Source of the DNA: Coleofasciculaceae cyanobacterium
GTDB lineage: Bacteria > Cyanobacteriota > Cyanobacteriia > Cyanobacteriales > Xenococcaceae
Length of the DNA stretch: 64,000 nt
NCBI GenBank assembly: GCA_036703275.1
Contig: DATNPK010000021.1
Coordinates: forward strand, 1 to 64,000
Direction: 5' to 3'
Shown: positions 1 through 64,000 of the stretch, one piece after another
Position numbering within the stretch: position 1 is the stretch's first letter
How the letters are laid out: the number at the start of each line of letters is the position of its first letter
Notes under the pieces: generated by a model
What the model was told of the DNA's origin: nothing
Databases searched by the model: none
Seen by the model: the letters and a program-made list of their open reading frames with translations, nothing else
Position numbers and translations under genes: made by a program

Positions 1-130
1 GGCAATCCGACCAGTATAAAAACGAACGTCGAGCGAGTGTAAGTCAAGCGAAGCTTGCTGTTGGCGGTGAAACGTTTACCACCCCGAAGCAATTGTCTTT
101 GTTCTAGGGGAATCTTCATGCCTTCAGGCT

Positions 131-848
131 GAAGAGGATGTCAACTCTGCTGCGCCACAACAGATGGATAATCTGGCAAAAAAACAATTACTTGTGGTGG
201 AAACTCGCCAAAATTTAGTTAAAAACCAGATGGTGTTAGTCGTGCCAAAAGGCAAGCGAGTGATCGCTGGCTTTACTGATTTAACTCAAGAATCGATCCA
301 GCAAATTGCTTTAGGATAACCTAATAGTGTTCCTGCGGGGCAGTATGCCCAAGAAAGACTAACCAACTTAAATATTATTGATGCAGTCACAGATTACTCC
401 GCCGTCCTAAAGGACGACGCGAAGCTAGTCCTTTAGGATACCGCTTCGCATATGCTTTAGCATACCGCTCCGCGACGCGAAGGACGCGACGTAAGGAGCT
501 AATCCTTTAGGGCTAGTCCTTTAGGGCATATAAAACGACGGAGACGGCACGGACCGTTGGTCAAATCGAAGGCAGTTTATGGCAAGGATGTGCGTCAGGT
601 TTTATAACTATGTTGCCACGGGTAACGTCGATGCAGGCATAGTCTATCGTAGTGACACAGTAAATAACCATCGGGTAGAAGTTGTGGCGATCGCACCAGA
701 AAAGACTTATTCCCCTGTGGTGTATCCTATTGCCATTATTAAAGACAGCGATAATCATCAGGCTGCTCAACAAATGCTGCAATTTCTCTTGACGACTGAA
801 GCTCAAGCTATTTTCCAACAACATGGCTTCATCCCAATCAACAATTGA
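131..848 (+). pseudogene. modA: Decayed molybdate ABC transporter substrate-binding protein (modA)
   Basis: Periplasmic molybdate-binding protein of the ModABC importer, now broken. Reading from 131 gives SAAPQQMDNLAKK and VLVVPKGKR, typical of ModA, then an in-frame TAA at 317-319 where the family has an acidic residue, then PNSVPAGQYAQERL. After about position 387 the reading runs into palindromic repeat DNA (388-571). ModA sequence resumes with AVYGKDVRQVL, hits a frameshift near 600-606, and continues as NYVATGNVDAGIVYRSDT to the natural C-terminus at 848. Three independent lesions (stop, insertion, frameshift) make function very unlikely. The N-terminal third is missing or unrecognisable. 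Family assignment is secure from the conserved motifs. Confidence 0.85.
388..571. repeat. Palindromic repeat element inserted in modA
   Basis: About 184 bases of nested inverted repeats (GTCCTAAAGGAC, TCCTTTAGG, ATACCGCTTCGCATATG) interrupt the modA reading frame. GCAGT occurs on both sides (383-387 and 572-576), consistent with a 5-base target duplication. The left 20 bases (385-404) recur exactly at 34283-34302 beside chlB. The element is non-coding. Confidence 0.65.
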
Positions 849-866
849 TCGTACTGCGGTTATGAT

Positions 867-983
867 TTGGAAATTAATCCACTGTTAACTGTTTTTAACG
901 AGCCTCTTATGTCAGGCGAATGGTATATCCTCAACTTCACAATAATGATACTAAATCCGATTGATCAAGTACTTTTGACTTAA
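867..983 (+). pseudogene. Possible 5' remnant of modB (molybdate permease)
   Basis: Directly after the modA remnant a short frame reads PLLTVFNEPLMSGEWY and then loses similarity before a stop at 981-983. Position and wording resemble the start of some ModB permeases, which normally follow modA, but no membrane segments remain. This is a weak, context-driven call; it could be a chance frame. Confidence 0.25.
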
Positions 984-1012
984 AGTAACTACAACTTCTC
1001 TGATGTTATCCC

Positions 1013-1335
1013 CTTGTCCTAAAGGACAACGCGAAGGACGCGCCTCCAGGCGCTAATCTTTTAGGGCTAGTCTATCACGGATAAGCGGAGCAGCGGACGC
1101 GAAGCTAATCCTTTAGGGCGGTCTTGGGCAAAGCCCAAGTATAGCGATATGCGAAGCGGTATCCTTTAGGACTGCTTCAAGAAGCTTCGAGACCGAAGGG
1201 CGGAGTGCGGTTTATCCGTGAATCCGTGATTGGCAAATGCTTACTTCATACCGCTCCGCATATCGCGTCCGCTGCATCGCTTTTGACTTCTGACTTTATG
1301 CGACGAAGCGGCTTGCCCTAAAGGACTAACTTCGT
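1013..1335. repeat. Dense field of nested palindromic repeats
   Basis: Multiple copies of CCTAAAGGA/TCCTTTAGG cores with GCGAAGC, GGGCAAAGCCC and ATACCGCTCCGCATATCGC arms pack this gene-free stretch. Bases 1036-1068 match the reverse complement of 31131-31163 at 32 of 33 positions, so the units are dispersed copies. The flanks carry low-complexity TGACTTCTGACTT motifs. The rest of 849-1572 shows no gene. Confidence 0.7.
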
Positions 1336-1572
1336 GTCGCACTTATCGCATTGAGTGTACCCGATATTGGCTGACTTGTGACTTTTAACTTCTGACTTAC
1401 CTAACCTTAAAGTGTTCTATCCAAACAGGATTTAGTATGATTACTGTGCTTTGAATCCAGGTTAACCTATAGTTATCAGATTTAATGCCGATCCGATTAC
1501 TTATCGAGGATTAAATTAAAACTAGGTCAGATTTTCCCAACACTTGACTTGGAGTTATTTTTTAAAATACCG

Positions 1573-3333
1573 ATGACTATATCAGTTCCTTCGAGATCTC
1601 GCGCCCAAGAATCTAGAGCTGCAATCGAGCGAATTTATGTAATTATGCGCCATCTGTTCGTGCGCGGTCATTATAAACCTGGAGGTGTTTCGGGTTCTGC
1701 TCTAAGTGAGGCTTTGCTGACATTACAGCCCGAAATTTATGGTTCAATGGCTGATGCAGAAAAAGTAGAATTAAACGGATTGGCATATGTAACCACTCGT
1801 CTACCAAAAGGGATTGAAAGATGCCGTTTTATCAAACTAATTGCAGCAGAAGGCTATAATAATTCGGCATTTGAAAAAATTATTCCTGCTAAGCGTCGTC
1901 GCAACTGCTATCGAATCGACGAAGAGACAATGTTAATTGAGGTTACCAGAGGGCGTAGCGAGATTTATGATATTCTCACCCATCTTACTTTTATCTACAT
2001 TGAAGCTGACAAAATTAGAGCGCACGCTTTAGATGATGGTTATCCGACTCAAGAATGGCTGAAGTTAGAAAAAATTGTGCTGGAACAAACTTCAACAGCT
2101 AGTTCTTTTTCTTTAGAGGAGATTGAAGTCAGAGAACAGGCTATTTCTTACACTAGCACCCTATTGGGGCGTACTTTTGAAGAGACTGTAGAAGCAGAAC
2201 GTCGATTTCGCCAAAGTGAACCCTACAATAACAGTTTATTTCAAATAGTTTATTGGTTAGGTCGTGTGGCAATTGAAGAGATGCAGCACCATCGCGATCG
2301 CCCGACTCATAATGGCAAAGCCGATCGCCAAATTAGCTTTAGTTCGGCATTACGAGAACGAATTGGAAATCATATTCATGGAGAAAGGTGGGCGACTGAG
2401 GTAAAAAAATTTCTTTGGTCGTCTAATTTGTGGCAACGCCCTTTGCATATTATTAGTGCTAATCTGCACAGCATTCTTAATTGTCTTTATGCTTTTCCCG
2501 CACTAAAATACCAAATGGGAGAAGCGGAAACTATTGAAAAAATTGCTCGCGAACTAAGTTTACCCGAAAACGCCAATCTCAACCAAGAAGTATTGGATTT
2601 TGCCCTACAGCAAGGAATGTATTATCTCGAAGATCGAGCGGGAACGAATATTCACGTACAGATTTTTGATACTTCAGGATTACCCTTGAATTTGCTTGCT
2701 CCTGAGTTACAGCTCGATCGAGCATTGATAGAAGAGGAGAAACCAGTGATATTGGTTATGGATTATGCCTTTGGCGAGCAAGCCTTTGAACTTTTTGATG
2801 AATTGCTCAAACCTTATAAAATTCAAGAGCAATCTGAAAAACTTAATCTCGTTTCAATTTCTGTGATGGGTAAAGCGGGAACTTTGGTAGGAAAAAAGGG
2901 CGATTTGATGCTGCCGACGGCACATATTTTTGAAGGAACAGCGGACAATTATCCTTTTGAGAATGAAATGACTAAACAGGATTTTCAAGGAGTGGAAATT
3001 CCCGTTCACGAAGGAGCTTTGTTAACCGTGTTGGGAACTTCTTTGCAAAATGCCGATGTTTTAGACTACTTTAAAAGTTCTTCTTGGAATGTAGTCGGTT
3101 TGGAAATGGAAGGAGCGCATTTACAAAAAGCAATTCAAGCAGCAGCTAAGATCCGCAAGAGCATCAATGAGAATGTAATTTTACGTTACGTCTACTATGC
3201 TTCAGATAATCCTTTATTGACCAGCGGTACACTAGCATCTGGTAGTTTAGGACAAACAGGAGTCAAACCTACTTATGCGATCGCTTTAAAATTTTTGCAT
3301 AAGATTCTCGGTCAATCAAAACCACGCCAATAA
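1573..3333 (+). CDS. DUF6909-like protein with C-terminal nucleoside-phosphorylase-like domain
   Basis: A 586-residue soluble protein. The N-terminal 400 residues are helical and not recognised beyond a vague memory of cyanobacterial/bacteroidete DUF6909 proteins. The C-terminal third looks like the phosphorylase/nucleosidase fold: a glycine-rich MGKAGTLVGKKGDL strand-turn like the phosphate/ribose site, and GLEMEGAHLQKAI near residue 510, matching the EMEGA signature of MTA/SAH nucleosidases and purine phosphorylases. It may therefore cleave or bind a nucleoside-like ligand. The ATG at 1573 is preferred over an in-frame TTG at 1549, because the extra residues look non-native. It is monocistronic, convergent with rpsF, and shares an imperfect terminator hairpin with it. 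Confidence 0.6.
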   Translation: MTISVPSRSRAQESRAAIERIYVIMRHLFVRGHYKPGGVSGSALSEALLTLQPEIYGSMADAEKVELNGLAYVTTRLPKGIERCRFIKLIAAEGYNNSAFEKIIPAKRRRNCYRIDEETMLIEVTRGRSEIYDILTHLTFIYIEADKIRAHALDDGYPTQEWLKLEKIVLEQTSTASSFSLEEIEVREQAISYTSTLLGRTFEETVEAERRFRQSEPYNNSLFQIVYWLGRVAIEEMQHHRDRPTHNGKADRQISFSSALRERIGNHIHGERWATEVKKFLWSSNLWQRPLHIISANLHSILNCLYAFPALKYQMGEAETIEKIARELSLPENANLNQEVLDFALQQGMYYLEDRAGTNIHVQIFDTSGLPLNLLAPELQLDRALIEEEKPVILVMDYAFGEQAFELFDELLKPYKIQEQSEKLNLVSISVMGKAGTLVGKKGDLMLPTAHIFEGTADNYPFENEMTKQDFQGVEIPVHEGALLTVLGTSLQNADVLDYFKSSSWNVVGLEMEGAHLQKAIQAAAKIRKSINENVILRYVYYASDNPLLTSGTLASGSLGQTGVKPTYAIALKFLHKILGQSKPRQ

Positions 3334-3356
3334 TTCAACTTCAGCAACCAAACAAA

Positions 3357-3406
3357 AACCAGAAAGCAAGGTAGTAAGAAACATTTTATAACCTGCTTTC
3401 CTGGTT
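3357..3406. terminator. Bidirectional terminator-like hairpin
   Basis: AACCAGAAAGCAAGG (3357-3371) pairs with CCTGCTTTCCTGGTT (3392-3406) with two bulges, between two convergent genes. The A-rich left flank gives U-rich RNA for the minus-strand transcript. Confidence 0.55.
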
Positions 3407-3432
3407 CTCAGGACAACAAAATAATAATTAAA

Positions 3433-3783
3433 TTAATTTTCGTCAGGTTCTGATACTGGCTCTGCTGCTGCATTTTGAGCTGCGATGATAGCACGCTTTT
3501 TGAGCTTGATCGTCAAATAGCGAATCGTATCTTCACTTAAGCGCATCATTCTCTCTAAAGGAGCATTTTGAGCTCCGTCTGCATCATAGTTCATCTGTAC
3601 ATAAATACCGTCTAAATATTTACCTACAGGATAAGCCAGTCTTTTTTTGCCTTTGACTTGAATATCTAAGTTTTCTACGCCGTTTTCGTTCAAAAAGTCT
3701 TTGTATTTATTGACTGAATCTCCTACCTGATCTTCTGATAGATCTGGGCGCAGGATGTACATCATTTCGTAGTTATTGCTCAT
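3433..3783 (-). CDS. rpsF: 30S ribosomal protein S6
   Basis: Small-subunit protein that binds 16S rRNA with S18 in the platform. The start MSNNYEMMYILRPDL, the RLAYPV motif and IRYLTIKLKKR are diagnostic of S6. The 116-residue length is normal for cyanobacteria, with a short acidic tail (EPVSEPDEN). ATG at 3783. No rpsR or ssb lies next to it; cyanobacterial rpsF is often solitary, and here it sits divergent from the FAH-family gene. Confidence 0.95.
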   Translation of the reverse strand: MSNNYEMMYILRPDLSEDQVGDSVNKYKDFLNENGVENLDIQVKGKKRLAYPVGKYLDGIYVQMNYDADGAQNAPLERMMRLSEDTIRYLTIKLKKRAIIAAQNAAAEPVSEPDEN

Positions 3784-4041
3784 TTCAATCTTTCTCCTTG
3801 TGGACGGGATGGCTTCTCATAATCTTCGGCAGTCGAGTATTAATCCTGACTGTTGAGTCAACCTTGAGAAGCAAGGAACTATCATCTTACTATTACATGA
3901 CGAATAATTACCAGTATTTTGATTTGACTGTAACAGATTAACTTAAAATTGAGCTAGCTCAAAGCAAAACTTTTCTCAAATTGAACAGTGAGCTGGAGTA
4001 TTACCTTTTATTTAATCATCCATTTCGAGCTTGATTTTGTT

Positions 4042-4809
4042 ATGGCACAACGCTATGTCCGCATCAAAACTAATCGCGAGCAGATTTATTATGGTTTACT
4101 CAAGGCGAATCGTAATGTAGCCGTATATGATTCTCCACCTTGGTTAGGCGGACAGGAGACGGACATCGAACAAGAGCTTGATACATACCAACTGCTTGCG
4201 CCTTGTGTCCCTTCTAAAATTGTGGCAGTAGGAAAAAACTATTTTAAACACGCCTTAGAAATGGGTACACCAGTACCAAAAGAGCCTCTATTATTTCTCA
4301 AGCCACCGACTACTATTGTGGCTGATGCTCAAGATATTCATTACCCGTCTCAATCTCAGCAAGTTGATTACGAAGGAGAGCTTGCTTTGATTATTGGCGC
4401 TCGCTGTAGCCATGCCAACCCAGAACAGGCTGCTAAAAGTATCTGGGGCTATACTATTGCCAATGATGTTACAGCTAGGGATCTACAAAAAAAAGATGGT
4501 CAGTGGACCAGAGCTAAAGGATTTGATACATTTTGTCCTCTAGGACCTTGGATTGTTCGAGAATTAAGCGTAGAGGCTAGAATCAAAACTTTTATTAATA
4601 ATGAAATGACTCCTCGTCAATCTGCTTCAATTAGCGATATGGTGTTTAATCCCGATATTTTAGTAGCTTATATCTCGCAAATAATGACCCTAACTCCAGG
4701 AGATGTAATTTTGACAGGTACACCTGAAGGAGTTGGTGCAATGAAGCAGGGGGATGAAGTTAGAGTAGAAATAGAGGGAATTGGTTGTCTATCAAATAAA
4801 ATAACTTAG
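4042..4809 (+). CDS. Fumarylacetoacetate hydrolase family protein
   Basis: Cytosolic FAH-fold enzyme of 255 residues; family members include acylpyruvases, oxaloacetate decarboxylases and hydratase/isomerases acting on beta-diketo acids with Mg2+ or Mn2+. Visible family motifs are KIVAVGKNYFKHALEMG, the metal ligands in VDYEGELALIIG (E-x-E) followed by ANDVTARDLQ, KGFDTFCPLGP, and GDVILTGTPEGVG near the C-terminus. Substrate cannot be assigned. The ATG at 4042 is chosen because the 18 residues upstream from a GTG are hydrophobic and not family-like. Confidence 0.85.
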   Translation: MAQRYVRIKTNREQIYYGLLKANRNVAVYDSPPWLGGQETDIEQELDTYQLLAPCVPSKIVAVGKNYFKHALEMGTPVPKEPLLFLKPPTTIVADAQDIHYPSQSQQVDYEGELALIIGARCSHANPEQAAKSIWGYTIANDVTARDLQKKDGQWTRAKGFDTFCPLGPWIVRELSVEARIKTFINNEMTPRQSASISDMVFNPDILVAYISQIMTLTPGDVILTGTPEGVGAMKQGDEVRVEIEGIGCLSNKIT

Positions 4810-4883
4810 TCTTAGTCTTGCTCAGGTGAATTTGCCGCGCTCTAATTTGTTGGTTTTTAGCTATTTATAGCTGAGTTACTTTA

Positions 4884-5414
4884 CTATCTTGGTAATTGAC
4901 CATACACAGCATCAGAAACAGAGGGAATTTCGGGATAGCGACCCAAAGCACACTGCACCATACAAAAAAGACTAGCACCCGTCCCCAAAATAAACACTAA
5001 ACCGCCAATTAAAGCTAATGCGCCCACAGCATCAAAAACAATTGCGATTAATGATATGGCAATTCCAAATAGAATTGATTGTAAAGTATTAAAACGAATG
5101 AAATAAGAAATTTTCTCATTCCTCACTACTGCTATAAACAAGATGACAAATACGATCAAACTACCAAAGCCGAAGGGAATAACCCGATCAAAAAGACCAT
5201 AGATTAGAGTTATGGGCAGTAGAAGTAGTTGTAAGAAGTTGAAAAAAGGTGATAGAGCTGGAACTTGAACTAGTAACCCTGAGCCTAAAGCCATCGCATC
5301 ATATATGGCAAATAAGTATACGGCTGCTCCAAAAAAACGATCTTTAATATCTGTTGAACCACGCCACGCCATTTTAAGCGATCTCCCGTAATTTAAAGTT
5401 TCAGTTTTTGGCAT
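4884..5414 (-). CDS. Tic20 family membrane protein
   Basis: A 176-residue integral membrane protein with four predicted hydrophobic segments. The pattern FLQLLLLPITLIYGL, VVRNEKISYFIRFNTLQSIL and the C-terminal GRYPEIPSVSDAVYGQLP is characteristic of the cyanobacterial homologues of the chloroplast import component Tic20. Its bacterial function is not settled. ATG at 5414. It is convergent with the FAH-family gene, with only a weak hairpin (about 4858-4872) between them. Confidence 0.85.
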   Translation of the reverse strand: MPKTETLNYGRSLKMAWRGSTDIKDRFFGAAVYLFAIYDAMALGSGLLVQVPALSPFFNFLQLLLLPITLIYGLFDRVIPFGFGSLIVFVILFIAVVRNEKISYFIRFNTLQSILFGIAISLIAIVFDAVGALALIGGLVFILGTGASLFCMVQCALGRYPEIPSVSDAVYGQLPR

Positions 5415-5550
5415 TACTATTGTTATTTAAAGCTAAAATCCAAACATACTTAACACTTATCAAAGATTAACAAGCTTAGTAATATCTGGTAATTTAACCT
5501 AGATAACTATAGATATTTACAATAGCGTAGTTAATTATTATTTGGTTGAG

Positions 5551-5736
5551 TTAAACCTGGGTAACATTAAAACCCATCTGGCATTGATAAACTTTTGCCT
5601 GTTTAAATGTTGGCTTCTGAAGAACTTTGGCACATCCAAGCTTACTATCATGCCATCGAGGTAAGCCGCTATGATCTGACATTAAACAACTCTGGCAAAT
5701 TTGCTGGGCTGACAAGATTTGTTCATCTGCAATCAT
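5551..5736 (-). CDS. Small conserved cysteine-containing protein
   Basis: A 61-residue protein starting MIADEQILSAQQICQSC. Cysteines occur as ICQSC, GCAKV and YQCQMG, and SDHSGLPRWHDSKLGC links the first two; this spacing suggests a structural zinc or redox site. The pattern is one I associate with a small conserved cyanobacterial hypothetical protein of unknown function. An ATG three codons upstream (5745) is also possible. The 364 bases from here to glyA hold nothing I recognise. Confidence 0.6.
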   Translation of the reverse strand: MIADEQILSAQQICQSCLMSDHSGLPRWHDSKLGCAKVLQKPTFKQAKVYQCQMGFNVTQV

Positions 5737-6100
5737 AACTATCATCGTGTTAATCCTTCAGAAGCTATATTTAATAAATTCTAATTTTTTTTGACGGCAA
5801 TTGGCAGTTTTAGCCACTTAGCTTAACAATTTTTACTACTAGTTTACAGCTATTTTTTCAATTAAACGGTAAAAAATTTAACACAAAGTTTAGCAATCAA
5901 ACAAAAGAATTCTCAGTCACTAATTTCGTTTGCCGAAAAAGATCGAGTTTGATTATTGTCTAAATAGCGATCGCCCGTAGCGGTTAATATTTGACGAGAG
6001 CAAATTACTTGAACAGTTATATTTCAAGGATTGATGGTTTTCAGGGGTCACCGAATTAGATAGCATAGATAATACTTATTCAAAAACCCAGAATCAAAGA

Positions 6101-7384
6101 GTGACTCAAACTAATTTAGATTTTCTCGCCCAAACAGATCCAGAAATTGCTGAAATTATCGATCTAGAATTAGGTCGTCAGCGATCGCATATAGAGTTGA
6201 TTGCCAGCGAAAACTTTACTTCCCCTGCGGTGTTGGCAACACAGGGTTCGGTATTGACCAATAAATATGCCGAAGGTTTACCAGGAAAACGCTATTATGG
6301 CGGTTGTGAATTTGTAGATCGCGCCGAACAGCTAGCGATCGACCGTGCCAAAAAACTATTTGGCGCAGCAATGGCAAACGTTCAACCCCACTCAGGCGCA
6401 CAGGCAAACTTTGCCGTATTTTTAACTCTGCTTCAGCCTGGAGACACCATTATGGGTATGGACTTGTCTCACGGTGGTCACCTAACACATGGCTCTCCTG
6501 TAAACGTTTCAGGTAAATGGTTTAATGTAGTCCAGTATGGCGTAAATCAAGCAACCGAACAGCTAGACTTCGATCAAATTAGAGAATTAGCTTTAAAAGA
6601 ACGTCCTAAACTTATTATTTGTGGTTATTCTGCCTATCCTCGTATTATTGATTTTGCTAAATTTAGAGAAATTGCCGATGAGGTAGGTGCATACCTATTA
6701 GCCGATATTGCCCATATTGCTGGTTTAGTCGCTACAGGTCATCATCCCAATCCTGTTTCTGTTTGCGACGTAGTTACTACTACCACTCACAAGACTTTAA
6801 GAGGCCCTAGAGGTGGTCTGATTTTAACTCGCGACCCCGAACTAGGTAAAAAGCTAAACAAGTCTGTCTTTCCCGGTACTCAAGGCGGTCCTTTAGAACA
6901 CGTAATTGCGGGTAAAGCGGTAGCCTTTGGCGAAGCTCTTAAACCTGAATTCAAAGAATATTCGGGTCAAGTAATTGCTAATGCTCAGGCGATGGCAGAG
7001 GGGTTCAAAACCAGAAACTTTAAGCTAGTATCTGACGGTACAGATAATCATCTTATTCTAGTTGACCTGCGTTGTATTGGCATGACAGGCAAAAAAGCAG
7101 ACGTTTTAGTTAGCCAGGTGAATATTACCGCTAATAAAAACACTGTGCCTTTCGATCCTGAATCTCCGTTCGTGACTAGTGGTCTGCGTTTAGGTTCTCC
7201 TGCAATGACGACAAGAGGCATGGGGGCGACAGAGTTTCAGGAAATTGCTAATATTATTGCTGACAAATTACTCAGCCCAGAAGACGAGGCTGTACAAAAT
7301 GATTGTTTAAACCGAGTGGCTGCATTGTGCGATCGCTTTCCGCTTTATCCTTATCTACAGATTCCTGTACCTGCCAAAATCTAA
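6101..7384 (+). CDS. glyA: Serine hydroxymethyltransferase
   Basis: PLP enzyme that interconverts serine and glycine with transfer of a one-carbon unit to tetrahydrofolate. It has the usual 427-residue length. Motifs are [31 protein letters not shown], the PLP lysine region [16 protein letters not shown], and [17 protein letters not shown]. Translation begins at GTG 6101, giving the expected [10 protein letters not shown]-terminus; no upstream ATG fits. Monocistronic. Confidence 0.97.
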
Positions 7385-7491
7385 GGTTATGGTGAGAGAG
7401 AAGAAAGTATCGCTCAACGTCATCAACGACTTCGCGCTTTCGTAAAGTACACTTTAATACTCAAATTAGCTCTCCGAGGTCATAAACTCAG

Positions 7492-8553
7492 ATGCCTATT
7501 GAACTGTATCATCTGATTGCTTTTCTCATCTCTGTAACCTTTGTGTTGTGGACTATACCTGATGTAAAAACTTTGGGTTTAAAGTTGGGTATAGTAGATC
7601 GCCCAAACGCTAGAAAGATTCACAAAAATCCCGTTGTGCGCGTTGGCGGGGTTTCTATTTTCGCAGGAACAATTGCCGCCTTGATCATTGTTTGGCTTCT
7701 GGGGGGATTTTCTACTTTAGCACCCCAAAAAGCAACAGAGGTTTGGGCGGTAATCATTGGCAGCATTTTGTTTTTTGGGATTGGTTTTGCTGATGATTTA
7801 TTTAATCTCACTCCTGTTTCGCGTCTACTGATGCAGATTACCGTAGCCACTGGCTGTTGGTATATGGGTGTGCGAATTGATTTTGTATCTTTTCCCGTTT
7901 ATTCTTTAATTCAAATATATTGGCTTAGTCTGCCTATTACCGTAGTTTGGCTAGTTGGCATGGCTAATGCCATCAACTGGATTGATGGAGTTGATGGTTT
8001 AGCTGCTGGAGTCTCAGGGATTGCAGCCTTTGTAATGCTGGTAGTAACCTTATTTATGAATCAGTCTGCTGCTGGTTTAATCGCTGCTGCTTTGGCAGGA
8101 GGAGCTTTGGGCTTCTTACGCTATAATTTCAATCCTGCTCAAATATTCATGGGAGATGGTGGCGCATATTTTATGGGTTTTACCCTGGCAGCGGTTGGTG
8201 TAATTGGCTTGGTCAAGACTACCGCTATTACCGCTGTTGTATTGCCTTACCTAATTTTGGCAGTGCCAATTTTAGATATGTCTGCCGTTATCTTCTCTCG
8301 CATCAGCAAAGGCAAATCTCCTTTTATTGCCGATAAAAGCCATCTTCATCATTGGTTGCTCAAAACTGGTATTTCCCAACGTCAAACTGTACTATTCATT
8401 TACACCCTGACTTTTTGGGTAGGTAGTTTAGCTATGGGTTTTTCCAACATTCCCAGCGGTTGGGGGTATGCAATTGGTGCAACAATGTTATTAACTTGGC
8501 AATTTTGGCAGGTTTGGCAAGTCTGGCGAGCTAGTCGAAGTGATCATAGATAA
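7492..8553 (+). CDS. Undecaprenyl-phosphate GlcNAc-1-phosphate transferase (WecA/TagO type)
   Basis: Polytopic transferase of the MraY/WecA superfamily that loads a sugar-1-phosphate onto polyprenyl phosphate, starting surface polysaccharide synthesis. It has about ten hydrophobic segments in 353 residues. Family motifs include the cytosolic aspartates in FADDLFNLTP, NAINWIDGVDGLAAG, FMGDGGAYFMGF, and the histidine-rich loop DKSHLHHWLL, typical of WecA/TagO rather than MraY. It ends 21 bases before cinA, so the two may be cotranscribed. Confidence 0.88.
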   Translation: MPIELYHLIAFLISVTFVLWTIPDVKTLGLKLGIVDRPNARKIHKNPVVRVGGVSIFAGTIAALIIVWLLGGFSTLAPQKATEVWAVIIGSILFFGIGFADDLFNLTPVSRLLMQITVATGCWYMGVRIDFVSFPVYSLIQIYWLSLPITVVWLVGMANAINWIDGVDGLAAGVSGIAAFVMLVVTLFMNQSAAGLIAAALAGGALGFLRYNFNPAQIFMGDGGAYFMGFTLAAVGVIGLVKTTAITAVVLPYLILAVPILDMSAVIFSRISKGKSPFIADKSHLHHWLLKTGISQRQTVLFIYTLTFWVGSLAMGFSNIPSGWGYAIGATMLLTWQFWQVWQVWRASRSDHR

Positions 8554-8574
8554 TTAAATTAGTCAGTAATATTA

Positions 8575-9837
8575 ATGAGCGCAGAAGTTATTTGTATTGG
8601 CACAGAATTACTCCTGGGAGATATTTTAAATACTAATTGTCAGTATCTAGCTCAAGAGCTAGCCAACTTAGGTATTCCCCACTACTATCAAACCGTGGTG
8701 GGAGATAATGTAGATCGTATTCATCAAGTCTTGGATATAGCTACTAAACGTTCTTCAATCTTAATTTTTACTGGCGGCTTAGGGCCAACACCCGACGATT
8801 TGACTACGGCAACAATTGCCAGTTTTTTTAATACGCCTCTTACGGAAAATGCGGCGATCGTTCAAGATATTGAAAGTAAGTTTGCCTCGGTGGGCCGTGT
8901 CATGTCTCCTAGCAACCGTAAACAGGCACTAGTACCTCAGGGAGCAGCAACACTGCCGAATCCTAGCGGTACAGCTCCAGGTATTATCTGGCAACCAAAA
9001 GAAGGTATTACTATTTTGACCTTTCCTGGAGTTCCCTCAGAAATGTACCGTATGTGGCAAGAGACAGCCGTTCCTTTTCTTAAAAGTCAGGGTTGGGATA
9101 AAGATACTATTTACAGTGAAATGATGCGTTTTCGCGGGATCGGCGAGTCAGCTCTGGCAGAAAAGGTAGCTCATCTATTTGATTCTGATAACCCAACAGT
9201 TGCGCCTTATGCAGGAAAAGGAGAAGTTCGTCTGAGGATTACTGCCAAAGCGGTTGACCGCACTCAGGCAGAAGCGATAATTAGACCTGTAGCGACAGAA
9301 ATTAAGAAGATTGCTGGATTAGATTATTTTGGCAGTGATGAAGCTACTTTAGCTTCGGTAGTCGGAAATTTATTAAAAACCGCTCAACAAACCCTCAGTG
9401 TAGCTGAATCCTGTACAGGCGGAGGATTAGGAGCAATGTTAACCGAAATTCCAGGTAGCTCCAGCTATTTTCTGGGCGGAGTAATTGCCTATGCTAACCA
9501 GGTTAAAAAGGCTCTCTTAAATGTTAACAACCAAGATTTAGAAAAGTATGGAGCAGTAAGCGAAATTGTTGCTCAACAAATGGCTCTGGGGGTAAAACAG
9601 CGTTTACAAACCGATTGGGGGCTTAGTATCACAGGCATAGCTGGCCCTGATGGAGATACCCAAACTAAACCCATCGGTCTAGTTTATCTGGGATTAGCTA
9701 CTCCTAAAAACAAGACTTTTAGTTATGAATATCATTTTGGCAAACAAAGAGGGCGAGAATTAATCCGTTATTTAAGTGCCTGTTCTGCTCTGGATTTGCT
9801 GCGACGCAATTTAGTTAAACCTCATATACTTTGTTGA
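8575..9837 (+). CDS. cinA: CinA-family protein (competence/damage-inducible)
   Basis: A 420-residue protein with an N-terminal MoaB/MoeA-like domain (ICIGTELLLGDILNTN, FTGGLGPTPDDLT) and a C-terminal nicotinamide-mononucleotide amidohydrolase domain (VAESCTGGGLGAMLTEIPGS, SITGIAGPDG). In other bacteria CinA is linked to NMN/ADP-ribose handling and to transformation. ATG at 8575, immediately behind the WecA-type gene. No anomalies seen. Confidence 0.93.
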   Translation: MSAEVICIGTELLLGDILNTNCQYLAQELANLGIPHYYQTVVGDNVDRIHQVLDIATKRSSILIFTGGLGPTPDDLTTATIASFFNTPLTENAAIVQDIESKFASVGRVMSPSNRKQALVPQGAATLPNPSGTAPGIIWQPKEGITILTFPGVPSEMYRMWQETAVPFLKSQGWDKDTIYSEMMRFRGIGESALAEKVAHLFDSDNPTVAPYAGKGEVRLRITAKAVDRTQAEAIIRPVATEIKKIAGLDYFGSDEATLASVVGNLLKTAQQTLSVAESCTGGGLGAMLTEIPGSSSYFLGGVIAYANQVKKALLNVNNQDLEKYGAVSEIVAQQMALGVKQRLQTDWGLSITGIAGPDGDTQTKPIGLVYLGLATPKNKTFSYEYHFGKQRGRELIRYLSACSALDLLRRNLVKPHILC

Positions 9838-10123
9838 GTAAGTGAAGTGAAAGATACTCTGCCTTCGGTGGTGAGAAAAGTAGCAAAATTATTATTAATT
9901 TGAGTATCCTCAGATAGTACATTTGCCAAAAGCGATCGCCCCAGAGTATCTTGACACTGGATCAAAGAAAATTAAACTCAACTGGATTGATACGCCTTAG
10001 ATCTTGCTGTGGAAAAGTCCACAGTTTAATAATGGATAATTACCTCTGTTTGAAATCAGTTATCAGTTATCTTACTTCATCTTTCTTCTAGCTTCAGTAC
10101 ACTTGTGACTTCTGACAGCGATT

Positions 10124-10384
10124 CTACCCTCTGGTAATGCGAACATGACTCATAATTCGACTTTTGCGCTCTTGCTGGTTTCCAGTATTAAAATTGTAGT
10201 TTCCTTTACTACGTTCGATATGTTCTTGTCGGCTTTTCCTCTCACTGGATTGATTAGGAGAAGTTTGATTAGGATTGTAGTTTTGAGGACTACGTTGAAA
10301 ATCAATCTCGCCACCAGAACTTTTCGCTAAATGCTCTCTAATCCGCTTTTGGCGATCTAAGGGTAATCCTTGCTCACTTGCCAT
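10124..10384 (-). CDS. Hypothetical hydrophilic protein
   Basis: An 86-residue polar, Ser/Asn/Gln/Arg-rich protein with ordered-looking start MASEQGLPLDRQKRIREHL and a low-complexity remainder (NPNQTSPNQSSERKSRQEH, NTGNQQERKSRIMSH). The unit ERKSRqehie / ERKSRimshv is partly repeated. I do not recognise the family. The internal ATG at 10384 is preferred over 10423, whose extra residues look out of place. Probably real because of the structured N-terminus, but could be a fast-evolving or degenerate gene. Confidence 0.45.
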   Translation of the reverse strand: MASEQGLPLDRQKRIREHLAKSSGGEIDFQRSPQNYNPNQTSPNQSSERKSRQEHIERSKGNYNFNTGNQQERKSRIMSHVRITRG

Positions 10385-10821
10385 AACTAATATATTCCTC
10401 AAATACGGTCGACAAATATACATTGTGACTCATCTGCTGCACGATATGGTTATAAATAAAGTTTTTTAATTTATGTGGAGCGATAAGACGTTTGCTTATG
10501 AGTTAAAACTAATTTTTGAATTGAACTAACCTTTTAAGTTCACAAACGCGATTAAATATTTCAAAGTTATTGAATATTTTTGCTAAGGCTTTTACATAGT
10601 TTTATTGAATCAAGTATAAAGTTTTAATGAACTACATTTTGCTAATATTCGCTTGTACATCTAGTTAAATATAGACAAACAAAGCTATATTCCTGTTATC
10701 TCTATTACTGAGCGATTAAATTGACAAAGGAAATGTAAATTGCTGTTGACAAAAACGATAATAATATAAGTGTATTCTTGTAAAAGAAAATACTGAACAT
10801 TAATCTTTTGAGTCAATTAAT
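10385..10821. other. Intergenic region, AT-rich
   Basis: A 437-base gap without a coding frame. A TTGACA box at about 10745-10750 precedes an AT-rich stretch before the next gene and could be a -35 element, but no convincing -10 sits at standard spacing. Confidence 0.4.
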
Positions 10822-11580
10822 ATGTCCTTTATACAGTCGAAGAAAATTACTAAATTATTAGCTGCACTTTCTCCGTTCATCTGTTTAGCAGGAATAGTAC
10901 TTTTACAAAGTCAAGATTATAAAAAGTCAGCCCAAAAACTTAGCAGTGCTAATTATTTGGCTCAAGAAAAAGAACAGTCTAGATTAATCGATTGGCAAAG
11001 GCGATCGCCCAATCTAGGCTTTGGTAATTTGAAGGCTAATTGGTCATATTTAAACTTTGTTCAGTATTTTGGTAATGAAAGTGCTAGAGAGACGATTGGT
11101 TACAGCTTAGTTCCTCATTATTTTGAAACTATAACCAAAGTCGATCCTCGTTTCACTCAGGCTTATTTAAGGCTGTCTATTGCTAATTCTATGTATGCTG
11201 GTCATCCAGAAAAAACGATCGCCTTAATGGAACAGGTTTTAGATTCTGTAGATCCTAAATCAGCAGAAGCTGCACATCTTTGGACTTCCAAAGGATTAGA
11301 TGAATTATTGTTTATGGGGGATAAAGAAGCTGCCGTAAAATCTTATAAAATAGCAGCGCAATGGGCAGCATTGGCAAACAGCGATCGTCCTGATGATTTG
11401 ACGATCAAAGATTTGGCATCAGCTTTAAAATCTACCAACGAAGTAGAACTAAAAGAAGCTCAAATTAGAGCCTGGTCTAGTGTTTTAGTTCACATCAAAG
11501 ATTATGCTCGAAAACGCGAAATTCTTCATAAGATCGATAACCTCAAAGCCGAGATATTAGTTTTAAAAAAAAATAGCTAA
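10822..11580 (+). CDS. Membrane-anchored TPR-like hypothetical protein
   Basis: A 252-residue protein with an N-terminal hydrophobic anchor (residues about 10-28, LLAALSPFICLAGIVLL) followed by a helical solenoid-like region. Phrases such as NFVQYFGNESARETIGYSL, PHYFETITKVDPRFTQAYL and WTSKGLDELLFMGD resemble a conserved cyanobacterial family of TPR-like periplasmic proteins with no assigned function. It ends one base before the convergent GNAT gene, so the two stops almost touch. Confidence 0.6.
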   Translation: MSFIQSKKITKLLAALSPFICLAGIVLLQSQDYKKSAQKLSSANYLAQEKEQSRLIDWQRRSPNLGFGNLKANWSYLNFVQYFGNESARETIGYSLVPHYFETITKVDPRFTQAYLRLSIANSMYAGHPEKTIALMEQVLDSVDPKSAEAAHLWTSKGLDELLFMGDKEAAVKSYKIAAQWAALANSDRPDDLTIKDLASALKSTNEVELKEAQIRAWSSVLVHIKDYARKREILHKIDNLKAEILVLKKNS

Positions 11581-11581
11581 A

Positions 11582-12058
11582 TTAATGCTGCTCAATAGTT
11601 AGAAGTTTTTCCATTAAATAATTGCTAAAAGTTTGTCCTCGACACAATACCTGTTGTTGTTTAATAACGGTAAATCCTCGACTCATAAAAAATGGTTTGG
11701 CGGTAATACTTACTTCAGTAAATAAGCAAAGTAAATTTAATTCTCTAGCTTTAATTTCTATCGCCTGATATATTGAACTGCCAATTCCCTGACGCTGGTG
11801 CTGATAATGGATATAAAAACAATCAATATGGCCATTTGCTTCTAACTCCCCGAAGCCAACGATTTTGCCATCTTGTTCGGCAACATATGAAAATCTGTCG
11901 GAACATACTGTTAACCAGTTTCTAAAATAAATATCATCAGGTGACCAAGCTGTAACTTGCTCTAAACAGTAGTGCTGAATATTGATTTTTCTGACGGTGT
12001 TATGAAATAGCCAAGCAATTTGTTCTGTATCTTCTGGCTGAAACAATCTAATTTGCAT
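11582..12058 (-). CDS. GNAT family N-acetyltransferase
   Basis: A 158-residue acetyl-CoA-dependent transferase. Evidence: MQIRLFQPEDTEQIAWLFHNTV at the start, VGFGELEANGHIDCFYIHYQHQ as the central strands, and the acetyl-CoA pyrophosphate loop QRQGIGSSIYQAIE, followed by SITAKPFFMSRGFTVI. The layout matches the YafP/ElaA-like small GNATs. Substrate unknown. It lies 22 bases downstream of the outer-membrane barrel gene on the same strand and is probably cotranscribed with it. Confidence 0.88.
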   Translation of the reverse strand: MQIRLFQPEDTEQIAWLFHNTVRKINIQHYCLEQVTAWSPDDIYFRNWLTVCSDRFSYVAEQDGKIVGFGELEANGHIDCFYIHYQHQRQGIGSSIYQAIEIKARELNLLCLFTEVSITAKPFFMSRGFTVIKQQQVLCRGQTFSNYLMEKLLTIEQH

Positions 12059-12080
12059 GATCGATAGTTGATTCCCAATA

Positions 12081-13904
12081 TCACCAGGAAAAAGGCAAGA
12101 ATAAACCTACTCCAACGCCAATATCGTTATTTTCTCTAACTCTCAATTGATGCCAGGTAGAAGAGCCAACACGGTTAGTTAAATACAGTTCTAGATAAGG
12201 ATCGCTGTTGTCAATTGCAGCTTGTCGATCTAACAAAGACAAAGGTATCCAACGAACTCCTACCGTCCAAGGAATTTTGTTTTTTAATTGTCCATCAATT
12301 AAGCTGTTTCCTTCACCCAAAAAATTTGCGCCAACTTCTCCCGTAAAGCTAATTTCTCGATCAACTGCGATCGCACCACCCAAATTAAAACCACCAATTT
12401 CTGTTCCTAGCCGTTGCACATAGCCTAATACAGGCGTAAACCAGACGGCGACATTTTGATCTACTTCGTAATGAATCGGCAAAGCAAAAGTCAAAATCAA
12501 CCGCTTACCTCTAGATGCGTCGTCTCCCCCTGGAGTAAAAATAGGAATGGTTTTATCTAGATCGCGACGTTCAAAAGTAGTAGCATCATTTTCAAAAAAA
12601 TTCACAAAAGGTTCATTGGTCAAGCTGGCGCTAGCTAAAGCACTCAGGGTAATAGGCGCATTCTCATTCTGATTTAAAAACCGTACCTTGCCGCTAATTC
12701 CCTGTTCAGATTCATCTACTTCTCCAGCAACATAATCTAGGAAAATTCCTGCTTCCAAATCTTTAAGTAAGCCATAGCGGATCGCAGTTAACACACCTTG
12801 GCTACCACCCTGTAATTGAACTGCTAACTTCCCACTAGGTAAAGTTCCACCATCAAAAAAAGCCAAACCGTCTCTAGTTATAGATTCCTTCTCGGTTTGA
12901 GGTGCTTCCTTAAAATCGCTATATTGACGATTTGCTGGCACTACATCGGGCATAAACACTAAATTTGCCCCCAAGCCCATAAAATCGCGATCGGCAGTTA
13001 AGGAGAGAGGAGCAAAACTAGCAAAAGTATTAGTGGCATATAGATCCAATGCCAGACGGGGGTTGGTCAAATATCTTAGTCCTGCGTTGTAGGCGATCGC
13101 TCGATCGGGTTTACCTGAATCTCGATTGATACTGTTGTTTCCCGTAAGAGGCAAAAATACATCGCTAAAAATAAATAACTTAGAGCTTACCCGATAAGAA
13201 ACTGCTCCTCCTATACCCAAAACCGTGCCAAAAGAACTATCTTGATCATCAGGAAGGCGATGAAAAAAAACGGCACTCTCATCTTTAAAGAATGCCATTG
13301 TCGGAGCTAGATTAAATTGCCAGCGATCGCCAACGTCGGCGCTGATCGGAAAAGCTAGAGCCACAAAAATATCTCGATTATTGATTTCAGTAACTTCATC
13401 GCTTCTAGAGAACCTAAAACCCCGCGTCCCCCATGAGGCAGCTATAACACCACTTAAAGCTATGGTTTCAGACTGATTATTCCAGATGCGTCCCTTAAAC
13501 TCTAGTGCAGCTTCATTATCTTCGGTACGCTCTGAGGTAAATTCTCCTTGTTCGATCGGAGAACTGCTGTCTACGTGCTGAAACTGAAGACTTAGCTGTA
13601 ATTCATCGCTAATGCCCCAGCTAAAGCCAGTATTGAAGTTAACTGCGCTATCCTCGTTATCAACTCTATTTTCGACTAAATCTGGAAAAAAGAAGGTACG
13701 AGTATTAAGATTGACGATCATCTCGCCGTTGCCCAACTGTTTCGCTGTCGGCTGAGAAAACAACTGTTCTGATAAAGGAGTAAACGTAAATTTGGTTCGT
13801 TTCTCTGGTTCAGACTGGCTTTTTAAAGGTAGAGCTTTGGCAGGATTTACTCCTAAAAGCAACAAAATAATTGAACTAACTTGCCCAACCAACAGTTTAT
13901 TCAT
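12081..13904 (-). CDS. Outer-membrane beta-barrel hypothetical protein
   Basis: A 607-residue exported protein. A signal peptide (MNKLLVGQVSSIILLLLG, cleavage after about residue 24) is followed by many alternating amphipathic strands, such as LQLSLQFQHVDSS and LELYLTNRVGSS. The protein ends ...VGLFLPFSW, with a C-terminal aromatic residue as in BAM-inserted barrels. There are two similar halves, each with a 'FFDGGTLPSGKLAVQL'- or 'LGNGEMIVNLNTRTFFF'-like opening, suggesting an internal duplication. No transport function can be assigned. Confidence 0.65.
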   Translation of the reverse strand: MNKLLVGQVSSIILLLLGVNPAKALPLKSQSEPEKRTKFTFTPLSEQLFSQPTAKQLGNGEMIVNLNTRTFFFPDLVENRVDNEDSAVNFNTGFSWGISDELQLSLQFQHVDSSSPIEQGEFTSERTEDNEAALEFKGRIWNNQSETIALSGVIAASWGTRGFRFSRSDEVTEINNRDIFVALAFPISADVGDRWQFNLAPTMAFFKDESAVFFHRLPDDQDSSFGTVLGIGGAVSYRVSSKLFIFSDVFLPLTGNNSINRDSGKPDRAIAYNAGLRYLTNPRLALDLYATNTFASFAPLSLTADRDFMGLGANLVFMPDVVPANRQYSDFKEAPQTEKESITRDGLAFFDGGTLPSGKLAVQLQGGSQGVLTAIRYGLLKDLEAGIFLDYVAGEVDESEQGISGKVRFLNQNENAPITLSALASASLTNEPFVNFFENDATTFERRDLDKTIPIFTPGGDDASRGKRLILTFALPIHYEVDQNVAVWFTPVLGYVQRLGTEIGGFNLGGAIAVDREISFTGEVGANFLGEGNSLIDGQLKNKIPWTVGVRWIPLSLLDRQAAIDNSDPYLELYLTNRVGSSTWHQLRVRENNDIGVGVGLFLPFSW

Positions 13905-14065
13905 GCGATCGCTTTTTACTCCCTACCCAATTAAAAAACTATTTCTAGTCTTAATTAAAATGACACCGAGCTAGATTCTACCAGCCTGTTGCTAAAGGAG
14001 CGCGAATGAAGCTGTCTAAGCTACAATAATATATATTCATGGACGCAACATAGAAGCGCGGTAAA

Positions 14066-15067
14066 TTAGTTGAGCTTGTATTTAAAGTCTTTATTGCCTT
14101 GGAAGTTAGACAATTGCGCCAACTCGGCTGGAGTTTTAGTTCCTGGATAGAATTTACCGTCAATTTCCCAGGTAGGAAAAGATTGAATTCCCGCTGCTAT
14201 ACAAGTTTCTCGCTGAGGATTTTTGCCTTGGGGATCGCACTCTATATATTCGATCTCAGCAAAAGCTTCTTGACCAAATAGCTGTTTTTGTTCGTAACAG
14301 TGCGGACACCAAAAAGCACCATATTTTTTTGCCCCAGTGGCAGTCAAATGTTTTGCCAAAGCAATTTCTGCTTCTCCAGAAACTGTAGTGGTTTTCCAAC
14401 CTTGGGGTGGTGTAGGCTGTCCTTGCGGTTCGGAGATAGCAATGAATCCATCAGCATCAACCACTTCTTCTGCCGTACCGTTGGCGGTGGCGATTGAAGA
14501 ATTAACTCCTGAATAGATGCCTAAAGTTACCACTATGGTTAGTAAACTGACAATAACTCCTGTAAACAAGATTTGTCCCAAATCTTGCCAATCCCTGCCC
14601 GTAATGGTCAAAACTAACAGGCTTAGAGAAAATATCGCTGAGCCAAGACAGTATGGGCATAAGGTTTTAAGCTCTGTGGCTAAAATATACATTAAATAGC
14701 CACTAAACACAGTCATGGCAATGCTTCCCGCTAGCAATAGCCACCAGGTTAAGTTTTCTAACTGTTTTTGCAAATTTTTCTGACGATCTTGACTAATTGT
14801 CAAGGGAACAAGGGCAAAAGCAGCCATGCTAATGTATGCCAAACAGCCAAACAAGCTTAACGGCAAGCCAAATATGACGGCATAGGCACTGTTTAATACG
14901 CCACCACATCCAGCACCAGCGCTAGCATTAGCCAAACAAGCTGGATCTCCTCCAGTCAATTTAGTAATGGTCAAATAGGCAGTTAGAATTGCTCCTGCAA
15001 TGGCGATCGCACCAATGATAGGTCTTGACCAACGATATCTCCAGGGTATAGAACGACGACGGCGCAT
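14066..15067 (-). CDS. Vitamin K epoxide reductase - thioredoxin fusion (LTO1-like)
   Basis: A membrane disulfide-bond-forming oxidase of 333 residues. The N-terminal VKOR domain has four or five membrane helices, conserved cysteines in PACLANASAGAGCGG, and the CPYC active site in LKTLCPYCLGSAIFS. The C-terminal thioredoxin-like domain has the FWCPHCYEQKQLFG active site and FPTWEIDGKFYPG. This fusion is widespread in cyanobacteria and as plastid LTO1, where it supports folding of photosystem and lumenal proteins. It is upstream of and colinear with the outer-membrane barrel gene, though more than 160 bases separate them. Confidence 0.93.
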   Translation of the reverse strand: MRRRRSIPWRYRWSRPIIGAIAIAGAILTAYLTITKLTGGDPACLANASAGAGCGGVLNSAYAVIFGLPLSLFGCLAYISMAAFALVPLTISQDRQKNLQKQLENLTWWLLLAGSIAMTVFSGYLMYILATELKTLCPYCLGSAIFSLSLLVLTITGRDWQDLGQILFTGVIVSLLTIVVTLGIYSGVNSSIATANGTAEEVVDADGFIAISEPQGQPTPPQGWKTTTVSGEAEIALAKHLTATGAKKYGAFWCPHCYEQKQLFGQEAFAEIEYIECDPQGKNPQRETCIAAGIQSFPTWEIDGKFYPGTKTPAELAQLSNFQGNKDFKYKLN

Positions 15068-15194
15068 AAATAAATATCTTATTTGTTAGCTAACTACTGA
15101 TAGCAAATTTCCTTTAAAAGGCAAAAAGCTAATAACATTCTTGTTGTCAAAATTATAGCTTGAGTTTAAATTTAGCCTCGAGCAAATAAATTAA

Positions 15195-16043
15195 CTACTT
15201 ATATTGCTTCAAAGAAGCATCTGACTTGGCTTGTTCGATCAAAATAGGAGTAGATTTAGCTGCTTCGACAAATTGAGACACCCGAATCGGATCAATGGTT
15301 TCACTGATTTTGCCATGACGCTTGAGAGAGCTAGAAACGATTACACCATTGGCTGCTTGCATTAGTTGAGGTATATTTTCCCAACTAGCACCACTGCCAA
15401 TAAATACAGGGGTGTCCCCTGCGGCTGCGGATGCCAATTCTAAGTCTTCTTGCGTTGGAGGACTACCTGTCGCCCATCCCGATAAAATTACTCCGTCTGC
15501 CAAACCTCTTTCAATAGTGTCTTTAACTGCGGTGGTCAAGTTGGGTGTTCCTAAAGGACGAGCGTGTTTGACTAACACATCAGCTAGGATCGCTACTTCT
15601 GAGCCTAATTCTCGACGGTATCTTAAAAGTTCATATGCTTTGCCCTCGATCAAGCCCTGATCGGTTGCCATAACTCCAGTCAGAACATTAACTCGAATGA
15701 ACTGAACTTCGGTACAGGTAGCGATCGCCATCGCACTTCTGGCATCGTTACGCAAGACGTTGATCCCAATTGGCAACATAACCATACCTTTAAGACGCTC
15801 CACAATCAAAGTCATGGCACTGACAACAGCAGGATCGACACAGTCCTTACTAAAAGGAGCATCAAAAAAATTTTCCACAATAATACCGTCTACGCCCCCT
15901 GCTGCTAAAGCAGTAGCTTCTTGCTCTGCTCTGGCGATCACCTCTTTCAACTTGCCTTTCCAACGAGGAGAGGTGGGCAGAGGAGATAAATGAACTACAC
16001 CGATCACGGGATGATTTGCTTGAAAAATATGTTTTAGTTCCAC
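15195..16043 (-). CDS. btpA: Photosystem I biogenesis protein BtpA
   Basis: A 282-residue TIM-barrel protein peripheral to thylakoids, needed in Synechocystis for stable accumulation of PSI reaction-centre proteins. Diagnostic features: PVIGVVHLSPLPTSPRW at the N-terminus, GVDGIIVENFFDAPF, VQFIRVNVLTGVMATDQG, and FIGSGASWENIPQLMQAANGV near the C-terminus. The start is GTG at 16043. It is divergent from the rimO-crhR pair across a 566-base intergenic region. Confidence 0.93.
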   Translation of the reverse strand: MELKHIFQANHPVIGVVHLSPLPTSPRWKGKLKEVIARAEQEATALAAGGVDGIIVENFFDAPFSKDCVDPAVVSAMTLIVERLKGMVMLPIGINVLRNDARSAMAIATCTEVQFIRVNVLTGVMATDQGLIEGKAYELLRYRRELGSEVAILADVLVKHARPLGTPNLTTAVKDTIERGLADGVILSGWATGSPPTQEDLELASAAAGDTPVFIGSGASWENIPQLMQAANGVIVSSSLKRHGKISETIDPIRVSQFVEAAKSTPILIEQAKSDASLKQYK

Positions 16044-16315
16044 TTTAATTCCATAACGCCTGTTATTTTCTCCTCTTCAAAAGTTATTATTATCTCAGAC
16101 AAAGCCGAACACTGTACATACGGCAATCGAGTCCAATCTCAAACCTTTTTTTAGGTTTCCTTCCTTAATTTTCGGTTTTTTATCTTCCCACGTGCCAAGT
16201 TTATCTGTTAATATAATTTAACGAAAAGGTTATTTGCGTATCTAAGCAGATATGTACAGCCCAAATTCAAAGCCCGTCAGAAGCGGTGTCTTGAACAAGA
16301 AATAGTTTTGCGGAA

Positions 16316-16378
16316 TATTAACTGTCTGGTTAGCTCCTGCTCCGCCGCGAAACTAGGAGGCATAAGTCAACAGTTGGT
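16316..16378 (+). ncRNA. Candidate Yfr2/Cyano-1-like small RNA
   Basis: In the long gap before rimO, AACTGT (16320-16325) pairs with ACAGTT (16370-16375), closing a roughly 50-base loop that contains GCTCCTGCTCC and CGCGAAACTAGGAGGC (16346-16361). From memory, a GAAACTAGGAGGC-type unpaired core inside a stem is the hallmark of the cyanobacterial Yfr2 family (roughly 60-95 nt); I cannot search to confirm. A T-run follows at about 16396-16402. Strand is inferred from that core. Confidence 0.5.
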
Positions 16379-16449
16379 CTAAATTAAACGTTATCTATTT
16401 TTTATAGTTCCAGACCATAAGGTTAACGCTCCAAGCAAGATATTTAAGT

Positions 16450-16510
16450 CTGACTAACGGTCACGGCAGTTTTTGACCGCGAAATAGGGACACAGGTTCA
16501 CAGCCTTTTT
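16450..16510 (+). other. Second structured segment upstream of rimO
   Basis: CGGTCA pairs with TGACCG around positions 16457-16478, followed by CGCGAAATAGGGACAC, which resembles the core of the preceding candidate ncRNA. It may be a diverged second copy or part of the rimO leader. No gene is visible in 16044-16609. Confidence 0.3.
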
Positions 16511-16609
16511 TAGACTATGAGCCAGTGACCCAAAGGAACAAAACAACTTTCGACCATCATACAAATTCAGATCATTATTAATATTGGTCTTTAAAATTTA
16601 GGATAAAGA

Positions 16610-17965
16610 ATGGCAAACAAGCCAACTATAGCCATATCCCACTTAGGATGTGAAAAAAACCGTATTGATTCAGAACATATGTTGGGCTTACTAGCTCAAG
16701 CAGGTTATCAAATAGACTCCAATGAAGAAATAGCAGATTATGTAATTGTTAATACCTGTAGCTTTATCCAAGCTGCAAGGGAAGAATCAGTTCGCACTTT
16801 AGTCGAATTAGCCGAAGCTGATAAAAAAATTGTCATCACTGGCTGTATGGCGCAGCATTTTCAAGGTGAGCTGTTAGCAGAGTTGCCCGAAGCAGTGGCG
16901 GTTGTAGGCAGTGGCGACTATCATAAGATAGTAAACGTTATCGAGCGTACCGAAACAGGCGAGAGGGTTGAAGAAATAACTCCAGAGCCTGTGTTTATTG
17001 CCGACGAGACAGTCCCCCGCTATCGCACTACTACCGAAGGCGTAGCTTATTTGAGGGTAGCCGAAGGTTGCGATTATCGCTGTGCTTTTTGCATCATTCC
17101 TCACCTTAGAGGTAATCAGCGATCGCGCTCAATTGAATCAATCGTAGCTGAAGCAAAATCTTTGGCATCTCAAGGAGTACAAGAAATAATTCTGATTTCT
17201 CAGATTACTACCAACTATGGCGTAGACCTGTATGGAAAACCCATGCTGGCAAAACTTTTAATCGAACTGGGTAAAATTGATGTCCCCTGGATTAGGATTC
17301 ACTACGCTTATCCTACGGGACTCACCCCCGAAGTACTTGCTGCCATTAGAAATACGCCTAATGTTCTGCCATATCTCGATTTACCCTTACAACATTCTCA
17401 TCCAGAAATTTTGCGGGCAATGAATCGTCCTTGGCAAGGTAGGGTCAACGATGCCATTATTGAGCGAATTAAACAGGAATTACCTGAGGCCGTATTACGT
17501 ACCACTTTTATCGTGGGTTTTCCTGGAGAAACCAAGGCTCATTTTCAACATCTAGTAGATTTTGTGAAACGACATCAGTTCGACCATGTAGGTGTATTTA
17601 CTTTCTCTCCTGAAGAGGAAACGCCTGCTGCCAGTATGAACAATCAAGTTGCTCCAGAAGTCGCCAATGACCGCCGAGATATTTTAATGCAGGTACAGCA
17701 ATCAATTGCTGCTAGCAATAACCGATCTTGTGTAGGCAAGCGAGTGAATGTCTTGATTGAACAAGAGCATCCAGAGACAGGACAGCTTGTCGGTCGTTCG
17801 GCAAGATTTGCTCCAGAGGTAGATGGATTAGTTTATGTTCGTGGCTCGGCTTCTCTTGGTTCAATAGTCTCGGTAAACATTACTGCTGCCGATGTTTACG
17901 ATCTTTATGGTGAAATAGCGGCTGTAGCAGCCAGCGCAGCAACTTTAACTGCTAGCCATTTATGA
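16610..17965 (+). CDS. rimO: Ribosomal protein S12 methylthiotransferase RimO
   Basis: Radical-SAM enzyme that methylthiolates an aspartate of ribosomal protein S12. The N-terminal MTTase domain has cysteines in [18 protein letters not shown] and GCMAQ. The radical-SAM cluster [11 protein letters not shown] (C-x3-C-x2-C) lies near residue 155, and a TRAM domain occupies the C-terminus. Length 451 is normal. It starts at an ATG after GGATAAAG. It is followed after 116 bases by crhR on the same strand; the rimO-crhR order is also that of Synechocystis. Confidence 0.95.
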
Positions 17966-18081
17966 AAATAGTTAATAGTGCCTCTTGTCCAAATTATTTA
18001 AAGATGCATTATTCCAGAGCAGAGCAAGAACAATCAGTTTTTTATTAGCAAACACCAACCAAAGTAACAACAATACAACTT

Positions 18082-19542
18082 ATGACGACTACTTTCAAAG
18101 ATTTAGGATTATCCGACGCTTGTTTATCACAACTAGAACAACTTGGATTTACCGAACCGACCCAAATTCAGCAAGATGCAGTACCAATCTTATTAGAGGG
18201 GAAGGATATTGTCGGTCAATCTCAAACGGGTACAGGCAAAACGGCAGCTTTTTCGCTTCCTACGTTAGAAATTGTTGATGCAGATAACAAAGCGGTACAG
18301 GCGTTAATTTTGACTCCAACCAGAGAATTGGCTCAACAGGTAGGACAAGCAATCCAAGATTTTACTCCTCCAGAAAAAAGAATTTATTCTTTAACTGTTT
18401 ATGGTGGTCAATCCATCGAAAGACAAATCTCTAGATTGCGTCGAGGAGTGCAAATTGTCGTAGGTACTCCAGGGCGAGTAATCGATCTTCTAGAGCGTAG
18501 AGAACTTGTTTTAGACCAGCTAAAGCTAGCAATCTTGGATGAAGCCGATGAAATGTTAAGTATGGGCTTTATTGACGATATTAAGAAAATTTTGCGTCAG
18601 ACTCCCAAGGAAAGACAGACAGCTTGTTTGTCTGCCACTATGCCCAGAGAGATTAAAGAATTAATCAAAAACTTTTTAAACTCTCCTATTTACATCACGG
18701 TTAAACAGCAAGAAGCTGCTCCCGCTAGAATCGAGCAGCACGTTTATATGGTGCCTCGTGGTTGGCAGAAAATTAAGGCACTACAGCCAATTTTAGAAAT
18801 TGAAGAGCCAGAATCGGCACTGATCTTTGTTCGCACTAAACGTACTGCTAGCGAATTAACTAGCAAGCTACAGGAAGCAGGTCACAGCGTTGATGAATAT
18901 CATGGCAACTTGAGTCAAATGCAGCGTGAAAGACTAGTTAAACGCTTCCGCGATGGCAAAGTAAGAATGGTAGTGGCAACAGATATTGCAGCTAGAGGAT
19001 TGGATGTACAGGATCTCAGCCACGTAATCAACTACGATTTGCCTGACAATACCGAAACTTATATTCACCGCATTGGGCGGACTGGTCGTGCTGGTAAAAC
19101 AGGAACAGCGATCACCATTGCCCAGTCTGGAGATCGTCGTGCCTTGAAACAAATTGAGCGTCGCATCAGAGCTAAATTAGAGATTATTCAAATTCCTAAT
19201 CAAGCGCAAGTAGAAACCAAACGCATTGGCAAACTCAATGCCAAAATTAAAGAAACATTGGCAGGAGAAAGAATGGCATCTTTCTTACCATTGGTAAGAG
19301 AATTAAGTGATGAGTATGATGCTCAAGCGATCGCTGCCGCTGCCCTACAAATGGTCTATGACCGTGATTGCCCCAACTGGATGAAGGGAGATTGGGATGT
19401 TCCTGAAGATAGTTTTAGTAAGCCAGTTGTTAAAGGCAAAAAAGTTCGTTCTTCTCGCAAAAGCAACTACAACAAATCTAAATCTCTTCCTCGAACTAAA
19501 CCTCAAGGTAAGTTAAGATCGGAAGTGATTATTGAACAGTAG
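18082..19542 (+). CDS. crhR: DEAD-box RNA helicase (CrhR type)
   Basis: ATP-dependent RNA helicase of 486 residues that unwinds and anneals RNA; in Synechocystis CrhR is redox- and cold-regulated. All core motifs are present: Q motif (LGFTEPTQIQ), I (SQTGTGKT), Ia (PTRELAQQ), Ib (TPGR), II (DEADEMLSMGF), III (SAT), V (ATDIAARGLDV), VI (HRIGRTGRAG). The basic tail (KGKKVRSSRKSNYNKSKSL) suits RNA contact. The neighbourhood behind rimO supports the CrhR assignment over other DEAD paralogues. Confidence 0.9.
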   Translation: MTTTFKDLGLSDACLSQLEQLGFTEPTQIQQDAVPILLEGKDIVGQSQTGTGKTAAFSLPTLEIVDADNKAVQALILTPTRELAQQVGQAIQDFTPPEKRIYSLTVYGGQSIERQISRLRRGVQIVVGTPGRVIDLLERRELVLDQLKLAILDEADEMLSMGFIDDIKKILRQTPKERQTACLSATMPREIKELIKNFLNSPIYITVKQQEAAPARIEQHVYMVPRGWQKIKALQPILEIEEPESALIFVRTKRTASELTSKLQEAGHSVDEYHGNLSQMQRERLVKRFRDGKVRMVVATDIAARGLDVQDLSHVINYDLPDNTETYIHRIGRTGRAGKTGTAITIAQSGDRRALKQIERRIRAKLEIIQIPNQAQVETKRIGKLNAKIKETLAGERMASFLPLVRELSDEYDAQAIAAAALQMVYDRDCPNWMKGDWDVPEDSFSKPVVKGKKVRSSRKSNYNKSKSLPRTKPQGKLRSEVIIEQ

Positions 19543-19673
19543 GTAAATTAGCTAGCAGTTTTTTGAGATTGTAGAAGTTGCTTCTAGAATGTTTTGAGAC
19601 TGCCGCTCTACTTATTGCTTCATAATTGTTCAACAGGTAAAGAGCCTTTACTAAATATTAACCGAAATAGCCC

Positions 19674-20786
19674 GTGACACTGAGTATTTCCCCGTCCAAC
19701 TTGTCTGATCCCAGTATTGCCAAGGCGGCGAATAACTGGCAAGGTTTAATTGAAACCTATCGTTCTTATTTGCCCGTTAGCGAAGCCACTCCCGTAGTTA
19801 CCTTGCTTGAGGGAAACACCCCCCTAATTGCTGCTCCGGCGATCGCTTCTCGTATTGGTCGCGGAGTCAAAATTTATGTCAAGTATGACGGTTTAAATCC
19901 AACGGGAAGTTTTAAAGACCGTGGTATGACGATGGCAATCTCTAAAGCCAAAGAAGATGGGGCAAAAGCAGTTATTTGTGCTAGCACAGGGAATACCTCA
20001 GCAGCAGCAGGAGCATATGCTCGTCGCGCGGGGATGAAGGCATTTGTCATCATTCCTGATGGCTATGTCGCTTTAGGAAAACTGGCGCAGGCTTTATTAT
20101 ATGGTGCAGAAGTGATTGCTATTGATGGCAATTTCGATGATGCCTTGGGCATTGTACGTCAGCTTTCTGAGAATTATCCTGTTACCTTGGTTAATTCAGT
20201 TAATCCCTATCGTTTGCAAGGTCAGAAAACCGCAGCTTTTGAGGTGGTTGATGTGCTTGGCAATGCCCCTGATTGGTTGTGCATTCCCGTGGGAAATGCG
20301 GGCAATATTACGGCTTATTGGCTCGGATTCTGTGAATATCATCAATCGGGAAAATGTTCTCGTTTGCCCAAAATGATGGGGTTTCAGGCTGCTGGAGCTG
20401 CTCCTCTGGTTTCAGGCGAAAGAGTCGCTAATCCTGATACCTTAGCAACGGCGATTAGAATTGGTAATCCTGCCAACTGGCAAAAAGCGATCGCCGTCCA
20501 AGAGGCTAGCGCAGGAGAGTTTAACTCTGTAACCGATGAAGAAATTTTAGCTGCCTATCGGATCTTAGCTTCAGAAGAAGGAATTTTTTGCGAACCTGCT
20601 AGTGCTGCTTCGGTTGCTGGTTTACTTAAAGTTAAGGAGCGAATACCCGAGCATGCCACAGTAGTTTGCGTTTTAACTGGCAATGGTCTTAAAGATCCTA
20701 GCAGTGCACTCGACCATAGCTTTAACGAACTCAAGCAAGGCGTGCCCAAGGATCTAGAAAAAATAGCCAAAATAATGGGCTTTTAA
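19674..20786 (+). CDS. thrC: Threonine synthase
   Basis: PLP enzyme converting O-phosphohomoserine to threonine. The 370-residue length and motifs [30 protein letters not shown] (Schiff-base lysine), [16 protein letters not shown] and [12 protein letters not shown] identify the short bacterial ThrC. The start is GTG at 19674. It is followed by a strong intrinsic terminator at 20871-20910. The antisense and alternative-frame readings inside it are shadows. Confidence 0.96.
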
Positions 20787-20870
20787 ACCGATTACTATTT
20801 ATCTTTATCTTTCCCTTTAACTATTTGCCGAACTAAATTTTTCAATTAAACTTTTGGCTCAATTAAAAAA

Positions 20871-20910
20871 AAAACCGTGTATTAGTGGCTGCTAACACAC
20901 GGTTTTATTT
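20871..20910 (+). terminator. Rho-independent terminator of thrC
   Basis: AAAACCGTGT (20871-20880) pairs with ACACGGTTTT (20897-20906); an inner TAG/CTA extends the stem around a TGGCTG loop, and TTTTATTT follows. It is nearly symmetrical and could work on both strands. The remaining bases up to trmFO (20911-21182) show no gene. Confidence 0.85.
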
Positions 20911-21182
20911 ACGACTTCACCGATATTGCTAAAATGTTTAGTCCTATATATAGTTTTAGGGCGTTATATTTTAGCAACAAACTTAATGCGCTTCTACCAT
21001 AAATCTACTGACTGTTTTCGTCTTCAGTAAATTTACGGAGATAATTATATTTAGATATTTTTAACCAGTGATGAAGTAGCCAAAAGTTATTAAGTGGTAA
21101 CTTTTTAAGAGATTCTTGATATATTCAATAATATTTTGATTTATCTGTATGATTGTGTAAACCATTAGACAGCTTATACATA

Positions 21183-22550
21183 ATGACCCAAGACAGAGTA
21201 ATTGTAATCGGCGGTGGTTTAGCGGGAACAGAAGCAGCATGGCAGATTGCTCGGGCGGGTGTTGCTGTGACTCTTTACGAAATGCGCCCGATTAGGACTT
21301 CTCCTGCACACCACACAGAAGAATTAGCCGAACTAGTGTGTAGTAACTCTTTTGGAGCGAAAAATAGCGATCGCGCTGCCGGTTTACTCCATGAAGAATT
21401 ACGTCGACTTGGTTCTCAGATAATTGCCACCGCAGACCAGCATTCTGTTCCCGCAGGAGGGGCGTTAGCTGTAGACCGAGCCGTTTTTAGTAGTGAATTA
21501 ACTCGCGCCCTGGCTAGCCATCCTCTAGTTGAGTTGAAGCGGTCAGAAATTACCAAAATTCCTCAAGATAAAATTGTGGTTTTGACCACAGGTCCTTTAA
21601 CTAGTCCTGAGCTAGCCAATGACCTACAGCAGTTTACGGGAATGGAGTACATGAGCTTTTTTGATGCTGCTAGCCCGATAATTGTCGGGGAATCAATTGA
21701 TAGAAATATGGCTTTTCTGGCATCACGCTATGACAAAGGAGAGGCTGCATATCTTAACTGTCCCATGAATAAAGAGCAGTATCTTCGGTTTCAGCAAGAG
21801 TTGTGTCAGGCAGAGCAAGCAGAATTGAAAGATTTTGAACGCGAAAGTGCGAAATTCTTTGAAGGCTGTTTACCAATTGAAGAATTAGCGCAGCGTGGAG
21901 AGGATACAATGCGTTATGGACCACTTAAGCCAGTGGGTTTATTTGATTCTCGTCTGGGAGATTTTCGTACGCCAGAAAACAAAAGCAAACGCCCTTATGC
22001 AGTAGTGCAGCTACGCCAGGAAGATAAAGCAGGACAGCTATGGAATATGGTAGGGTTTCAAACTAACCTGCGCTGGGGTGAACAAAAACGAGTTTTTCGT
22101 TTAATTCCCGGGCTGGAAAATGCGGAGTTTGTGCGAATGGGCGTGATGCACCGCAATACCTTTATTAATGCTCCACAGCTATTAAATTCTACACTCCAGT
22201 TCAAACACAGCAATAAGGTTTTAGCTGCGGGTCAATTAGTCGGGACAGAAGGTTATACTGCCGCTGTTGCGGGAGGTTGGTTAGCGGGTACTAATGCGGC
22301 GCGTTTGGCATTGGGACAAAAACCTCTAGCCATGCCCGAAACTACCATGATGGGGGCGCTATTTGAATTTATTAGTTCAGCATCTAGGAAACATTTTCAG
22401 CCTATGCCGCCTAACTTTGGAATTATTCCCCCTTTACCTAGCAGAGTCAAAGCTAAGCAGGAAAGGTACGGTCATTATCGCGATCGCTCTTTAGCTGATT
22501 TAACTAACTGGAAAAAGACTTTAACCCCAGAAACGGTAGCGCTCGGCTAG
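21183..22550 (+). CDS. trmFO: Methylenetetrahydrofolate-tRNA-(uracil-54-C5)-methyltransferase
   Basis: Folate/FAD-dependent enzyme making ribothymidine 54 in the tRNA T-loop. The FAD-binding [18 protein letters not shown] is followed by [19 protein letters not shown] and the conserved [40 protein letters not shown] and the [20 protein letters not shown] region are also typical. The 455-residue length is normal. ATG 21183 is preferred over an in-frame TTG ten codons upstream because the extra residues do not fit a Rossmann start. Confidence 0.95.
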
Positions 22551-22595
22551 AAACAAACAATCGATAACCCATAATAAATGACTGATAACTAGGCT

Positions 22596-22838
22596 ATGAA
22601 AGAACAAATCACTCTTTGGCTCAATCGCATCCTGGTTGCGGATGTATTTTTAGTTTTACTTGGCTTTATCTGGTTTGCGATCGCTGTTATTGGTCGCTAT
22701 CTGAATATTCCTTTGGGTTTTGACCTTTGGTATCGCCTGTGGATTCCAGTTTTTAATCCAGCGATTGGAATTCTTTTCTTAGGCGCATTTACCACCTGGC
22801 TGATTAATAAAATTTCCCGCCAATTTGGTTCAAAGTAA
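22596..22838 (+). CDS. Small two-helix membrane protein
   Basis: An 80-residue hydrophobic protein with two predicted membrane helices: about residues 13-33 (ILVADVFLVLLGFIWFAIAV) and 52-72 (PVFNPAIGILFLGAFTTWL). GRYLNIPLGFDLWYRLW sits between them. I do not know a function; it resembles small conserved cyanobacterial membrane proteins. It lies 46 bases after trmFO and may be cotranscribed. Confidence 0.6.
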   Translation: MKEQITLWLNRILVADVFLVLLGFIWFAIAVIGRYLNIPLGFDLWYRLWIPVFNPAIGILFLGAFTTWLINKISRQFGSK

Positions 22839-23276
22839 TTTGAGCCAGATGATTCAGAGAAATCAGCTGCGGTATATTTGCGATTATCATTTTTGTTGTT
22901 TTTAATCTAATATCGTTTATTGGTGTGAAAAATTCAATTTCAACTTATGAAAACACTATAGTTTTATAGCGCATTTTTTTCACCTGGATTAATGTTGAAC
23001 CAGTTTGACCCTGGATTAAAATAAATTTAAATTATGGGATACGGGATTGCCAAAAAAAGACTATAAGCTAAGATCGCGAATATAATCGCATTATCTTGAT
23101 GATGTCAGCTTGTTCTGTTTATTAAATTAACTTTTACTTTTAATTAATTCGGCTTTGTTGTCCAATTTAAATAATTATTTGATGTAATTAATCTATCGGT
23201 ATCTAAATTAAAAATACTAACTATAAAAAATTAGCTTAATGTAGGCAACCCAACTATATTTAAAGGAAAATACAGT
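22839..23276. other. AT-rich intergenic region before the PP2C gene
   Basis: A 438-base stretch with no credible coding frame. GGTGTGAAAAA (about 22922) and TTTTTTCACC (about 22975) form a loose inverted repeat that may end the trmFO transcript. AAAGGAAA just before 23277 is the probable ribosome-binding site of the phosphatase gene. Confidence 0.4.
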
Positions 23277-25337
23277 ATGCTTATATGTCCCCAATGTGAG
23301 TTTGAAAACCCAATCGAAAATAATTTTTGCCAAAATTGTGGTGTTTCCTTGACTCATAAAATTTGTTGCCAATGTCAGACAGAGATTCCTATCGAAGCAA
23401 AAATTTGTTATTCATGCGGTGCTGCCAACCATACTATACTATGGGCAATAATCTCTCAGCCAAAAGCTGTCGAAGAACTTAAACCCAAACCAGAATTAGC
23501 TCAGGTCGAGGGGGCTATCACCAGCAATCATCCGCAACTAGAAATTGAAAATTTGTCTGATTTGTTTGTCAACAGTCAAAGAACAACTAATCTGGCGCTA
23601 CAGATTAAACCAGAGCAAAGTCAAATCTATAATCGTTATGCACTCAAGCAAGACTCAAGTTCTAAATCACTTTTTGAAATTAAAGATCGGGGTTTAAATT
23701 TTGAATTTCTCCAGGGTAAGGTAATCGACCGATATCCCCTACAAAAATCCCATTTGGCAACTCTACAAAAGCAACAAATGGATTTATTCGCTGAACTAAG
23801 CCAAGATTTAAATAATTCATATTTGTCAGTAACCCAATACTGGAATTTAGTTGGATTACCAACCCATGCTCTACCCTACTTAATTTTGGAAAGGTATACT
23901 CCGACAGTCCCACAAATTTATGATGCCTGGCAGCAACAAGATCAGGGAGTTGTATTATTACCAGACCGTTCACAATTGCAATTAGTTACCGAACTATGGT
24001 CGCAGCAAGAACCCCCACTGTTACAAATTATTTGGTTTTTAGACGAAATGGCAAAGCTTTGGCAGCCTCTACAGCAAATTAGCTGCGCTCAAAGTCTTTT
24101 AATCAAAGAAAATTTACGCATAGATGAAGACCAAGCTTTTTGCTTACAGCAACTATATATGGATCTAGATAGTTCTCCGACTTTAAAAGAATTGGCGCAA
24201 ACTTGGCAATTTTGCTTTGCCGAAGCAGGGATGGCTCATTTAGATCACCTTGAAGAGTTGCTAGACAAAACGATTGCGGGAGAGATTACCCTGATCGAGC
24301 AGTTGAGGTCTGAACTTCATAATCTTGGTCTGGATGAATCAGAAGTTGAGTCTCTCAATATTGATACCAGCTCTCTTGTGAATATTGCTTTGCCTCAATA
24401 TGAAACGACCGAATCTGAGTTTAATTTGGAAATGTCTCAACAGCATGGTTTCTTTAATGAAGTAGACGAATCAATGATGTATCCGAGCGAGTTTGAAGAA
24501 CAGGCAACAGCTATAATACCAATGCAGCTTCAAAGTATTACGCAAGCTAGCTGTTCTGATATTGGGACTCAACGAGATCACAATGAAGATTTTTTTGGAG
24601 TCAAAACCTTAATGGATAAGGCAGAGAACAATACTGAAAATAATCTTAGCGTTCGTGGTTTATATATAGTATGTGATGGCATGGGGGGACACGCAGCGGG
24701 GGAAGTTGCCAGTGCGATGGCAGTAGAAAACCTGCAAAAATATTTTCAAACCAATTGGCAGTTAGAGTTGCCAGATCATAATACGATTGAACGGGGTGTT
24801 CTGTTAGCCAATGAAGCTTTGTATCAAACCAACATTGATAATTCTCGCTCTGGTAGCGGTAGAATGGGTACAACTTTGGTAATGGCTTTACTACAGGATA
24901 CTCAACTTGCGATCGCCCATGTGGGAGATAGTCGCATCTATCGCCTAAGTCGTAAACAGGGATTAGAACAGTTAACTACAGATCACGAAGTCGGTCAAAG
25001 AGAAATTAATCGTGGGGTAGACCCAGAAATAGCCTATGGTAGACCAGATTCCTATCAACTAACTCAGGCATTAGGACCCAGAGAAAGTAACTATGTACGA
25101 CCTGATGTTCAATTTATCGAAATTACCGAAGATTGCCTACTTTTGCTTTGTTCGGATGGTCTTTCTGATAATGAGTTTATCGAACAAAATTGGTCTGAGT
25201 ACCTTGAACCCTTAATCAGTTCTAGTGCCGATCTCCAAGCTGGTTTGTTTAAATTAGTTGACCAGGCCAACAAACATAATGGTCACGACAATATTACTGC
25301 CGTATTGCTTAGAATTAAGTTAAAACCTAATTTCTAA
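23277..25337 (+). CDS. PP2C-family Ser/Thr phosphatase with N-terminal double zinc ribbon
   Basis: A 686-residue signalling phosphatase. Residues 1-60 hold two zinc ribbons (CPQCEF...FCQNCG and CCQCQ...ICYSCG). A 350-residue acidic linker of unknown fold follows. The PPM domain (about 420-685) keeps all metal-binding motifs: DIGTQRDHNEDFFGV, VCDGMGGHAAGEVAS, AHVGDSRIYRL, LLCSDGLSDNEF and GHDNITAV. It should dephosphorylate Ser/Thr in a Mn2+/Mg2+-dependent way. The kinase gene 54 bases downstream has the same zinc-ribbon flavour, so the pair probably act on a common target. Confidence 0.9.
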   Translation: MLICPQCEFENPIENNFCQNCGVSLTHKICCQCQTEIPIEAKICYSCGAANHTILWAIISQPKAVEELKPKPELAQVEGAITSNHPQLEIENLSDLFVNSQRTTNLALQIKPEQSQIYNRYALKQDSSSKSLFEIKDRGLNFEFLQGKVIDRYPLQKSHLATLQKQQMDLFAELSQDLNNSYLSVTQYWNLVGLPTHALPYLILERYTPTVPQIYDAWQQQDQGVVLLPDRSQLQLVTELWSQQEPPLLQIIWFLDEMAKLWQPLQQISCAQSLLIKENLRIDEDQAFCLQQLYMDLDSSPTLKELAQTWQFCFAEAGMAHLDHLEELLDKTIAGEITLIEQLRSELHNLGLDESEVESLNIDTSSLVNIALPQYETTESEFNLEMSQQHGFFNEVDESMMYPSEFEEQATAIIPMQLQSITQASCSDIGTQRDHNEDFFGVKTLMDKAENNTENNLSVRGLYIVCDGMGGHAAGEVASAMAVENLQKYFQTNWQLELPDHNTIERGVLLANEALYQTNIDNSRSGSGRMGTTLVMALLQDTQLAIAHVGDSRIYRLSRKQGLEQLTTDHEVGQREINRGVDPEIAYGRPDSYQLTQALGPRESNYVRPDVQFIEITEDCLLLLCSDGLSDNEFIEQNWSEYLEPLISSSADLQAGLFKLVDQANKHNGHDNITAVLLRIKLKPNF

Positions 25338-25391
25338 AGACCATGCTTATCTTCTGCTTTTTATGCTTATTCAATCGATAAATTGTCCAGT

Positions 25392-26630
25392 ATGGTCATT
25401 TTTACGCTATTAGAACCGCAGACAAATCAACCACTTCAGCAGTGGGAATTTTCCGAGCAATCGGTAATTCGTATTGGTCGCGCTCAAAACAACGATATTG
25501 TACTTCATGGCTATTTTCAAGTTTCCCGTCAGCATTTAGAACTAACCTTAGTCGATCCAAGCCAAGAAAAATGGCAACTTATTAGTAGAGGAACTAACGG
25601 CACTCTCCTCAATAACAATTTTGTGACCGAAGCTACTCTCAATCACGACGATCTGATTCGCTTGGCAGAAAATGGTCCCGTATTTAAGTTTGAACTAGAA
25701 TCTTGTTTAGCTGAAAATCAATCAGAGCTCGAACAGACTAATATTTTAAATACCGTCGATCATTGTGACCATAAAGATAACCCAGACGGAAGTATCTTTT
25801 GCCGACACTGCGGACAACCAATAGTTGAGGAAGAGCATTATGTTGGTTCTTATCAGATTCTGCGGACATTAGGCAGAGGAGGCATGGGAACTACCTATCT
25901 TGCCTGGGATCGTCACCGTACGGTCAAGAATGCACCAATGCTTTTAGTTCTCAAACAGATGAATGCAGATATGGCGCGTATTGCTAAAGCTAGAGAACTA
26001 TTTGAAAGAGAAGCGCGCATTTTAAAATCTCTAGATCATCCAGGCATTCCCAAATACTATGATTTTTTTGTAGAAAATAATCACAAATATATTGTCATGG
26101 AATTGATCCATGGTCACAATCTAGAGCAGTTTGTTAATCAGCGTGGTGCAACCGATCCACAAAGAACGATTCACTGGATGATTCAAATTTGCAAGATTTT
26201 GGAATATCTCCATAATCTAGAGCCACCTCTAGTACATAGAGACATTAAACCCGCTAACTTGATGCTACGCAACCTTGATAACCGTCTCATGCTGCTTGAT
26301 TTTGGTGCAGTCAAAGAACTTGGAACTGCTTTGGAAACTCGAATTGGAGTTGAAGGATACAGTGCTCCAGAACAGTATCGAGGTAAACCTTGTCCTCAAT
26401 CAGATATTTATGGAGTTGGCACAACTATTATTTTCCTATTAACGGGTAAAGCACCCATGCAATATTATCGCTACCAAAGCAATAAATTTGAGTTTGATAT
26501 TGGCAGTATTCCTAACTTACCGACTGATTTGGCTCAAGTTCTTGATATTGCTTGTCAACCTGAGCCAAGAGATCGCTATCAAACCGCTCAGGAGCTTTTA
26601 GAAGCTCTGTCTAACTGCCTTTCTAAATAA
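25392..26630 (+). CDS. FHA - zinc ribbon - Ser/Thr protein kinase
   Basis: A 412-residue three-part protein. An N-terminal FHA domain binds phosphothreonine (IRIGRAQNNDIVLHG, QVSRQHLEL, GTNGTLLNNNF). A short zinc ribbon follows (CDHKDNPDGSIFCRHCG, residues about 120-140), then a Hanks-type kinase: LGRGGMGTTYLAW, VLKQMNADM (Lys), LVHRDIKPANLML, LLDFGAVKELG, and GVEGYSAPEQYRG. All catalytic residues are present. The ATG at 25392 is used rather than a TTG three codons upstream. The likely operon with the PP2C gene suggests a reversible phosphorylation switch. Confidence 0.92.
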   Translation: MVIFTLLEPQTNQPLQQWEFSEQSVIRIGRAQNNDIVLHGYFQVSRQHLELTLVDPSQEKWQLISRGTNGTLLNNNFVTEATLNHDDLIRLAENGPVFKFELESCLAENQSELEQTNILNTVDHCDHKDNPDGSIFCRHCGQPIVEEEHYVGSYQILRTLGRGGMGTTYLAWDRHRTVKNAPMLLVLKQMNADMARIAKARELFEREARILKSLDHPGIPKYYDFFVENNHKYIVMELIHGHNLEQFVNQRGATDPQRTIHWMIQICKILEYLHNLEPPLVHRDIKPANLMLRNLDNRLMLLDFGAVKELGTALETRIGVEGYSAPEQYRGKPCPQSDIYGVGTTIIFLLTGKAPMQYYRYQSNKFEFDIGSIPNLPTDLAQVLDIACQPEPRDRYQTAQELLEALSNCLSK

Positions 26631-26762
26631 CTATTAATGCAATTAATCTATTTAGTCATTAAGTCAGGCTTTTTTTGCTGATAGAGAAACCGCGCAAATT
26701 AATGATAATTTGCCAGATAGTTAAGCTAGAGAGCCAATTAAAGTTCGGGGAAATAGAAAATA

Positions 26763-26827
26763 GATCGTAGGTTATGTTCTCATAAGTTGAGTAACAATAG
26801 TGTTCTTTGATTCAACTGTCTACGATC
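26763..26827. repeat. Nested inverted repeat between convergent genes
   Basis: GATCGTAG (26763-26770) pairs with CTACGATC (26820-26827), and inside them AGTTGA (26785-26790) pairs with TCAACT (26812-26817). The structure sits between convergent genes and may serve as a transcript end; it lacks a clear U-run. Confidence 0.4.
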
Positions 26828-26840
26828 CATAAATCAATAG

Positions 26841-27059
26841 TTAATTTTCATCCCAATCTTCTACCGATAGTAGTTCTTGAATTTGGTCTTGAGTAGAAAA
26901 ATCGAAGTCTTGTAGTTCGTTTTTCCAATATAACCAGTCATTGCCTAGTAAAAGGGCAATTTTTCCAATGCGATCGTCTGGTTTGACGATTTTAGATTCT
27001 ACCAAGGAAGATACCTTCCGTTGCAATTTCATCATGGGATGAGCAACTTGTTTTGTCAT
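26841..27059 (-). CDS. Small hypothetical protein
   Basis: A 72-residue protein starting MTKQVAHPMMKLQRKVSSL, with VKPDDRIGKIALLLGNDWLYW and an acidic C-terminus LLSVEDWDEN. The helix-then-'I..IA.LLG..W..WK.EL' pattern recalls small cyanobacterial regulatory-size proteins such as DUF4327, but I cannot confirm this. A longer start at 27152 adds a 31-residue basic leader that looks non-native. Convergent with the kinase gene. Confidence 0.5.
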   Translation of the reverse strand: MTKQVAHPMMKLQRKVSSLVESKIVKPDDRIGKIALLLGNDWLYWKNELQDFDFSTQDQIQELLSVEDWDEN

Positions 27060-27280
27060 ACGCTCGATTTTGCCTGTTATGATATGTTGGTTAAATGATT
27101 TAAAGGCTGGCTTTAGATTTGGCTTTACTCTTAATATCTCAAGATGTCTCAAGCCTGAAGTTTGCAGCTCAACCTGACATACTTTTAGCTTACATTACAC
27201 CATTTCGGCAAGCTTTTATCATGATTAGTACGGTAATTACGATATAAAGTAGGGAAATCCAGTCACGGTTAAGAGCAAAT

Positions 27281-28903
27281 ATGAATAAAAAAGTAGCATT
27301 TTTGGTTTCTGGTTGGATAATTTCTGTACTGGTTGCTCCTGCTTTGGCTCTGCAAGATTCTGTTGGTAACAAGGGCATAAACGCATTGCGCTTACACAAA
27401 GCTCCCTATAATTTGTTAGGTCGAAAAATTGGTATTGGTCAAGTAGAGGTAGGTCGTCCGATTAAGCTAGGAAGAGATAAAGCAGCTAGCACCTTTCAAA
27501 CCATTTCACCTAGAGCAGTGTTTTATCGCAATCAGCTTGCTGTGGCGGATAAGAATGTGGACGATCATGCCAGTATGGTTGCAGAGGTAATGATTGCCCA
27601 GGATAAACACCTGCGCGGAATTGCGCCTCAAGCGCGGCTGTATGCTTCAGCAGTAGGCTCATTGAACGATGGAGGACAGCCTCAAGAATGTTTAGCTAGC
27701 CAACACATTGCTCAACAAAACAGTGGCGACGTGAGAGCGATTAACTTTAGTTTTGGAGAGTCATTAGAACGAGATGAACGAGATGATGCTCAACTAGACG
27801 GCAAGGCTTTGCTGACTTCTTGTATTGATTGGTCTGCAAGACAACATAATGTTCTATATGTCATAGCAGGAAACCAGGGTAAGGGAGGAATTCCCATCCC
27901 AACTGATAACTTCAATGGGATTACAACTGCCTATACGACAAAAAGAAAGGGTGAATTTAAGAAAGTAGATTTTGCTAATCTGAGTGCTTTACCTGTAGGA
28001 ATCGGACGTAGCTTGATTAAAAAAGAGATTAATTTTGGTCAGAGACGAGCAATTAGCCTGCTTGCTCCTGGAGGACAAATTTCTCTATATAACCAAAAAG
28101 GAGAAATCGAACAGGTAAGTGGGACTAGCTTTGCTGCGCCTCATGTTACAGGAGCAGTAGCACTGTTACAAGAGTATGGCGATCGCCAATTGTCGCCAAA
28201 ATTTAACTTATCTAATTGGAGCTTAGATTCCCGTCGTCATGAAGTGATGAAGGCAGTGTTGCTAAACTCGGCTGATAAGATTGCCGATCGAGGTGATGGT
28301 TTATTGCTAGATATGGAACGGACTATTTTAGGCGAAAAAAATCATAGCTGGTTTGATTCTGATGCTTACGTGAATCCTCGTATTCCTTTAGATATGCAGA
28401 TGGGGACAGGACAAATTAATGCTTGGCGAGCCTATAAGCAGTTTAGCCCAGGGCAAGCGAGCAAGAATCGGTCTATTGATGCCGTAGGTTGGGACTATAA
28501 CCAGGTCGCAGCTAACAATTATCGGGAATACGATCTAAAGCGGCCTTTAGTAGCAGGAAGTTATGCAGCAATAACTTTAGTTTGGGATCGTCTAGTAATG
28601 TTAAATGATTTTAATCGCAACCAACAATATGATGTGGGGGAAAGTTTTCGCGATCGCGGTTTAAATAATTTAGATGTTTATCTTTTGCCAGCCGATGAAA
28701 GTAGCAATATGAGGAATATCTGTGCTTCTTCTAGCTCTGAAGATAGTATAGAACATATTTTTTGTCCAATTCCCGCCACAGGACGCTATAAAATTCGCGT
28801 TTATTATCAGCACCAGTTTAATCAGCCATTGCAATCCTATGGTTTAGCCTGGTGGACAAAAGGGAAGAATGAAATCAAGGGAAAAGGGAGGAACAATATC
28901 TAG
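27281..28903 (+). CDS. Secreted subtilisin-like (S8) protease
   Basis: A 540-residue exported protein with a clear signal peptide (MNKKVAFLVSGWIISVLVAP, cut after about ALA). Peptidase S8 landmarks are the histidine region VDDHASMVAEVMIA, the oxyanion asparagine in VIAGNQGKGG, and the catalytic serine GTSFAAPHVTGAVALL. At the usual catalytic aspartate position the sequence reads GIGQVEVGRP, with glutamate instead of aspartate. The C-terminal 150 residues form a beta-rich domain (DRLVMLNDFNRNQQYDVGES, GRYKIRVYYQ) like pre-peptidase or jelly-roll tails. Probably periplasmic or extracellular. Confidence 0.82.
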   Translation: MNKKVAFLVSGWIISVLVAPALALQDSVGNKGINALRLHKAPYNLLGRKIGIGQVEVGRPIKLGRDKAASTFQTISPRAVFYRNQLAVADKNVDDHASMVAEVMIAQDKHLRGIAPQARLYASAVGSLNDGGQPQECLASQHIAQQNSGDVRAINFSFGESLERDERDDAQLDGKALLTSCIDWSARQHNVLYVIAGNQGKGGIPIPTDNFNGITTAYTTKRKGEFKKVDFANLSALPVGIGRSLIKKEINFGQRRAISLLAPGGQISLYNQKGEIEQVSGTSFAAPHVTGAVALLQEYGDRQLSPKFNLSNWSLDSRRHEVMKAVLLNSADKIADRGDGLLLDMERTILGEKNHSWFDSDAYVNPRIPLDMQMGTGQINAWRAYKQFSPGQASKNRSIDAVGWDYNQVAANNYREYDLKRPLVAGSYAAITLVWDRLVMLNDFNRNQQYDVGESFRDRGLNNLDVYLLPADESSNMRNICASSSSEDSIEHIFCPIPATGRYKIRVYYQHQFNQPLQSYGLAWWTKGKNEIKGKGRNNI

Positions 28904-28951
28904 TCTATGCAATTCCCAATCCCCAATCCCCGATTCCTAATTTAGGCTTTC

Positions 28952-29410
28952 TTAAAGAGGAATTACCTGGAAGTCAACGGTAGCACTTACTTCTGGATGT
29001 AATTTAACTTCGGCCTGATAGTTGCCAGTAGTGCTAACATCAGGAACCTCGATTCCTCGGCGGTCTACCTCAATTCCCGCTTGCTCTTTAATAATATCGG
29101 CTATTTCTTGAGTAGTTACAGTACCAAAGATGGCCTTTTCTTCTCCTACCTGCTTGCGAATAGTTAATTTGCCAATAGTCTTAAATGCTACTTTTTTGTT
29201 TTCTGCTGCTTGTTTCTCGGCTAATTTTTGTTGTCTCTCTTTCTCTCTTCTAGCTTCAACCTGCTGGATAATTCCTTTGGTAGCAATGCTAGCTAAACCT
29301 TGAGGAACTAGATAATTACGAGCATAACCAGGCGCAACATCTACTAAATCTCCGTTGCTACCTAATTTACTGACGCTTTGATTTAAAACTACAGATACAC
29401 GCTTTGCCAT
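28952..29410 (-). CDS. rplI: 50S ribosomal protein L9
   Basis: Two-domain 23S rRNA-binding protein at the base of the L1 stalk. The N-domain signature GDLVDVAPGYARNYLVPQG is followed by a long charged connecting helix (RREKERQQKLAEKQAAENKK) and the C-domain. Length 152 is normal. ATG at 29410; monocistronic and convergent with the protease gene. Confidence 0.96.
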   Translation of the reverse strand: MAKRVSVVLNQSVSKLGSNGDLVDVAPGYARNYLVPQGLASIATKGIIQQVEARREKERQQKLAEKQAAENKKVAFKTIGKLTIRKQVGEEKAIFGTVTTQEIADIIKEQAGIEVDRRGIEVPDVSTTGNYQAEVKLHPEVSATVDFQVIPL

Positions 29411-29618
29411 TATTTTACTTAAATTCTCCTAGATCAATTACATATTTAGATGTGGCGGTTTCGATCTCACCTCAGAACTTTTTATTATATCAGCCAAATA
29501 AACATATTAAATCGTCATAATCTGTGCAAATTATGCTCAGTTGACTATTAAAGCGATCGCGAATGCTGTTTAACTTGTTTTAGCTTTTAAGCTTGAGATC
29601 CTTACTCAAAAACTTTAT

Positions 29619-30809
29619 TTATCTGGTTGGGGCTTCTTTTAATGCTCTCACCACTGCTTCCCAGGCAAGCTTTTTGTGATATTGTCGATCCAATAGCAGC
29701 GGACGCACAGCCACACCGTCTTTTCTGGGAGCAAAATTTCTCAACCACGTATAGCGATCGCTTAAACCCCAATTGACAATGGTAATGACAGCAGGCTCAT
29801 CTAGCACTACAGAAAGATATTCATAGTATGCTTCAGCTACAATGCGATCGCGAACCTGTATGTTTTGAGGCAATTCATTATCTGCTACGTCTAACTCTGA
29901 TATAACAATTTTTAATCCCATGCTAGCTACATCACTTAAAAACTTTCGGAACTTTTTGCCATCAAATTCTTGATTACGGTGACCCAGCAGATGACTTTGA
30001 ATTCCCAAGGCATGAATTGGTGTTCCCTTAACTTTTAATCTTGCTAACAATTTCAAGACAGCAGCTCGACGTTGTTCCCAATAACTATTGCCAAAAGCAT
30101 TACTATAGGTCAATCCGTTTTCGTTATAAATCAAGATAGCATTGGGATCGGCATCTGCTGCAACCCAAAAGGCTTTTTCAATATAGTCTGATCCTAAAAA
30201 ATTGAGCCAGGTGGGATATTTTTCACCCTTGACACCACTAAGCGTAGTGTCTTTTAAATTATCGGCTCGACCATCTTCAATCAATATTGCCTCATTCACT
30301 ACATCCCATGAATGTACTTGCCCCGCGTATTTTTTGCCGAGGGTTGAAATATGATTGATAAAAATTCGCTCTATTTCTGCATTAGTGGTGGAAGAGGACT
30401 TAAACTTTTCTACTAGCCAAGGGGAATTAAATTCGTTCCAAATCATTGGATGCGCTCGAAAGAGTAAGTTATTTTGTCGAGCAAAATTAAAGAACGGATC
30501 GGTTTGGCTAAAGTCATAAATATTTTCGCCAAAAGGTCCAACAGTTACACCAAAAAAGCCCCCAACTAAAAGCCCATATTGCTCGGTAAAGATCCTTTGA
30601 AACTTAGCGTCTTGAGGAAAATCACTATGAGATCTCTCAGAAAATCCACCGTATAATATACCTTTTGATGCTGCTAAATGGCGTAGTCCTGCTTCTCTAT
30701 CCAGCTTATTTTCTCGGTTTGAACGCTGGTTTGATTTATCTGCTTGTGATCCTGAAAAGCTGTGCCGATAGAGTAAGCTTGCTGCACTAAATCCTCCTAG
30801 ACCGAGCAT
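29619..30809 (-). CDS. Endo-1,4-beta-xylanase, glycoside hydrolase family 10
   Basis: Secreted GH10 glycosidase of 396 residues cleaving beta-1,4-xylan-like glycans with retention. Acid/base glutamate in HSWDVVNEAILI; nucleophile glutamate in LKIVISELDVADNELP; substrate-binding FRAHPMIWN and ALGIQSHLLGH are present. The only canonical start is ATG 30809 (MLGLGGFSAASLLY). The in-frame sequence just upstream (30851-30810) encodes NKKKYLISGRRSF, which with the following hydrophobic stretch is a textbook twin-arginine signal, but no ATG, GTG or TTG opens it. Export probably depends on a non-standard start (ATA at 30851-30849) or has been lost. Confidence 0.88.
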   Translation of the reverse strand: MLGLGGFSAASLLYRHSFSGSQADKSNQRSNRENKLDREAGLRHLAASKGILYGGFSERSHSDFPQDAKFQRIFTEQYGLLVGGFFGVTVGPFGENIYDFSQTDPFFNFARQNNLLFRAHPMIWNEFNSPWLVEKFKSSSTTNAEIERIFINHISTLGKKYAGQVHSWDVVNEAILIEDGRADNLKDTTLSGVKGEKYPTWLNFLGSDYIEKAFWVAADADPNAILIYNENGLTYSNAFGNSYWEQRRAAVLKLLARLKVKGTPIHALGIQSHLLGHRNQEFDGKKFRKFLSDVASMGLKIVISELDVADNELPQNIQVRDRIVAEAYYEYLSVVLDEPAVITIVNWGLSDRYTWLRNFAPRKDGVAVRPLLLDRQYHKKLAWEAVVRALKEAPTR

Positions 30810-30889
30810 AAAAGAACGTCTTCCACTTATTAAATATTTTTTTATTTATAGTTTATATTCATACGTATTATTGCGAGGAAAATAAACAG

Positions 30890-31400
30890 GTTGATTTTAT
30901 AGAATATGCCTAGGATATTAGTACCTGCGATCTTGGTTCGGCTGAATCTTTAAATCTAAATAAACCCAAAGAAATATATAAAGATACTGGAGTATTTTGG
31001 TTAGAGCAAAATAATTTTAACAATCGTTGGGGTAGCCGCAATGTTTTTATGATCCATTTTTATCTTTGTTACACTAGAGACAAGTTCCCTTAAAAGCTGA
31101 AATTTTTTTAGTCAACAAACGCGATCGCGAAGCCCTAAAGGATTAGCGCCTGGAGGCGCGTCCGTGGGCTTTGCCCAATCGCCCTCATTTTTAAAGCAGA
31201 TAGGTTATCTGCGATCCTTTTAAAAGATAAACTTACCTGTGATGCCGCTAAACAAGATCGACACTTAGTTAAAAATCGACAAAAGCGTGAAGCAAAAACT
31301 TTGGCTAACCTAAGCTGGAGGATTAAAGATATCTGCGATCGCCTCAAACTTGTCGCAGCTGAACCTGTTCCAGGCTGGGAGAATCTAGGGAATCGTTAAA
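30890..31400 (+). pseudogene. Unassigned coding remnants
   Basis: Two plus-strand frames without starts look protein-like: one reads EIYKDTGVFWLEQNNFNNRW around 30977-31036 and stops at about 31095. The other runs from about 31178 and reads LLKDKLTCDAAKQDRHLVKN, ending EPVPGWENLGNR at 31399. A palindromic repeat (31131-31176) lies between them. They may be pieces of one or two dead genes; I cannot name the family. Confidence 0.35.
31131..31176. repeat. Dispersed palindromic repeat copy
   Basis: Contains AGCCCTAAAGGATTAGCGCC with a GCGCCTGGAGGCGC hairpin and GGGCTTTGCCC. Bases 31131-31163 match the reverse complement of 1036-1068 with a single mismatch. Confidence 0.7.
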
Positions 31401-31517
31401 TTTGTTAATTATTAAACCTTCAATTGTCAGGCAGGGTGAGCAAAATACTTTTCAAAATAAACTTGGAATGAATAAAGCCGAATTTGCCCACCTTTGACAA
31501 TTTCCCACCGCTAAAGA

Positions 31518-31958
31518 CTATCTTAAATAATTAATCAGAGCCTGTAACCCTAAACGATAGCTGTCTATACCAAAACCACTGATTTGTCCTATTGCTACTG
31601 GCGCAATATATGAATGATGTCTAAACTCTTCTCTAGTGTAAATATTGCTCAAATGCACTTCAACAGTGGGTATTTTTACCCCTGCTAATGCATCTCTAAT
31701 GGCAATACTAGTATGAGTGTAAGCACCCGCGTTAACTATAATTCCCTGATACTTGGTTCTGGCATTATGTATCGCATCAATCAACACACCTTCGTGGTTG
31801 GACTGCAAGCAGTCAAGAATCACCTGCAGCTTCTCACCATCCAACTTTAAGACTTGATCGATTTGACTTAGGGTTACCGAACCGTATATTTCGGGTTCTC
31901 TAAGTCCTAACAAGTTCAAGTTAGGACCATGCAAAACTAGTATGCTTATCTCAGACAA
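31518..31958 (-). CDS. aroQ: Type II 3-dehydroquinate dehydratase
   Basis: Third step of the shikimate pathway, trans-dehydration of 3-dehydroquinate. Type II signature [21 protein letters not shown] at the N-terminus with the catalytic tyrosine, then [18 protein letters not shown] and [19 protein letters not shown]. Length 146 is normal for the dodecameric enzyme. The start appears to be TTG (31958), since no ATG or GTG is available in frame. A 47-residue gene lies 31 bases upstream on the same strand. Confidence 0.95.
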
Positions 31959-31989
31959 GATAAATTAAATAGCGAAGCTAAAATTACAA

Positions 31990-32133
31990 TTAGTGGTAAC
32001 GATGGCGCTGGCGATCGTCTACAGGAATTGGAATTGCTTCCTTTTCTGGCGCTGCTTCTGGTCCTAGCAAAACTTCAATTAGCTTTTGTGCGAGGTCTCT
32101 TAATTTGTCAAGTAGTTGTTCTATATAGTCCAT
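31990..32133 (-). CDS. Small conserved protein upstream of aroQ
   Basis: A 47-residue protein starting MDYIEQLLDKLRDLAQKL and ending IPVDDRQRHRYH. It has a good ribosome-binding site (AAGGAG, about 8 bases before the ATG). The first half is an amphipathic helix, the second half a proline- and charge-rich tail. I associate this pattern with a small cyanobacterial hypothetical protein; function unknown. It is likely cotranscribed with aroQ, whose stop-to-start gap is short. Confidence 0.65.
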   Translation of the reverse strand: MDYIEQLLDKLRDLAQKLIEVLLGPEAAPEKEAIPIPVDDRQRHRYH

Positions 32134-32756
32134 CGGATTACGGCTCCTTAGGAAATCCTTAATTTTACTTATCTTAATTTTTTCAGCCTATCGGTCACTA
32201 AACATCAACCATCTTGTCTAAAGAAGGTAAATATTAGACCTTACTTATTAATATTACAACTTTTGTTGTAAATGTTCATTAATAAAAAGGCGTAATTTCA
32301 GAATTAATACCTACACTAGCATAAGCCGATCCTTTGAGCATATAGTCTCAGAGGAAAAAAAGCTATTCTTAATCTTTTTATAATAATTGTTGATTTTCCG
32401 GAAATATGCTTATCAAAGCTGAGTAACAAAAAAATATTTATCTCAACAAAATTAACAACAATATTTTCAATTTTCAAAATATAAGATTTATCGGCTGCCC
32501 ATCTAAATTGACGTTAAGATTTATTGCTCAAAAACATTTAAAATCAAGCTTTCTAGCCACAGCATTAAGCTAGCGTTTACAAGTGACACAGCGATCTAGT
32601 TACCTTTATAATCAAACAACATCAGCCAACATTAGTCACTCGCATTTCGCCACCTAATTCTGAGACAATCAGAACAAAGTTTTTATTACCATACCGTTAT
32701 TTTTTTGTCGGAACATCTAAACAGATTGCCTCAATTTAATTCAGGAGAAAAAACAG
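32134..32756. other. Intergenic region upstream of chlB
   Basis: A 623-base AT-rich gap with no coding frame. It must carry the chlB promoter; I do not see a convincing -35/-10 pair. AGGAG at 32743-32747 is the chlB ribosome-binding site. Confidence 0.4.
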
Positions 32757-34283
32757 ATGAAATTAGCCTATTGGATGTATGCTGGACCAGCACACATTGG
32801 TACTTTACGTATTGCCAGTTCTTTCAAAAATGTTCATGCCATTATGCATGCACCATTAGGAGACGACTATTTTAACGTCATGCGATCGATGTTAGAAAGA
32901 GAGCGAAACTTTACCCCCGTTACTGCCAGCATCGTAGATCGTAATGTTCTCGCTAGAGGTTCGCAAGAAAAAGTGGTAGACAATATCACCCGTAAAGATC
33001 GAGAAGAACATCCAGATTTAATTGTCTTGACTCCCACCTGTACCTCTAGTATTTTGCAGGAAGATCTACAAAACTTTGTTAGTCGCGCCTCAATGGATAC
33101 TCAAGGAGACGTGATGTTGGCAGATGTCAATCATTATCGTTACAACGAACTACAGGCAGCCGATCGCACTTTGCATCAAATTGTTAAATATTACCTTGAG
33201 AAGGCAAGAAAAAAAGATCGGCTACCAACGGACAAAACCGAAAAGCCTTCGGTAAACATTCTGGGTATTTCTACACTAGGTTTCCATAATCAACATGACT
33301 GCACCGAACTAAAACGCTTAATGGCGGATTTGGGAATTGAAGTTAATGAAGTAATACCTGATGGTGCTTCGGTTCATAACCTAGAAAATTTACCCCGCGC
33401 TTGGTTTAATCTTGTTCCTTATCGTGAATTAGGCATGATGGCAGCAGAATACTTAGAATCTGAGTTTTCTATGCCTTACGTAGATATCTCGCCGATGGGA
33501 GTGGTAGAAACCGCTAGGTGCATTCGTAAAATTCAGCAGGTGCTTAATCACCAAGGTGCAGAAGTAGACTATGAGGATTTTATTAATAATCAAACTCTAT
33601 ATGTTTCCCAGGCTGCTTGGTTCTCTCGTTCGATTGACTGTCAAAACCTAACCGGTAAAAAAGCCGTCGTGTTTGGCGATAATACTCACGCAGCAGCGAT
33701 GACCAAAATTCTCGCTAGAGAAATGGGTATTCATGTTGTTTTAGCTGGTACTTACTGTAAATATGATTCAGACTGGTTTAAAGAACAGGTAAGTGAGTAT
33801 TGCGATCAAGTTTTGATTAGCGACGACAACGCCGAAATCGGGGATGCGATCGCACGTCACGAACCCTCAGCAATTTTTGGCACTCAGATGGAACGTCATG
33901 TGGGTAAACGTTTGGATATCCCTTGTGGTGTTATCGCTGCACCAATTCATATTCAGAATTTCCCCATTGGCTATAAGCCATTTGTCGGTTATGAAGGTAC
34001 TAACCAAATTGCCGATCTGGTATATAATTCCTTTACTTTGGGGATGGAAGATCACCTATTAGAAATCTTTGGCGGACATGACACCAAAGAAGTCATTACC
34101 AAAGGGATCTCAGCCGACTCAGATCTTAACTGGAATCAAGAGGCTAAAGCAGAACTTGGCAAAATTCCTGGTTTTGTCCGGGGAAAAGTTAAGCGCAACA
34201 CCGAAAAATTTGCTCGCGAGCGCAATTTATCGGAAATTACTTTGGAAGTAATGTACGCAGCTAAAGAATCTGTCGGTGCATAA
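32757..34283 (+). CDS. chlB: Light-independent protochlorophyllide reductase subunit B
   Basis: Catalytic half of the NB protein of dark-operative protochlorophyllide reductase, which with ChlL and ChlN reduces ring D of protochlorophyllide without light. The 508-residue length and N-terminus [20 protein letters not shown] are diagnostic; [13 protein letters not shown] carries a cluster-ligand cysteine region, and [19 protein letters not shown] is strongly conserved. chlL and chlN are not nearby. A palindromic repeat begins at the stop codon. Confidence 0.97.
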
Positions 34284-34388
34284 GTCACAGATTACTCCGC
34301 CGCTTGCCCTAAAAGATATGCCCTAAAGCATATCCCTTGGCGACGCAAAGCGGTATGCTAAAGCATACCGCTTCGCATATACGCTCCG
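34283..34388. repeat. Palindromic repeat copy between chlB and the dioxygenase gene
   Basis: Starts with the same 20 bases found at 385-404 (AGTCACAGATTACTCCGCCG), followed by CCCTAAAAGATATGCCC and a strong hairpin: AGCGGTATGCT (34349-34359) pairs with AGCATACCGCT (34362-34372). It fills the gap between two convergent stop codons and could double as a terminator. Confidence 0.75.
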
Positions 34389-34394
34389 TCAAAA

Positions 34395-35381
34395 TCACGA
34401 TTGATTCCACATTCGATAGTCATTTAAAGCAAACTCTAGCTGAATCATTAAACGAGGAGAAGTAACTGGAGGCGAACCACGATGAAAACAAAACGGATCT
34501 TCAGCAAATCCAAATCCAGCTTGACCGCAAATATCGATAATATTATCTGAACCGTAATAATCAGCAATCTCTCGATCGGATTGACTCCTCAAAATATAAT
34601 GCATTAACTTCCGTTGGTTATGGCTACCTGCAACACAACGATGAGAACCACTGAGTGAATCTACATCTGTAAGATAGAAAAAGAATTTTAAAGCGCGATA
34701 ATCATCTAAATCGTAATGGAAAAGTATTAAAGGATTGCCTAGTTCTCCTTTCTGAGAATAGTCTTTTTCATTGCCAATAAAAGTCCAGGCTAATTGGCTG
34801 CGAACTAAAATTGGTTTATTTCCAAGATATTTAGCGGCGATCGCCTTTAATTTGGAGTCAGTCCCCAGTTTTTGTAACGCCGAACATTTTGAGTTTACAT
34901 CTAAATAATTGCCAATTAATATATTGTGATTATATTTTTGAGCTGCTTGCTTTTTTTTAGCATATTTAAACTTTAATAGTGGATTACCATCAATATATAT
35001 ATCGGCAGAATAAGCAAATTCTAATATTTCTTGGACAACAGGTTGAGGTAATTGTAAACCTAGATAATAGCCATTTTTTTTAATAGATTTGACTGCCAAA
35101 TCTATATCTAATTCATTAAATATTGAAGTGTCATTATTAACATCATATATTTTCGGATAATTAGTCTCTGTTAAAGATAAAGATTGGTCGCGATAGAAAA
35201 ATGTACCTATAGTACGACCGAGCGCAAATCTAGCTACAATAAACATTAGTAGCCATCTATAATCACCTTTAACGATTTTTGAATACTGATAATACTTTTT
35301 AAAAGTAGCTTTGCTTTTAAACCACAAAGCTATAATGGAAAGCTCTTTATTTAGCTTGCCTATAATATCGGCTATATACAT
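34395..35381 (-). CDS. Phytanoyl-CoA dioxygenase-like protein
   Basis: A 328-residue protein with a probable Fe(II)/2-oxoglutarate oxygenase core. The iron ligands fit HYDLDDYRALKFFFYL (H-x-D) and the distal histidine in FCFHRGSPPVTSPRLMIQ, with the following arginine as the usual 2-oxoglutarate contact. The central GSHRCVAGSHNQ is typical of PhyH relatives. The N-terminal 80 residues are basic/hydrophobic and unassigned. Substrate unknown. ATG at 35381. Confidence 0.75.
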   Translation of the reverse strand: MYIADIIGKLNKELSIIALWFKSKATFKKYYQYSKIVKGDYRWLLMFIVARFALGRTIGTFFYRDQSLSLTETNYPKIYDVNNDTSIFNELDIDLAVKSIKKNGYYLGLQLPQPVVQEILEFAYSADIYIDGNPLLKFKYAKKKQAAQKYNHNILIGNYLDVNSKCSALQKLGTDSKLKAIAAKYLGNKPILVRSQLAWTFIGNEKDYSQKGELGNPLILFHYDLDDYRALKFFFYLTDVDSLSGSHRCVAGSHNQRKLMHYILRSQSDREIADYYGSDNIIDICGQAGFGFAEDPFCFHRGSPPVTSPRLMIQLEFALNDYRMWNQS

Positions 35382-35909
35382 AGTTTAATTATATTTTTGA
35401 ATATGTAGGTAACAGAATAGGCAGTGCAATCACAATTTTAATGATTATGATTTTTAATTTAGAGTAAATAATATTCCTGATAAAAGTAGATGTAAAGCAA
35501 AATAGCTATTTTAGTGTTATATATTACTTAATGAATTAAATTATTGAGCTTAATTAATATATATTTAATTGTGTTTAAATGCAAATACAGGTTTTTTTGC
35601 TTTAATTCTTTAATTTTTGCTAAATTATGTTGATTGGTCAGATTGATTTGATGTCACACTGTATCGATTGGCAAATTGGGTTTTGTTGAAACTAGCAGTT
35701 ACGGGTTTTTTCAAGCAGGTTCTTTCTTAATGCACCTTGACAAACCCTAATAAAATAAAGAAAATTATAGATTGGGCATTGAATAACTTGCTCGGAGCGG
35801 GTTAAAGCGTTAAATGCCACAGTGAAGTTAGAAGAACGCAACTGACATTAGTTGATTTCTACTTTTGCTTGGCTACCCTTACGGCAATACTAAAAGAGAT
35901 AAATTTTTT
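35382..35909. other. Long leader region upstream of rplU
   Basis: A 528-base AT-rich gap between divergent genes. A TTGACA box at 35737-35742 lies upstream of rplU but lacks a well-placed -10. The last 170 bases are richer in short inverted repeats, as expected for an L21 leader, but I cannot assign a family. Confidence 0.35.
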
Positions 35910-36302
35910 ATGACTTACGCAATTGTTGAAGCAGGCGGAACACAAATTAGAGTTGAACCAGGTCGTTTTTACGACATTAACCTGTTGTCTGTAGATCCTG
36001 AATCTGACTACACCATAGACAAAGTTTTATTAGTGAACAATGAGGACGAAGTTACTGTGGGTCGTCCATTCATTGAGGGTGCTACTGTAGAAGGTACGGT
36101 CATGCGTCACCGACGAGGCAAAAAGGTCATTGTCTACAAAATGCAGCCCAAAAAGAAAACCCGTAAAAAGCGTGGCCATCGTCAGGAATTAACTCGCCTG
36201 ATGATTAATTCAATCAGTATGAATGGTTCAGTCATTGCTGCGGCTGAGACTGAGACCGAGACTGAGACTGAGACTGAAGTAGAAATTTCTTCAGCTGAAT
36301 AA
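35910..36302 (+). CDS. rplU: 50S ribosomal protein L21
   Basis: 23S rRNA-binding protein; [43 protein letters not shown] and [15 protein letters not shown] are diagnostic. The ATG at 35910 gives 130 residues; an in-frame TTG upstream is not needed. The C-terminus carries an unusual acidic tail [17 protein letters not shown] encoded by a GAGACT-type hexamer repeat (about 36245-36279). It is followed by rpmA after 39 bases, forming the standard rplU-rpmA operon. Confidence 0.96.
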
Positions 36303-36341
36303 AATAGAAATTAACCAGCAAAATCATAAAAGGAAAGTAAT

Positions 36342-36611
36342 ATGGCTCATAAGAAGGGAACGGGTAGTACTCGTAACGGTCGCGATTCTAATTCTAAGCG
36401 TTTAGGAGTAAAGCGTTATGGCGGTCAAGAAGTCACCGCAGGAAGCATTTTAGTTCGCCAAAGAGGTACTAGATATTATCCTGGTAATAACGTTGGTCGT
36501 GGTAACGATGACACTTTATATGCTTTGATACACGGCGAAGTAAAGTTTGAATATCGAACTAAAGGACAAAAGAAAGTAAGCGTTTATCCTGTTGCTGAAA
36601 GTGCGGCATAG
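36342..36611 (+). CDS. rpmA: 50S ribosomal protein L27
   Basis: Peptidyl-transferase-centre protein of 89 residues. [30 protein letters not shown] and [20 protein letters not shown] are diagnostic. The N-terminus is mature-like, without the cleavable extension of Firmicutes. Followed by a terminator at 36655-36680. Confidence 0.97.
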
Positions 36612-36654
36612 ATAGTTTGCCACGATTTTTGCCAAGATTAATTTAAAAGCGATC

Positions 36655-36680
36655 GCACTCATGTTTATGGGTGCTTTTTT
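36655..36680 (+). terminator. Rho-independent terminator of rplU-rpmA
   Basis: GCACTCAT (36655-36662) pairs with ATGGGTGC (36667-36674, one T-G pair), followed by six T residues (36675-36680). Confidence 0.85.
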
Positions 36681-36732
36681 ATTGTCCAGTTAAACTAAAT
36701 TGGAAAAGTTCAAAAATTTCAGGGGTTTGTTC

Positions 36733-37059
36733 ATGTTTCAGCCAGAAGATAATTCCAATCCAAATCGCCCTCAAAATAGTGCTTCCGACCAGAATTTAGA
36801 TAATATTGATGCCAATATATCAACTAAAAACGTTGCAGCACGTAAAAAACAGATTGAAAGCGTCTTTATTAAATTAATTGCGGTTGGTTTAACTGTAGGC
36901 ACAGTTTTAGGAATAGGTGGGGTGTACTTACTCAATAAGCTAGGTTTGACCAAAAAACCCGATCAAATAGAACAAAAAAGAATAGAGCCAGAACAGCAAA
37001 AAGATCCTGTCGACCAAGTTTATCTATTTCCTTCCATGTCAAAATCTTTCAAAGCATGA
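36733..37059 (+). CDS. Hypothetical single-pass membrane protein, probably truncated
   Basis: A 108-residue frame beginning MFQPEDNSNPNRPQNSASD, with one membrane helix at about residues 48-70 (LIAVGLTVGTVLGIGGVYLL) and a short polar tail. AGGGG lies 7 bases before ATG 36733. The sequence after its stop keeps protein-like frames broken by stops and shifts (see 37060-37345), so the original protein was probably longer. Family not recognised. Confidence 0.5.
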   Translation: MFQPEDNSNPNRPQNSASDQNLDNIDANISTKNVAARKKQIESVFIKLIAVGLTVGTVLGIGGVYLLNKLGLTKKPDQIEQKRIEPEQQKDPVDQVYLFPSMSKSFKA

Positions 37060-37345
37060 GCAAGAAAAAACCTAATCTGAATTAATTGCTCGAACAGGAT
37101 CAGTTTTATTATTTGGGATCGCTTCTTTAGAACGCCAAAGCGACCCAAACTTGGTATTTTGAACAAATAAGTCAAGAAACCGTAACAATAATCCAATTAG
37201 ATGACCCAGCTGAGCTGGCAAATGTTATGAGTTGATAACTTTGGCTCGATTAAAACATAATAAAATCGTTGTTTAATGATTTTATCGATGATCTATCTCG
37301 ATCCCCAAGGTGATTTTATTGCTATAACTGATTCAAGTGGTTAAG
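37060..37345 (+). pseudogene. Decayed 3' continuation of the preceding membrane-protein gene
   Basis: Successive frames read LLEQDQFYYLGSLL, then after a stop NAKATQTWYFEQISQETVTI and IQLDDPAELANVMS, then MIYLDPQGDFIAITDSSG ending near 37343. These are protein-like but split by stops and frame changes. They most likely represent the eroded C-terminal domain of the 36733 gene or a neighbouring dead gene. Confidence 0.4.
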
Positions 37346-37498
37346 ACCTTTCCCACGCAAACAAATAACAAATAATAATTTAATCTAGACGCAAATAAGG
37401 TTTAAAGACTCAACAAAGTATTCAACTGCTTTTTCGGTCTTATATATATGGCTGCCAGCAGCTAAACAACGTCTAAATAATCAGAGGCTGTAACGTTA

Positions 37499-38725
37499 AT
37501 GGCAAAAGAACGTCCACCACTAGAAGAAATGACCTTACGGCAACTTAGAAAAGTTGCCAGCGAATATAAAGTATCCCGATATAGTCGAATGCGCAAAGCG
37601 CAACTGCTAACTTCTATCAAAGAAGCAATCAAAAAAACAGAACAATCAAGATTTTCTCAGAATCCATCAGATATGCAAGAGGAACAACAAGTGAAAAATA
37701 CAAAATTTGAAGTCGGTCAAGAAGACGACCTGATGGAAACCCTTGCTTCGGTCGACCAAGATTTGGGAGAGCTTCCCGAGGGTTACGGAGAAAGTCGCAT
37801 TATGTTGATGCCACGCGATCCCCAATGGGCTTATGCTTACTGGGATATTCCCAATACTCATAAAGAAGAATTGCGTCGTCAAGGAGGACAACAGCTAGCC
37901 CTGAGAATTTATGACGTAACCGACATTAATATTAATCATCAAGCTCCTCACAGTGTTCAGGAATATCTTTGTGACGAAATGGCAAGAGAATGGTATTTGC
38001 CGATTCCTGTAAGCGATCGCGATTATGTTGCTGACATTGGTTATCGCTGTGCCGATGGACGCTGGCTTGTGTTAGCTCGCTCTGCCTCTGTTAGCATTCC
38101 TCCTGTTTATCCCTCTGACTGGATTGAAGATGCTTTTATAACAGTCAACTGCGAAGAAGACCTCAAGGGTAAAACAGTTTATACTCTTGTCCCTCCTGCC
38201 AAAAAACAAGCAATGGGTACAGATGCAGCCAAAGGAAATCAGCTTTATGATACTGTCTTTGGCATGACCAAAACTACTGAATCGATGCGCATAGCTGGTT
38301 CGCTGTTTGGCTCAATGCAGCAGACTCCTGAGTCAGCGGTTAGTTCCTATGTATTTCCTTCTGGCGCAGGAATGTGGGCAGTGCCTACGGCTTCTGGTCA
38401 GAATATGTCTGGGGCTGGGTTTTCGGGGAGTCTTCCGACGGCGCGTCCCCGCAAGTTCTGGTTAGTTGCCGACGCTGAGTTGATTGTCTATGGTGCAACT
38501 GAGCCTGATGCTACTGTTACTATTGGCGATCGCGAAATTAAGCTAAATCCCGATGGAACATTCCGCTTTCAAATGTCTTTCCAAGATGGAGTAATTGATT
38601 ATCCAATTAAAGCCGTAGCGATTGACGGTGAGCAAACTCGTTCGATTCACATGAACTTTGAACGTGAAACTCCGTCTCGTAACACTAATACGAAGGCAGA
38701 AGCGGTTGAAGAATGGTTTGCCTAA
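37499..38725 (+). CDS. DUF4912 protein with Rho-N-like N-terminus
   Basis: A 408-residue protein. Residues 1-45 (EEMTLRQLRKVASEYKVSRY...MRKAQLLTSI) form a SAP/Rho-N-like helical module. The DUF4912 domain follows: ESRIMLMPRDPQWAYAYWDI, LALRIYDVTDIN, REWYLPIPVSDRDYVADIGY, then a Gly/Ser/Met-rich linker and a short beta domain (PRKFWLVADAELIVYGATEP, DREIKLNPDGTFRFQMSF). Function unknown; the nucleic-acid-binding N-terminus is an inference. A good terminator follows at 38786-38811. Confidence 0.85.
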   Translation: MAKERPPLEEMTLRQLRKVASEYKVSRYSRMRKAQLLTSIKEAIKKTEQSRFSQNPSDMQEEQQVKNTKFEVGQEDDLMETLASVDQDLGELPEGYGESRIMLMPRDPQWAYAYWDIPNTHKEELRRQGGQQLALRIYDVTDININHQAPHSVQEYLCDEMAREWYLPIPVSDRDYVADIGYRCADGRWLVLARSASVSIPPVYPSDWIEDAFITVNCEEDLKGKTVYTLVPPAKKQAMGTDAAKGNQLYDTVFGMTKTTESMRIAGSLFGSMQQTPESAVSSYVFPSGAGMWAVPTASGQNMSGAGFSGSLPTARPRKFWLVADAELIVYGATEPDATVTIGDREIKLNPDGTFRFQMSFQDGVIDYPIKAVAIDGEQTRSIHMNFERETPSRNTNTKAEAVEEWFA

Positions 38726-38785
38726 ATTATTAAGCATCGATCCTCAAGTAAGCGCAGAAATTTACTTTTAATCAGAAATTAACAG

Positions 38786-38811
38786 CCGAGATGGTTACAT
38801 CTTGGTTTTTT
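38786..38811 (+). terminator. Rho-independent terminator after the DUF4912 gene
   Basis: CCGAGATG (38786-38793) pairs with CATCTTGG (38798-38805) around a GTTA loop, followed by TTTTTT. Confidence 0.88.
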
Positions 38812-38987
38812 GCTGCTTATTTAGTTTAATATCGACCAAAAACCAGTAAATCCCTAGTTTTCTAAAAGAGCCTCAAGTAAAGAAGGAAAAGGCTAAAAGC
38901 TTTTTATATTAAGATTTTTCTGGTTACTTATTTCTAATTATGATGGTGCTATATGATCGAAAAGAATTAATTCTATACTAATTGTTA

Positions 38988-39698
38988 ATGACCAAATCCG
39001 CTTCCCCCGCAGCAGCAGAGATTAGGGCAATATTTGATCGCATTGCTCCTGTATATGATCGCCTAAACGATCGCCTGAGTTTCGGACAGCATCGGATTTG
39101 GAAGCTAATGGCAGTAAAATGGAGTGAGGCTAAATCAGGAGATAATGCTCTTGATATTTGCTGTGGTAGCGGAGATTTGGCTTTATTGCTGGCTAAACAA
39201 ATCGGTACTTCGGGCAGAGTTACGGGATTGGATTTTGCTCGTCAACAATTGGCGATCGCCAAACAACGACAAATGGCTAAGTGTCCTGCCGTGCCGATGG
39301 AGTGGCTCGAAGGAGATGCTTTAGCTTTGCCCTTTACCGATAATCAGTTTGACTGCGCTACGATGGGCTATGGATTGCGTAATGTAACTGACATTCCTCT
39401 GTGCTTAAAAGAGCTATTGCGCGTTCTCAAGCCAGGAGCTAAGGCGGCAATCCTTGATTTTCATCGTCCCTTACCTGGCTATATGCAAACCATTCAGCAA
39501 TGGTATTTAGCTAATATCGTGGTGCCAACTGCCGAAGATCTGGGTATGAAAGAAGAGTATGCTTATATTAACCCCAGCATCGATCGATTTCCTACAGGTA
39601 GAGAACAAGTAAAACTTGCTCGAGCAGCAGATTTTAGTCAAGCTGTTCATTATCGGTTGATAGGAGGCATGATGGGTATATTAGTGTTAACTAAATAA
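38988..39698 (+). CDS. menG: Demethylphylloquinone / demethylmenaquinone methyltransferase (UbiE/MenG family)
   Basis: SAM-dependent C-methyltransferase; in cyanobacteria this family member methylates 2-phytyl-1,4-naphthoquinone in the last steps of phylloquinone synthesis for PSI. Motifs: IFDRIAPVYDRLNDRLSFGQHRIWK, ALDICCGSGDLALLLAK-like SAM loop, VTGLDFARQQL, and FDCATMGYGLRNVTDI. The length of 236 residues from ATG 38988 is normal; an upstream TTG adds only two residues. Confidence 0.93.
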   Translation: MTKSASPAAAEIRAIFDRIAPVYDRLNDRLSFGQHRIWKLMAVKWSEAKSGDNALDICCGSGDLALLLAKQIGTSGRVTGLDFARQQLAIAKQRQMAKCPAVPMEWLEGDALALPFTDNQFDCATMGYGLRNVTDIPLCLKELLRVLKPGAKAAILDFHRPLPGYMQTIQQWYLANIVVPTAEDLGMKEEYAYINPSIDRFPTGREQVKLARAADFSQAVHYRLIGGMMGILVLTK

Positions 39699-39736
39699 AA
39701 TAGAAGATAGAATTAATTTCTGCTATCTAATCTTTA

Positions 39737-40987
39737 TTGTCGATTCAACATACTGCTTTGGCACTAGCGAATCTCTGGATATTTTTTGTTCCTCCCATAA
39801 CTGGAAGCATCATTGGCTATTTCACGAATGACATAGCGATTAAGATGCTGTTTCGCCCCTACAGGGCTATTTATTTTGGCAAGCGCAAGCTCCCCTTTAC
39901 TCCAGGCTTAATTCCCAGCAATCAAGAGCGTCTGGCTCAAAAAGTTTCCGATACAATTATGGGTTCATTGCTGACTCCTGGAGAAATACAAAAGTTAGCT
40001 CAAAGGCTTTTGGCAACTGAGCGGATCCAGGGAGCAATTCTCTGGCTGCTAAAATTGTCTTTAGATCAGGTTAAGTCAGATCGCGAGCAAAAAACAGCGA
40101 AGATTTTAGGCAATATTCTCCACGATTTATTTAGCCAATCTTTACCTCGATTATTAAAGGTACTGGCGAGAAAAGAAGATTTTCTGGAAGCTCAAATCAA
40201 TCAAATTTTTGACCAAATTTTGTTAAATTTTCAGCTCAAGGATACCCAAGCCAAACAATTTTCCGATTGGCTATTAAGTTCAGTATTGCCTCCTGATACT
40301 ATTCGCCGAGCTATGATTGATTTTTTAAGCGATCGCAATATTCAAATCATTGATGAGGGTTTTCGGGAAAAAACTAGCGGTACATATTGGGTAGTGGCTA
40401 ATCTGTTTGGTTTACGCAACAGTCTCCTTCGATTACGCTCTTTTTGTCTTGATGAACCAGAGATTACCAACGCCAGATTGGAAGAATTGTCTTTCTCATT
40501 GCAAATCCGTAATCGGATTAAAAACTGGCTGACTAACCTTTCTTTGCAAAATCTCCCCGTCTCTACCGTCAGGCAACTGCGTAAGACTGTCAGAGAAGCA
40601 GTCCGTAACTATATTCGCCAAGAAGGAGGCGAAGTAATTGCTCGCTTAGGAGACTCCGTAGAATGGGAAAATTTGGCAACACTAATTCTCAAACGACTTC
40701 AAGCTTCACCAACAGTTAATGATTCGTTAGAGGTAATTAGCCAAGAGTTAGCTTTAGTTTTAGAACGTTACCTCGAACAAGATCTTGAAAAGCTAGTGGC
40801 TCAAGCTATACCGATTCTTTCGATTGATCGCGTCATTATCGATCGCGTTTCGGCTACTTCACCTGAAGAATTAGAAGCATCAGTCCAGGGTATTGTCCAA
40901 AACGAACTCCAGGCGATCGTTAATTTAGGCGGAATATTAGGTTTTATTATCGGATTATTGCAAACAGTTTTATTGTTGTTTAATTAG
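39737..40987 (+). CDS. DUF445 family membrane protein
   Basis: A 416-residue protein with membrane helices only at its ends: the N-terminal [20 protein letters not shown] and C-terminal [18 protein letters not shown]. The conserved DUF445 block [20 protein letters not shown] followed by [20 protein letters not shown] is clear. The middle is long amphipathic helix. The start is TTG 39737; the next Met lies beyond the first helix. It overlaps the convergent TPR gene by 8 bases at the 3' end. Function unknown. Confidence 0.88.
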
Positions 40988-42089
40988 GTAGGGTAGTCGG
41001 ATTGTCGATTTGTTCGATCATTACACCAACCTTATTGGCATTTTGAGTATCACCATTGCTGCGATAGAGTTTTAGAGCCTGATTAAAAGCGGCGATCGCC
41101 TCTTCCTCTCTATTTCTTGCTTGAAGAGCTATACCTAAATTGTAATACCCGACGGGGTTATTGGGGGCAATTTCGATGAGGCGACGAAAATCAACAATTG
41201 CTCTTGAGTAGTTTTGTTGGGCTAAATAAACTTTTCCCGATCCTTCCATAGCCAAGGCAGAATCAGGTTTAAGTCTTGTTGCCCATTGATATTCTGATAA
41301 GGCTCGCTCAAACTTTCCCTGTTGATACAAAATATTGCCGATTTGCAGATAAATAATGTGATTCTGAGGAGCAGTTTTTTTAGCCAACTCTAAAGTTTGT
41401 AGTCCTGCTGCAATGTCTCCACGATCTAATAAGGCTAAGGCTAACTGTAGCTTCAAATTAGGGTCATAAAACTGTTGTTCAGCTGCCGTTTGTAGTAAAG
41501 CGATCGCCTCTGGGTAGCGTTGTTGCTCAATTAGCAGACGAGAGGCAATTTTGTAGGCTTGTTCATTATTTGGGTCTAAAGTCAAAATGCGGTTGTACGC
41601 TTTAATTGCTCGCTCATATTCCTTGGCTCTTACTAGTACCACTCCTAGACCAAGGTAATTTTGCAAATTATCTGGTTCGAGTTTAATCGCTGTTTCATAA
41701 GCCTGAGCTGCTTTGAGATTTTCTCCCGCATTACCTAGACAAAAACCGAGAGCATAGTAAAGCTTAGGGTTTTCAGGAGTTAAATCGATAGCTTGCTGAT
41801 AAGCTTTCGTTGCAGCAGCATAGTCTTTTCTCATAGTTTGGACATAGCCAATACCCGAAAAAATTTGTGCGTTTTCTCGATCTAGAGCTGCTGCTTGTTC
41901 ATATGTTTCTAGAGCCTTATCATAATTTTTCTCTTCTACATATTGCTTTCCTAGCATCAGCAAATTATTAAGTTCTAGCTTGTTTACCTGAGCCATTAAA
42001 TAAAAATTTGGTTTGGCTAAGATAGAACCCGAAGGTATAACTAGAGCAATCAGAGATAAAGAAGTGATGCTCAAAAGTTTAAATAACAT
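40980..42089 (-). CDS. Exported TPR-repeat protein
   Basis: A 369-residue protein with an N-terminal signal/anchor ([20 protein letters not shown]) and about nine tetratricopeptide repeats from residue 35 onward, e.g. [60 protein letters not shown]. It is likely a periplasmic or lipoprotein-like scaffold for protein contacts. The partner is not apparent from neighbours. Confidence 0.88.
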
Positions 42090-42253
42090 GAATTATTGCA
42101 ACAACTAGCTACTTAAGCGCGATCAATCATTAAATACGATCTATTGGAATGAATGAGCGAATTTTAACCTTTAATTTGGCATTTAAACTTTAGTTTGGCA
42201 AAAATTTATTTCTTGGAAGTACTTTTGATTAATTTAGTCTTTAGCATCAATGA

Positions 42254-42910
42254 TTAAAGATTATTTTTTGCTTCTTGGGCAACCTGCTCAGATCGATCGT
42301 TTAGCAGCTTAGTAATAACTGTTGTTGCTTCCTCGCCTCCCAACCTACCGAGAGCCTGCACTAAGCGGTAGCGTATTTGCCAATCTTCATGATCGGCAAA
42401 TGCAGTCAATAAAGGAATAGCGCGAGTATCGCCTAATTCACCCATAGAGCCGATCGCTGCCGTCTGCAAAAGATTGTTGTCAGAGTGTAGAGCTTCTTCT
42501 AACAAAGCAAAACCGCGAGGATCTCCTAGTTCACCTAAAGCGGCAATAATACTGAACTGAACTAGCCATTCTGAAGTAGTGTGATAAACATTAGCCAAAT
42601 CTTCAAAAGCTTCAACCAACTTTAAACCACCAATCGCGTCTGCTGCTGCTGCTTGGACATCTGCTTCTGGATCGTTAAACAAGCGATCGCGCAGCATTTT
42701 TAAGGCAGTATCTTTATCAGTTGTTCCCAAGGTGTCTAGCTGACTAACGGCTGCATAGCGTACTCGAGTATTATCATCGGTAATCATCGGTTGAACCATG
42801 ACAAAAGCGGTTTCTGGTTCAATTTGGCGCAATTGGTTTAACCCGCGAATACGTTCGCCAAAGTTGGCGGAATTTAGCAAATCTTTAACTGATTCTGGTG
42901 TAATACTCAT
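42254..42910 (-). CDS. nblB: HEAT-repeat protein, NblB-like
   Basis: A 218-residue alpha-solenoid with about six HEAT/PBS-lyase-like repeats (RVRYAAVSQLDTLG, DVQAAAADAIGGLK, WQIRYRLVQALGRLG). The start MSITPESVKDLLNSANFGER and IRGLNQLRQIEPETAF match the cyanobacterial NblB family involved in phycobilisome degradation under nutrient stress. A more distant bilin-lyase-like role (CpcE/F relatives) is possible. The gene name is my recognition, not proven by context. Confidence 0.72.
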   Translation of the reverse strand: MSITPESVKDLLNSANFGERIRGLNQLRQIEPETAFVMVQPMITDDNTRVRYAAVSQLDTLGTTDKDTALKMLRDRLFNDPEADVQAAAADAIGGLKLVEAFEDLANVYHTTSEWLVQFSIIAALGELGDPRGFALLEEALHSDNNLLQTAAIGSMGELGDTRAIPLLTAFADHEDWQIRYRLVQALGRLGGEEATTVITKLLNDRSEQVAQEAKNNL

Positions 42911-43013
42911 GATTAAAACTTTTAAATTTAAACTGGTTTTAAATAAATCGGGTCAAAATAAAATGCCGAGCGAGTTGCCGAGCGTGGATTTCAATAACTT
43001 TAACAACAAGCTA

Positions 43014-43469
43014 TCAATCTGCCATCATCCGAATTACATCGCCTTGAGTAATAATGCCAATTAGTTGGTCGCGATCGTCTAATACTGGAAGACGACGCAC
43101 TTTCTTGTCGTGCATAATTCGAGCGGCTTCGCGAACCAACTGGCTTCCCTTTACCGTTACAGGGCGATCGTTCATGGCTTCCCCCACAGTTTGACCCAGG
43201 GCTTTATGTACTTCCTGATTATGTTTTGCTGGATTTTGTAAATAAATTACGCTGTCGAGAAACATGATATAAGGAGGCACATCCACCCCTGTAGCCTGCC
43301 AGGTAAGGTCGGTTTCTGAAATTACTCCTATCAACTCTCCTTGATTGTCTACTACCGGCAACCCGCTGATTTTGCGCTCTACTAAAATTTGAATCGCTTC
43401 TTGTAACGATGTTTCGGGAGATACTGTAATCGGATCAGCAGTCATAATCTCAGCGACGGTTTTGCTCAT
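43014..43469 (-). CDS. Tandem CBS-domain protein
   Basis: A 151-residue protein made of a CBS pair: VAEIMTADPITVSPETSLQE, ISGLPVVDNQGELIGVISET, then VGEAMNDRPVTVKGSQLV and VRRLPVLDDRDQLIGIITQG. Such stand-alone Bateman modules sense adenosine nucleotides. The target is unknown. It sits 103 bases upstream of the NblB-like gene on the same strand. Confidence 0.92.
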   Translation of the reverse strand: MSKTVAEIMTADPITVSPETSLQEAIQILVERKISGLPVVDNQGELIGVISETDLTWQATGVDVPPYIMFLDSVIYLQNPAKHNQEVHKALGQTVGEAMNDRPVTVKGSQLVREAARIMHDKKVRRLPVLDDRDQLIGIITQGDVIRMMAD

Positions 43470-43827
43470 GGCAATTCTTTAATCGTATAGTTAGCTACCA
43501 CTTTATGATTCTATCTAACCACAAAATTCTCGCCATAATTCACCAGCCAGCAATCTAATCGTCATCGATCATGAATTCTGTTTAAGCCTAACTCTCGGTA
43601 GCAAGTAGCGATCGCTAAAGGATATAGTAATTTATCTCAACAACTGTGTCGTAATCAGAGCAATATTTGGGATTTTTAAGCTTAAGAAAAATTTAAATGA
43701 CTGAAAAAAAAGTTAATAATTTTTGCTCATAAACATTTAAATTAAAAAATAATAGACAGTCATCAATAATGACTGCCTACAATATTTATTTTATTATTTA
43801 TTGAAGTTACAACCCGCTATATCGCGA
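43470..43827. other. Intergenic region with a terminator-like hairpin
   Basis: This 358-base gap holds no gene. CAGTCAT (43757-43763) pairs with ATGACTG (43769-43775); read on the minus strand it is followed by an AT-rich run including TTTTTT, so it probably ends the CsbD-like transcript. Confidence 0.6.
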
Positions 43828-44007
43828 TTACTTATTTTCTGCTTTTTCATCTAAAGCTTGTGCTTGTTCTTGCTTTTCTTTTCCCTCTTCAACTCCTTTA
43901 GGATCGTCAGAATATTCCCCTAGGTTTTCTCTGATCTTACCTTCAATTCTTTCGCTTCTAGCTTCTGCTTTGAGCTTTAACTCTTCTGCTGTCTCTTTAA
44001 TACCCAT
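43828..44007 (-). CDS. CsbD-like small stress protein
   Basis: A 59-residue, extremely charged protein: MGIKETAEELKLKAEARSER, then IEGKIRENLGEYSDDPKGVE and EGKEKQEQAQALDEKAENK. The IEGKIRENLG...EGKEKQEQ pattern is like CsbD general-stress proteins (hydrophilic, Ala/Glu/Lys-rich). It is encoded just downstream of the DGERPI repeat gene on the same strand and precedes a terminator hairpin. Confidence 0.75.
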   Translation of the reverse strand: MGIKETAEELKLKAEARSERIEGKIRENLGEYSDDPKGVEEGKEKQEQAQALDEKAENK

Positions 44008-44152
44008 ATTATTGTTTTATTATTAATTTACAAGAACACAATAACAGTTAAAGTTTTGTTTTTCTTCTATCTTATGGCTTATTTAGGTGATTATCAGCTT
44101 ATATCTTAAGAGAGATAACCTTTATATATGGAAAATATCTAAAAAAATTTGC

Positions 44153-44653
44153 TCAACTATTATTAGAGGCAATAGGTCGTTCACCGTCAATATTAATAGT
44201 ATCTACCACCTCGTATTTATTTTTCATGATGGGACGCTTTCCATCAGCTTCAAAAGTATCAACAACTTTTACTTGGCTATTATCTACAGGACGTTCTCCG
44301 TCAATGCTTAATGTACTGTCTGCATCTAAATTACTAGCTGTAACAGGACGTTCTCCATCAATATTAATATTGTCCACAATCTTTTGATTACCTTTGACAA
44401 TAGGACGCTCTCCATCAACGTTCAAAGTATCAACAATTTCCAATTCACTATCATCTACGGGACGAGAATTATCAATATCTGGGTTTTGTGGAAAATCGTT
44501 ATTTTTTGATTGGCGATCGCGCACTAAAAAGTCGGGGCTTTCAGCGATCGGGCGAATTCCATCCTCCTCAAAAGTTTCTGCTATTTCGAGGTCGGTGTTT
44601 TTGATGGGACGAATTCCATCATCTTTGAAAGTATTTTGTTGCGCTTCACTCAT
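44153..44653 (-). CDS. DGERPI tandem-repeat protein
   Basis: A 166-residue acidic protein built from about eight units of roughly 19-20 residues, consensus (L/V)-x-(I/V)-V-D-T-x-x-x-D-G-x-R-P-(I/V). Examples: LEIVDTLNVDGERPI, VKVVDTFEADGKRPI, YEVVDTINIDGERPI; one unit (about residues 40-68) is degenerate and longer. There is no signal peptide or membrane segment. The spacing suggests a beta-strand repeat fold. Function unknown; I dimly recall cyanobacterial proteins with NRPI-type repeats. Its neighbours are small stress-like proteins on the same strand. Confidence 0.65.
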   Translation of the reverse strand: MSEAQQNTFKDDGIRPIKNTDLEIAETFEEDGIRPIAESPDFLVRDRQSKNNDFPQNPDIDNSRPVDDSELEIVDTLNVDGERPIVKGNQKIVDNINIDGERPVTASNLDADSTLSIDGERPVDNSQVKVVDTFEADGKRPIMKNKYEVVDTINIDGERPIASNNS

Positions 44654-44803
44654 TGCTATATATGAAAACTATGATTAAATTTTGATAATGAGAAAGGCAA
44701 TTAATGACCGATATCAAAACAATAATAAGTCAGAGTTACTAATTATTTAATCTGGTGCATCAATCGCCATTTATTAAAAAGCCTTTACGTAATTGCTATT
44801 TAT

Positions 44804-45208
44804 TTATTCAAAGAAATTCTTAACCGAATCAATAATATTTTCCGATTTTTCTTCAGCAGCGTTTTTGGCATCATCTAATTTGTTTTTGGCTGTACCTATA
44901 TTTTGTTTTGCCTCACCTTTAGCCTGCTCGATTCCGCCTTTTGCTTCCTCTGATGTGTCTCCTGTCGTATCACCGAGGTTGCGTCTAAAACTACCTATAC
45001 CTTTTTGGGCTGTACCTTCTGCTTGATCTGCTACCCCAGATGTAGCAATAACAGAAGGTATTTGGATAGTTTCTGCATTAGCTGTCAAATCCGTAGCTAT
45101 AGCAAAACCAGACCATAAAAAAAGAGATAAAGCGATCGCGCTAACCGCAGTGGTCAATTTACCTGCGTAAGCTTTTAGTCTGCCAATCAATAGCTGTGAA
45201 CTAAACAT
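44804..45208 (-). CDS. Exported CsbD/LEA-like hydrophilic protein
   Basis: A 134-residue protein with an N-terminal hydrophobic segment or signal (about residues 18-40, LTTAVSAIALSLFLWSGFAI). A charged, Ala/Gly/Lys-rich tail follows (VADQAEGTAQKGIGSFRRNL, KGGIEQAKGEAKQNIGTAKN) that resembles CsbD or LEA-type stress proteins. It is probably lumenal/periplasmic or membrane-tethered. The composition matches the 59-residue CsbD-like gene nearby, so the run of genes may respond to the same stress. Confidence 0.65.
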   Translation of the reverse strand: MFSSQLLIGRLKAYAGKLTTAVSAIALSLFLWSGFAIATDLTANAETIQIPSVIATSGVADQAEGTAQKGIGSFRRNLGDTTGDTSEEAKGGIEQAKGEAKQNIGTAKNKLDDAKNAAEEKSENIIDSVKNFFE

Positions 45209-45541
45209 ATTTATTTTTTGTTAATTTCTCTACAGTTGCCATATTATTAAAACTTTCTTTCATCTCTATCTTTCTAGAGTTAGATATTCTGACACTAAAA
45301 AAAAGCCTGGCAGCTTTTCACGCTTAATTTGGGCAAAATATGCCATGAACTATCCTTCACAACTGGAAGATGAAAATAGAATAATTTAAGAATTTACGCT
45401 TTCGCAACAGCTAAGAAAATGCAGGAGTTTCTCAAAACTTGGGAAAATGTTGAACTAAAAAAAGCGTGATCGAGCAGCGATCGCGCCAAAAATAATTAAG
45501 ATTTCGAGTAAAAGGGTGTTGCCACAGCACCCTAAAGCTAA
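45209..45541. other. Intergenic region with a terminator for the RemA-like gene
   Basis: AGGGTG (45513-45518) pairs with CACCCT (45528-45533); on the minus strand this is followed by TTTTA, a short intrinsic terminator. A second weak hairpin (AAAAGC/GCTTTT near 45301-45318) with a T8 run on the minus strand follows. No gene is seen. Confidence 0.6.
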
Positions 45542-45901
45542 TTACTCTTCTTCTACTACCTGACGGATACGCTGTTCGAGACGGTCTAGATCTAAACCAC
45601 CCTCATCACGATTGATACGGCGAACAGTACCATTAACTTGAGCTAAATCGCTGAGTAAATCCTGAAGAATTTCTTGCTGCTGTCGAGACTGAGTAACTTC
45701 TTTTGGTTCTTGGACAATATCGCGCACAATAGTTGCCTCGGAACGAGATGCTACTATGGGAGAAACTTCACCTTCAAGATAAACAAAAGTCCTTCTTCCT
45801 GAACCTCTTTCTTCTTCGATCGGAACTAAAGCAGTAACGCGATCGCTACGAACGTATTTACCAAAACCAAGAGGAACTAATACCGATGATTGTATCTTCA
45901 T
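45542..45901 (-). CDS. DUF370 / RemA-like protein
   Basis: A 119-residue protein. The first 65 residues (LVPLGFGKYVRSDRVTALVP, then FVYLEGEVSPIVASRSEATI) match the DUF370 family, whose Bacillus member RemA is a DNA-binding activator of extracellular-matrix genes. The C-terminal 45 residues are helical and acidic (LSDLAQVNGTVRRINRDEGG), an extension not present in short RemA proteins. Role in cyanobacteria not established to my knowledge. Confidence 0.75.
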   Translation of the reverse strand: MKIQSSVLVPLGFGKYVRSDRVTALVPIEEERGSGRRTFVYLEGEVSPIVASRSEATIVRDIVQEPKEVTQSRQQQEILQDLLSDLAQVNGTVRRINRDEGGLDLDRLEQRIRQVVEEE

Positions 45902-46322
45902 GTGGTCGTCAAAAATAAAAATATAAGCTGGTTTGATTTGCTGCGTTATTACTATTTTAGAAAACCCAAACCTTATAGTATATCTAGTTCTTACTCATTT
46001 ATCATCGAGGTTTCCACCCTGTCCTTAAATCAGATTTTTTGCTAGTTTTATAACCTATAGACAGTAGATCGCTACAGTTTTTTTCTCCAGCCTTTCATTT
46101 ATATCTTAAGACTTATTGACTTATTATTTAGCTTCATTTGAGTCACAAACAGATGATATATGCTTTGGTTTTGCCATAATTAAGCAATTATCTAATACCT
46201 TAGTCGGATACAAAAAAAAAATATTTATCGAAGATAGTAAACAAAACTATTTATCGTTCATCTGTAATTCAAAAGTTCAGTTGTGAACGAGGAATACTTT
46301 AATGTTTAATGCTTAATATTTA
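45902..46322. other. Intergenic region, nothing recognised
   Basis: A 421-base gap between divergent genes. It is AT-rich, without a coding frame, palindromic operator or RNA that I can identify; promoters for both flanking genes should lie here. Confidence 0.4.
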
Positions 46323-47909
46323 ATGAAAGAAGTAGCCGTAGCTAAGATAAACGACCTGGAAAATGGTCAAATGCAGCAAATAGCTGTAGAAGACTCGCAA
46401 ATATTACTATCTAAAATTGAAAATAAATTTTATGCCACAGGGGCATTTTGTAGCCACTATGGCGCACCACTAGCAAAAGGGGTGTTATGCGGTAAAAGAA
46501 TTGTTTGTCCTTGGCATAATGCCTGTTTTAATGCGATCGCAGGACAGCAAGAAGAACCTCCAGGTTTAGATTCTCTAGCTCATTTTCCTGTCCGAGTGGA
46601 AGGAGAACAGGTATTGATCGGGCTGCCGGAAGAAATTTCTCAGCATCGTACTTTGGAGATGGCGAGACATGAACCTAGTGCAGACCATCGCACCTTCGTC
46701 GTTTTAGGTGCAGGCGCAGCAGGTACAGCAGCAGTTGAGCAGCTTCGCCAGCAAGGGTTTCAAGGTAAAATAATTTTGGTTAGTGCCGAAGCAAAGCTGC
46801 CTTATGACCGTACTAAGTTAAGTAAGGGTTATCTTCAGGGTCAAGCAAAACCAGAGACGTTACCTTTACGAAGCTGCGAATTCTATGACCAGCACGCTAT
46901 TGAATTGCTTTTTGGTCAAGCCGTAATCAAAGCAGATGCCTTAAATAAAACCATTACTTTTGAAGATAATTCAAGTTTCAAATTTGATTCGCTGTTATTA
47001 GCCACGGGAGGAATAGCTAGAAAGCTAGATGTTCCTGGGTCAGATTTAGCCAATATTTATACGATACGACAGCCAGAAGACGTTAATTCAATTTTGGAGA
47101 CGGTAAAAGGCGCGAAAAAAGCTGTGGTAGTTGGTTCTAGCTTTATCGGCATGGAAGCAGCAGCTAGCTTAATTCAGCAGGGGTTGGAAGTTACAGTAGT
47201 TTCTCCCAGCGATGTTCCGTTTAAAAAGATTTTAGGCGACAAACTAGGAAAGATGTTTCAGCAAATTCATCAATCACAGGGCGTTACTTTTAAATTGAAA
47301 ACTAAAGTCAGCGAATTTACTGGAGAGAATAAAGTTGAGTCTGCTGTTCTAGAAAATGGCGAAAAAGTGGCTACCGATTTAGTAATTTTGGGTATTGGCG
47401 TTGAACCAAACACCAGTTATTTAGCAGGAGTAGAACTCAACGACAAAGATAATAGTATTTCCGTCAACGAATATCTACAAACTAAAATTCAAGATATCTA
47501 TGCAGCAGGAGATATTGCTAAATTTCCTTATGCACCTATGGAAAAGTCTACTCGCATCGAACACTGGCGTTTAGCAGCACAGCATGGACGTATAGCAGCA
47601 GTTAATATGCTAGGAAAAAATAAACTGCAAGAAGTTGTCAAGATTGTGCCTTTCTTTTGGTCTGGTCAATACGATCTTAAATTGCGCTATGTGGGACACG
47701 CGGAAGAGTGGGACGATCTGAAAATAGACGGAGATCTAGAACAGCCAAAATTTCTCGCCTACTATCTTAAAAATGATCGAGTTATGGCTGTGGCGGGATT
47801 AAATCGTGATCGCGATATTGCAGCAATATCAGAATTGATGCGTCTCCAAAAAATGCCCAGTGCCGCAGCAGTCAAAGATACTGAAATTAATTGGCTTGAC
47901 ATGATTTAA
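46323..47909 (+). CDS. Rieske - FAD-dependent pyridine-nucleotide oxidoreductase (AIF-like)
   Basis: A 528-residue electron-transfer flavoprotein. The N-terminal Rieske [2Fe-2S] domain has ligands FCSHYGAPL (C-x-H) and CPWHNACF (C-x2-H). Then comes an FAD domain (FVVLGAGAAGTAAVEQLRQQ), an NAD(P)H-binding motif (AVVVGSSFIGMEAAASLIQQ), ATDLVILGIGVEPNT and the FAD-binding DIYAAGDIAKFP. The arrangement equals AIFM3-type or ferredoxin-reductase-like proteins. It is followed 91 bases later by a GMC oxidoreductase, possibly in one operon. Confidence 0.92.
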   Translation: MKEVAVAKINDLENGQMQQIAVEDSQILLSKIENKFYATGAFCSHYGAPLAKGVLCGKRIVCPWHNACFNAIAGQQEEPPGLDSLAHFPVRVEGEQVLIGLPEEISQHRTLEMARHEPSADHRTFVVLGAGAAGTAAVEQLRQQGFQGKIILVSAEAKLPYDRTKLSKGYLQGQAKPETLPLRSCEFYDQHAIELLFGQAVIKADALNKTITFEDNSSFKFDSLLLATGGIARKLDVPGSDLANIYTIRQPEDVNSILETVKGAKKAVVVGSSFIGMEAAASLIQQGLEVTVVSPSDVPFKKILGDKLGKMFQQIHQSQGVTFKLKTKVSEFTGENKVESAVLENGEKVATDLVILGIGVEPNTSYLAGVELNDKDNSISVNEYLQTKIQDIYAAGDIAKFPYAPMEKSTRIEHWRLAAQHGRIAAVNMLGKNKLQEVVKIVPFFWSGQYDLKLRYVGHAEEWDDLKIDGDLEQPKFLAYYLKNDRVMAVAGLNRDRDIAAISELMRLQKMPSAAAVKDTEINWLDMI

Positions 47910-48000
47910 TTAGTGAACAGTTTTTAGCATAAAGCAGCAAAGACTTGAATAATTAATCCGCTTAGGTAGGATCGAGATAACCAGTAAATTGCAATCAAAT

Positions 48001-49518
48001 ATGAATCATTACGACGTAATCATTATCGGTGCTGGTGCAGGTGGCGGAACTGTGGCATATTCCCTCGCCCCAACAGGTAAACGAATTTTAATTATAGAAA
48101 GAGGCGGATATTTGCCTAAAGAAGACGATAATTGGAATCCTGAGGCGATTTTTCAGGGTCGAAAATATCAGGTAGAAGAGAAATGGTTAGACCATGACAA
48201 CAATAGTTTTAGACCCCAGGCTTTTTATAACGTCGGCGGTAATACGAAAGTTTATGGCGCAGCCTTACAAAGAATGCGTGCGGAAGATTTTGGGGAATTA
48301 AAACATCAATCAGGTGTTTCTCCTGCTTGGGAACTAAGCTATCAAGATATGGAATCCTATTACACTCGCGCCGAAAGCATCTTTAAAATCCACGGACAAA
48401 AAGGCGAAGACATTACCGAACCGCCGATGTCAGCAGAATATCCTTTCCCTGCTTTGCCCCATGAACCCAGGATGCAGGAAGTCGCTGACGAATTGGAACA
48501 GTTAGGCTTGCATCCGCACCATTTAACCCTGGCGCTTGATCGCAATACAGAAGATCCTGAAAATAGCAACTGTATTCGCTGTGCTACCTGCGATCCTTAT
48601 CCTTGCAAAATTGATGCTAAGTTAGACGCTCAAATCGCTTGTATTGACCCCGCCACAAAATACGACAACGTAGAAATTAAAATCAATACTTTAGTCACAA
48701 AGCTAATCACTGATGATAGTGGTAAGCGGCTTTTAGCGGTCGAGGTAGAAGTAGACGGCAACAGAGAACAATATAGCGGTGATATTTTTGTCCTTTCTTG
48801 TGGTTCGATTAATTCCGCTGCACTACTTTTAAGGTCCAAGAGTGAACAGCATCCTGATGGTTTGGCAAACTCCTCTGGTATGGTAGGACGCAACCTCATG
48901 CTACACAACCATTCTTCCATAGTGGCGATCGCCGATAAGCCCAATCCAGTCAAGTTTCAAAAAACCCTTGGCTTTAATGACTTCTATTTTGGCAGCCCCG
49001 ATCACAACTATCCTTTAGGACAAGTTCAAATGACGGGTAAGTCTACATGGAATCGATTGGCTCTATTTTCTCCTGGCTCTATACCTCAGTCTACCTTAGA
49101 ATTCATGGCAGACCATGCTGTGGACTGGTGGTTAACAAGTGAAGATTTACCAGATCCCAACAACCGCGTCACTGTAACCGATGAAGGTAAAATTAAAGTT
49201 GATTTTACCCGCAATAACCTTAAAGCTCACCAGGATTTTGTCGATATGTGGCAGAGTTATCTTCGCCGAGTTGATTTTTTCCTCTTTATGGTGACGACTG
49301 TGCCTCTTTCTGCCGTATGGCATCAGGTGGGTACCTGTAAGTTTGGTTCAGATCCTCAAACTACTGTTCTTGACCTCAACTGTCGTACTCATGATGTCGA
49401 TAATTTATATGTCGTAGATGGTAGCTTTTTTCCTTCTATGGGTGCAGTAAATCCTACTTTAACGATCATAGCTAATGCTTTGCGTGTCTGCGATCATCTC
49501 AAAGACAGCATAGAATAA
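48001..49518 (+). CDS. GMC-family FAD oxidoreductase
   Basis: A 505-residue flavoprotein of the glucose-methanol-choline family. Features: the dinucleotide motif DVIIIGAGAGGGTVAYSLA, FYNVGGNTKVYGAALQRMRA, the cysteine-containing NCIRCATCDPYPCKIDAK, and the C-terminal active-site block VWHQVGTCKFG and VDGSFFPSMGAVNPTLTIIA. Substrate unknown (alcohol or sugar). ATG 48001 begins at the Rossmann strand; an in-frame TTG four codons upstream adds nothing. Confidence 0.9.
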   Translation: MNHYDVIIIGAGAGGGTVAYSLAPTGKRILIIERGGYLPKEDDNWNPEAIFQGRKYQVEEKWLDHDNNSFRPQAFYNVGGNTKVYGAALQRMRAEDFGELKHQSGVSPAWELSYQDMESYYTRAESIFKIHGQKGEDITEPPMSAEYPFPALPHEPRMQEVADELEQLGLHPHHLTLALDRNTEDPENSNCIRCATCDPYPCKIDAKLDAQIACIDPATKYDNVEIKINTLVTKLITDDSGKRLLAVEVEVDGNREQYSGDIFVLSCGSINSAALLLRSKSEQHPDGLANSSGMVGRNLMLHNHSSIVAIADKPNPVKFQKTLGFNDFYFGSPDHNYPLGQVQMTGKSTWNRLALFSPGSIPQSTLEFMADHAVDWWLTSEDLPDPNNRVTVTDEGKIKVDFTRNNLKAHQDFVDMWQSYLRRVDFFLFMVTTVPLSAVWHQVGTCKFGSDPQTTVLDLNCRTHDVDNLYVVDGSFFPSMGAVNPTLTIIANALRVCDHLKDSIE

Positions 49519-49649
49519 ACAGGCGTTGCTGAATTGTCATGTTCTAGCTGAAAGTAAAAAGATTTTGAAACTTTTTTCTTAAGGAAAAATCAAAGTGTTG
49601 GTAGCTGATGAATGTCAGCTATCAGCTTTAGCTATAAAGTTTACTCTGC

Positions 49650-50045
49650 TCAGTTGAGCGATCGCTTTAGTTGATTATCGATAAAATACTGAAACTTGCG
49701 AATATCTAAAGGTTGTTCGGTTTCAAAAAATAGAGAAGTAAAACCATCCTCGTTTAAATGATCCCAGTTGTGGTGATGACCATGATGATGAGACAAGTCA
49801 TGATGATCATGACTTGTCTCTTCTTGAAAGTATCGGTCTGATTTAAACAAACCTACACTTAAAATCAAAGGAAGAGAAACTTCCCCTTTTACTGTGCGCA
49901 TAATCTTAGCGTCGGAACGATGTTGGCAAATTTGGTCTTCAATGCGATCGACTACCTCTAATTCGGCTAAATCAGTTTTGTTGAGTAAAATAATTAAAGT
50001 AGTTTTACCGCTGCCCAAAAACCCTGTAAAGATAGTAACGGGAGT
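49650..50045 (-). pseudogene. Deleted COG0523 (CobW-like) GTPase paralogue
   Basis: Reads VTIFTGFLGSGKTTLI (P-loop) joined directly to ILLNKTDLAELEVVDRIEDQ (NKxD motif); the roughly 120 residues that normally separate them, including the GCICC metal motif, are gone. It continues through a His-rich loop (HDHHDLSHHHGHHHNWDH) and stops early at DNQLKRSLN. A stop lies just upstream and no start codon precedes the P-loop. It is a remnant of a second copy of the neighbouring 50157 gene. Confidence 0.85.
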
Positions 50046-50100
50046 GCTTTATGTTGATGTGTCCATTAATTCCAAAAAAATAACTGAATCGATTCGTAAT

Positions 50101-50119
50101 TTTGATAATGATTATCGGT
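50101..50119. promoter_or_regulatory. Putative Zur box upstream of the COG0523 gene
   Basis: GATAATGATTATC (50104-50116) is a perfect 13-base palindrome lying about 40 bases before ATG 50157. It resembles the cyanobacterial Zur consensus (TGATAATNATTATCA). The 12-mer ATAATGATTATC is repeated at 53300-53311. Confidence 0.7.
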
Positions 50120-50156
50120 ATAATAAATTTTGTCAACCAAACTGCTTCTCTCGATC

Positions 50157-51137
50157 ATGCTAGAGACTTCCCAGCAAGAATTACCCGTCACCATCATCAC
50201 AGGGTTTCTCGGTAGTGGTAAAACCACCTTACTCAATCAAATTCTGCAAAATAACCACAACTCAAAAGTCGCAGTATTAGTTAATGAGTTTGGCGATATC
50301 AATATCGATTCTCAACTTTTGGTTTCCTATGATGATGACATGGTGGAGTTAAGCAATGGTTGTATTTGCTGCACCATTAATGAAGGGTTGGTAAAAGCAG
50401 TACAAAGGATATTAGCCAAAGAAGAAAAAGTAGATCGTCTGATTATTGAAACTACTGGTGTAGCCGACCCTTTACCGATTATTTTGACTTTTGTTGGTTC
50501 GGATTTTCGCGATTTCACTCGCCTCGATTCAGTTATTACCGTAGTTGACGCAGAAACCTTTACCCCAGAACATTTTGATAGCGAAGCAGCTTTTAAACAG
50601 ATTACTTTTGCCGATATTCTGTTATTGAATAAAACAGATTTAATTGACGAGGGACAATTACGAGGATTAGAAACCTATATTGCATCTATCAAAAAGAGTC
50701 CCAGGATTATTCATACGAACTATGCTCAAGTTCCTTTACCGTTAATCTTAGATGTCGGTTTAACTGCAATAGATAGTTACGTTCAGGAAAAACAACACCA
50801 CGAACATCATGATCACCATCATCATTCTCCTCATTTAGAAGCCGATAGTTTCGTTTCCATGTCATTTCAAAGCGATAAACCCTTTGATGTCTATAAATTT
50901 CAAAAGTTTTTAACCGAACAACTTCCCCTAGAAGTATTTCGCGCCAAAGGAATTATTTGGTTTGCAGGCAGTGAATTACGCCACATCTTCCAACTATGTG
51001 GACAACGTAGTGATCTCAAGTCTGACCGTTGGTCTACTCCTCCTGCTAACCAGTTAGTCTTTATCGGTCGTCATTTAGATATTGATAAACTGCGCCAACA
51101 GCTAAATGACTGTTTGGCTACTTCTGTTACTGTTTAA
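50157..51137 (+). CDS. COG0523 zinc-metallochaperone-type GTPase
   Basis: A 326-residue G3E GTPase of the CobW/ZNG1 family thought to deliver zinc under limitation. Evidence: P-loop TIITGFLGSGKTTLLN; the metal-binding CxCC motif in LSNGCICCTINEG; Walker B-like IIETTGVADP; NKTD in LLLNKTDLID; a histidine-rich loop (HHEHHDHHHHSPH); and the C-terminal CobW_C domain (VFRAKGIIWFAGSELRHIFQ). A Zur-like box precedes it and folE follows after 19 bases. Zinc, not cobalt, is the likely metal. Confidence 0.92.
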   Translation: MLETSQQELPVTIITGFLGSGKTTLLNQILQNNHNSKVAVLVNEFGDINIDSQLLVSYDDDMVELSNGCICCTINEGLVKAVQRILAKEEKVDRLIIETTGVADPLPIILTFVGSDFRDFTRLDSVITVVDAETFTPEHFDSEAAFKQITFADILLLNKTDLIDEGQLRGLETYIASIKKSPRIIHTNYAQVPLPLILDVGLTAIDSYVQEKQHHEHHDHHHHSPHLEADSFVSMSFQSDKPFDVYKFQKFLTEQLPLEVFRAKGIIWFAGSELRHIFQLCGQRSDLKSDRWSTPPANQLVFIGRHLDIDKLRQQLNDCLATSVTV

Positions 51138-51156
51138 TTTAACTTAATTCAAATTC

Positions 51157-52207
51157 ATGACCTTAGCTAAGTCCGAAGCAAATCAAATTAATAACATTAA
51201 TCATAAATTACCTCAACTAACTACTACACAACAGCCTCATGTCTTCGAAGCAGAAATGCGTCAAGCGGTTAGAACTTTACTATTAGGATTGGGAGAAGAC
51301 CCAGATCGACAAGGAATTAAGAGACACTCCTAAAAGAGTGGTTAAAGCCTTAAAATTCTTGACTTTTGGTTATCACCAGTCCTTAGATGAACTCCTCAAT
51401 GGGGCAGTATTTCACGAAACTGCCGATGAAATGGTCTTGGTTAGGGATATCGACCTGTTTAGCTCCTGTTAACATCATATTTTACCCATTCTTGGTCGCG
51501 CTCATGTGGCATATATTCCCGACGGTAAAGTCATTGGACTATCTAAAATTGCCCGTATTTGTGAAATGTACGGACGGCGTTTGCAGGTACAGGAAAGATT
51601 AACCGCCCAAATCGCCGACGCACTTCAAGGATTATTACAACCCAAAGGTGTGGCGGTAGTAGTCGAAGCAACCCATATGTGTATGGTAATGCGAGGAGTG
51701 CAAAAACCAGGTTCTTGGACTTTTACCAGTGCCGTACGGGGTGTATTTGCTGATGATGCGAAAACCCGCCAGGAGTTTATGAGTTTGATTCGTCATAATC
51801 CTGCTTTTACCGCCTTAGAAAGAATCTTATCCAGTGATGCAGATGTGCTGTTTTGTGGACATACTCATGTTCCCTATGTTCGCACCCTAGATTCGGGACA
51901 ATTGCATATTTTAGTTAATCAGCCTAATAAAGATGAACGACCAGCAATCAGTTTTAATAGCCCTGTTAAGCGAATTATCAATGTCGGTTCGGTAGGCGAA
52001 CCCCGTCATGGTCGTCCTAATGCTACTTATGTGGTTTATGACACCGAGATAGAAGCAGCAAGTTTACGAGAAGTGGAGTATGACTATCAAAAAACCTGTG
52101 CTGCAATTTTAGATGCTGGTTTACCGCCTATTTTTGCTTGGCGTTTGGCTAGAGGACTAGAATTTGCTGAAAAAGCAGATGATCCGACTCATGTTTGTGA
52201 GAGATAA
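51157..52207 (+). pseudogene. folE: folE (GTP cyclohydrolase I) pseudogene fused to a metallophosphoesterase 3' end
   Basis: The frame opens at ATG 51157 (VRTLLLGLGEDPDRQG), then an extra base near 51311-51316 shifts it out of frame. The correct frame continues KRVVKALKFLTFGYHQSL to LFSSC and hits TAA at 51470-51472 exactly where FolE has Glu before the zinc-ligand HH. FolE sequence resumes ([19 protein letters not shown]) to its usual end LIRHNPAF, but its stop is missing and it runs into [20 protein letters not shown], the C-terminal half of a calcineurin-like metallophosphoesterase ending at 52207. Both parents are dead. Confidence 0.85.
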
Positions 52208-52244
52208 GACAGTTGCCAGAATTAATATCGAATACAGAGTTAAT

Positions 52245-52555
52245 GTTATGTGTTTCTAATCATTATTGTATGGGTTAAAGATTCTGCCAATTTGGTAAGT
52301 CCTAATCTTTGATATAGTCTTTTTAGCTGGATTCCCTTTAAGAACTTTAAGTCATAACTTTTTATTGTTTGCTTGTGCTTCTTGAATAACTGACTTGATT
52401 AAACTTGTTCCAATTCCTTGTTGCTGAAAATCTTTGGTAATCTGGATTTCTCCTAAATAAATTTCGGTTTCTGATGAGACAACTTTCATAAAACCAACAA
52501 GTCTATTATTTATTTCAATTACTTGATATTCATGAGGAATAAAGCGATCGCACCT
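52245..52555 (-). pseudogene. Broken GNAT acetyltransferase
   Basis: The minus strand reads IPHEYQVIEINNRLVGFMKV and QITKDFQQQGIGTSLIKSVI (acetyl-CoA loop QQQGIGTSL), then TGA at 52352-52354 replacing Arg. LKVLKGNPAK follows, then a frameshift in an A-run, and finally LYQRLGLTKLAESLTHTI ending at 52245. The N-terminal half is missing. At least three lesions are visible. Confidence 0.75.
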
Positions 52556-52599
52556 TACTTAAAAACCACTAAATGCAGACAAGCGATCGCTCTTTTAAA

Positions 52600-52866
52600 C
52601 TAATCTTCATCTCCAATATCATCTTCAGTAAGTAAAGCTTGAGAAGTATGACGAACAAAAAGAATATATACAATATCTTCACCAATTGTGAATAAAACTC
52701 TATATCTATTTCTTGATTTACCATAAAGCACTTGTCTTACTTCTTCAGAAAACACCTCACTTTCTGTAGCTAAAGAACAACGTCGGGGTTTTTCTTGTAA
52801 AGAAGCGATCGCATTCATCAATCCTTTAAACCATTTATCTGCATAGGTAGGATTGCGTTTTTTCAA
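52600..52866 (-). CDS. ParE/RelE-family toxin
   Basis: Type II toxin of the ParE superfamily: KKRNPTYADKWFKGLMNAIA, the core strand VLYGKSRNRYRVLFTIGEDI and VYILFVRHTSQALL. Only TTG 52866 is a recognised start here, yielding 88 residues. The open frame extends upstream through AFQVKSAKSAELQIETAYLW, a plausible first helix, to an ACG codon at 52929-52927 that would overlap the antitoxin by 17 bases. The N-terminus may use this ACG, or its ATG may have mutated, inactivating the toxin. Confidence 0.82.
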   Translation of the reverse strand: MKKRNPTYADKWFKGLMNAIASLQEKPRRCSLATESEVFSEEVRQVLYGKSRNRYRVLFTIGEDIVYILFVRHTSQALLTEDDIGDED

Positions 52867-52912
52867 CCACAGATAAGCAGTTTCGATTTGTAATTCTGCG
52901 GATTTCGCGCTC

Positions 52913-53203
52913 TTAACTTGAAATGCCGTGTTTGTACTGCATTTCTTGCATAAATTCAGCTAGAGGGGGAGTTTCTCCTGATTCTATATCTGCTAATCCT
53001 TGTTTAATACCTGCGATTGCTTCCAGTTTCTCAATTTTTTCTAAAAGCTGCTGATATGATTTAGCATCTTGCACTACCACTTCAGCTTTGCCATTCACCG
53101 TTAAAACTATGGGTTCTCCCGTTTGCTTCAATTGGGCGATCGCACTAGAAGTATTGCGTTTGAAGTTGGAAAGAGATTGAATATCCCTACTAATATCGAG
53201 CAT
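52913..53203 (-). CDS. Phd/YefM-family antitoxin
   Basis: A 96-residue antitoxin. The N-terminal DNA-binding Phd domain reads SLSNFKRNTSSAIAQLKQTG then EPIVLTVNGKAEVVVQDAKS; the C-terminal tail (DIESGETPPLAEFMQEMQYK) is the toxin-wrapping segment. It precedes the ParE gene on the same strand with overlapping or abutting ends, the usual order in which the antitoxin represses the pair. Confidence 0.9.
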   Translation of the reverse strand: MLDISRDIQSLSNFKRNTSSAIAQLKQTGEPIVLTVNGKAEVVVQDAKSYQQLLEKIEKLEAIAGIKQGLADIESGETPPLAEFMQEMQYKHGISS

Positions 53204-53297
53204 AAAATTAAATAAGCATTAAATTTGATGTCGATTTAATTTTATCTCATCTGGCAATCGTGGCAAAAATATTACCAAACTCTAATGTTATTTATAG

Positions 53298-53316
53298 ATA
53301 TAATGATTATCATTCT
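53298..53316. promoter_or_regulatory. Putative Zur box upstream of the metallophosphoesterase-like gene
   Basis: ATAATGATTATC (53300-53311) equals the core of the box at 50105-50116, and AATGATTATCATT (53302-53314) is itself a palindrome. It ends about 20 bases before ATG 53334, where a bound repressor would block transcription or translation initiation. Confidence 0.65.
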
Positions 53317-53333
53317 TAAAAATACGCAAATCA

Positions 53334-54074
53334 ATGTGGGCAATTTTAAGCCGAATTGAAGGAAATATTGCAGCTTACGAAGCAGTATTGGCAGATATCA
53401 AACGCCAGCGCGTTGAGGTGGAGGAATTATATATTTTAGAGGATCTCATCGCAGCTAACCCAGATAGCGAAAAAGTAATTAAACGAATTAAAAACCCTTT
53501 ACCTGGAGAATTAGAACCCCAAGTAGGCGTCGGCTGGTGGGAAGAACAGTGCTTTGCTTTACATGGCATGGGTTCGACAGCAGAACCAACAGAATTGATC
53601 GCTCGCTTTGGCAAAGAAACAGCTAAACTACTTTGGGATTCGGTATCGCGCGAAACCGTACAGTGGGTACGCAATTGTCACTTTGGTTTTTTTGAATTGG
53701 ATTGTTTGTTAATTCACGGTAGCACTGTGAGTGTCGGTGATGAATTAAGTCCTGAAACTCAACCCTGGCAGATGTTAGACCGCCTGCAAAGAGTACAGGC
53801 AAATCATCTCTTTTGTGGTCGTTCGGGTCAAGCATTTGAATATCAACTACAGGGAGGTTCGGTTGATAGTTCGGTGATGACTTTAGAGCGTCAGCAACCC
53901 GTTCAAACTATTACTGCTCCTCAAAGAAGAGTGATCGGTGTGGGAAATGTAGGAAGAGAGTTAGGCAAGGCTACTTATACTCTTTATAATCCGTATAGCG
54001 AAATCGTCTTTGGCAAGGCACTGGGTGAACGCCTGGAGTTTAAAACGGTTTTTTATGGCAATAAAAAGGGATAG
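53334..54074 (+). CDS. Metallophosphoesterase-like protein lacking metal ligands
   Basis: A 246-residue protein with the outline of a calcineurin-like phosphoesterase, but the metal-binding motifs are altered. MWAILSRIEGN stands where SDIHGN is expected, LYILEDLIA where GD(L/V) is expected, and LFCGRSGQAFEYQL where GHTH is expected; VIGVGNVGRELGKATYTLYN keeps the C-terminal scaffold. I recall similar ILSxIEGN proteins as a cyanobacterial subfamily, so this may be a dedicated non-catalytic group. The Zur-like box suggests zinc-starvation control. Confidence 0.7.
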   Translation: MWAILSRIEGNIAAYEAVLADIKRQRVEVEELYILEDLIAANPDSEKVIKRIKNPLPGELEPQVGVGWWEEQCFALHGMGSTAEPTELIARFGKETAKLLWDSVSRETVQWVRNCHFGFFELDCLLIHGSTVSVGDELSPETQPWQMLDRLQRVQANHLFCGRSGQAFEYQLQGGSVDSSVMTLERQQPVQTITAPQRRVIGVGNVGRELGKATYTLYNPYSEIVFGKALGERLEFKTVFYGNKKG

Positions 54075-54202
54075 TGTTACTCAACAAAATAGTTAGTCCA
54101 ATGTCAAGTAATACTTTACAAAATAAGCAAGGCGATCGCCAGCCGATTAATTTAACAGTAAAAAAATTCTGCTACTCAATTTGAGGCAAGTCGTAAAACA
54201 AC

Positions 54203-56953
54203 CTATATTTCTGACGAGACAGCTTCTGGTTTTTCATCAGACTTTGGGTTTAATTGTTTCGTGTTGGCAACAGCCTTTTTGGTTGAGTTTTGGGTTTGGG
54301 CTGACGTTGCTGTTTCGATAACGATTGGGGGAGTTTCTCTGTTAAAGATTAATTTTTCTCCCACGCAATCGACAACAATTTTATCCCCTGCGGTGAACGT
54401 ATTATCTAAAATCATCGTAGCAATGGGATTTTGAAGTTCGCGTCTAATTGCCCGTTTGAGCGGACGCGCACCATAAGCAGGATCATAGCCGATGGTGACA
54501 ATGCGATCTTGAGCTGCGGGAGAAAGTTCAATCGCAATTTTTTGTTCACTTAAGAGACGTTGAATATTTTGAATTTGAATAGCAACAATCTCTTTTAATT
54601 CTTCTTTTTTCAAGCCATGGAAGATAATTAGATCGTCAATACGGTTGAGAAATTCAGGGCGGAAATGACTTCGCAGAGCCTTGTTTACCTGCTTATAAAT
54701 TTCTTCGTAATCTTGCTCTTCTCCCTTAACGTTGAGAATATTTTCACTACCAATATTGCTAGTCATTACAATAATAGCGTTGCGGAAGTCTACTACCCGC
54801 CCTTGAGAGTCAGTAATTCTGCCATCATCAAGCACCTGAAGCAAAATATTAAACACATCCTTGTGGGCTTTTTCTACTTCATCCAATAACACCACGCAGT
54901 ATGGACGACGGCGCACTGCTTCAGTTAACTGTCCTCCTTCCTCAAAGCCAATATACCCTGGAGGCGCACCCACCAAACGAGATACGGCGTGTTTCTCCAT
55001 GTATTCGGACATATCAATCCGTACCATCGCATCTTCACTATCAAAGAGAAAAGCTGCTAAAGCTCTGGCTAACTCAGTTTTACCAACCCCCGTAGGTCCC
55101 ATAAATAAAAATGAACCGATAGGTCTACCAGGATCGCTCATTCCTGCTCTTGCCATACGTATAGCTGCTGCTACTGCTGCCACAGGCTCTTGTTGTCCGA
55201 TAATTCTTTGATGGAGGTGTCCTTCTAGTTGAAGTAGCTTTTGTCTTTCAGATTCTAGTAGACGATTAATTGGTACTCCTGTCCAGTTAGCCACAATTTC
55301 GGCGATATCAGATTCAGTTACTTGTTCTCTCAGCAGAGTTGTTTCCTCAGATTGAAGATCGATTAGTTTGGCTTCTTTGGTTTCCAAACTTCTCTGCAAA
55401 GTTTCCAGCTTGCCATATTTTAACTGTGCCGCTTTTTCATGGTCGAAAGCTCGTTCAGCTTGATCTAATTGGAGTCGTGCTTTTTCTTCTTCTTCTTTGA
55501 GAGCGTTGATTTCGTCTAATAAGCTTTTTTCTGATTGCCATTGAGCAGACAGTCCTTCCTGTTTACCTTTTAAAGTTTCAATTTCTGCTTTAATCTTGCT
55601 CAATCTTTCTTTGGCAGCCCGATCTCTGGTCAGGATTCCTGGGCGTTGACTTTCTCCAGTCAAAGAGACTTTTTCCATCTCTAGCTGCATAATACGGCGA
55701 TCAATATCTTCTAATTCGCTCGGTTTAGAAGTAATCTCCATTTTTAATTTAGCGGCTGCTTCGTCGATCAAATCGATCGCTTTATCAGGTAAAAAGCGCT
55801 CGGTAATGTAGCGTTGAGACAGGGTTGCTGCCGCTACTAGTGCCGAGTCAGTAATAGTTACGCCATGATGCACCTCGTATCTTTCTTTGAGTCCACGTAA
55901 AATAGAAATAGTATCTTCTACGGTAGGTTGCTTAACGTAGACCTGCTGGAAACGTCTTTCTAGGGCTGGGTCTTTTTCAATATTTTTGCGATATTCATCA
56001 AGAGTTGTCGCGCCGATACAGCGCAATTCTCCGCGGGCTAGCATTGGCTTGAGTAAGTTGCCCGCGTCCATCGAACCAGAGCCTTCTTTTGCTCCTGCAC
56101 CGACAACGGTATGGACTTCATCAATAAATAAAACTATTTGTCCGCTAGATTCAGTTACTTCTTTTAAAACCGCCCGTAAACGTTCTTCAAATTCTCCCCG
56201 GTATTTTGCCCCTGCAATTAGGCTACCCATATCCAGAGAAATCAACTGACGGTTTTTCAGAGATTCAGGCACATCGCCATTGACAATGCGTTGCGCTAAT
56301 CCTTCGGCGATCGCAGTTTTGCCAACTCCAGGCTCACCTATCAACACAGGATTGTTTTTGGAACGACGAGACAGCACCTGAATTACTCGACGGATCTCTT
56401 CATCGCGACCGATTACGGGGTCTAATTTACCTGCCTTTGCCTGTTCGGTCAGATCTCGCCCATACTTTTCTAATGCCTGATACTGTTCTTCTTGGTTCTG
56501 TTTAGTTACTTTCTGTGAACCTCGGATTGACCTGATTGCTTTTTCTAAATCCTGTGGGTCAACATTAAAGCTACGAAGAGATTTCTTGCCAATACGGGCA
56601 TCCTCGGCAAACCCCATCAGAATATGTTCGATGGAGATAAAGTTATCTTCCCAACTTGAGCGACAGTCCTCCGCACGGTCTAACATACGGTCTAAGCTAG
56701 GTCCTAAATATAGTTGAGAAGAACCAATTCTGGGCTGACGTTTAGTAAACATCTCTAGCTGCTGCTTGAGGCGTAGAGAATCAATATTGGCTTTATCTAA
56801 AATAGCTAGTGCTAAACCTTCCTGTTCTAAGGCTGCTAAGATTAAATGCTCTACCTCTAAGTTCTGATTCTGAAATAGTTTGGCAACTTCTTGAGATTTA
56901 ACGATCGCATCCCAGGCTTGTTCAGTAAACTTACTTTGGTCGGTAGGCTGCAT
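54203..56953 (-). CDS. clpB: ATP-dependent disaggregase ClpB
   Basis: A hexameric AAA+ chaperone that works with DnaK to dissolve aggregates. It has an N-domain ([20 protein letters not shown]), Walker A1 [19 protein letters not shown], Walker B1 [20 protein letters not shown], a long coiled-coil middle domain (about residues 410-540), Walker A2 [17 protein letters not shown] and [20 protein letters not shown]. At 916 residues it exceeds the common 860-880 because of a 40-residue low-complexity C-terminal tail ([20 protein letters not shown]). ATG at 56953. Confidence 0.95.
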
Positions 56954-57173
56954 ATTTTAGCTAAGTTAAGTTGGTTAAATTTGACAATTGATGATGCCCA
57001 GTATAGCAAGGCTTCAACTATTAACATCCAAGTCTAAAATTACCTATTCCAAGGCTTGAATATAATATTAGTCTTAATAATAATTTTAGTATCATCTACC
57101 GATTAAATACCATGAGTTCAAAGATTGCAGCCATCATATTCCCAACAATGTTTGCCTAACCGCTAAAGCTAGA

Positions 57174-57689
57174 TTATTTTTTCTTGGCTTTCCAAGTACC
57201 ACCATAACGATAATCAGGATTATCTTGGCTAACTTGTTGCCAACAGTCGGGACATACTAACATCCAGTCACCTTTTTGTTGATCTTTTATACGATAGCGA
57301 ATATCGACTAAATTGCTACAGCGAGCGCATGGTTTAGATTTTAGTTTAGCCATTATATTAGAATCAAAAACCAGAACATAAAATAACCTTCTTTCTAGCG
57401 CGATCGCCTTAATTTTTCCCAGTAACTTTTGTAACTCAGTATACTGTCGTTCGATGTCAGCTTTCAAGGAGGTTATATTCTTTTGTATTTTATAAAAGTC
57501 TACTAATTTTTCAATACTCATGCGGTAGGTTTCCGTTGCGTCGTTAGGAGAGTCCAATACTCGATCTAATTTCTCAAACAATAATCGAGCATTTCGTAAT
57601 ATCCGTTCAATTTCTGTATCAGTATAAGCCAGCATTAGCCTTTTAAATCTATAGCTATGGGAGGCGAGAGTATCAGAATATAATGTCAT
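57174..57689 (-). CDS. Hypothetical protein with C-terminal zinc ribbon
   Basis: A 171-residue frame with two parts. Residues 1-110 are helical and charged (YTDTEIERILRNARLLFEKL) and unrecognised. Residues 113-171 start MAKLKSKPCARCSNLVDIRY and continue VCPDCWQQVSQDNPDYRYGG, a CxxC...CxxC zinc ribbon that I associate with a free-standing small cyanobacterial protein. So either the two parts are fused here, or the small protein starts at ATG 57353 and the upstream frame is a separate gene read into it. Function unknown. Confidence 0.6.
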   Translation of the reverse strand: MTLYSDTLASHSYRFKRLMLAYTDTEIERILRNARLLFEKLDRVLDSPNDATETYRMSIEKLVDFYKIQKNITSLKADIERQYTELQKLLGKIKAIALERRLFYVLVFDSNIMAKLKSKPCARCSNLVDIRYRIKDQQKGDWMLVCPDCWQQVSQDNPDYRYGGTWKAKKK

Positions 57690-57715
57690 AAGTAGCCTCT
57701 TGCACTAAATAAATT

Positions 57716-58138
57716 TTAATCTTCTTCAATTATCTGCTCAATTGTATAGGGGCAGTTTTCAGGAAAGCGATCGCTCAATTCTGTTTTGTACTCAACAATT
57801 TTCCTGCTTTGTTTGTAGATAAGCTGAAGATTTTCTGTTAAATATTTTCTATAGTTTGTTGTGAGTCTGTCTTGTAATTCACTTTGAAAACTTACTACTT
57901 CAGCTCGCCAATGGTTGCGAGTTTGTGCTTGTTCATGCCAATAATCAATTAGTAAGCGATGAACAATAATTTGACGGCAAAAACTTTTACAAGCGTTTCT
58001 TTGCTCTCTACCCAAATCTTCTAACTCTTCTACAATATTGTCTAGATCTAGCTGATCAAACTTATGTAATCGCAAATATTTAACTTGTTTGTCAAGCCAA
58101 ACATCCCATTCTTCTTGTTTTGTAGTTTTTTCAATCAT
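57716..58138 (-). CDS. DUF29 family protein
   Basis: A 140-residue helical protein with DUF29 hallmarks: EEWDVWLDKQVKYLRLHKFD, LDNIVEELEDLGREQRNACK and WRAEVVSFQSELQDRLTTNY, and a C-terminal CPYTIEQIIEED. DUF29 genes are abundant and variable in cyanobacteria and often lie near mobile elements, as here next to the IsrB-like gene. Function unknown. Confidence 0.9.
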   Translation of the reverse strand: MIEKTTKQEEWDVWLDKQVKYLRLHKFDQLDLDNIVEELEDLGREQRNACKSFCRQIIVHRLLIDYWHEQAQTRNHWRAEVVSFQSELQDRLTTNYRKYLTENLQLIYKQSRKIVEYKTELSDRFPENCPYTIEQIIEED

Positions 58139-58230
58139 TTTATGACTTTCAAATTATTTATTTGTTCGACAACTCCCGATTGATAATCACGAATAACTAG
58201 AACCATCAAATATTTGCACTCTTAGTACTG

Positions 58231-58255
58231 CGGCTATAAAACTATGTTTTAGCCG
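58231..58255. repeat. Hairpin at the 3' end of the IsrB-like gene (possible element end)
   Basis: CGGCTA (58231-58236) pairs with TAGCCG (58250-58255), and AAAC pairs with GTTT inside around a TAT loop, overlapping the stop codon. IS200/IS605-type elements carry such subterminal hairpins for transposase recognition; a terminator role is the alternative. Confidence 0.45.
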
Positions 58256-59358
58256 TAGAGGAATCGTGCGCCTCCAATTATGTTTTTACAAATTAAATTA
58301 GTAGAACGTTTTACTAGCTTGACTTTGTTAGCCACATATTTACCTAATCTCTTCCAGTTAACATCTGATACCGAAATACTTTTACCTGTATATCCAGAGC
58401 AATAGCCTAATTTGTCTTTATATCTGACTAAATCACCTTTGCGGATATCAAAAGGAGTAGTACTGCCACCATATTTACGTCTTTGTCCACCCTTTGCTGG
58501 CACTAATAGATGAAGCTGTCTTCTAGATATTGGTGGACGACGAATAACGAAGAAGGGACAAGGTGTAATTCTTACTCGTCCCTGCCAGCAATGACCTCTA
58601 CCTTGAGAATTCTCAAAAGGTAAGTAATCTTTAAATACCGAAGATGCTAACACCAGGCTGTCAAGACTGTGGGTTTCTGGAACTGCATCGCCCTTAGAGT
58701 GTTTTTGTTTGGGTAAGCCGAAATGTTCTCTTAGCTTTGCTGTTTGCCAACCAAATTTAGTTGTAACAGGCGCAATTTTAGATAGCTGCTTAATTGCCCA
58801 CTTTTGCCCCACTTGGACTGGCGAGAAAGAACACCTTTTCTTTGTCTTGGCTTTAACATACTCAAAAACTATTTTAGTTATTGGATAAATTTTAGCTAGC
58901 TCAGAAATAACTCGAATTTCCCAAAGACGATTGCTCTTTACAGATGGGACGACTTTCTTTTGTCTGCGGTTATTAAATCGGCATTGACGATGAGCGCGAA
59001 ATTTAAAAGGTATAGAGCGATCGATTCTCCTGCCTCTCCTACTACGGCGCATCATTCGACGTTGTTCCATTCGTTTTTTGACAGTTTCAAAAGGTAAAAA
59101 TAAATGAGCAGTAAACAGAGTAAACCTACTGCTTTGTACACCTACTGCCGCATACTTTTTTCCAGGATCTAATCCTGCTGCTATTAGTTGAGTCTTTCTG
59201 TTCTCAGGCTCAAAAGTTAATTGAATATAATAAACTCCAAGCTGGTTAAATAACCCTACTGCTTTGCCGTCACGCACTAATCTCCGAGCTTTAGAAGGAC
59301 GGGTAGGCATAAGCGGGACATTGTTTTTATCTACTACTGGTACTCGTTCTTGTTTCAT
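58249..59358 (-). CDS. isrB: IsrB-like RNA-guided RuvC protein (IscB/IsrB family)
   Basis: A 369-residue protein of the OMEGA family. The N-terminal PLMP domain (VPVVDKNNVPLMPTRPSKAR) is followed by RuvC-I with the catalytic Asp in LIAAGLDPGKKYAAVGV. An arginine-rich bridge helix (MEQRRMMRRSRRGRRIDRS) comes next, then RuvC-II Glu in KIVFEYVKAK, and RuvC-III in ETHSLDSLVLASSV. Only about 65 residues separate RuvC-II and III, leaving no room for an HNH domain, which points to IsrB (nickase type) rather than IscB. No TnpA is adjacent. The 5' flank carries an omega-RNA-like structure. ATG at 59358. Confidence 0.85.
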   Translation of the reverse strand: MKQERVPVVDKNNVPLMPTRPSKARRLVRDGKAVGLFNQLGVYYIQLTFEPENRKTQLIAAGLDPGKKYAAVGVQSSRFTLFTAHLFLPFETVKKRMEQRRMMRRSRRGRRIDRSIPFKFRAHRQCRFNNRRQKKVVPSVKSNRLWEIRVISELAKIYPITKIVFEYVKAKTKKRCSFSPVQVGQKWAIKQLSKIAPVTTKFGWQTAKLREHFGLPKQKHSKGDAVPETHSLDSLVLASSVFKDYLPFENSQGRGHCWQGRVRITPCPFFVIRRPPISRRQLHLLVPAKGGQRRKYGGSTTPFDIRKGDLVRYKDKLGYCSGYTGKSISVSDVNWKRLGKYVANKVKLVKRSTNLICKNIIGGARFLYG

Positions 59359-59364
59359 TTAAGA

Positions 59365-59570
59365 TAATTCTCCGTAGAGTTTTTGTTCCTTCGACCAACT
59401 TAATCAGGATGTCTTGCCGTTACGCCCGACTGAATCCAACAGTCTTAGAGAGGTACGAGTTAGGAAAACGCTCGTACGTCCGTTCCAGATTAAGTCTCAT
59501 GGTCTAGTCAATTCTCAGACAAATTGGATTTTGTCACAGCACGCGACCATATCCCAAAGGATTGGTCGTA
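59365..59570 (-). ncRNA. Candidate omega RNA of the IsrB-like protein
   Basis: Between the isrB start and the avtA-like gene, several stems can form. CGACCA...TGGTCG with ATCC/GGAT is at 59544-59568. GACC (59393-59396) pairs with GGTC (59501-59504), enclosing ACTTAATC (59398-59405) with GATTAAGT (59488-59495). Inside are hairpins GACTG/CAGTC (59428-59444) and GTACGAG/CTCGTAC (59453-59477). A multi-stem RNA directly upstream of the ORF is the known layout for IscB/IsrB guides; the guide would lie at the 5' end (beyond about 59570). Exact ends are unknown. Confidence 0.7.
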
Positions 59571-59781
59571 GTTATTGACATCTAATGGTATCAATAGTCA
59601 TTTTTTGGATAGCATTTAACTAATTATTTCTTTTCTTGATCGACAATCTACCTATTAGTTTATCGGCGCGAACAAACATTGTTTATTTATGGCGATCGCC
59701 TTTTTAGGCTCGATTAATAATCAACTCAAGTTAAAATAAGCGATACAGTTCTTTTTATTAATTAATTTTAGGTAACTATCA

Positions 59782-61056
59782 ATGAATCTTGTTCTATCTC
59801 AATTTGGTTCGCAGATGTCTCAGTTAACGGGAGTTAGAGCAATTATGAAAGACATTATTGAAACCCTGAGAAATAGTGCAGGAAGAGAATTTATCAATCT
59901 TAGCGCAGGTAATCCAGTTATTTTGCCCGAAGTTGAGCAGCTATGGCGCGACTGTACTCAAGAATTATTAGCTAGCGATGAATATGGTGAAGTAGTCTGC
60001 CGTTATGGCTCATCTCAGGGCTATACACCTTTGATTGAGGCGGTAGTTCAAGATTTTAATGCTCGTTATGGTTTAAATTTAAGCGATCGCCATATCTTAA
60101 TCACAGGCGGTTCACAAGCACTATATCTTTATGCTGCCAATGCTTTTGGTGGCTATACGGCATCAGGAGATTTAAGACAGGTAGTCTTGCCTCTTAGTCC
60201 CGACTATACAGGTTACGGCGGAGTCAGTCTAACTCCAGAGGCTTTGTTAGCATACAAACCTACATTAGAAATTGACGAGGATAAACATCGGTTTAAATAT
60301 CGCCCTGATTTTAGTCAACTGCAAATAAATGAGCAAACTGGCTGCGTCATTTTTTCTCGCCCTTGCAACCCGACAGGAAACGTAATTAGTGATGAGGAAG
60401 TAAAGAAAATAGCTGCGTTAGCTGCCAAGCAGGATGTTCCCGTATTGATTGATTCGGCTTATGCACCACCTTATCCTGCCTTGAACTTTACTGAAATGAC
60501 TCCTCAGTTTGGCGATAATATTATTCACTGCATGAGCTTATCGAAAGCAGGATTACCAGGAGAGAGAATTGGTATTGCTATCGGCGATCCTCAATTAATC
60601 GAGATCTTAGAATCTTTTCAAACCAATGCTTGTATTCATTCGTCTCGATACGGTCAGGCGATCGCAGCCAGAGCAATTTCATCTGGTAAACTAGCCGATA
60701 TCGCCACCAATATTATTCGTCCTCACTATCAACGTAAAATAAAAATATTAGAAAATACCCTCGATGCTGCTATGCCAAATGTTCCGTGGTTTCTGCATCA
60801 AGGAGAAGGCGCGATCTTTGCTTGGTTATGGCTCAAGGATCTGCCAATGACAGATTGGGAATTTTATCAGCAACTCAAGCAGGTAGGGGTAATTGCTGTA
60901 CCTGGAAGTACTTTCTTCCCAGGATTACAAGAAGACTGGCAACATAAACAACAATGTTTAAGGATCAGTTTAACTGCTACAGAATCGGAAATAGCAGAAG
61001 CAATGCAGCGTTTAGCGAAAGTGACTGAAAAAGTATATCAATTGGTAGAAGCATAA
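59782..61056 (+). CDS. avtA: Valine-pyruvate aminotransferase-like PLP enzyme
   Basis: A 424-residue fold-type I aminotransferase closest in outline to AvtA, which interconverts valine/2-oxoisovalerate and pyruvate/alanine. Features: FINLSAGNPVILPEVEQLWR, ILITGGSQALYLYAANAFGG, IFSRPCNPTGNVISDEEV, the PLP lysine in CMSLSKAGLPGERIGIAI, and GVIAVPGSTFFPG near the C-terminus. Substrate specificity is inferred from the family. ATG at 59782. The 195-base gap to rimM contains a repeat copy. Confidence 0.88.
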   Translation: MNLVLSQFGSQMSQLTGVRAIMKDIIETLRNSAGREFINLSAGNPVILPEVEQLWRDCTQELLASDEYGEVVCRYGSSQGYTPLIEAVVQDFNARYGLNLSDRHILITGGSQALYLYAANAFGGYTASGDLRQVVLPLSPDYTGYGGVSLTPEALLAYKPTLEIDEDKHRFKYRPDFSQLQINEQTGCVIFSRPCNPTGNVISDEEVKKIAALAAKQDVPVLIDSAYAPPYPALNFTEMTPQFGDNIIHCMSLSKAGLPGERIGIAIGDPQLIEILESFQTNACIHSSRYGQAIAARAISSGKLADIATNIIRPHYQRKIKILENTLDAAMPNVPWFLHQGEGAIFAWLWLKDLPMTDWEFYQQLKQVGVIAVPGSTFFPGLQEDWQHKQQCLRISLTATESEIAEAMQRLAKVTEKVYQLVEA

Positions 61057-61104
61057 CCTTGCCAAAAACAGAAAGTATGTCGGTTTAAGATTATCCACAG
61101 ATGA

Positions 61105-61135
61105 ACAGCGATGCAGCCCTAAAGGACTGCATCAA
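61105..61135. repeat. Short palindromic repeat copy
   Basis: ATGCAGCCCTAAAGGACTGCAT is a near-palindrome with the CCTAAAGGA core. It is embedded in a 'gatgaacagcg...gatgaacgcagat' stretch that looks like an older dispersed sequence split by it. Confidence 0.6.
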
Positions 61136-61251
61136 GAACGGATGAACGCAGATAGTTAAACAAGATGAATTGTAAATTAGCGTTGATTAATCGACTTTGA
61201 CGATCGCTAAGTGACAAGTAACAAAATAATTAATCACACCAGACGTAAAAT

Positions 61252-61908
61252 ATGAACGATGAACCATTAACCGTTAACCAGCCAGAAGAATTGTTGGAGG
61301 TAGGGATAATTACCTCACCCCAGGGTTTGAAAGGAGAACTGCGAGTATATCCCGATTCTGATTTTCCCGAACGATTTACTCAGGCTGGTACTCGTTGGCT
61401 ACAGCATCCCGATACATCCGATCTTAAAGAAGTGCAGTTGCAGGGTGGTAGATATATAGCAGGAAAAAACCTCTATGTGATTAAAATAGAAGGAATTGAA
61501 GATCGTAGGCAAGCAGAAGAATTACGCAATTATAAATTATTAGTTGACAAGCGCGATCGCCCTAAACTAAAAGCCGGTGAATATCATGTTTCGGATTTGG
61601 TAGGCTTGGAAGTCTTCGATCGACAAACACAGGAAATCATTGGTGTAGTCATAGATCTTTACTCAGCGGGAAATGATTTATTAGAAATTGAGTTATACAA
61701 GCAGTCTGGAACAAAGGTCAAATCTCAACGGGATCTTTCACAGATTAGCCGACGTAGTAAACGTAAAAAATACAGACCAAAACCGAACAAACCCCTAACC
61801 ATATTTATTCCTTTCGTCAAAGAGATAGTTCCAGTAGTAGATATTGCTAACCAACGCCTGGAAATATCTCCTCCCGACGGGTTGATTAATATTCACGAAA
61901 CTGAATAA
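61252..61908 (+). CDS. rimM: Ribosome maturation factor RimM
   Basis: Assists maturation of the 30S head domain, binding S19. EVGIITSPQGLKGELRVYPD at the N-terminus, then the PRC-barrel region (EYHVSDLVGLEVFDRQ) and the C-terminal IFIPFVKEIVPVVDIANQRL are diagnostic. At 218 residues it is longer than the usual 165-180 because of a basic insert (RDLSQISRRSKRKKYRPKPN) before the last strand. ATG at 61252. No trmD or rpsP nearby. Confidence 0.95.
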   Translation: MNDEPLTVNQPEELLEVGIITSPQGLKGELRVYPDSDFPERFTQAGTRWLQHPDTSDLKEVQLQGGRYIAGKNLYVIKIEGIEDRRQAEELRNYKLLVDKRDRPKLKAGEYHVSDLVGLEVFDRQTQEIIGVVIDLYSAGNDLLEIELYKQSGTKVKSQRDLSQISRRSKRKKYRPKPNKPLTIFIPFVKEIVPVVDIANQRLEISPPDGLINIHETE

Positions 61909-61938
61909 TCAGCTCAAGGGTTTCTCAACAATCAAAAC

Positions 61939-62358
61939 TCAATCGTAATCAACATTTTTTCTGGAAGTTTTTAACTGACTTCGTTTCGTTTTGCTGTCTA
62001 ATCGTCTTGTTTTTGCACCTTTAGATGGCTTAGTTGGAAGTCTTTTCTTCTTTCTGACTAGTGCGCTGCTAATGAAGTCTTTCAGTCGTCTTAAGGCATC
62101 TTCTTTATTTTGATGCTGAGTACGAAACTGCTGCGCTTTAATTATAATTATTCCATCTTTGGTAATTTGAGACTGATTGAGTTTTTTTAACAGCTTTTCT
62201 TGGTAAAATTCAGGCAAGGATGATGCTCTAACATCAAAGCGCAAATGTATAGCGGTAGATACTTTATTAACATTTTGACCACCAGCCCCTTGAGAACGAA
62301 CGGCTTTTATGTCTATCTCCTGACTAGGAATAATAATTTGTTCGGAAATTTTCAACAT
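61939..62358 (-). CDS. arfB: Alternative ribosome-rescue factor ArfB-like (YaeJ)
   Basis: A 139-residue peptidyl-tRNA hydrolase-type release factor. The GGQ motif is in VRSQGAGGQNVNKVSTAIHL. The basic C-terminal tail (KKRLPTKPSKGAKTRRLDSK) is what inserts into the mRNA channel of stalled ribosomes in ArfB. There is no codon-recognition domain, so it is not RF1 or RF2. It starts 5 bases after the HAD gene stops, on the same strand, so these two and the methyltransferase upstream likely form an operon. Confidence 0.9.
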   Translation of the reverse strand: MLKISEQIIIPSQEIDIKAVRSQGAGGQNVNKVSTAIHLRFDVRASSLPEFYQEKLLKKLNQSQITKDGIIIIKAQQFRTQHQNKEDALRRLKDFISSALVRKKKRLPTKPSKGAKTRRLDSKTKRSQLKTSRKNVDYD

Positions 62359-62363
62359 TCTGG

Positions 62364-63047
62364 TTATTTAGCTTGAGACAAAACTCGATCTACTCGGTCA
62401 AGCTCGATTTCCATAAAGTCATCTACTGTCCAATTAGCCTGACGCTGCAACATATGCAGCGGATAAATATTAGATATTCCCACCACCTGTATCTTAGCTC
62501 GTTTGGCTGCTTCGATTCCGACAGGGTTATCTTCAATTGCCAAACACTCTGAAGGCTTTAAATTAAGATTTTTAGCTGCTAATAAATAGGGTTCGGGTTC
62601 GGGTTTACTGGCGGCTAAATCGTCTCCTGCAATAATTAAATCGAAATATTGAGTAAGTTCGGCTTTCTCCAAAATATATTCAACTTGAGAACGATTTGTA
62701 CCTGTTACCAACCCAACGGCGATGTTTTGCTCTTTTAACTGAGTCAAAAATTCAGCTACATGGGGGGCTAGAGGTAATTGGGCTAAGGAGTCAATCTTTT
62801 GTCGATATCCTCGATCTTTGGTTTGAAGCAATTTATCAATATATTCGTCGGGTAAAATACGACCGCGTTTAGCTAAAATATCTTTTAAGCAGGCGCGATC
62901 GCTTCTACCTCGGCAATATTGAGTATATTCGTCTTCGTCTGCTCGCAAATTTTCACTGAGTAGTATATCTGCTACTAACTCTTGCTTAATCGCCTCATCA
63001 TCAATAATTACACCAGTAAAATCCAAGAAAACTGCTTTCAGACTCAT
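62364..63047 (-). CDS. HAD-superfamily protein
   Basis: A 227-residue HAD subfamily IA protein of the beta-phosphoglucomutase type with an alpha-helical cap. Motif I is AVFLDFTGVIIDDE, where the usual second aspartate (DxD) is threonine; motif II is VGLVTGTNRSQVEY, and the motif III/IV region includes AGDDLAASKPEPEPYLLAAK and CLAIEDNPVGIEAAKRAKI. Loss of the acid/base aspartate may reduce phosphatase or mutase activity. Substrate unknown. It lies 17 bases from the methyltransferase gene. Confidence 0.85.
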   Translation of the reverse strand: MSLKAVFLDFTGVIIDDEAIKQELVADILLSENLRADEDEYTQYCRGRSDRACLKDILAKRGRILPDEYIDKLLQTKDRGYRQKIDSLAQLPLAPHVAEFLTQLKEQNIAVGLVTGTNRSQVEYILEKAELTQYFDLIIAGDDLAASKPEPEPYLLAAKNLNLKPSECLAIEDNPVGIEAAKRAKIQVVGISNIYPLHMLQRQANWTVDDFMEIELDRVDRVLSQAK

Positions 63048-63064
63048 ATATAAAATATCTCAAA

Positions 63065-63868
63065 CTAATTACTGCTCGATTTTACTCCTGTACTTAGCTG
63101 ATTTGTCCAGCAAACGTCTTCGGTTAAGACTTGATTGAAACCTGCTTGACCCAACCAAGCATCAACGCTACCGGCAGCGTACTCTTTAATATAGGGTTCT
63201 TCAAATATATCTGTTAGCCAAATAGTATTGCGCAGAGTTTTTTGATGTCCATCCAGAATGATTACCTGTCCTCCTGGCTTCAGTAAACGATATGCTTCTT
63301 TTAATACCGCTTGGGATATAGAAGGAGGAGCCTCATGAAACAGTAGTGAAGCTGTTACAACATCAAATTCACCATCGGCAAACTCAGTTGCCTCAGCTAT
63401 CCCGTGAACCCATTGAATATCTAATCCTGCTTGCTGTGCTTTGTATTGAGACATCACCAACATTTGCGGCGATAAATCTAAGCCAATGACATCTGCTTTA
63501 GGGAAAGCTTGCTTAAGCATCATGGTAGTTGAACCAGTGCCACAGCCAAGATCGAGTATTTTCTGGGGATTACAGGTAATCGCTTTGATTACCGCTTCTC
63601 TGTTCCAATCTTCGTTGGGAGGTAAGGCGTATTTAGTCACAGGATCGTAAGTTACTGCTGCGCCAGTAGTCAAATAACCACCCTTGATGCCATGAAAATT
63701 TTGGGAGCTATAATACTCAGGATAAATTAAACTAGGGTTGCTTAGGCGATCGCTCTGGGTATCCCAGTCGATCTTCTCCAAAAGTTCTTTTAACGCCTCG
63801 CGATCGACTAAAAACCCAAAGATGGGCTGGAGAAACTTTTCCCACAGAGTATCTTGACCAGTAGCCAT
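63065..63868 (-). CDS. Class I SAM-dependent methyltransferase
   Basis: A 267-residue protein with the SAM-binding motif ILDLGCGTGSTTMMLKQAFP, DVIGLDLSPQMLVMSQ as motif II, and EFDVVTASLLFHEAPPSISQ as the post-II region, then LLKPGGQVIILDG. The N-terminal 90 residues (VDREALKELLEKIDWDTQSD) are an extra helical cap. Substrate unknown. First gene of a probable three-gene minus-strand operon with the HAD and ArfB-like genes. ATG at 63868. The remaining bases to 64000 show nothing. Confidence 0.88.
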   Translation of the reverse strand: MATGQDTLWEKFLQPIFGFLVDREALKELLEKIDWDTQSDRLSNPSLIYPEYYSSQNFHGIKGGYLTTGAAVTYDPVTKYALPPNEDWNREAVIKAITCNPQKILDLGCGTGSTTMMLKQAFPKADVIGLDLSPQMLVMSQYKAQQAGLDIQWVHGIAEATEFADGEFDVVTASLLFHEAPPSISQAVLKEAYRLLKPGGQVIILDGHQKTLRNTIWLTDIFEEPYIKEYAAGSVDAWLGQAGFNQVLTEDVCWTNQLSTGVKSSSN

Positions 63869-64000
63869 AAATTTAATAATAAATAAAACTTATAAAACTT
63901 TATACTTACTAGTCTAAGCAATTATTCTTAGTTTTGCTTGTCGCATTAAGTATTTTAGATGTCAATCATTAAAGATTGATAACCTAAAGTTAGTCTTATC

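What the first reader, a model, noticed from the sequence alone, without database searches (positions are those of the whole stretch)
58231..59597. IsrB-like OMEGA nuclease with a folded 5' RNA
The protein shows PLMP, RuvC-I Asp, Arg-rich bridge, RuvC-II Glu and a RuvC-III motif with too little space for HNH, the IsrB layout. Upstream, at least four stems (including GACC..GGTC enclosing ACTTAATC/GATTAAGT, and a hairpin of about 10 bp at 59544-59568) occupy about 200 bases exactly where omega RNAs lie. All RuvC residues appear intact, so the system may be active. The family itself is known (OMEGA nucleases); this particular ortholog and its RNA look like a new member.
Basis: partly seen in the sequence, partly recalled or inferred. 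Interest (0 to 1): 0.75.

Follow-up and report, generated by a model that had tools for sequence, protein, structure and literature searches.

The report
IsrB jumping element with guide RNA
This cyanobacterial stretch is a small jumping element that carries an RNA-guided DNA-nicking protein of the IsrB kind and, just ahead of it, the folded RNA that would guide it; relatives of it often sit exactly in front of the start signal of other genes.

Summary
Observation confirmed, interpretation supported. The ORF at 58249-59358 (-) matches solved DtIsrB over residues 5-360 (E 6e-46), keeps the RuvC residues (D64, E166, H230/D233) and has no HNH. The RNA ahead of it is an omega RNA: Rfam HEARO at 59579-59379 (E 7e-8, below gathering), and 52 base pairs including the nexus pseudoknot show strong compensatory change. 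Its 5' edge is base 59579; bases upstream are guide/host flank. A base-exact empty allele of a relative defines the element; by homology it is 58207-59579 here, beside motif ATGG. Added findings: (1) in 83 elements the residue at DtIsrB position Q326 tracks the fourth motif base (Q with A 78/78; K/R with G 4/4, window K; Y with C 1/1); (2) 23 of 61 ATG-type elements open an ORF of at least 100 aa at that ATG, and 13 of the 23 are backed as native start codons (cphA, secF, nifE, cpcS and others). Family, RNA and NTG motifs are published: new member of a known kind. The start-codon pattern was in no listing or passage I saw. Activity and expression untested.

The parts
59580..59599 (-). Predicted 20-nt guide, read from host flank (GACTATTGATACCATTAGAT)
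   Evidence: Bases directly 5' of the conserved scaffold; this side is unrelated between loci; length 20 taken from DtIsrB (PMC9581776, passages); coordinates
59365..59579 (-). Omega RNA scaffold (HEARO-type)
   Evidence: RF02033 at 59579-59379, 42.8 bits, E 6.9e-8, gathering 83; model R1, in whose training set it is, at 59579-59365; covariation
59574..59579 (-). 5' strand of first stem S1 (pairs with 59507-59512); base 59579 covaries G-C/U-A
   Evidence: 8 GC and 8 UA at the first pair in 16 sequences
59544..59568 (-).
   Evidence: part of helix 2, 7 of 8 pairs with two-sided change
59524..59527 (-). Adaptor pseudoknot, first strand (partner 59436-59439)
   Evidence: helix 1: 84.4% of cells paired, 3 of 4 pairs with two-sided change; 8-base complementarity in the window
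59501..59504 (-). Nexus stem GACC (partner GGTC 59393-59396)
   Evidence: helix 3
59488..59496 (-). Stem GACTTAATC (partner GATTAAGTT 59397-59405)
   Evidence: helix 4
59463..59466 (-). Nexus pseudoknot, loop strand TTCC (partner GGAA 59386-59389)
   Evidence: 98.4% of cells paired helix 7; 98.6%, where the model behind the alignment did not contain this helix
58249..59358 (-). isrB gene, 369 aa, RuvC nickase type without HNH
58207..58248 (-). Element right end with hairpin (CGGCTA...TAGCCG, reaching into the end of the ORF), last base G58207
   Evidence: 3' alignment of relatives; empty allele of a relative; coordinates
58203..58206 (-). ATGG, the inferred target-adjacent motif on the host side of the right end
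57716..58138 (-). Host DUF29 gene downstream, same direction, starting 68 nt after the first base of the motif
   Evidence: in G017 neighbour of the aminotransferase gene without isrB

Best explanation
The window holds a 1373-bp IS200/IS605-type (ISC) element of cyanobacteria made of an omega RNA, isrB and a hairpin right end, without its own transposase. A transcript starting in host DNA upstream would carry about 20 nt of flank as guide, then the scaffold, then the isrB message; the RNA folds with the S1, SL1, SL2, nexus, SL4 and SL5 parts and two pseudoknots and is bound by IsrB. The complex recognises DNA matching the guide followed by NTGG (window: ATGG), that is the empty allele of its own insertion site, and nicks the non-target strand with its RuvC site, which should favour copying the element back by repair. 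Shown here: protein family, predicted fold, RNA structure, borders by homology to a base-exact empty allele of a relative, motif and its correlation with residue 340. Inferred: transcription, nicking, and the retention role.
For: DtIsrB match E 6.4e-46 over residues 5-360 and first structural match 8dmb_P, E 1.6e-29, TM 0.66/0.73 (model pLDDT 77.2, pTM 0.75). HEARO over model 1-211; it also shows in 5 of 14 loci searched at E up to 0.5, one of the other nine being the window's own locus. Covariation incl. nexus and adaptor pseudoknots. Model R1 has a match in 38 of 44 sources, 16 training elements among them, and in 17 of 18 loci chosen from the 59 fetched later. Empty allele in G002: 335 nt left (96%) and 308 nt right (99%) abut exactly as ...CAACCTCA|ATGG, the occupied copy having 1460 bp between them, no duplication. 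Residue 340 versus fourth base: Q 78/78 A, K/R 4/4 G, Y 1/1 C; in DtIsrB Q326 reads this base and Q326R accepts G (PMC9581776, passages). On the tree ATGG needs at least two changes (bootstrap not settled).
Against: HEARO score is about half the gathering threshold, and two wider Rfam searches and the window's locus missed it. NCBIfam IscB cutoff not reached (94 of 175 bits), as expected without HNH. The window insertion itself has no base-exact empty allele: G017 lacks isrB between the same two genes but the spacer is too diverged. The G002 proof rests on two contigs of one assembly. With up to 3 mismatches the guide plus NTG was found in 27 family genomes only at the element itself and at one shared 2-mismatch site in G011/G012, taken as chance. 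The window protein has a longer end branch (0.35) than its nearest relative (0.094), though only 4 departures at conserved columns. In L253 and L255 the residue at the R323 position is K although the third base stays G. No transcript data.
Confidence: 0.93

Rival explanations
1. The element is a decaying relic: protein and RNA keep the fold but no longer nick or are not expressed.
For: Long end branch; no Y1 transposase match on its contig; another copy in the same genome, C54, has an unclear right end.
Against: ORF intact, catalytic residues kept, 4 departures at conserved columns against up to 8 in relatives; both pseudoknots complete in the window RNA, though not every small-stem pair is.
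Confidence: 0.2
2. The 5' conserved structure is mainly a cis-regulatory leader of isrB (or an end structure needed for transposition), not a guide RNA.
For: It lies between element end and ORF and reaches almost to the start codon; expression not shown.
Against: Same family as the RNA of IscB/IsrB systems (HEARO match; S1, nexus and both pseudoknots as described in PMC9581776); abrupt conserved 5' edge with unrelated flank; a copy with the isrB ORF reduced to its first residues keeps the RNA (L111), and three more RNA loci showed no isrB match.
Confidence: 0.05
3. It is an IscB whose HNH was recently lost, or a TnpB.
For: Pfam RRXRR and a sub-cutoff NCBIfam IscB hit.
Against: Best sequence and structure match is IsrB; the four IscB chains match best only within residues 5-163; the 31 relatives aligned in A5 are equally short (333-407 aa).
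Confidence: 0.02

Closest known systems
DtIsrB and its omega RNA (PDB 8dmb; PMC9581776, passages seen)
   Same: Domain order, RuvC residues, absence of HNH, S1/SL1/SL2/nexus/SL4/SL5 layout, adaptor (SL2-SL5) and nexus (SL4) pseudoknots, NTG-type motif
   Different: 32% identical in the structural alignment; Q326 is K340 here, predicting G at the fourth motif base; scaffold about 215 nt instead of 262
Cyanobacterial CwIsrB and DsIsrB (same paper, passages)
   Same: Cyanobacterial, active in vitro, NTG motif, same pseudoknot wiring (group B)
   Different: Not compared residue by residue; their sequences were not at hand. NTGG reading as predicted here is published for BbIsrB
HEARO RNA, Rfam RF02033
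   Same: Whole model 1-211 aligned
   Different: 42.8 bits against a gathering score of 83
Microcystis orf2067 element that jumped into phage Mic1 (PMC11237433, section 8 and passages)
   Same: IsrB-like gene with 207 bp upstream and 59 bp downstream inserted at ATGA: same anatomy and motif type
   Different: Another element, inserted inside a gene rather than at a start codon

Membership tests
IsrB | PLMP domain, split RuvC with bridge helix, catalytic residues | tested here: met
   the bridge region is modelled with low confidence
IsrB | No HNH domain, about 350 aa | tested here: met
   369 aa, short RuvC-II to III linker
IsrB | C-terminal TAM-interacting domain | tested here: met
   aligned to residue 360; R337 and K340 align with R323 and Q326 (numbering offset inferred from Pro17/Pro20 of the paper); base-residue correlation
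IsrB | RNA-guided nicking of the non-target strand | not testable with these tools
   needs biochemistry
Omega RNA (HEARO) | Conserved secondary structure upstream of the nuclease gene | tested here: met
Omega RNA (HEARO) | Score at or above the curated Rfam threshold | tested here: not met
   42.8 versus 83 bits; the claim rests on the E-value, the full-length alignment and the covariation
Omega RNA (HEARO) | Nexus and adaptor pseudoknots | tested here: met
   adaptor weaker (84.4% of cells, alignment loose there)
IS200/IS605 (ISC) element | Insertion without target duplication next to a fixed short motif | tested here: met
   for relative L024 by empty allele; for the window by homology only
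IS200/IS605 (ISC) element | Y1 transposase tnpA in the element | tested here: not met
   14 matches in the genome, none on the window's contig; PMC9755519 (passages) says only few HEARO nucleases lie near tnpA
IscB | HNH domain between RuvC-II and RuvC-III | tested here: not met

The most novel reading that the evidence does not exclude
ATG-motif IsrB elements of cyanobacteria are start-codon elements: their target motif can be the start codon itself, they enter the 5' untranslated region exactly before ATG, borrow the host promoter to make a guide from the host's own leader, and many give back a ribosome-binding sequence at their right end so that the host gene, even one such as secF, stays expressed. 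The motif's fourth base is set by one residue (Q: A, K/R: G, perhaps Y: C) that has switched repeatedly in nature; the window element is a G-reading example.
Probability: 0.5. Interest if true: 0.75.

Novelty: new member of a known kind. Interest (0 to 1): 0.55.

Why it matters
The window gives one more compact RNA-guided nickase with a complete, well-supported guide RNA and a predicted NTGG motif. The wider result turns insertion sites into a natural readout of target-motif specificity that agrees with a published point mutation, and suggests how an element whose guide lies outside its own ends could live at start codons without silencing its host gene.

Tried and rejected
Rfam at gathering level on the whole window and on 461 bases at E up to 10 gave no HEARO; only the 231-base search did. 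NCBIfam IscB is below cutoff. PADLOC: nothing at E 0.001. Single-sequence folding is weak evidence. The window's own empty site was sought in 27 family genomes from both flanks: G017 has the two neighbours without isrB, but no base-exact junction. A search for the window guide plus NTG found nothing convincing. On the first 20 ATG-type elements, ORFs of 100 aa or more alone were not significant (6 of 20 against 15.4%, P 0.075); in the larger set they were (23 of 61, P 1.9e-5), against a control drawn from other flanks (window and 11 loci), not matched genome by genome. The link between residue 331 (S or Y) and ATG or TTG motif was seen but goes with one clade split. The consensus promoter scan found fewer hits (3) than shuffles (mean 6.4).

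Limits of the counts: right-end borders of the 83 elements were read by eye as the first NTG after the right-end hairpin, not blind to the downstream ORF; only L024 has a base-exact proof. 30 of the 61 ATG-type borders open a frame under 60 codons. In one search the residue of the elements of the first set was entered as Q by default except for the three read otherwise; L008 and L010 are the elements read there as L023 and L027. Dropped before counting: L249, L036, L039 and L016 (end of contig or truncated), L263 and L278 (right end unclear), L273 (same insertion as L239), L281, L040 and L048 (no border called), L031 (N-terminal part, its C-terminal part L044 counted), L045, the distant L032, L033, L049, duplicates of one element under two locus names, and the places that were not fetched. 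Relatedness lowers the effective number; on the tree of 32 proteins ATGG needs at least two changes; L261 and L258 were not on that tree.

Full report
What is there. On the minus strand at 58249-59358 lies one intact ORF of 369 aa. It carries Pfam RRXRR (E 4e-42). Against sequences of solved structures the best match is Desulfovirgula thermocuniculi IsrB (8dmb, E 6.4e-46, residues 5-360); the four IscB sequences listed match best within residues 5-163. PLMP, D64, E166, H230 and D233 are present; M17 of PLMP and those four are invariant in an alignment of 32 proteins. An AlphaFold2 model (pLDDT 77.2, pTM 0.75, low confidence at 91-110, 124-134, 278-298 and 362-369) finds 8dmb first (E 1.6e-29), then IscB chains, and RuvC resolvases further down. 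There is no HNH.

The RNA. The DNA between the upstream flank and the start codon is conserved in relatives, with an abrupt 5' edge: left of it the sequences are unrelated, right of it they align (13 sequences). The edge is G59579; this base is G when its partner is C and T when it is A (8 and 8 of 16 sequences). RNAalifold on 16 sequences gave 34 pairs, 25 with two-sided change. A named structure of 52 pairs, including the nexus pseudoknot, has 93.4% of 820 cells paired, 36 pairs and 179 cells with two-sided change, against 73.5%, 24.4 and 59.7 in shuffles and no more than 48.5%, 15 and 32 when slid by 1-3 columns. A covariance model built without the pseudoknot found the RNA in 38 of 44 sources, its 16 training elements included; the six without a match were L022, L032, L033, L044, L045 and L049. 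On that alignment (36 distinct rows) the pseudoknot pairs in 98.6% of cells, written UCCC/GGGA, UCGC/GCGA, UCUC/GAGA, UUCC/GGAA or UUUC/GAAA. The adaptor pseudoknot between the SL2 and SL5 loops, counted apart, pairs in 84.4% of cells; the alignment is loose there. Rfam HEARO covers 59579-59379 over the whole model, 42.8 bits, E 6.9e-8, below the gathering score of 83. It also appears in 5 of 14 loci searched together, the window's own locus being one of those without a match in that call. Wider searches of the window missed it. The layout agrees with the DtIsrB RNA described in PMC9581776 (passages seen).

Element borders. In genome G002 of the same family one contig holds the element and another the same site without it: 335 nt on the left (96%) and 308 nt on the right (99%) meet as ...AACAGCAACCTCA|ATGGATATAC, while the occupied copy has 1460 bp starting GTCAACGAC and ending ATATTTG, with no duplication. 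Both contigs come from one assembly, so a strain mixture or a second gene copy is possible; the junction is the same either way. By homology the window element runs from G59579 to G58207 (1373 bp) and the next host bases are ATGG, 58206-58203. The window's guide would be GACTATTGATACCATTAGAT. Neighbours are an aminotransferase-like gene on one side (name from the sequence, not scanned) and a DUF29 gene on the other; in G017 these two lie close together without isrB. The genome holds four isrB matches and four omega RNA matches and 14 Y1 transposase matches, none on this contig.

Target-motif code. In DtIsrB, R323 reads G3 and Q326 reads A4, and Q326R accepts G4 (PMC9581776). The window has R337 and K340 there. 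In 32 elements the fourth base was A with Q in 29 of 29 and G with K or R in 3 of 3 (window K, L021 R, L024 R). After adding 57 fetched loci (53 of the 58 places, the other five being already held, plus four) and dropping those listed in Tried and rejected, 83 elements remain: Q with A 78 of 78 (55 ATGA, 22 TTGA, 1 GTGA), R or K with G 4 of 4, Y with C 1 of 1. L039, in the 32, is not in the 83 because its contig ends. In the tree of 32 proteins ATGG occurs in two places: window with L021 (96/98), and L024 beside L037, which has Q and ATGA (96/99); the bootstrap had not settled. At the R323 position two elements (L253, L255) have K with an unchanged G. The window element is thus predicted to need NTGG.

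Start codons. In ATG-type elements (60 ATG, 1 GTG) the motif is often a start codon: 23 of 61 open an ORF of at least 100 aa there, some running off the fetched stretch, against 263 of 1707 ATGA/ATGG sites in held flanks (15.4%; 46 of 1707, 2.7%, as first ATG with a short open stretch upstream) and 2 of 22 TTG-type elements (Fisher 0.014). Of the 23, eleven match a protein family from within its first three profile positions and the first 12 residues: cyanophycin synthetase, DAHP synthase, a response regulator, an SDR epimerase, maltose acetyltransferase, CpcS/CpeS, NifE, SecF, DUF1350, DUF3593 and Uma2; L262 meets the same rule only with a short HTH domain and is not counted. Two more are supported by relatives without the element: for L022 homology begins at that ATG in the 7 fetched relatives; for L026 4 of 5 relatives tested aligned, from the ATG or up to 7 bases before it. 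The other ten are not shown to be native starts: no family at the limits used (L012, L229, L250; L250 not scanned against Pfam), or matches beginning further in (L011, L227, L230, L236, L257, L261) or the short domain (L262). In Microcystis phage LMM01 the element ends directly before the annotated start of gp170. An SD-like tetramer lies 16 to 4 nt before the border in 28 of 61 ATG-type against 1 of 22 TTG-type elements (Fisher 5e-4). Against exclusiveness: 30 of 61 borders open fewer than 60 codons, and the Mic1 insertion lies inside a gene. In the window the ATGG opens only a 23-codon frame; DUF29 starts 68 nt further on, so the window itself is not a start-codon case.

How it most likely works. 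Because the guide comes from outside the element, its transcript must begin in host DNA; entry just before a start codon puts the element behind a host promoter and keeps the gene on the same transcript. This step is inference. The guide then matches the empty allele next to the motif, and nicking there would favour recopying, as proposed for related systems (recalled, not read here).

What is known. IsrB, its RNA, NTG motifs and activity of cyanobacterial members are published (PMC9581776). Insertion of a Microcystis IsrB element at ATGA was reported in PMC11237433 (section 8 and passages). I recall that the original HEARO description named ATGA/GTGA integration sites, but no call showed it. 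Searches for IscB or IsrB with 'start codon' and for HEARO with IscB, Arthrospira, ATGA or 'mobile' listed no paper whose title or abstract start concerns start-codon insertion; PMC9755519 has neither 'ATGA' nor 'start codon' in its main text. Apart from the papers named, only listings were seen (and one passage of PMC8400943), and the library lacks most subscription journals.

Verdict. The window element is a new member of a known kind; the insertion-site pattern and the natural motif code are the parts a specialist would want to follow.

Noticed in passing
L282:880-1010 (Microcystis phage LMM01) and L283:880-1010 (MaMV-CH01): Upstream of the phage omega RNA lie three extra copies of its 5' strand (GTCRCTAACC; the first copy in MaMV-CH01 is shortened), 38, 38 and 28 nt apart in LMM01, with partly different sequence between them, like a tiny repeat-spacer array of the strand that crRNA is said to replace (PMC9581776); could also be plain tandem duplication.
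   Followed up: partly
L111, G015:C7:3085540-3085766: Omega RNA (159 bits) followed by only the first residues of isrB: an internally deleted element that keeps the RNA. L123, L108 and L117 also have the RNA without an isrB match.
   Followed up: partly
G000:C82:55610-56953: The same genome carries a second IsrB type with a TTGA border (L004), so two motif types coexist.
   Followed up: partly
L258 (G167:C4): Tyrosine at the motif-reading position and ATGC at the border, a possible C-reading IsrB.
   Followed up: no
L040 upstream of isrB: Two omega RNA 5'-end-like motifs about 120 nt apart.
   Followed up: no
L254, L240, L226, L274: Elements sit exactly before the start codons of secF, nifE, cphA and a DAHP synthase gene, which suggests these genes are still expressed; whether the genomes hold second copies was not tested.
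   Followed up: partly
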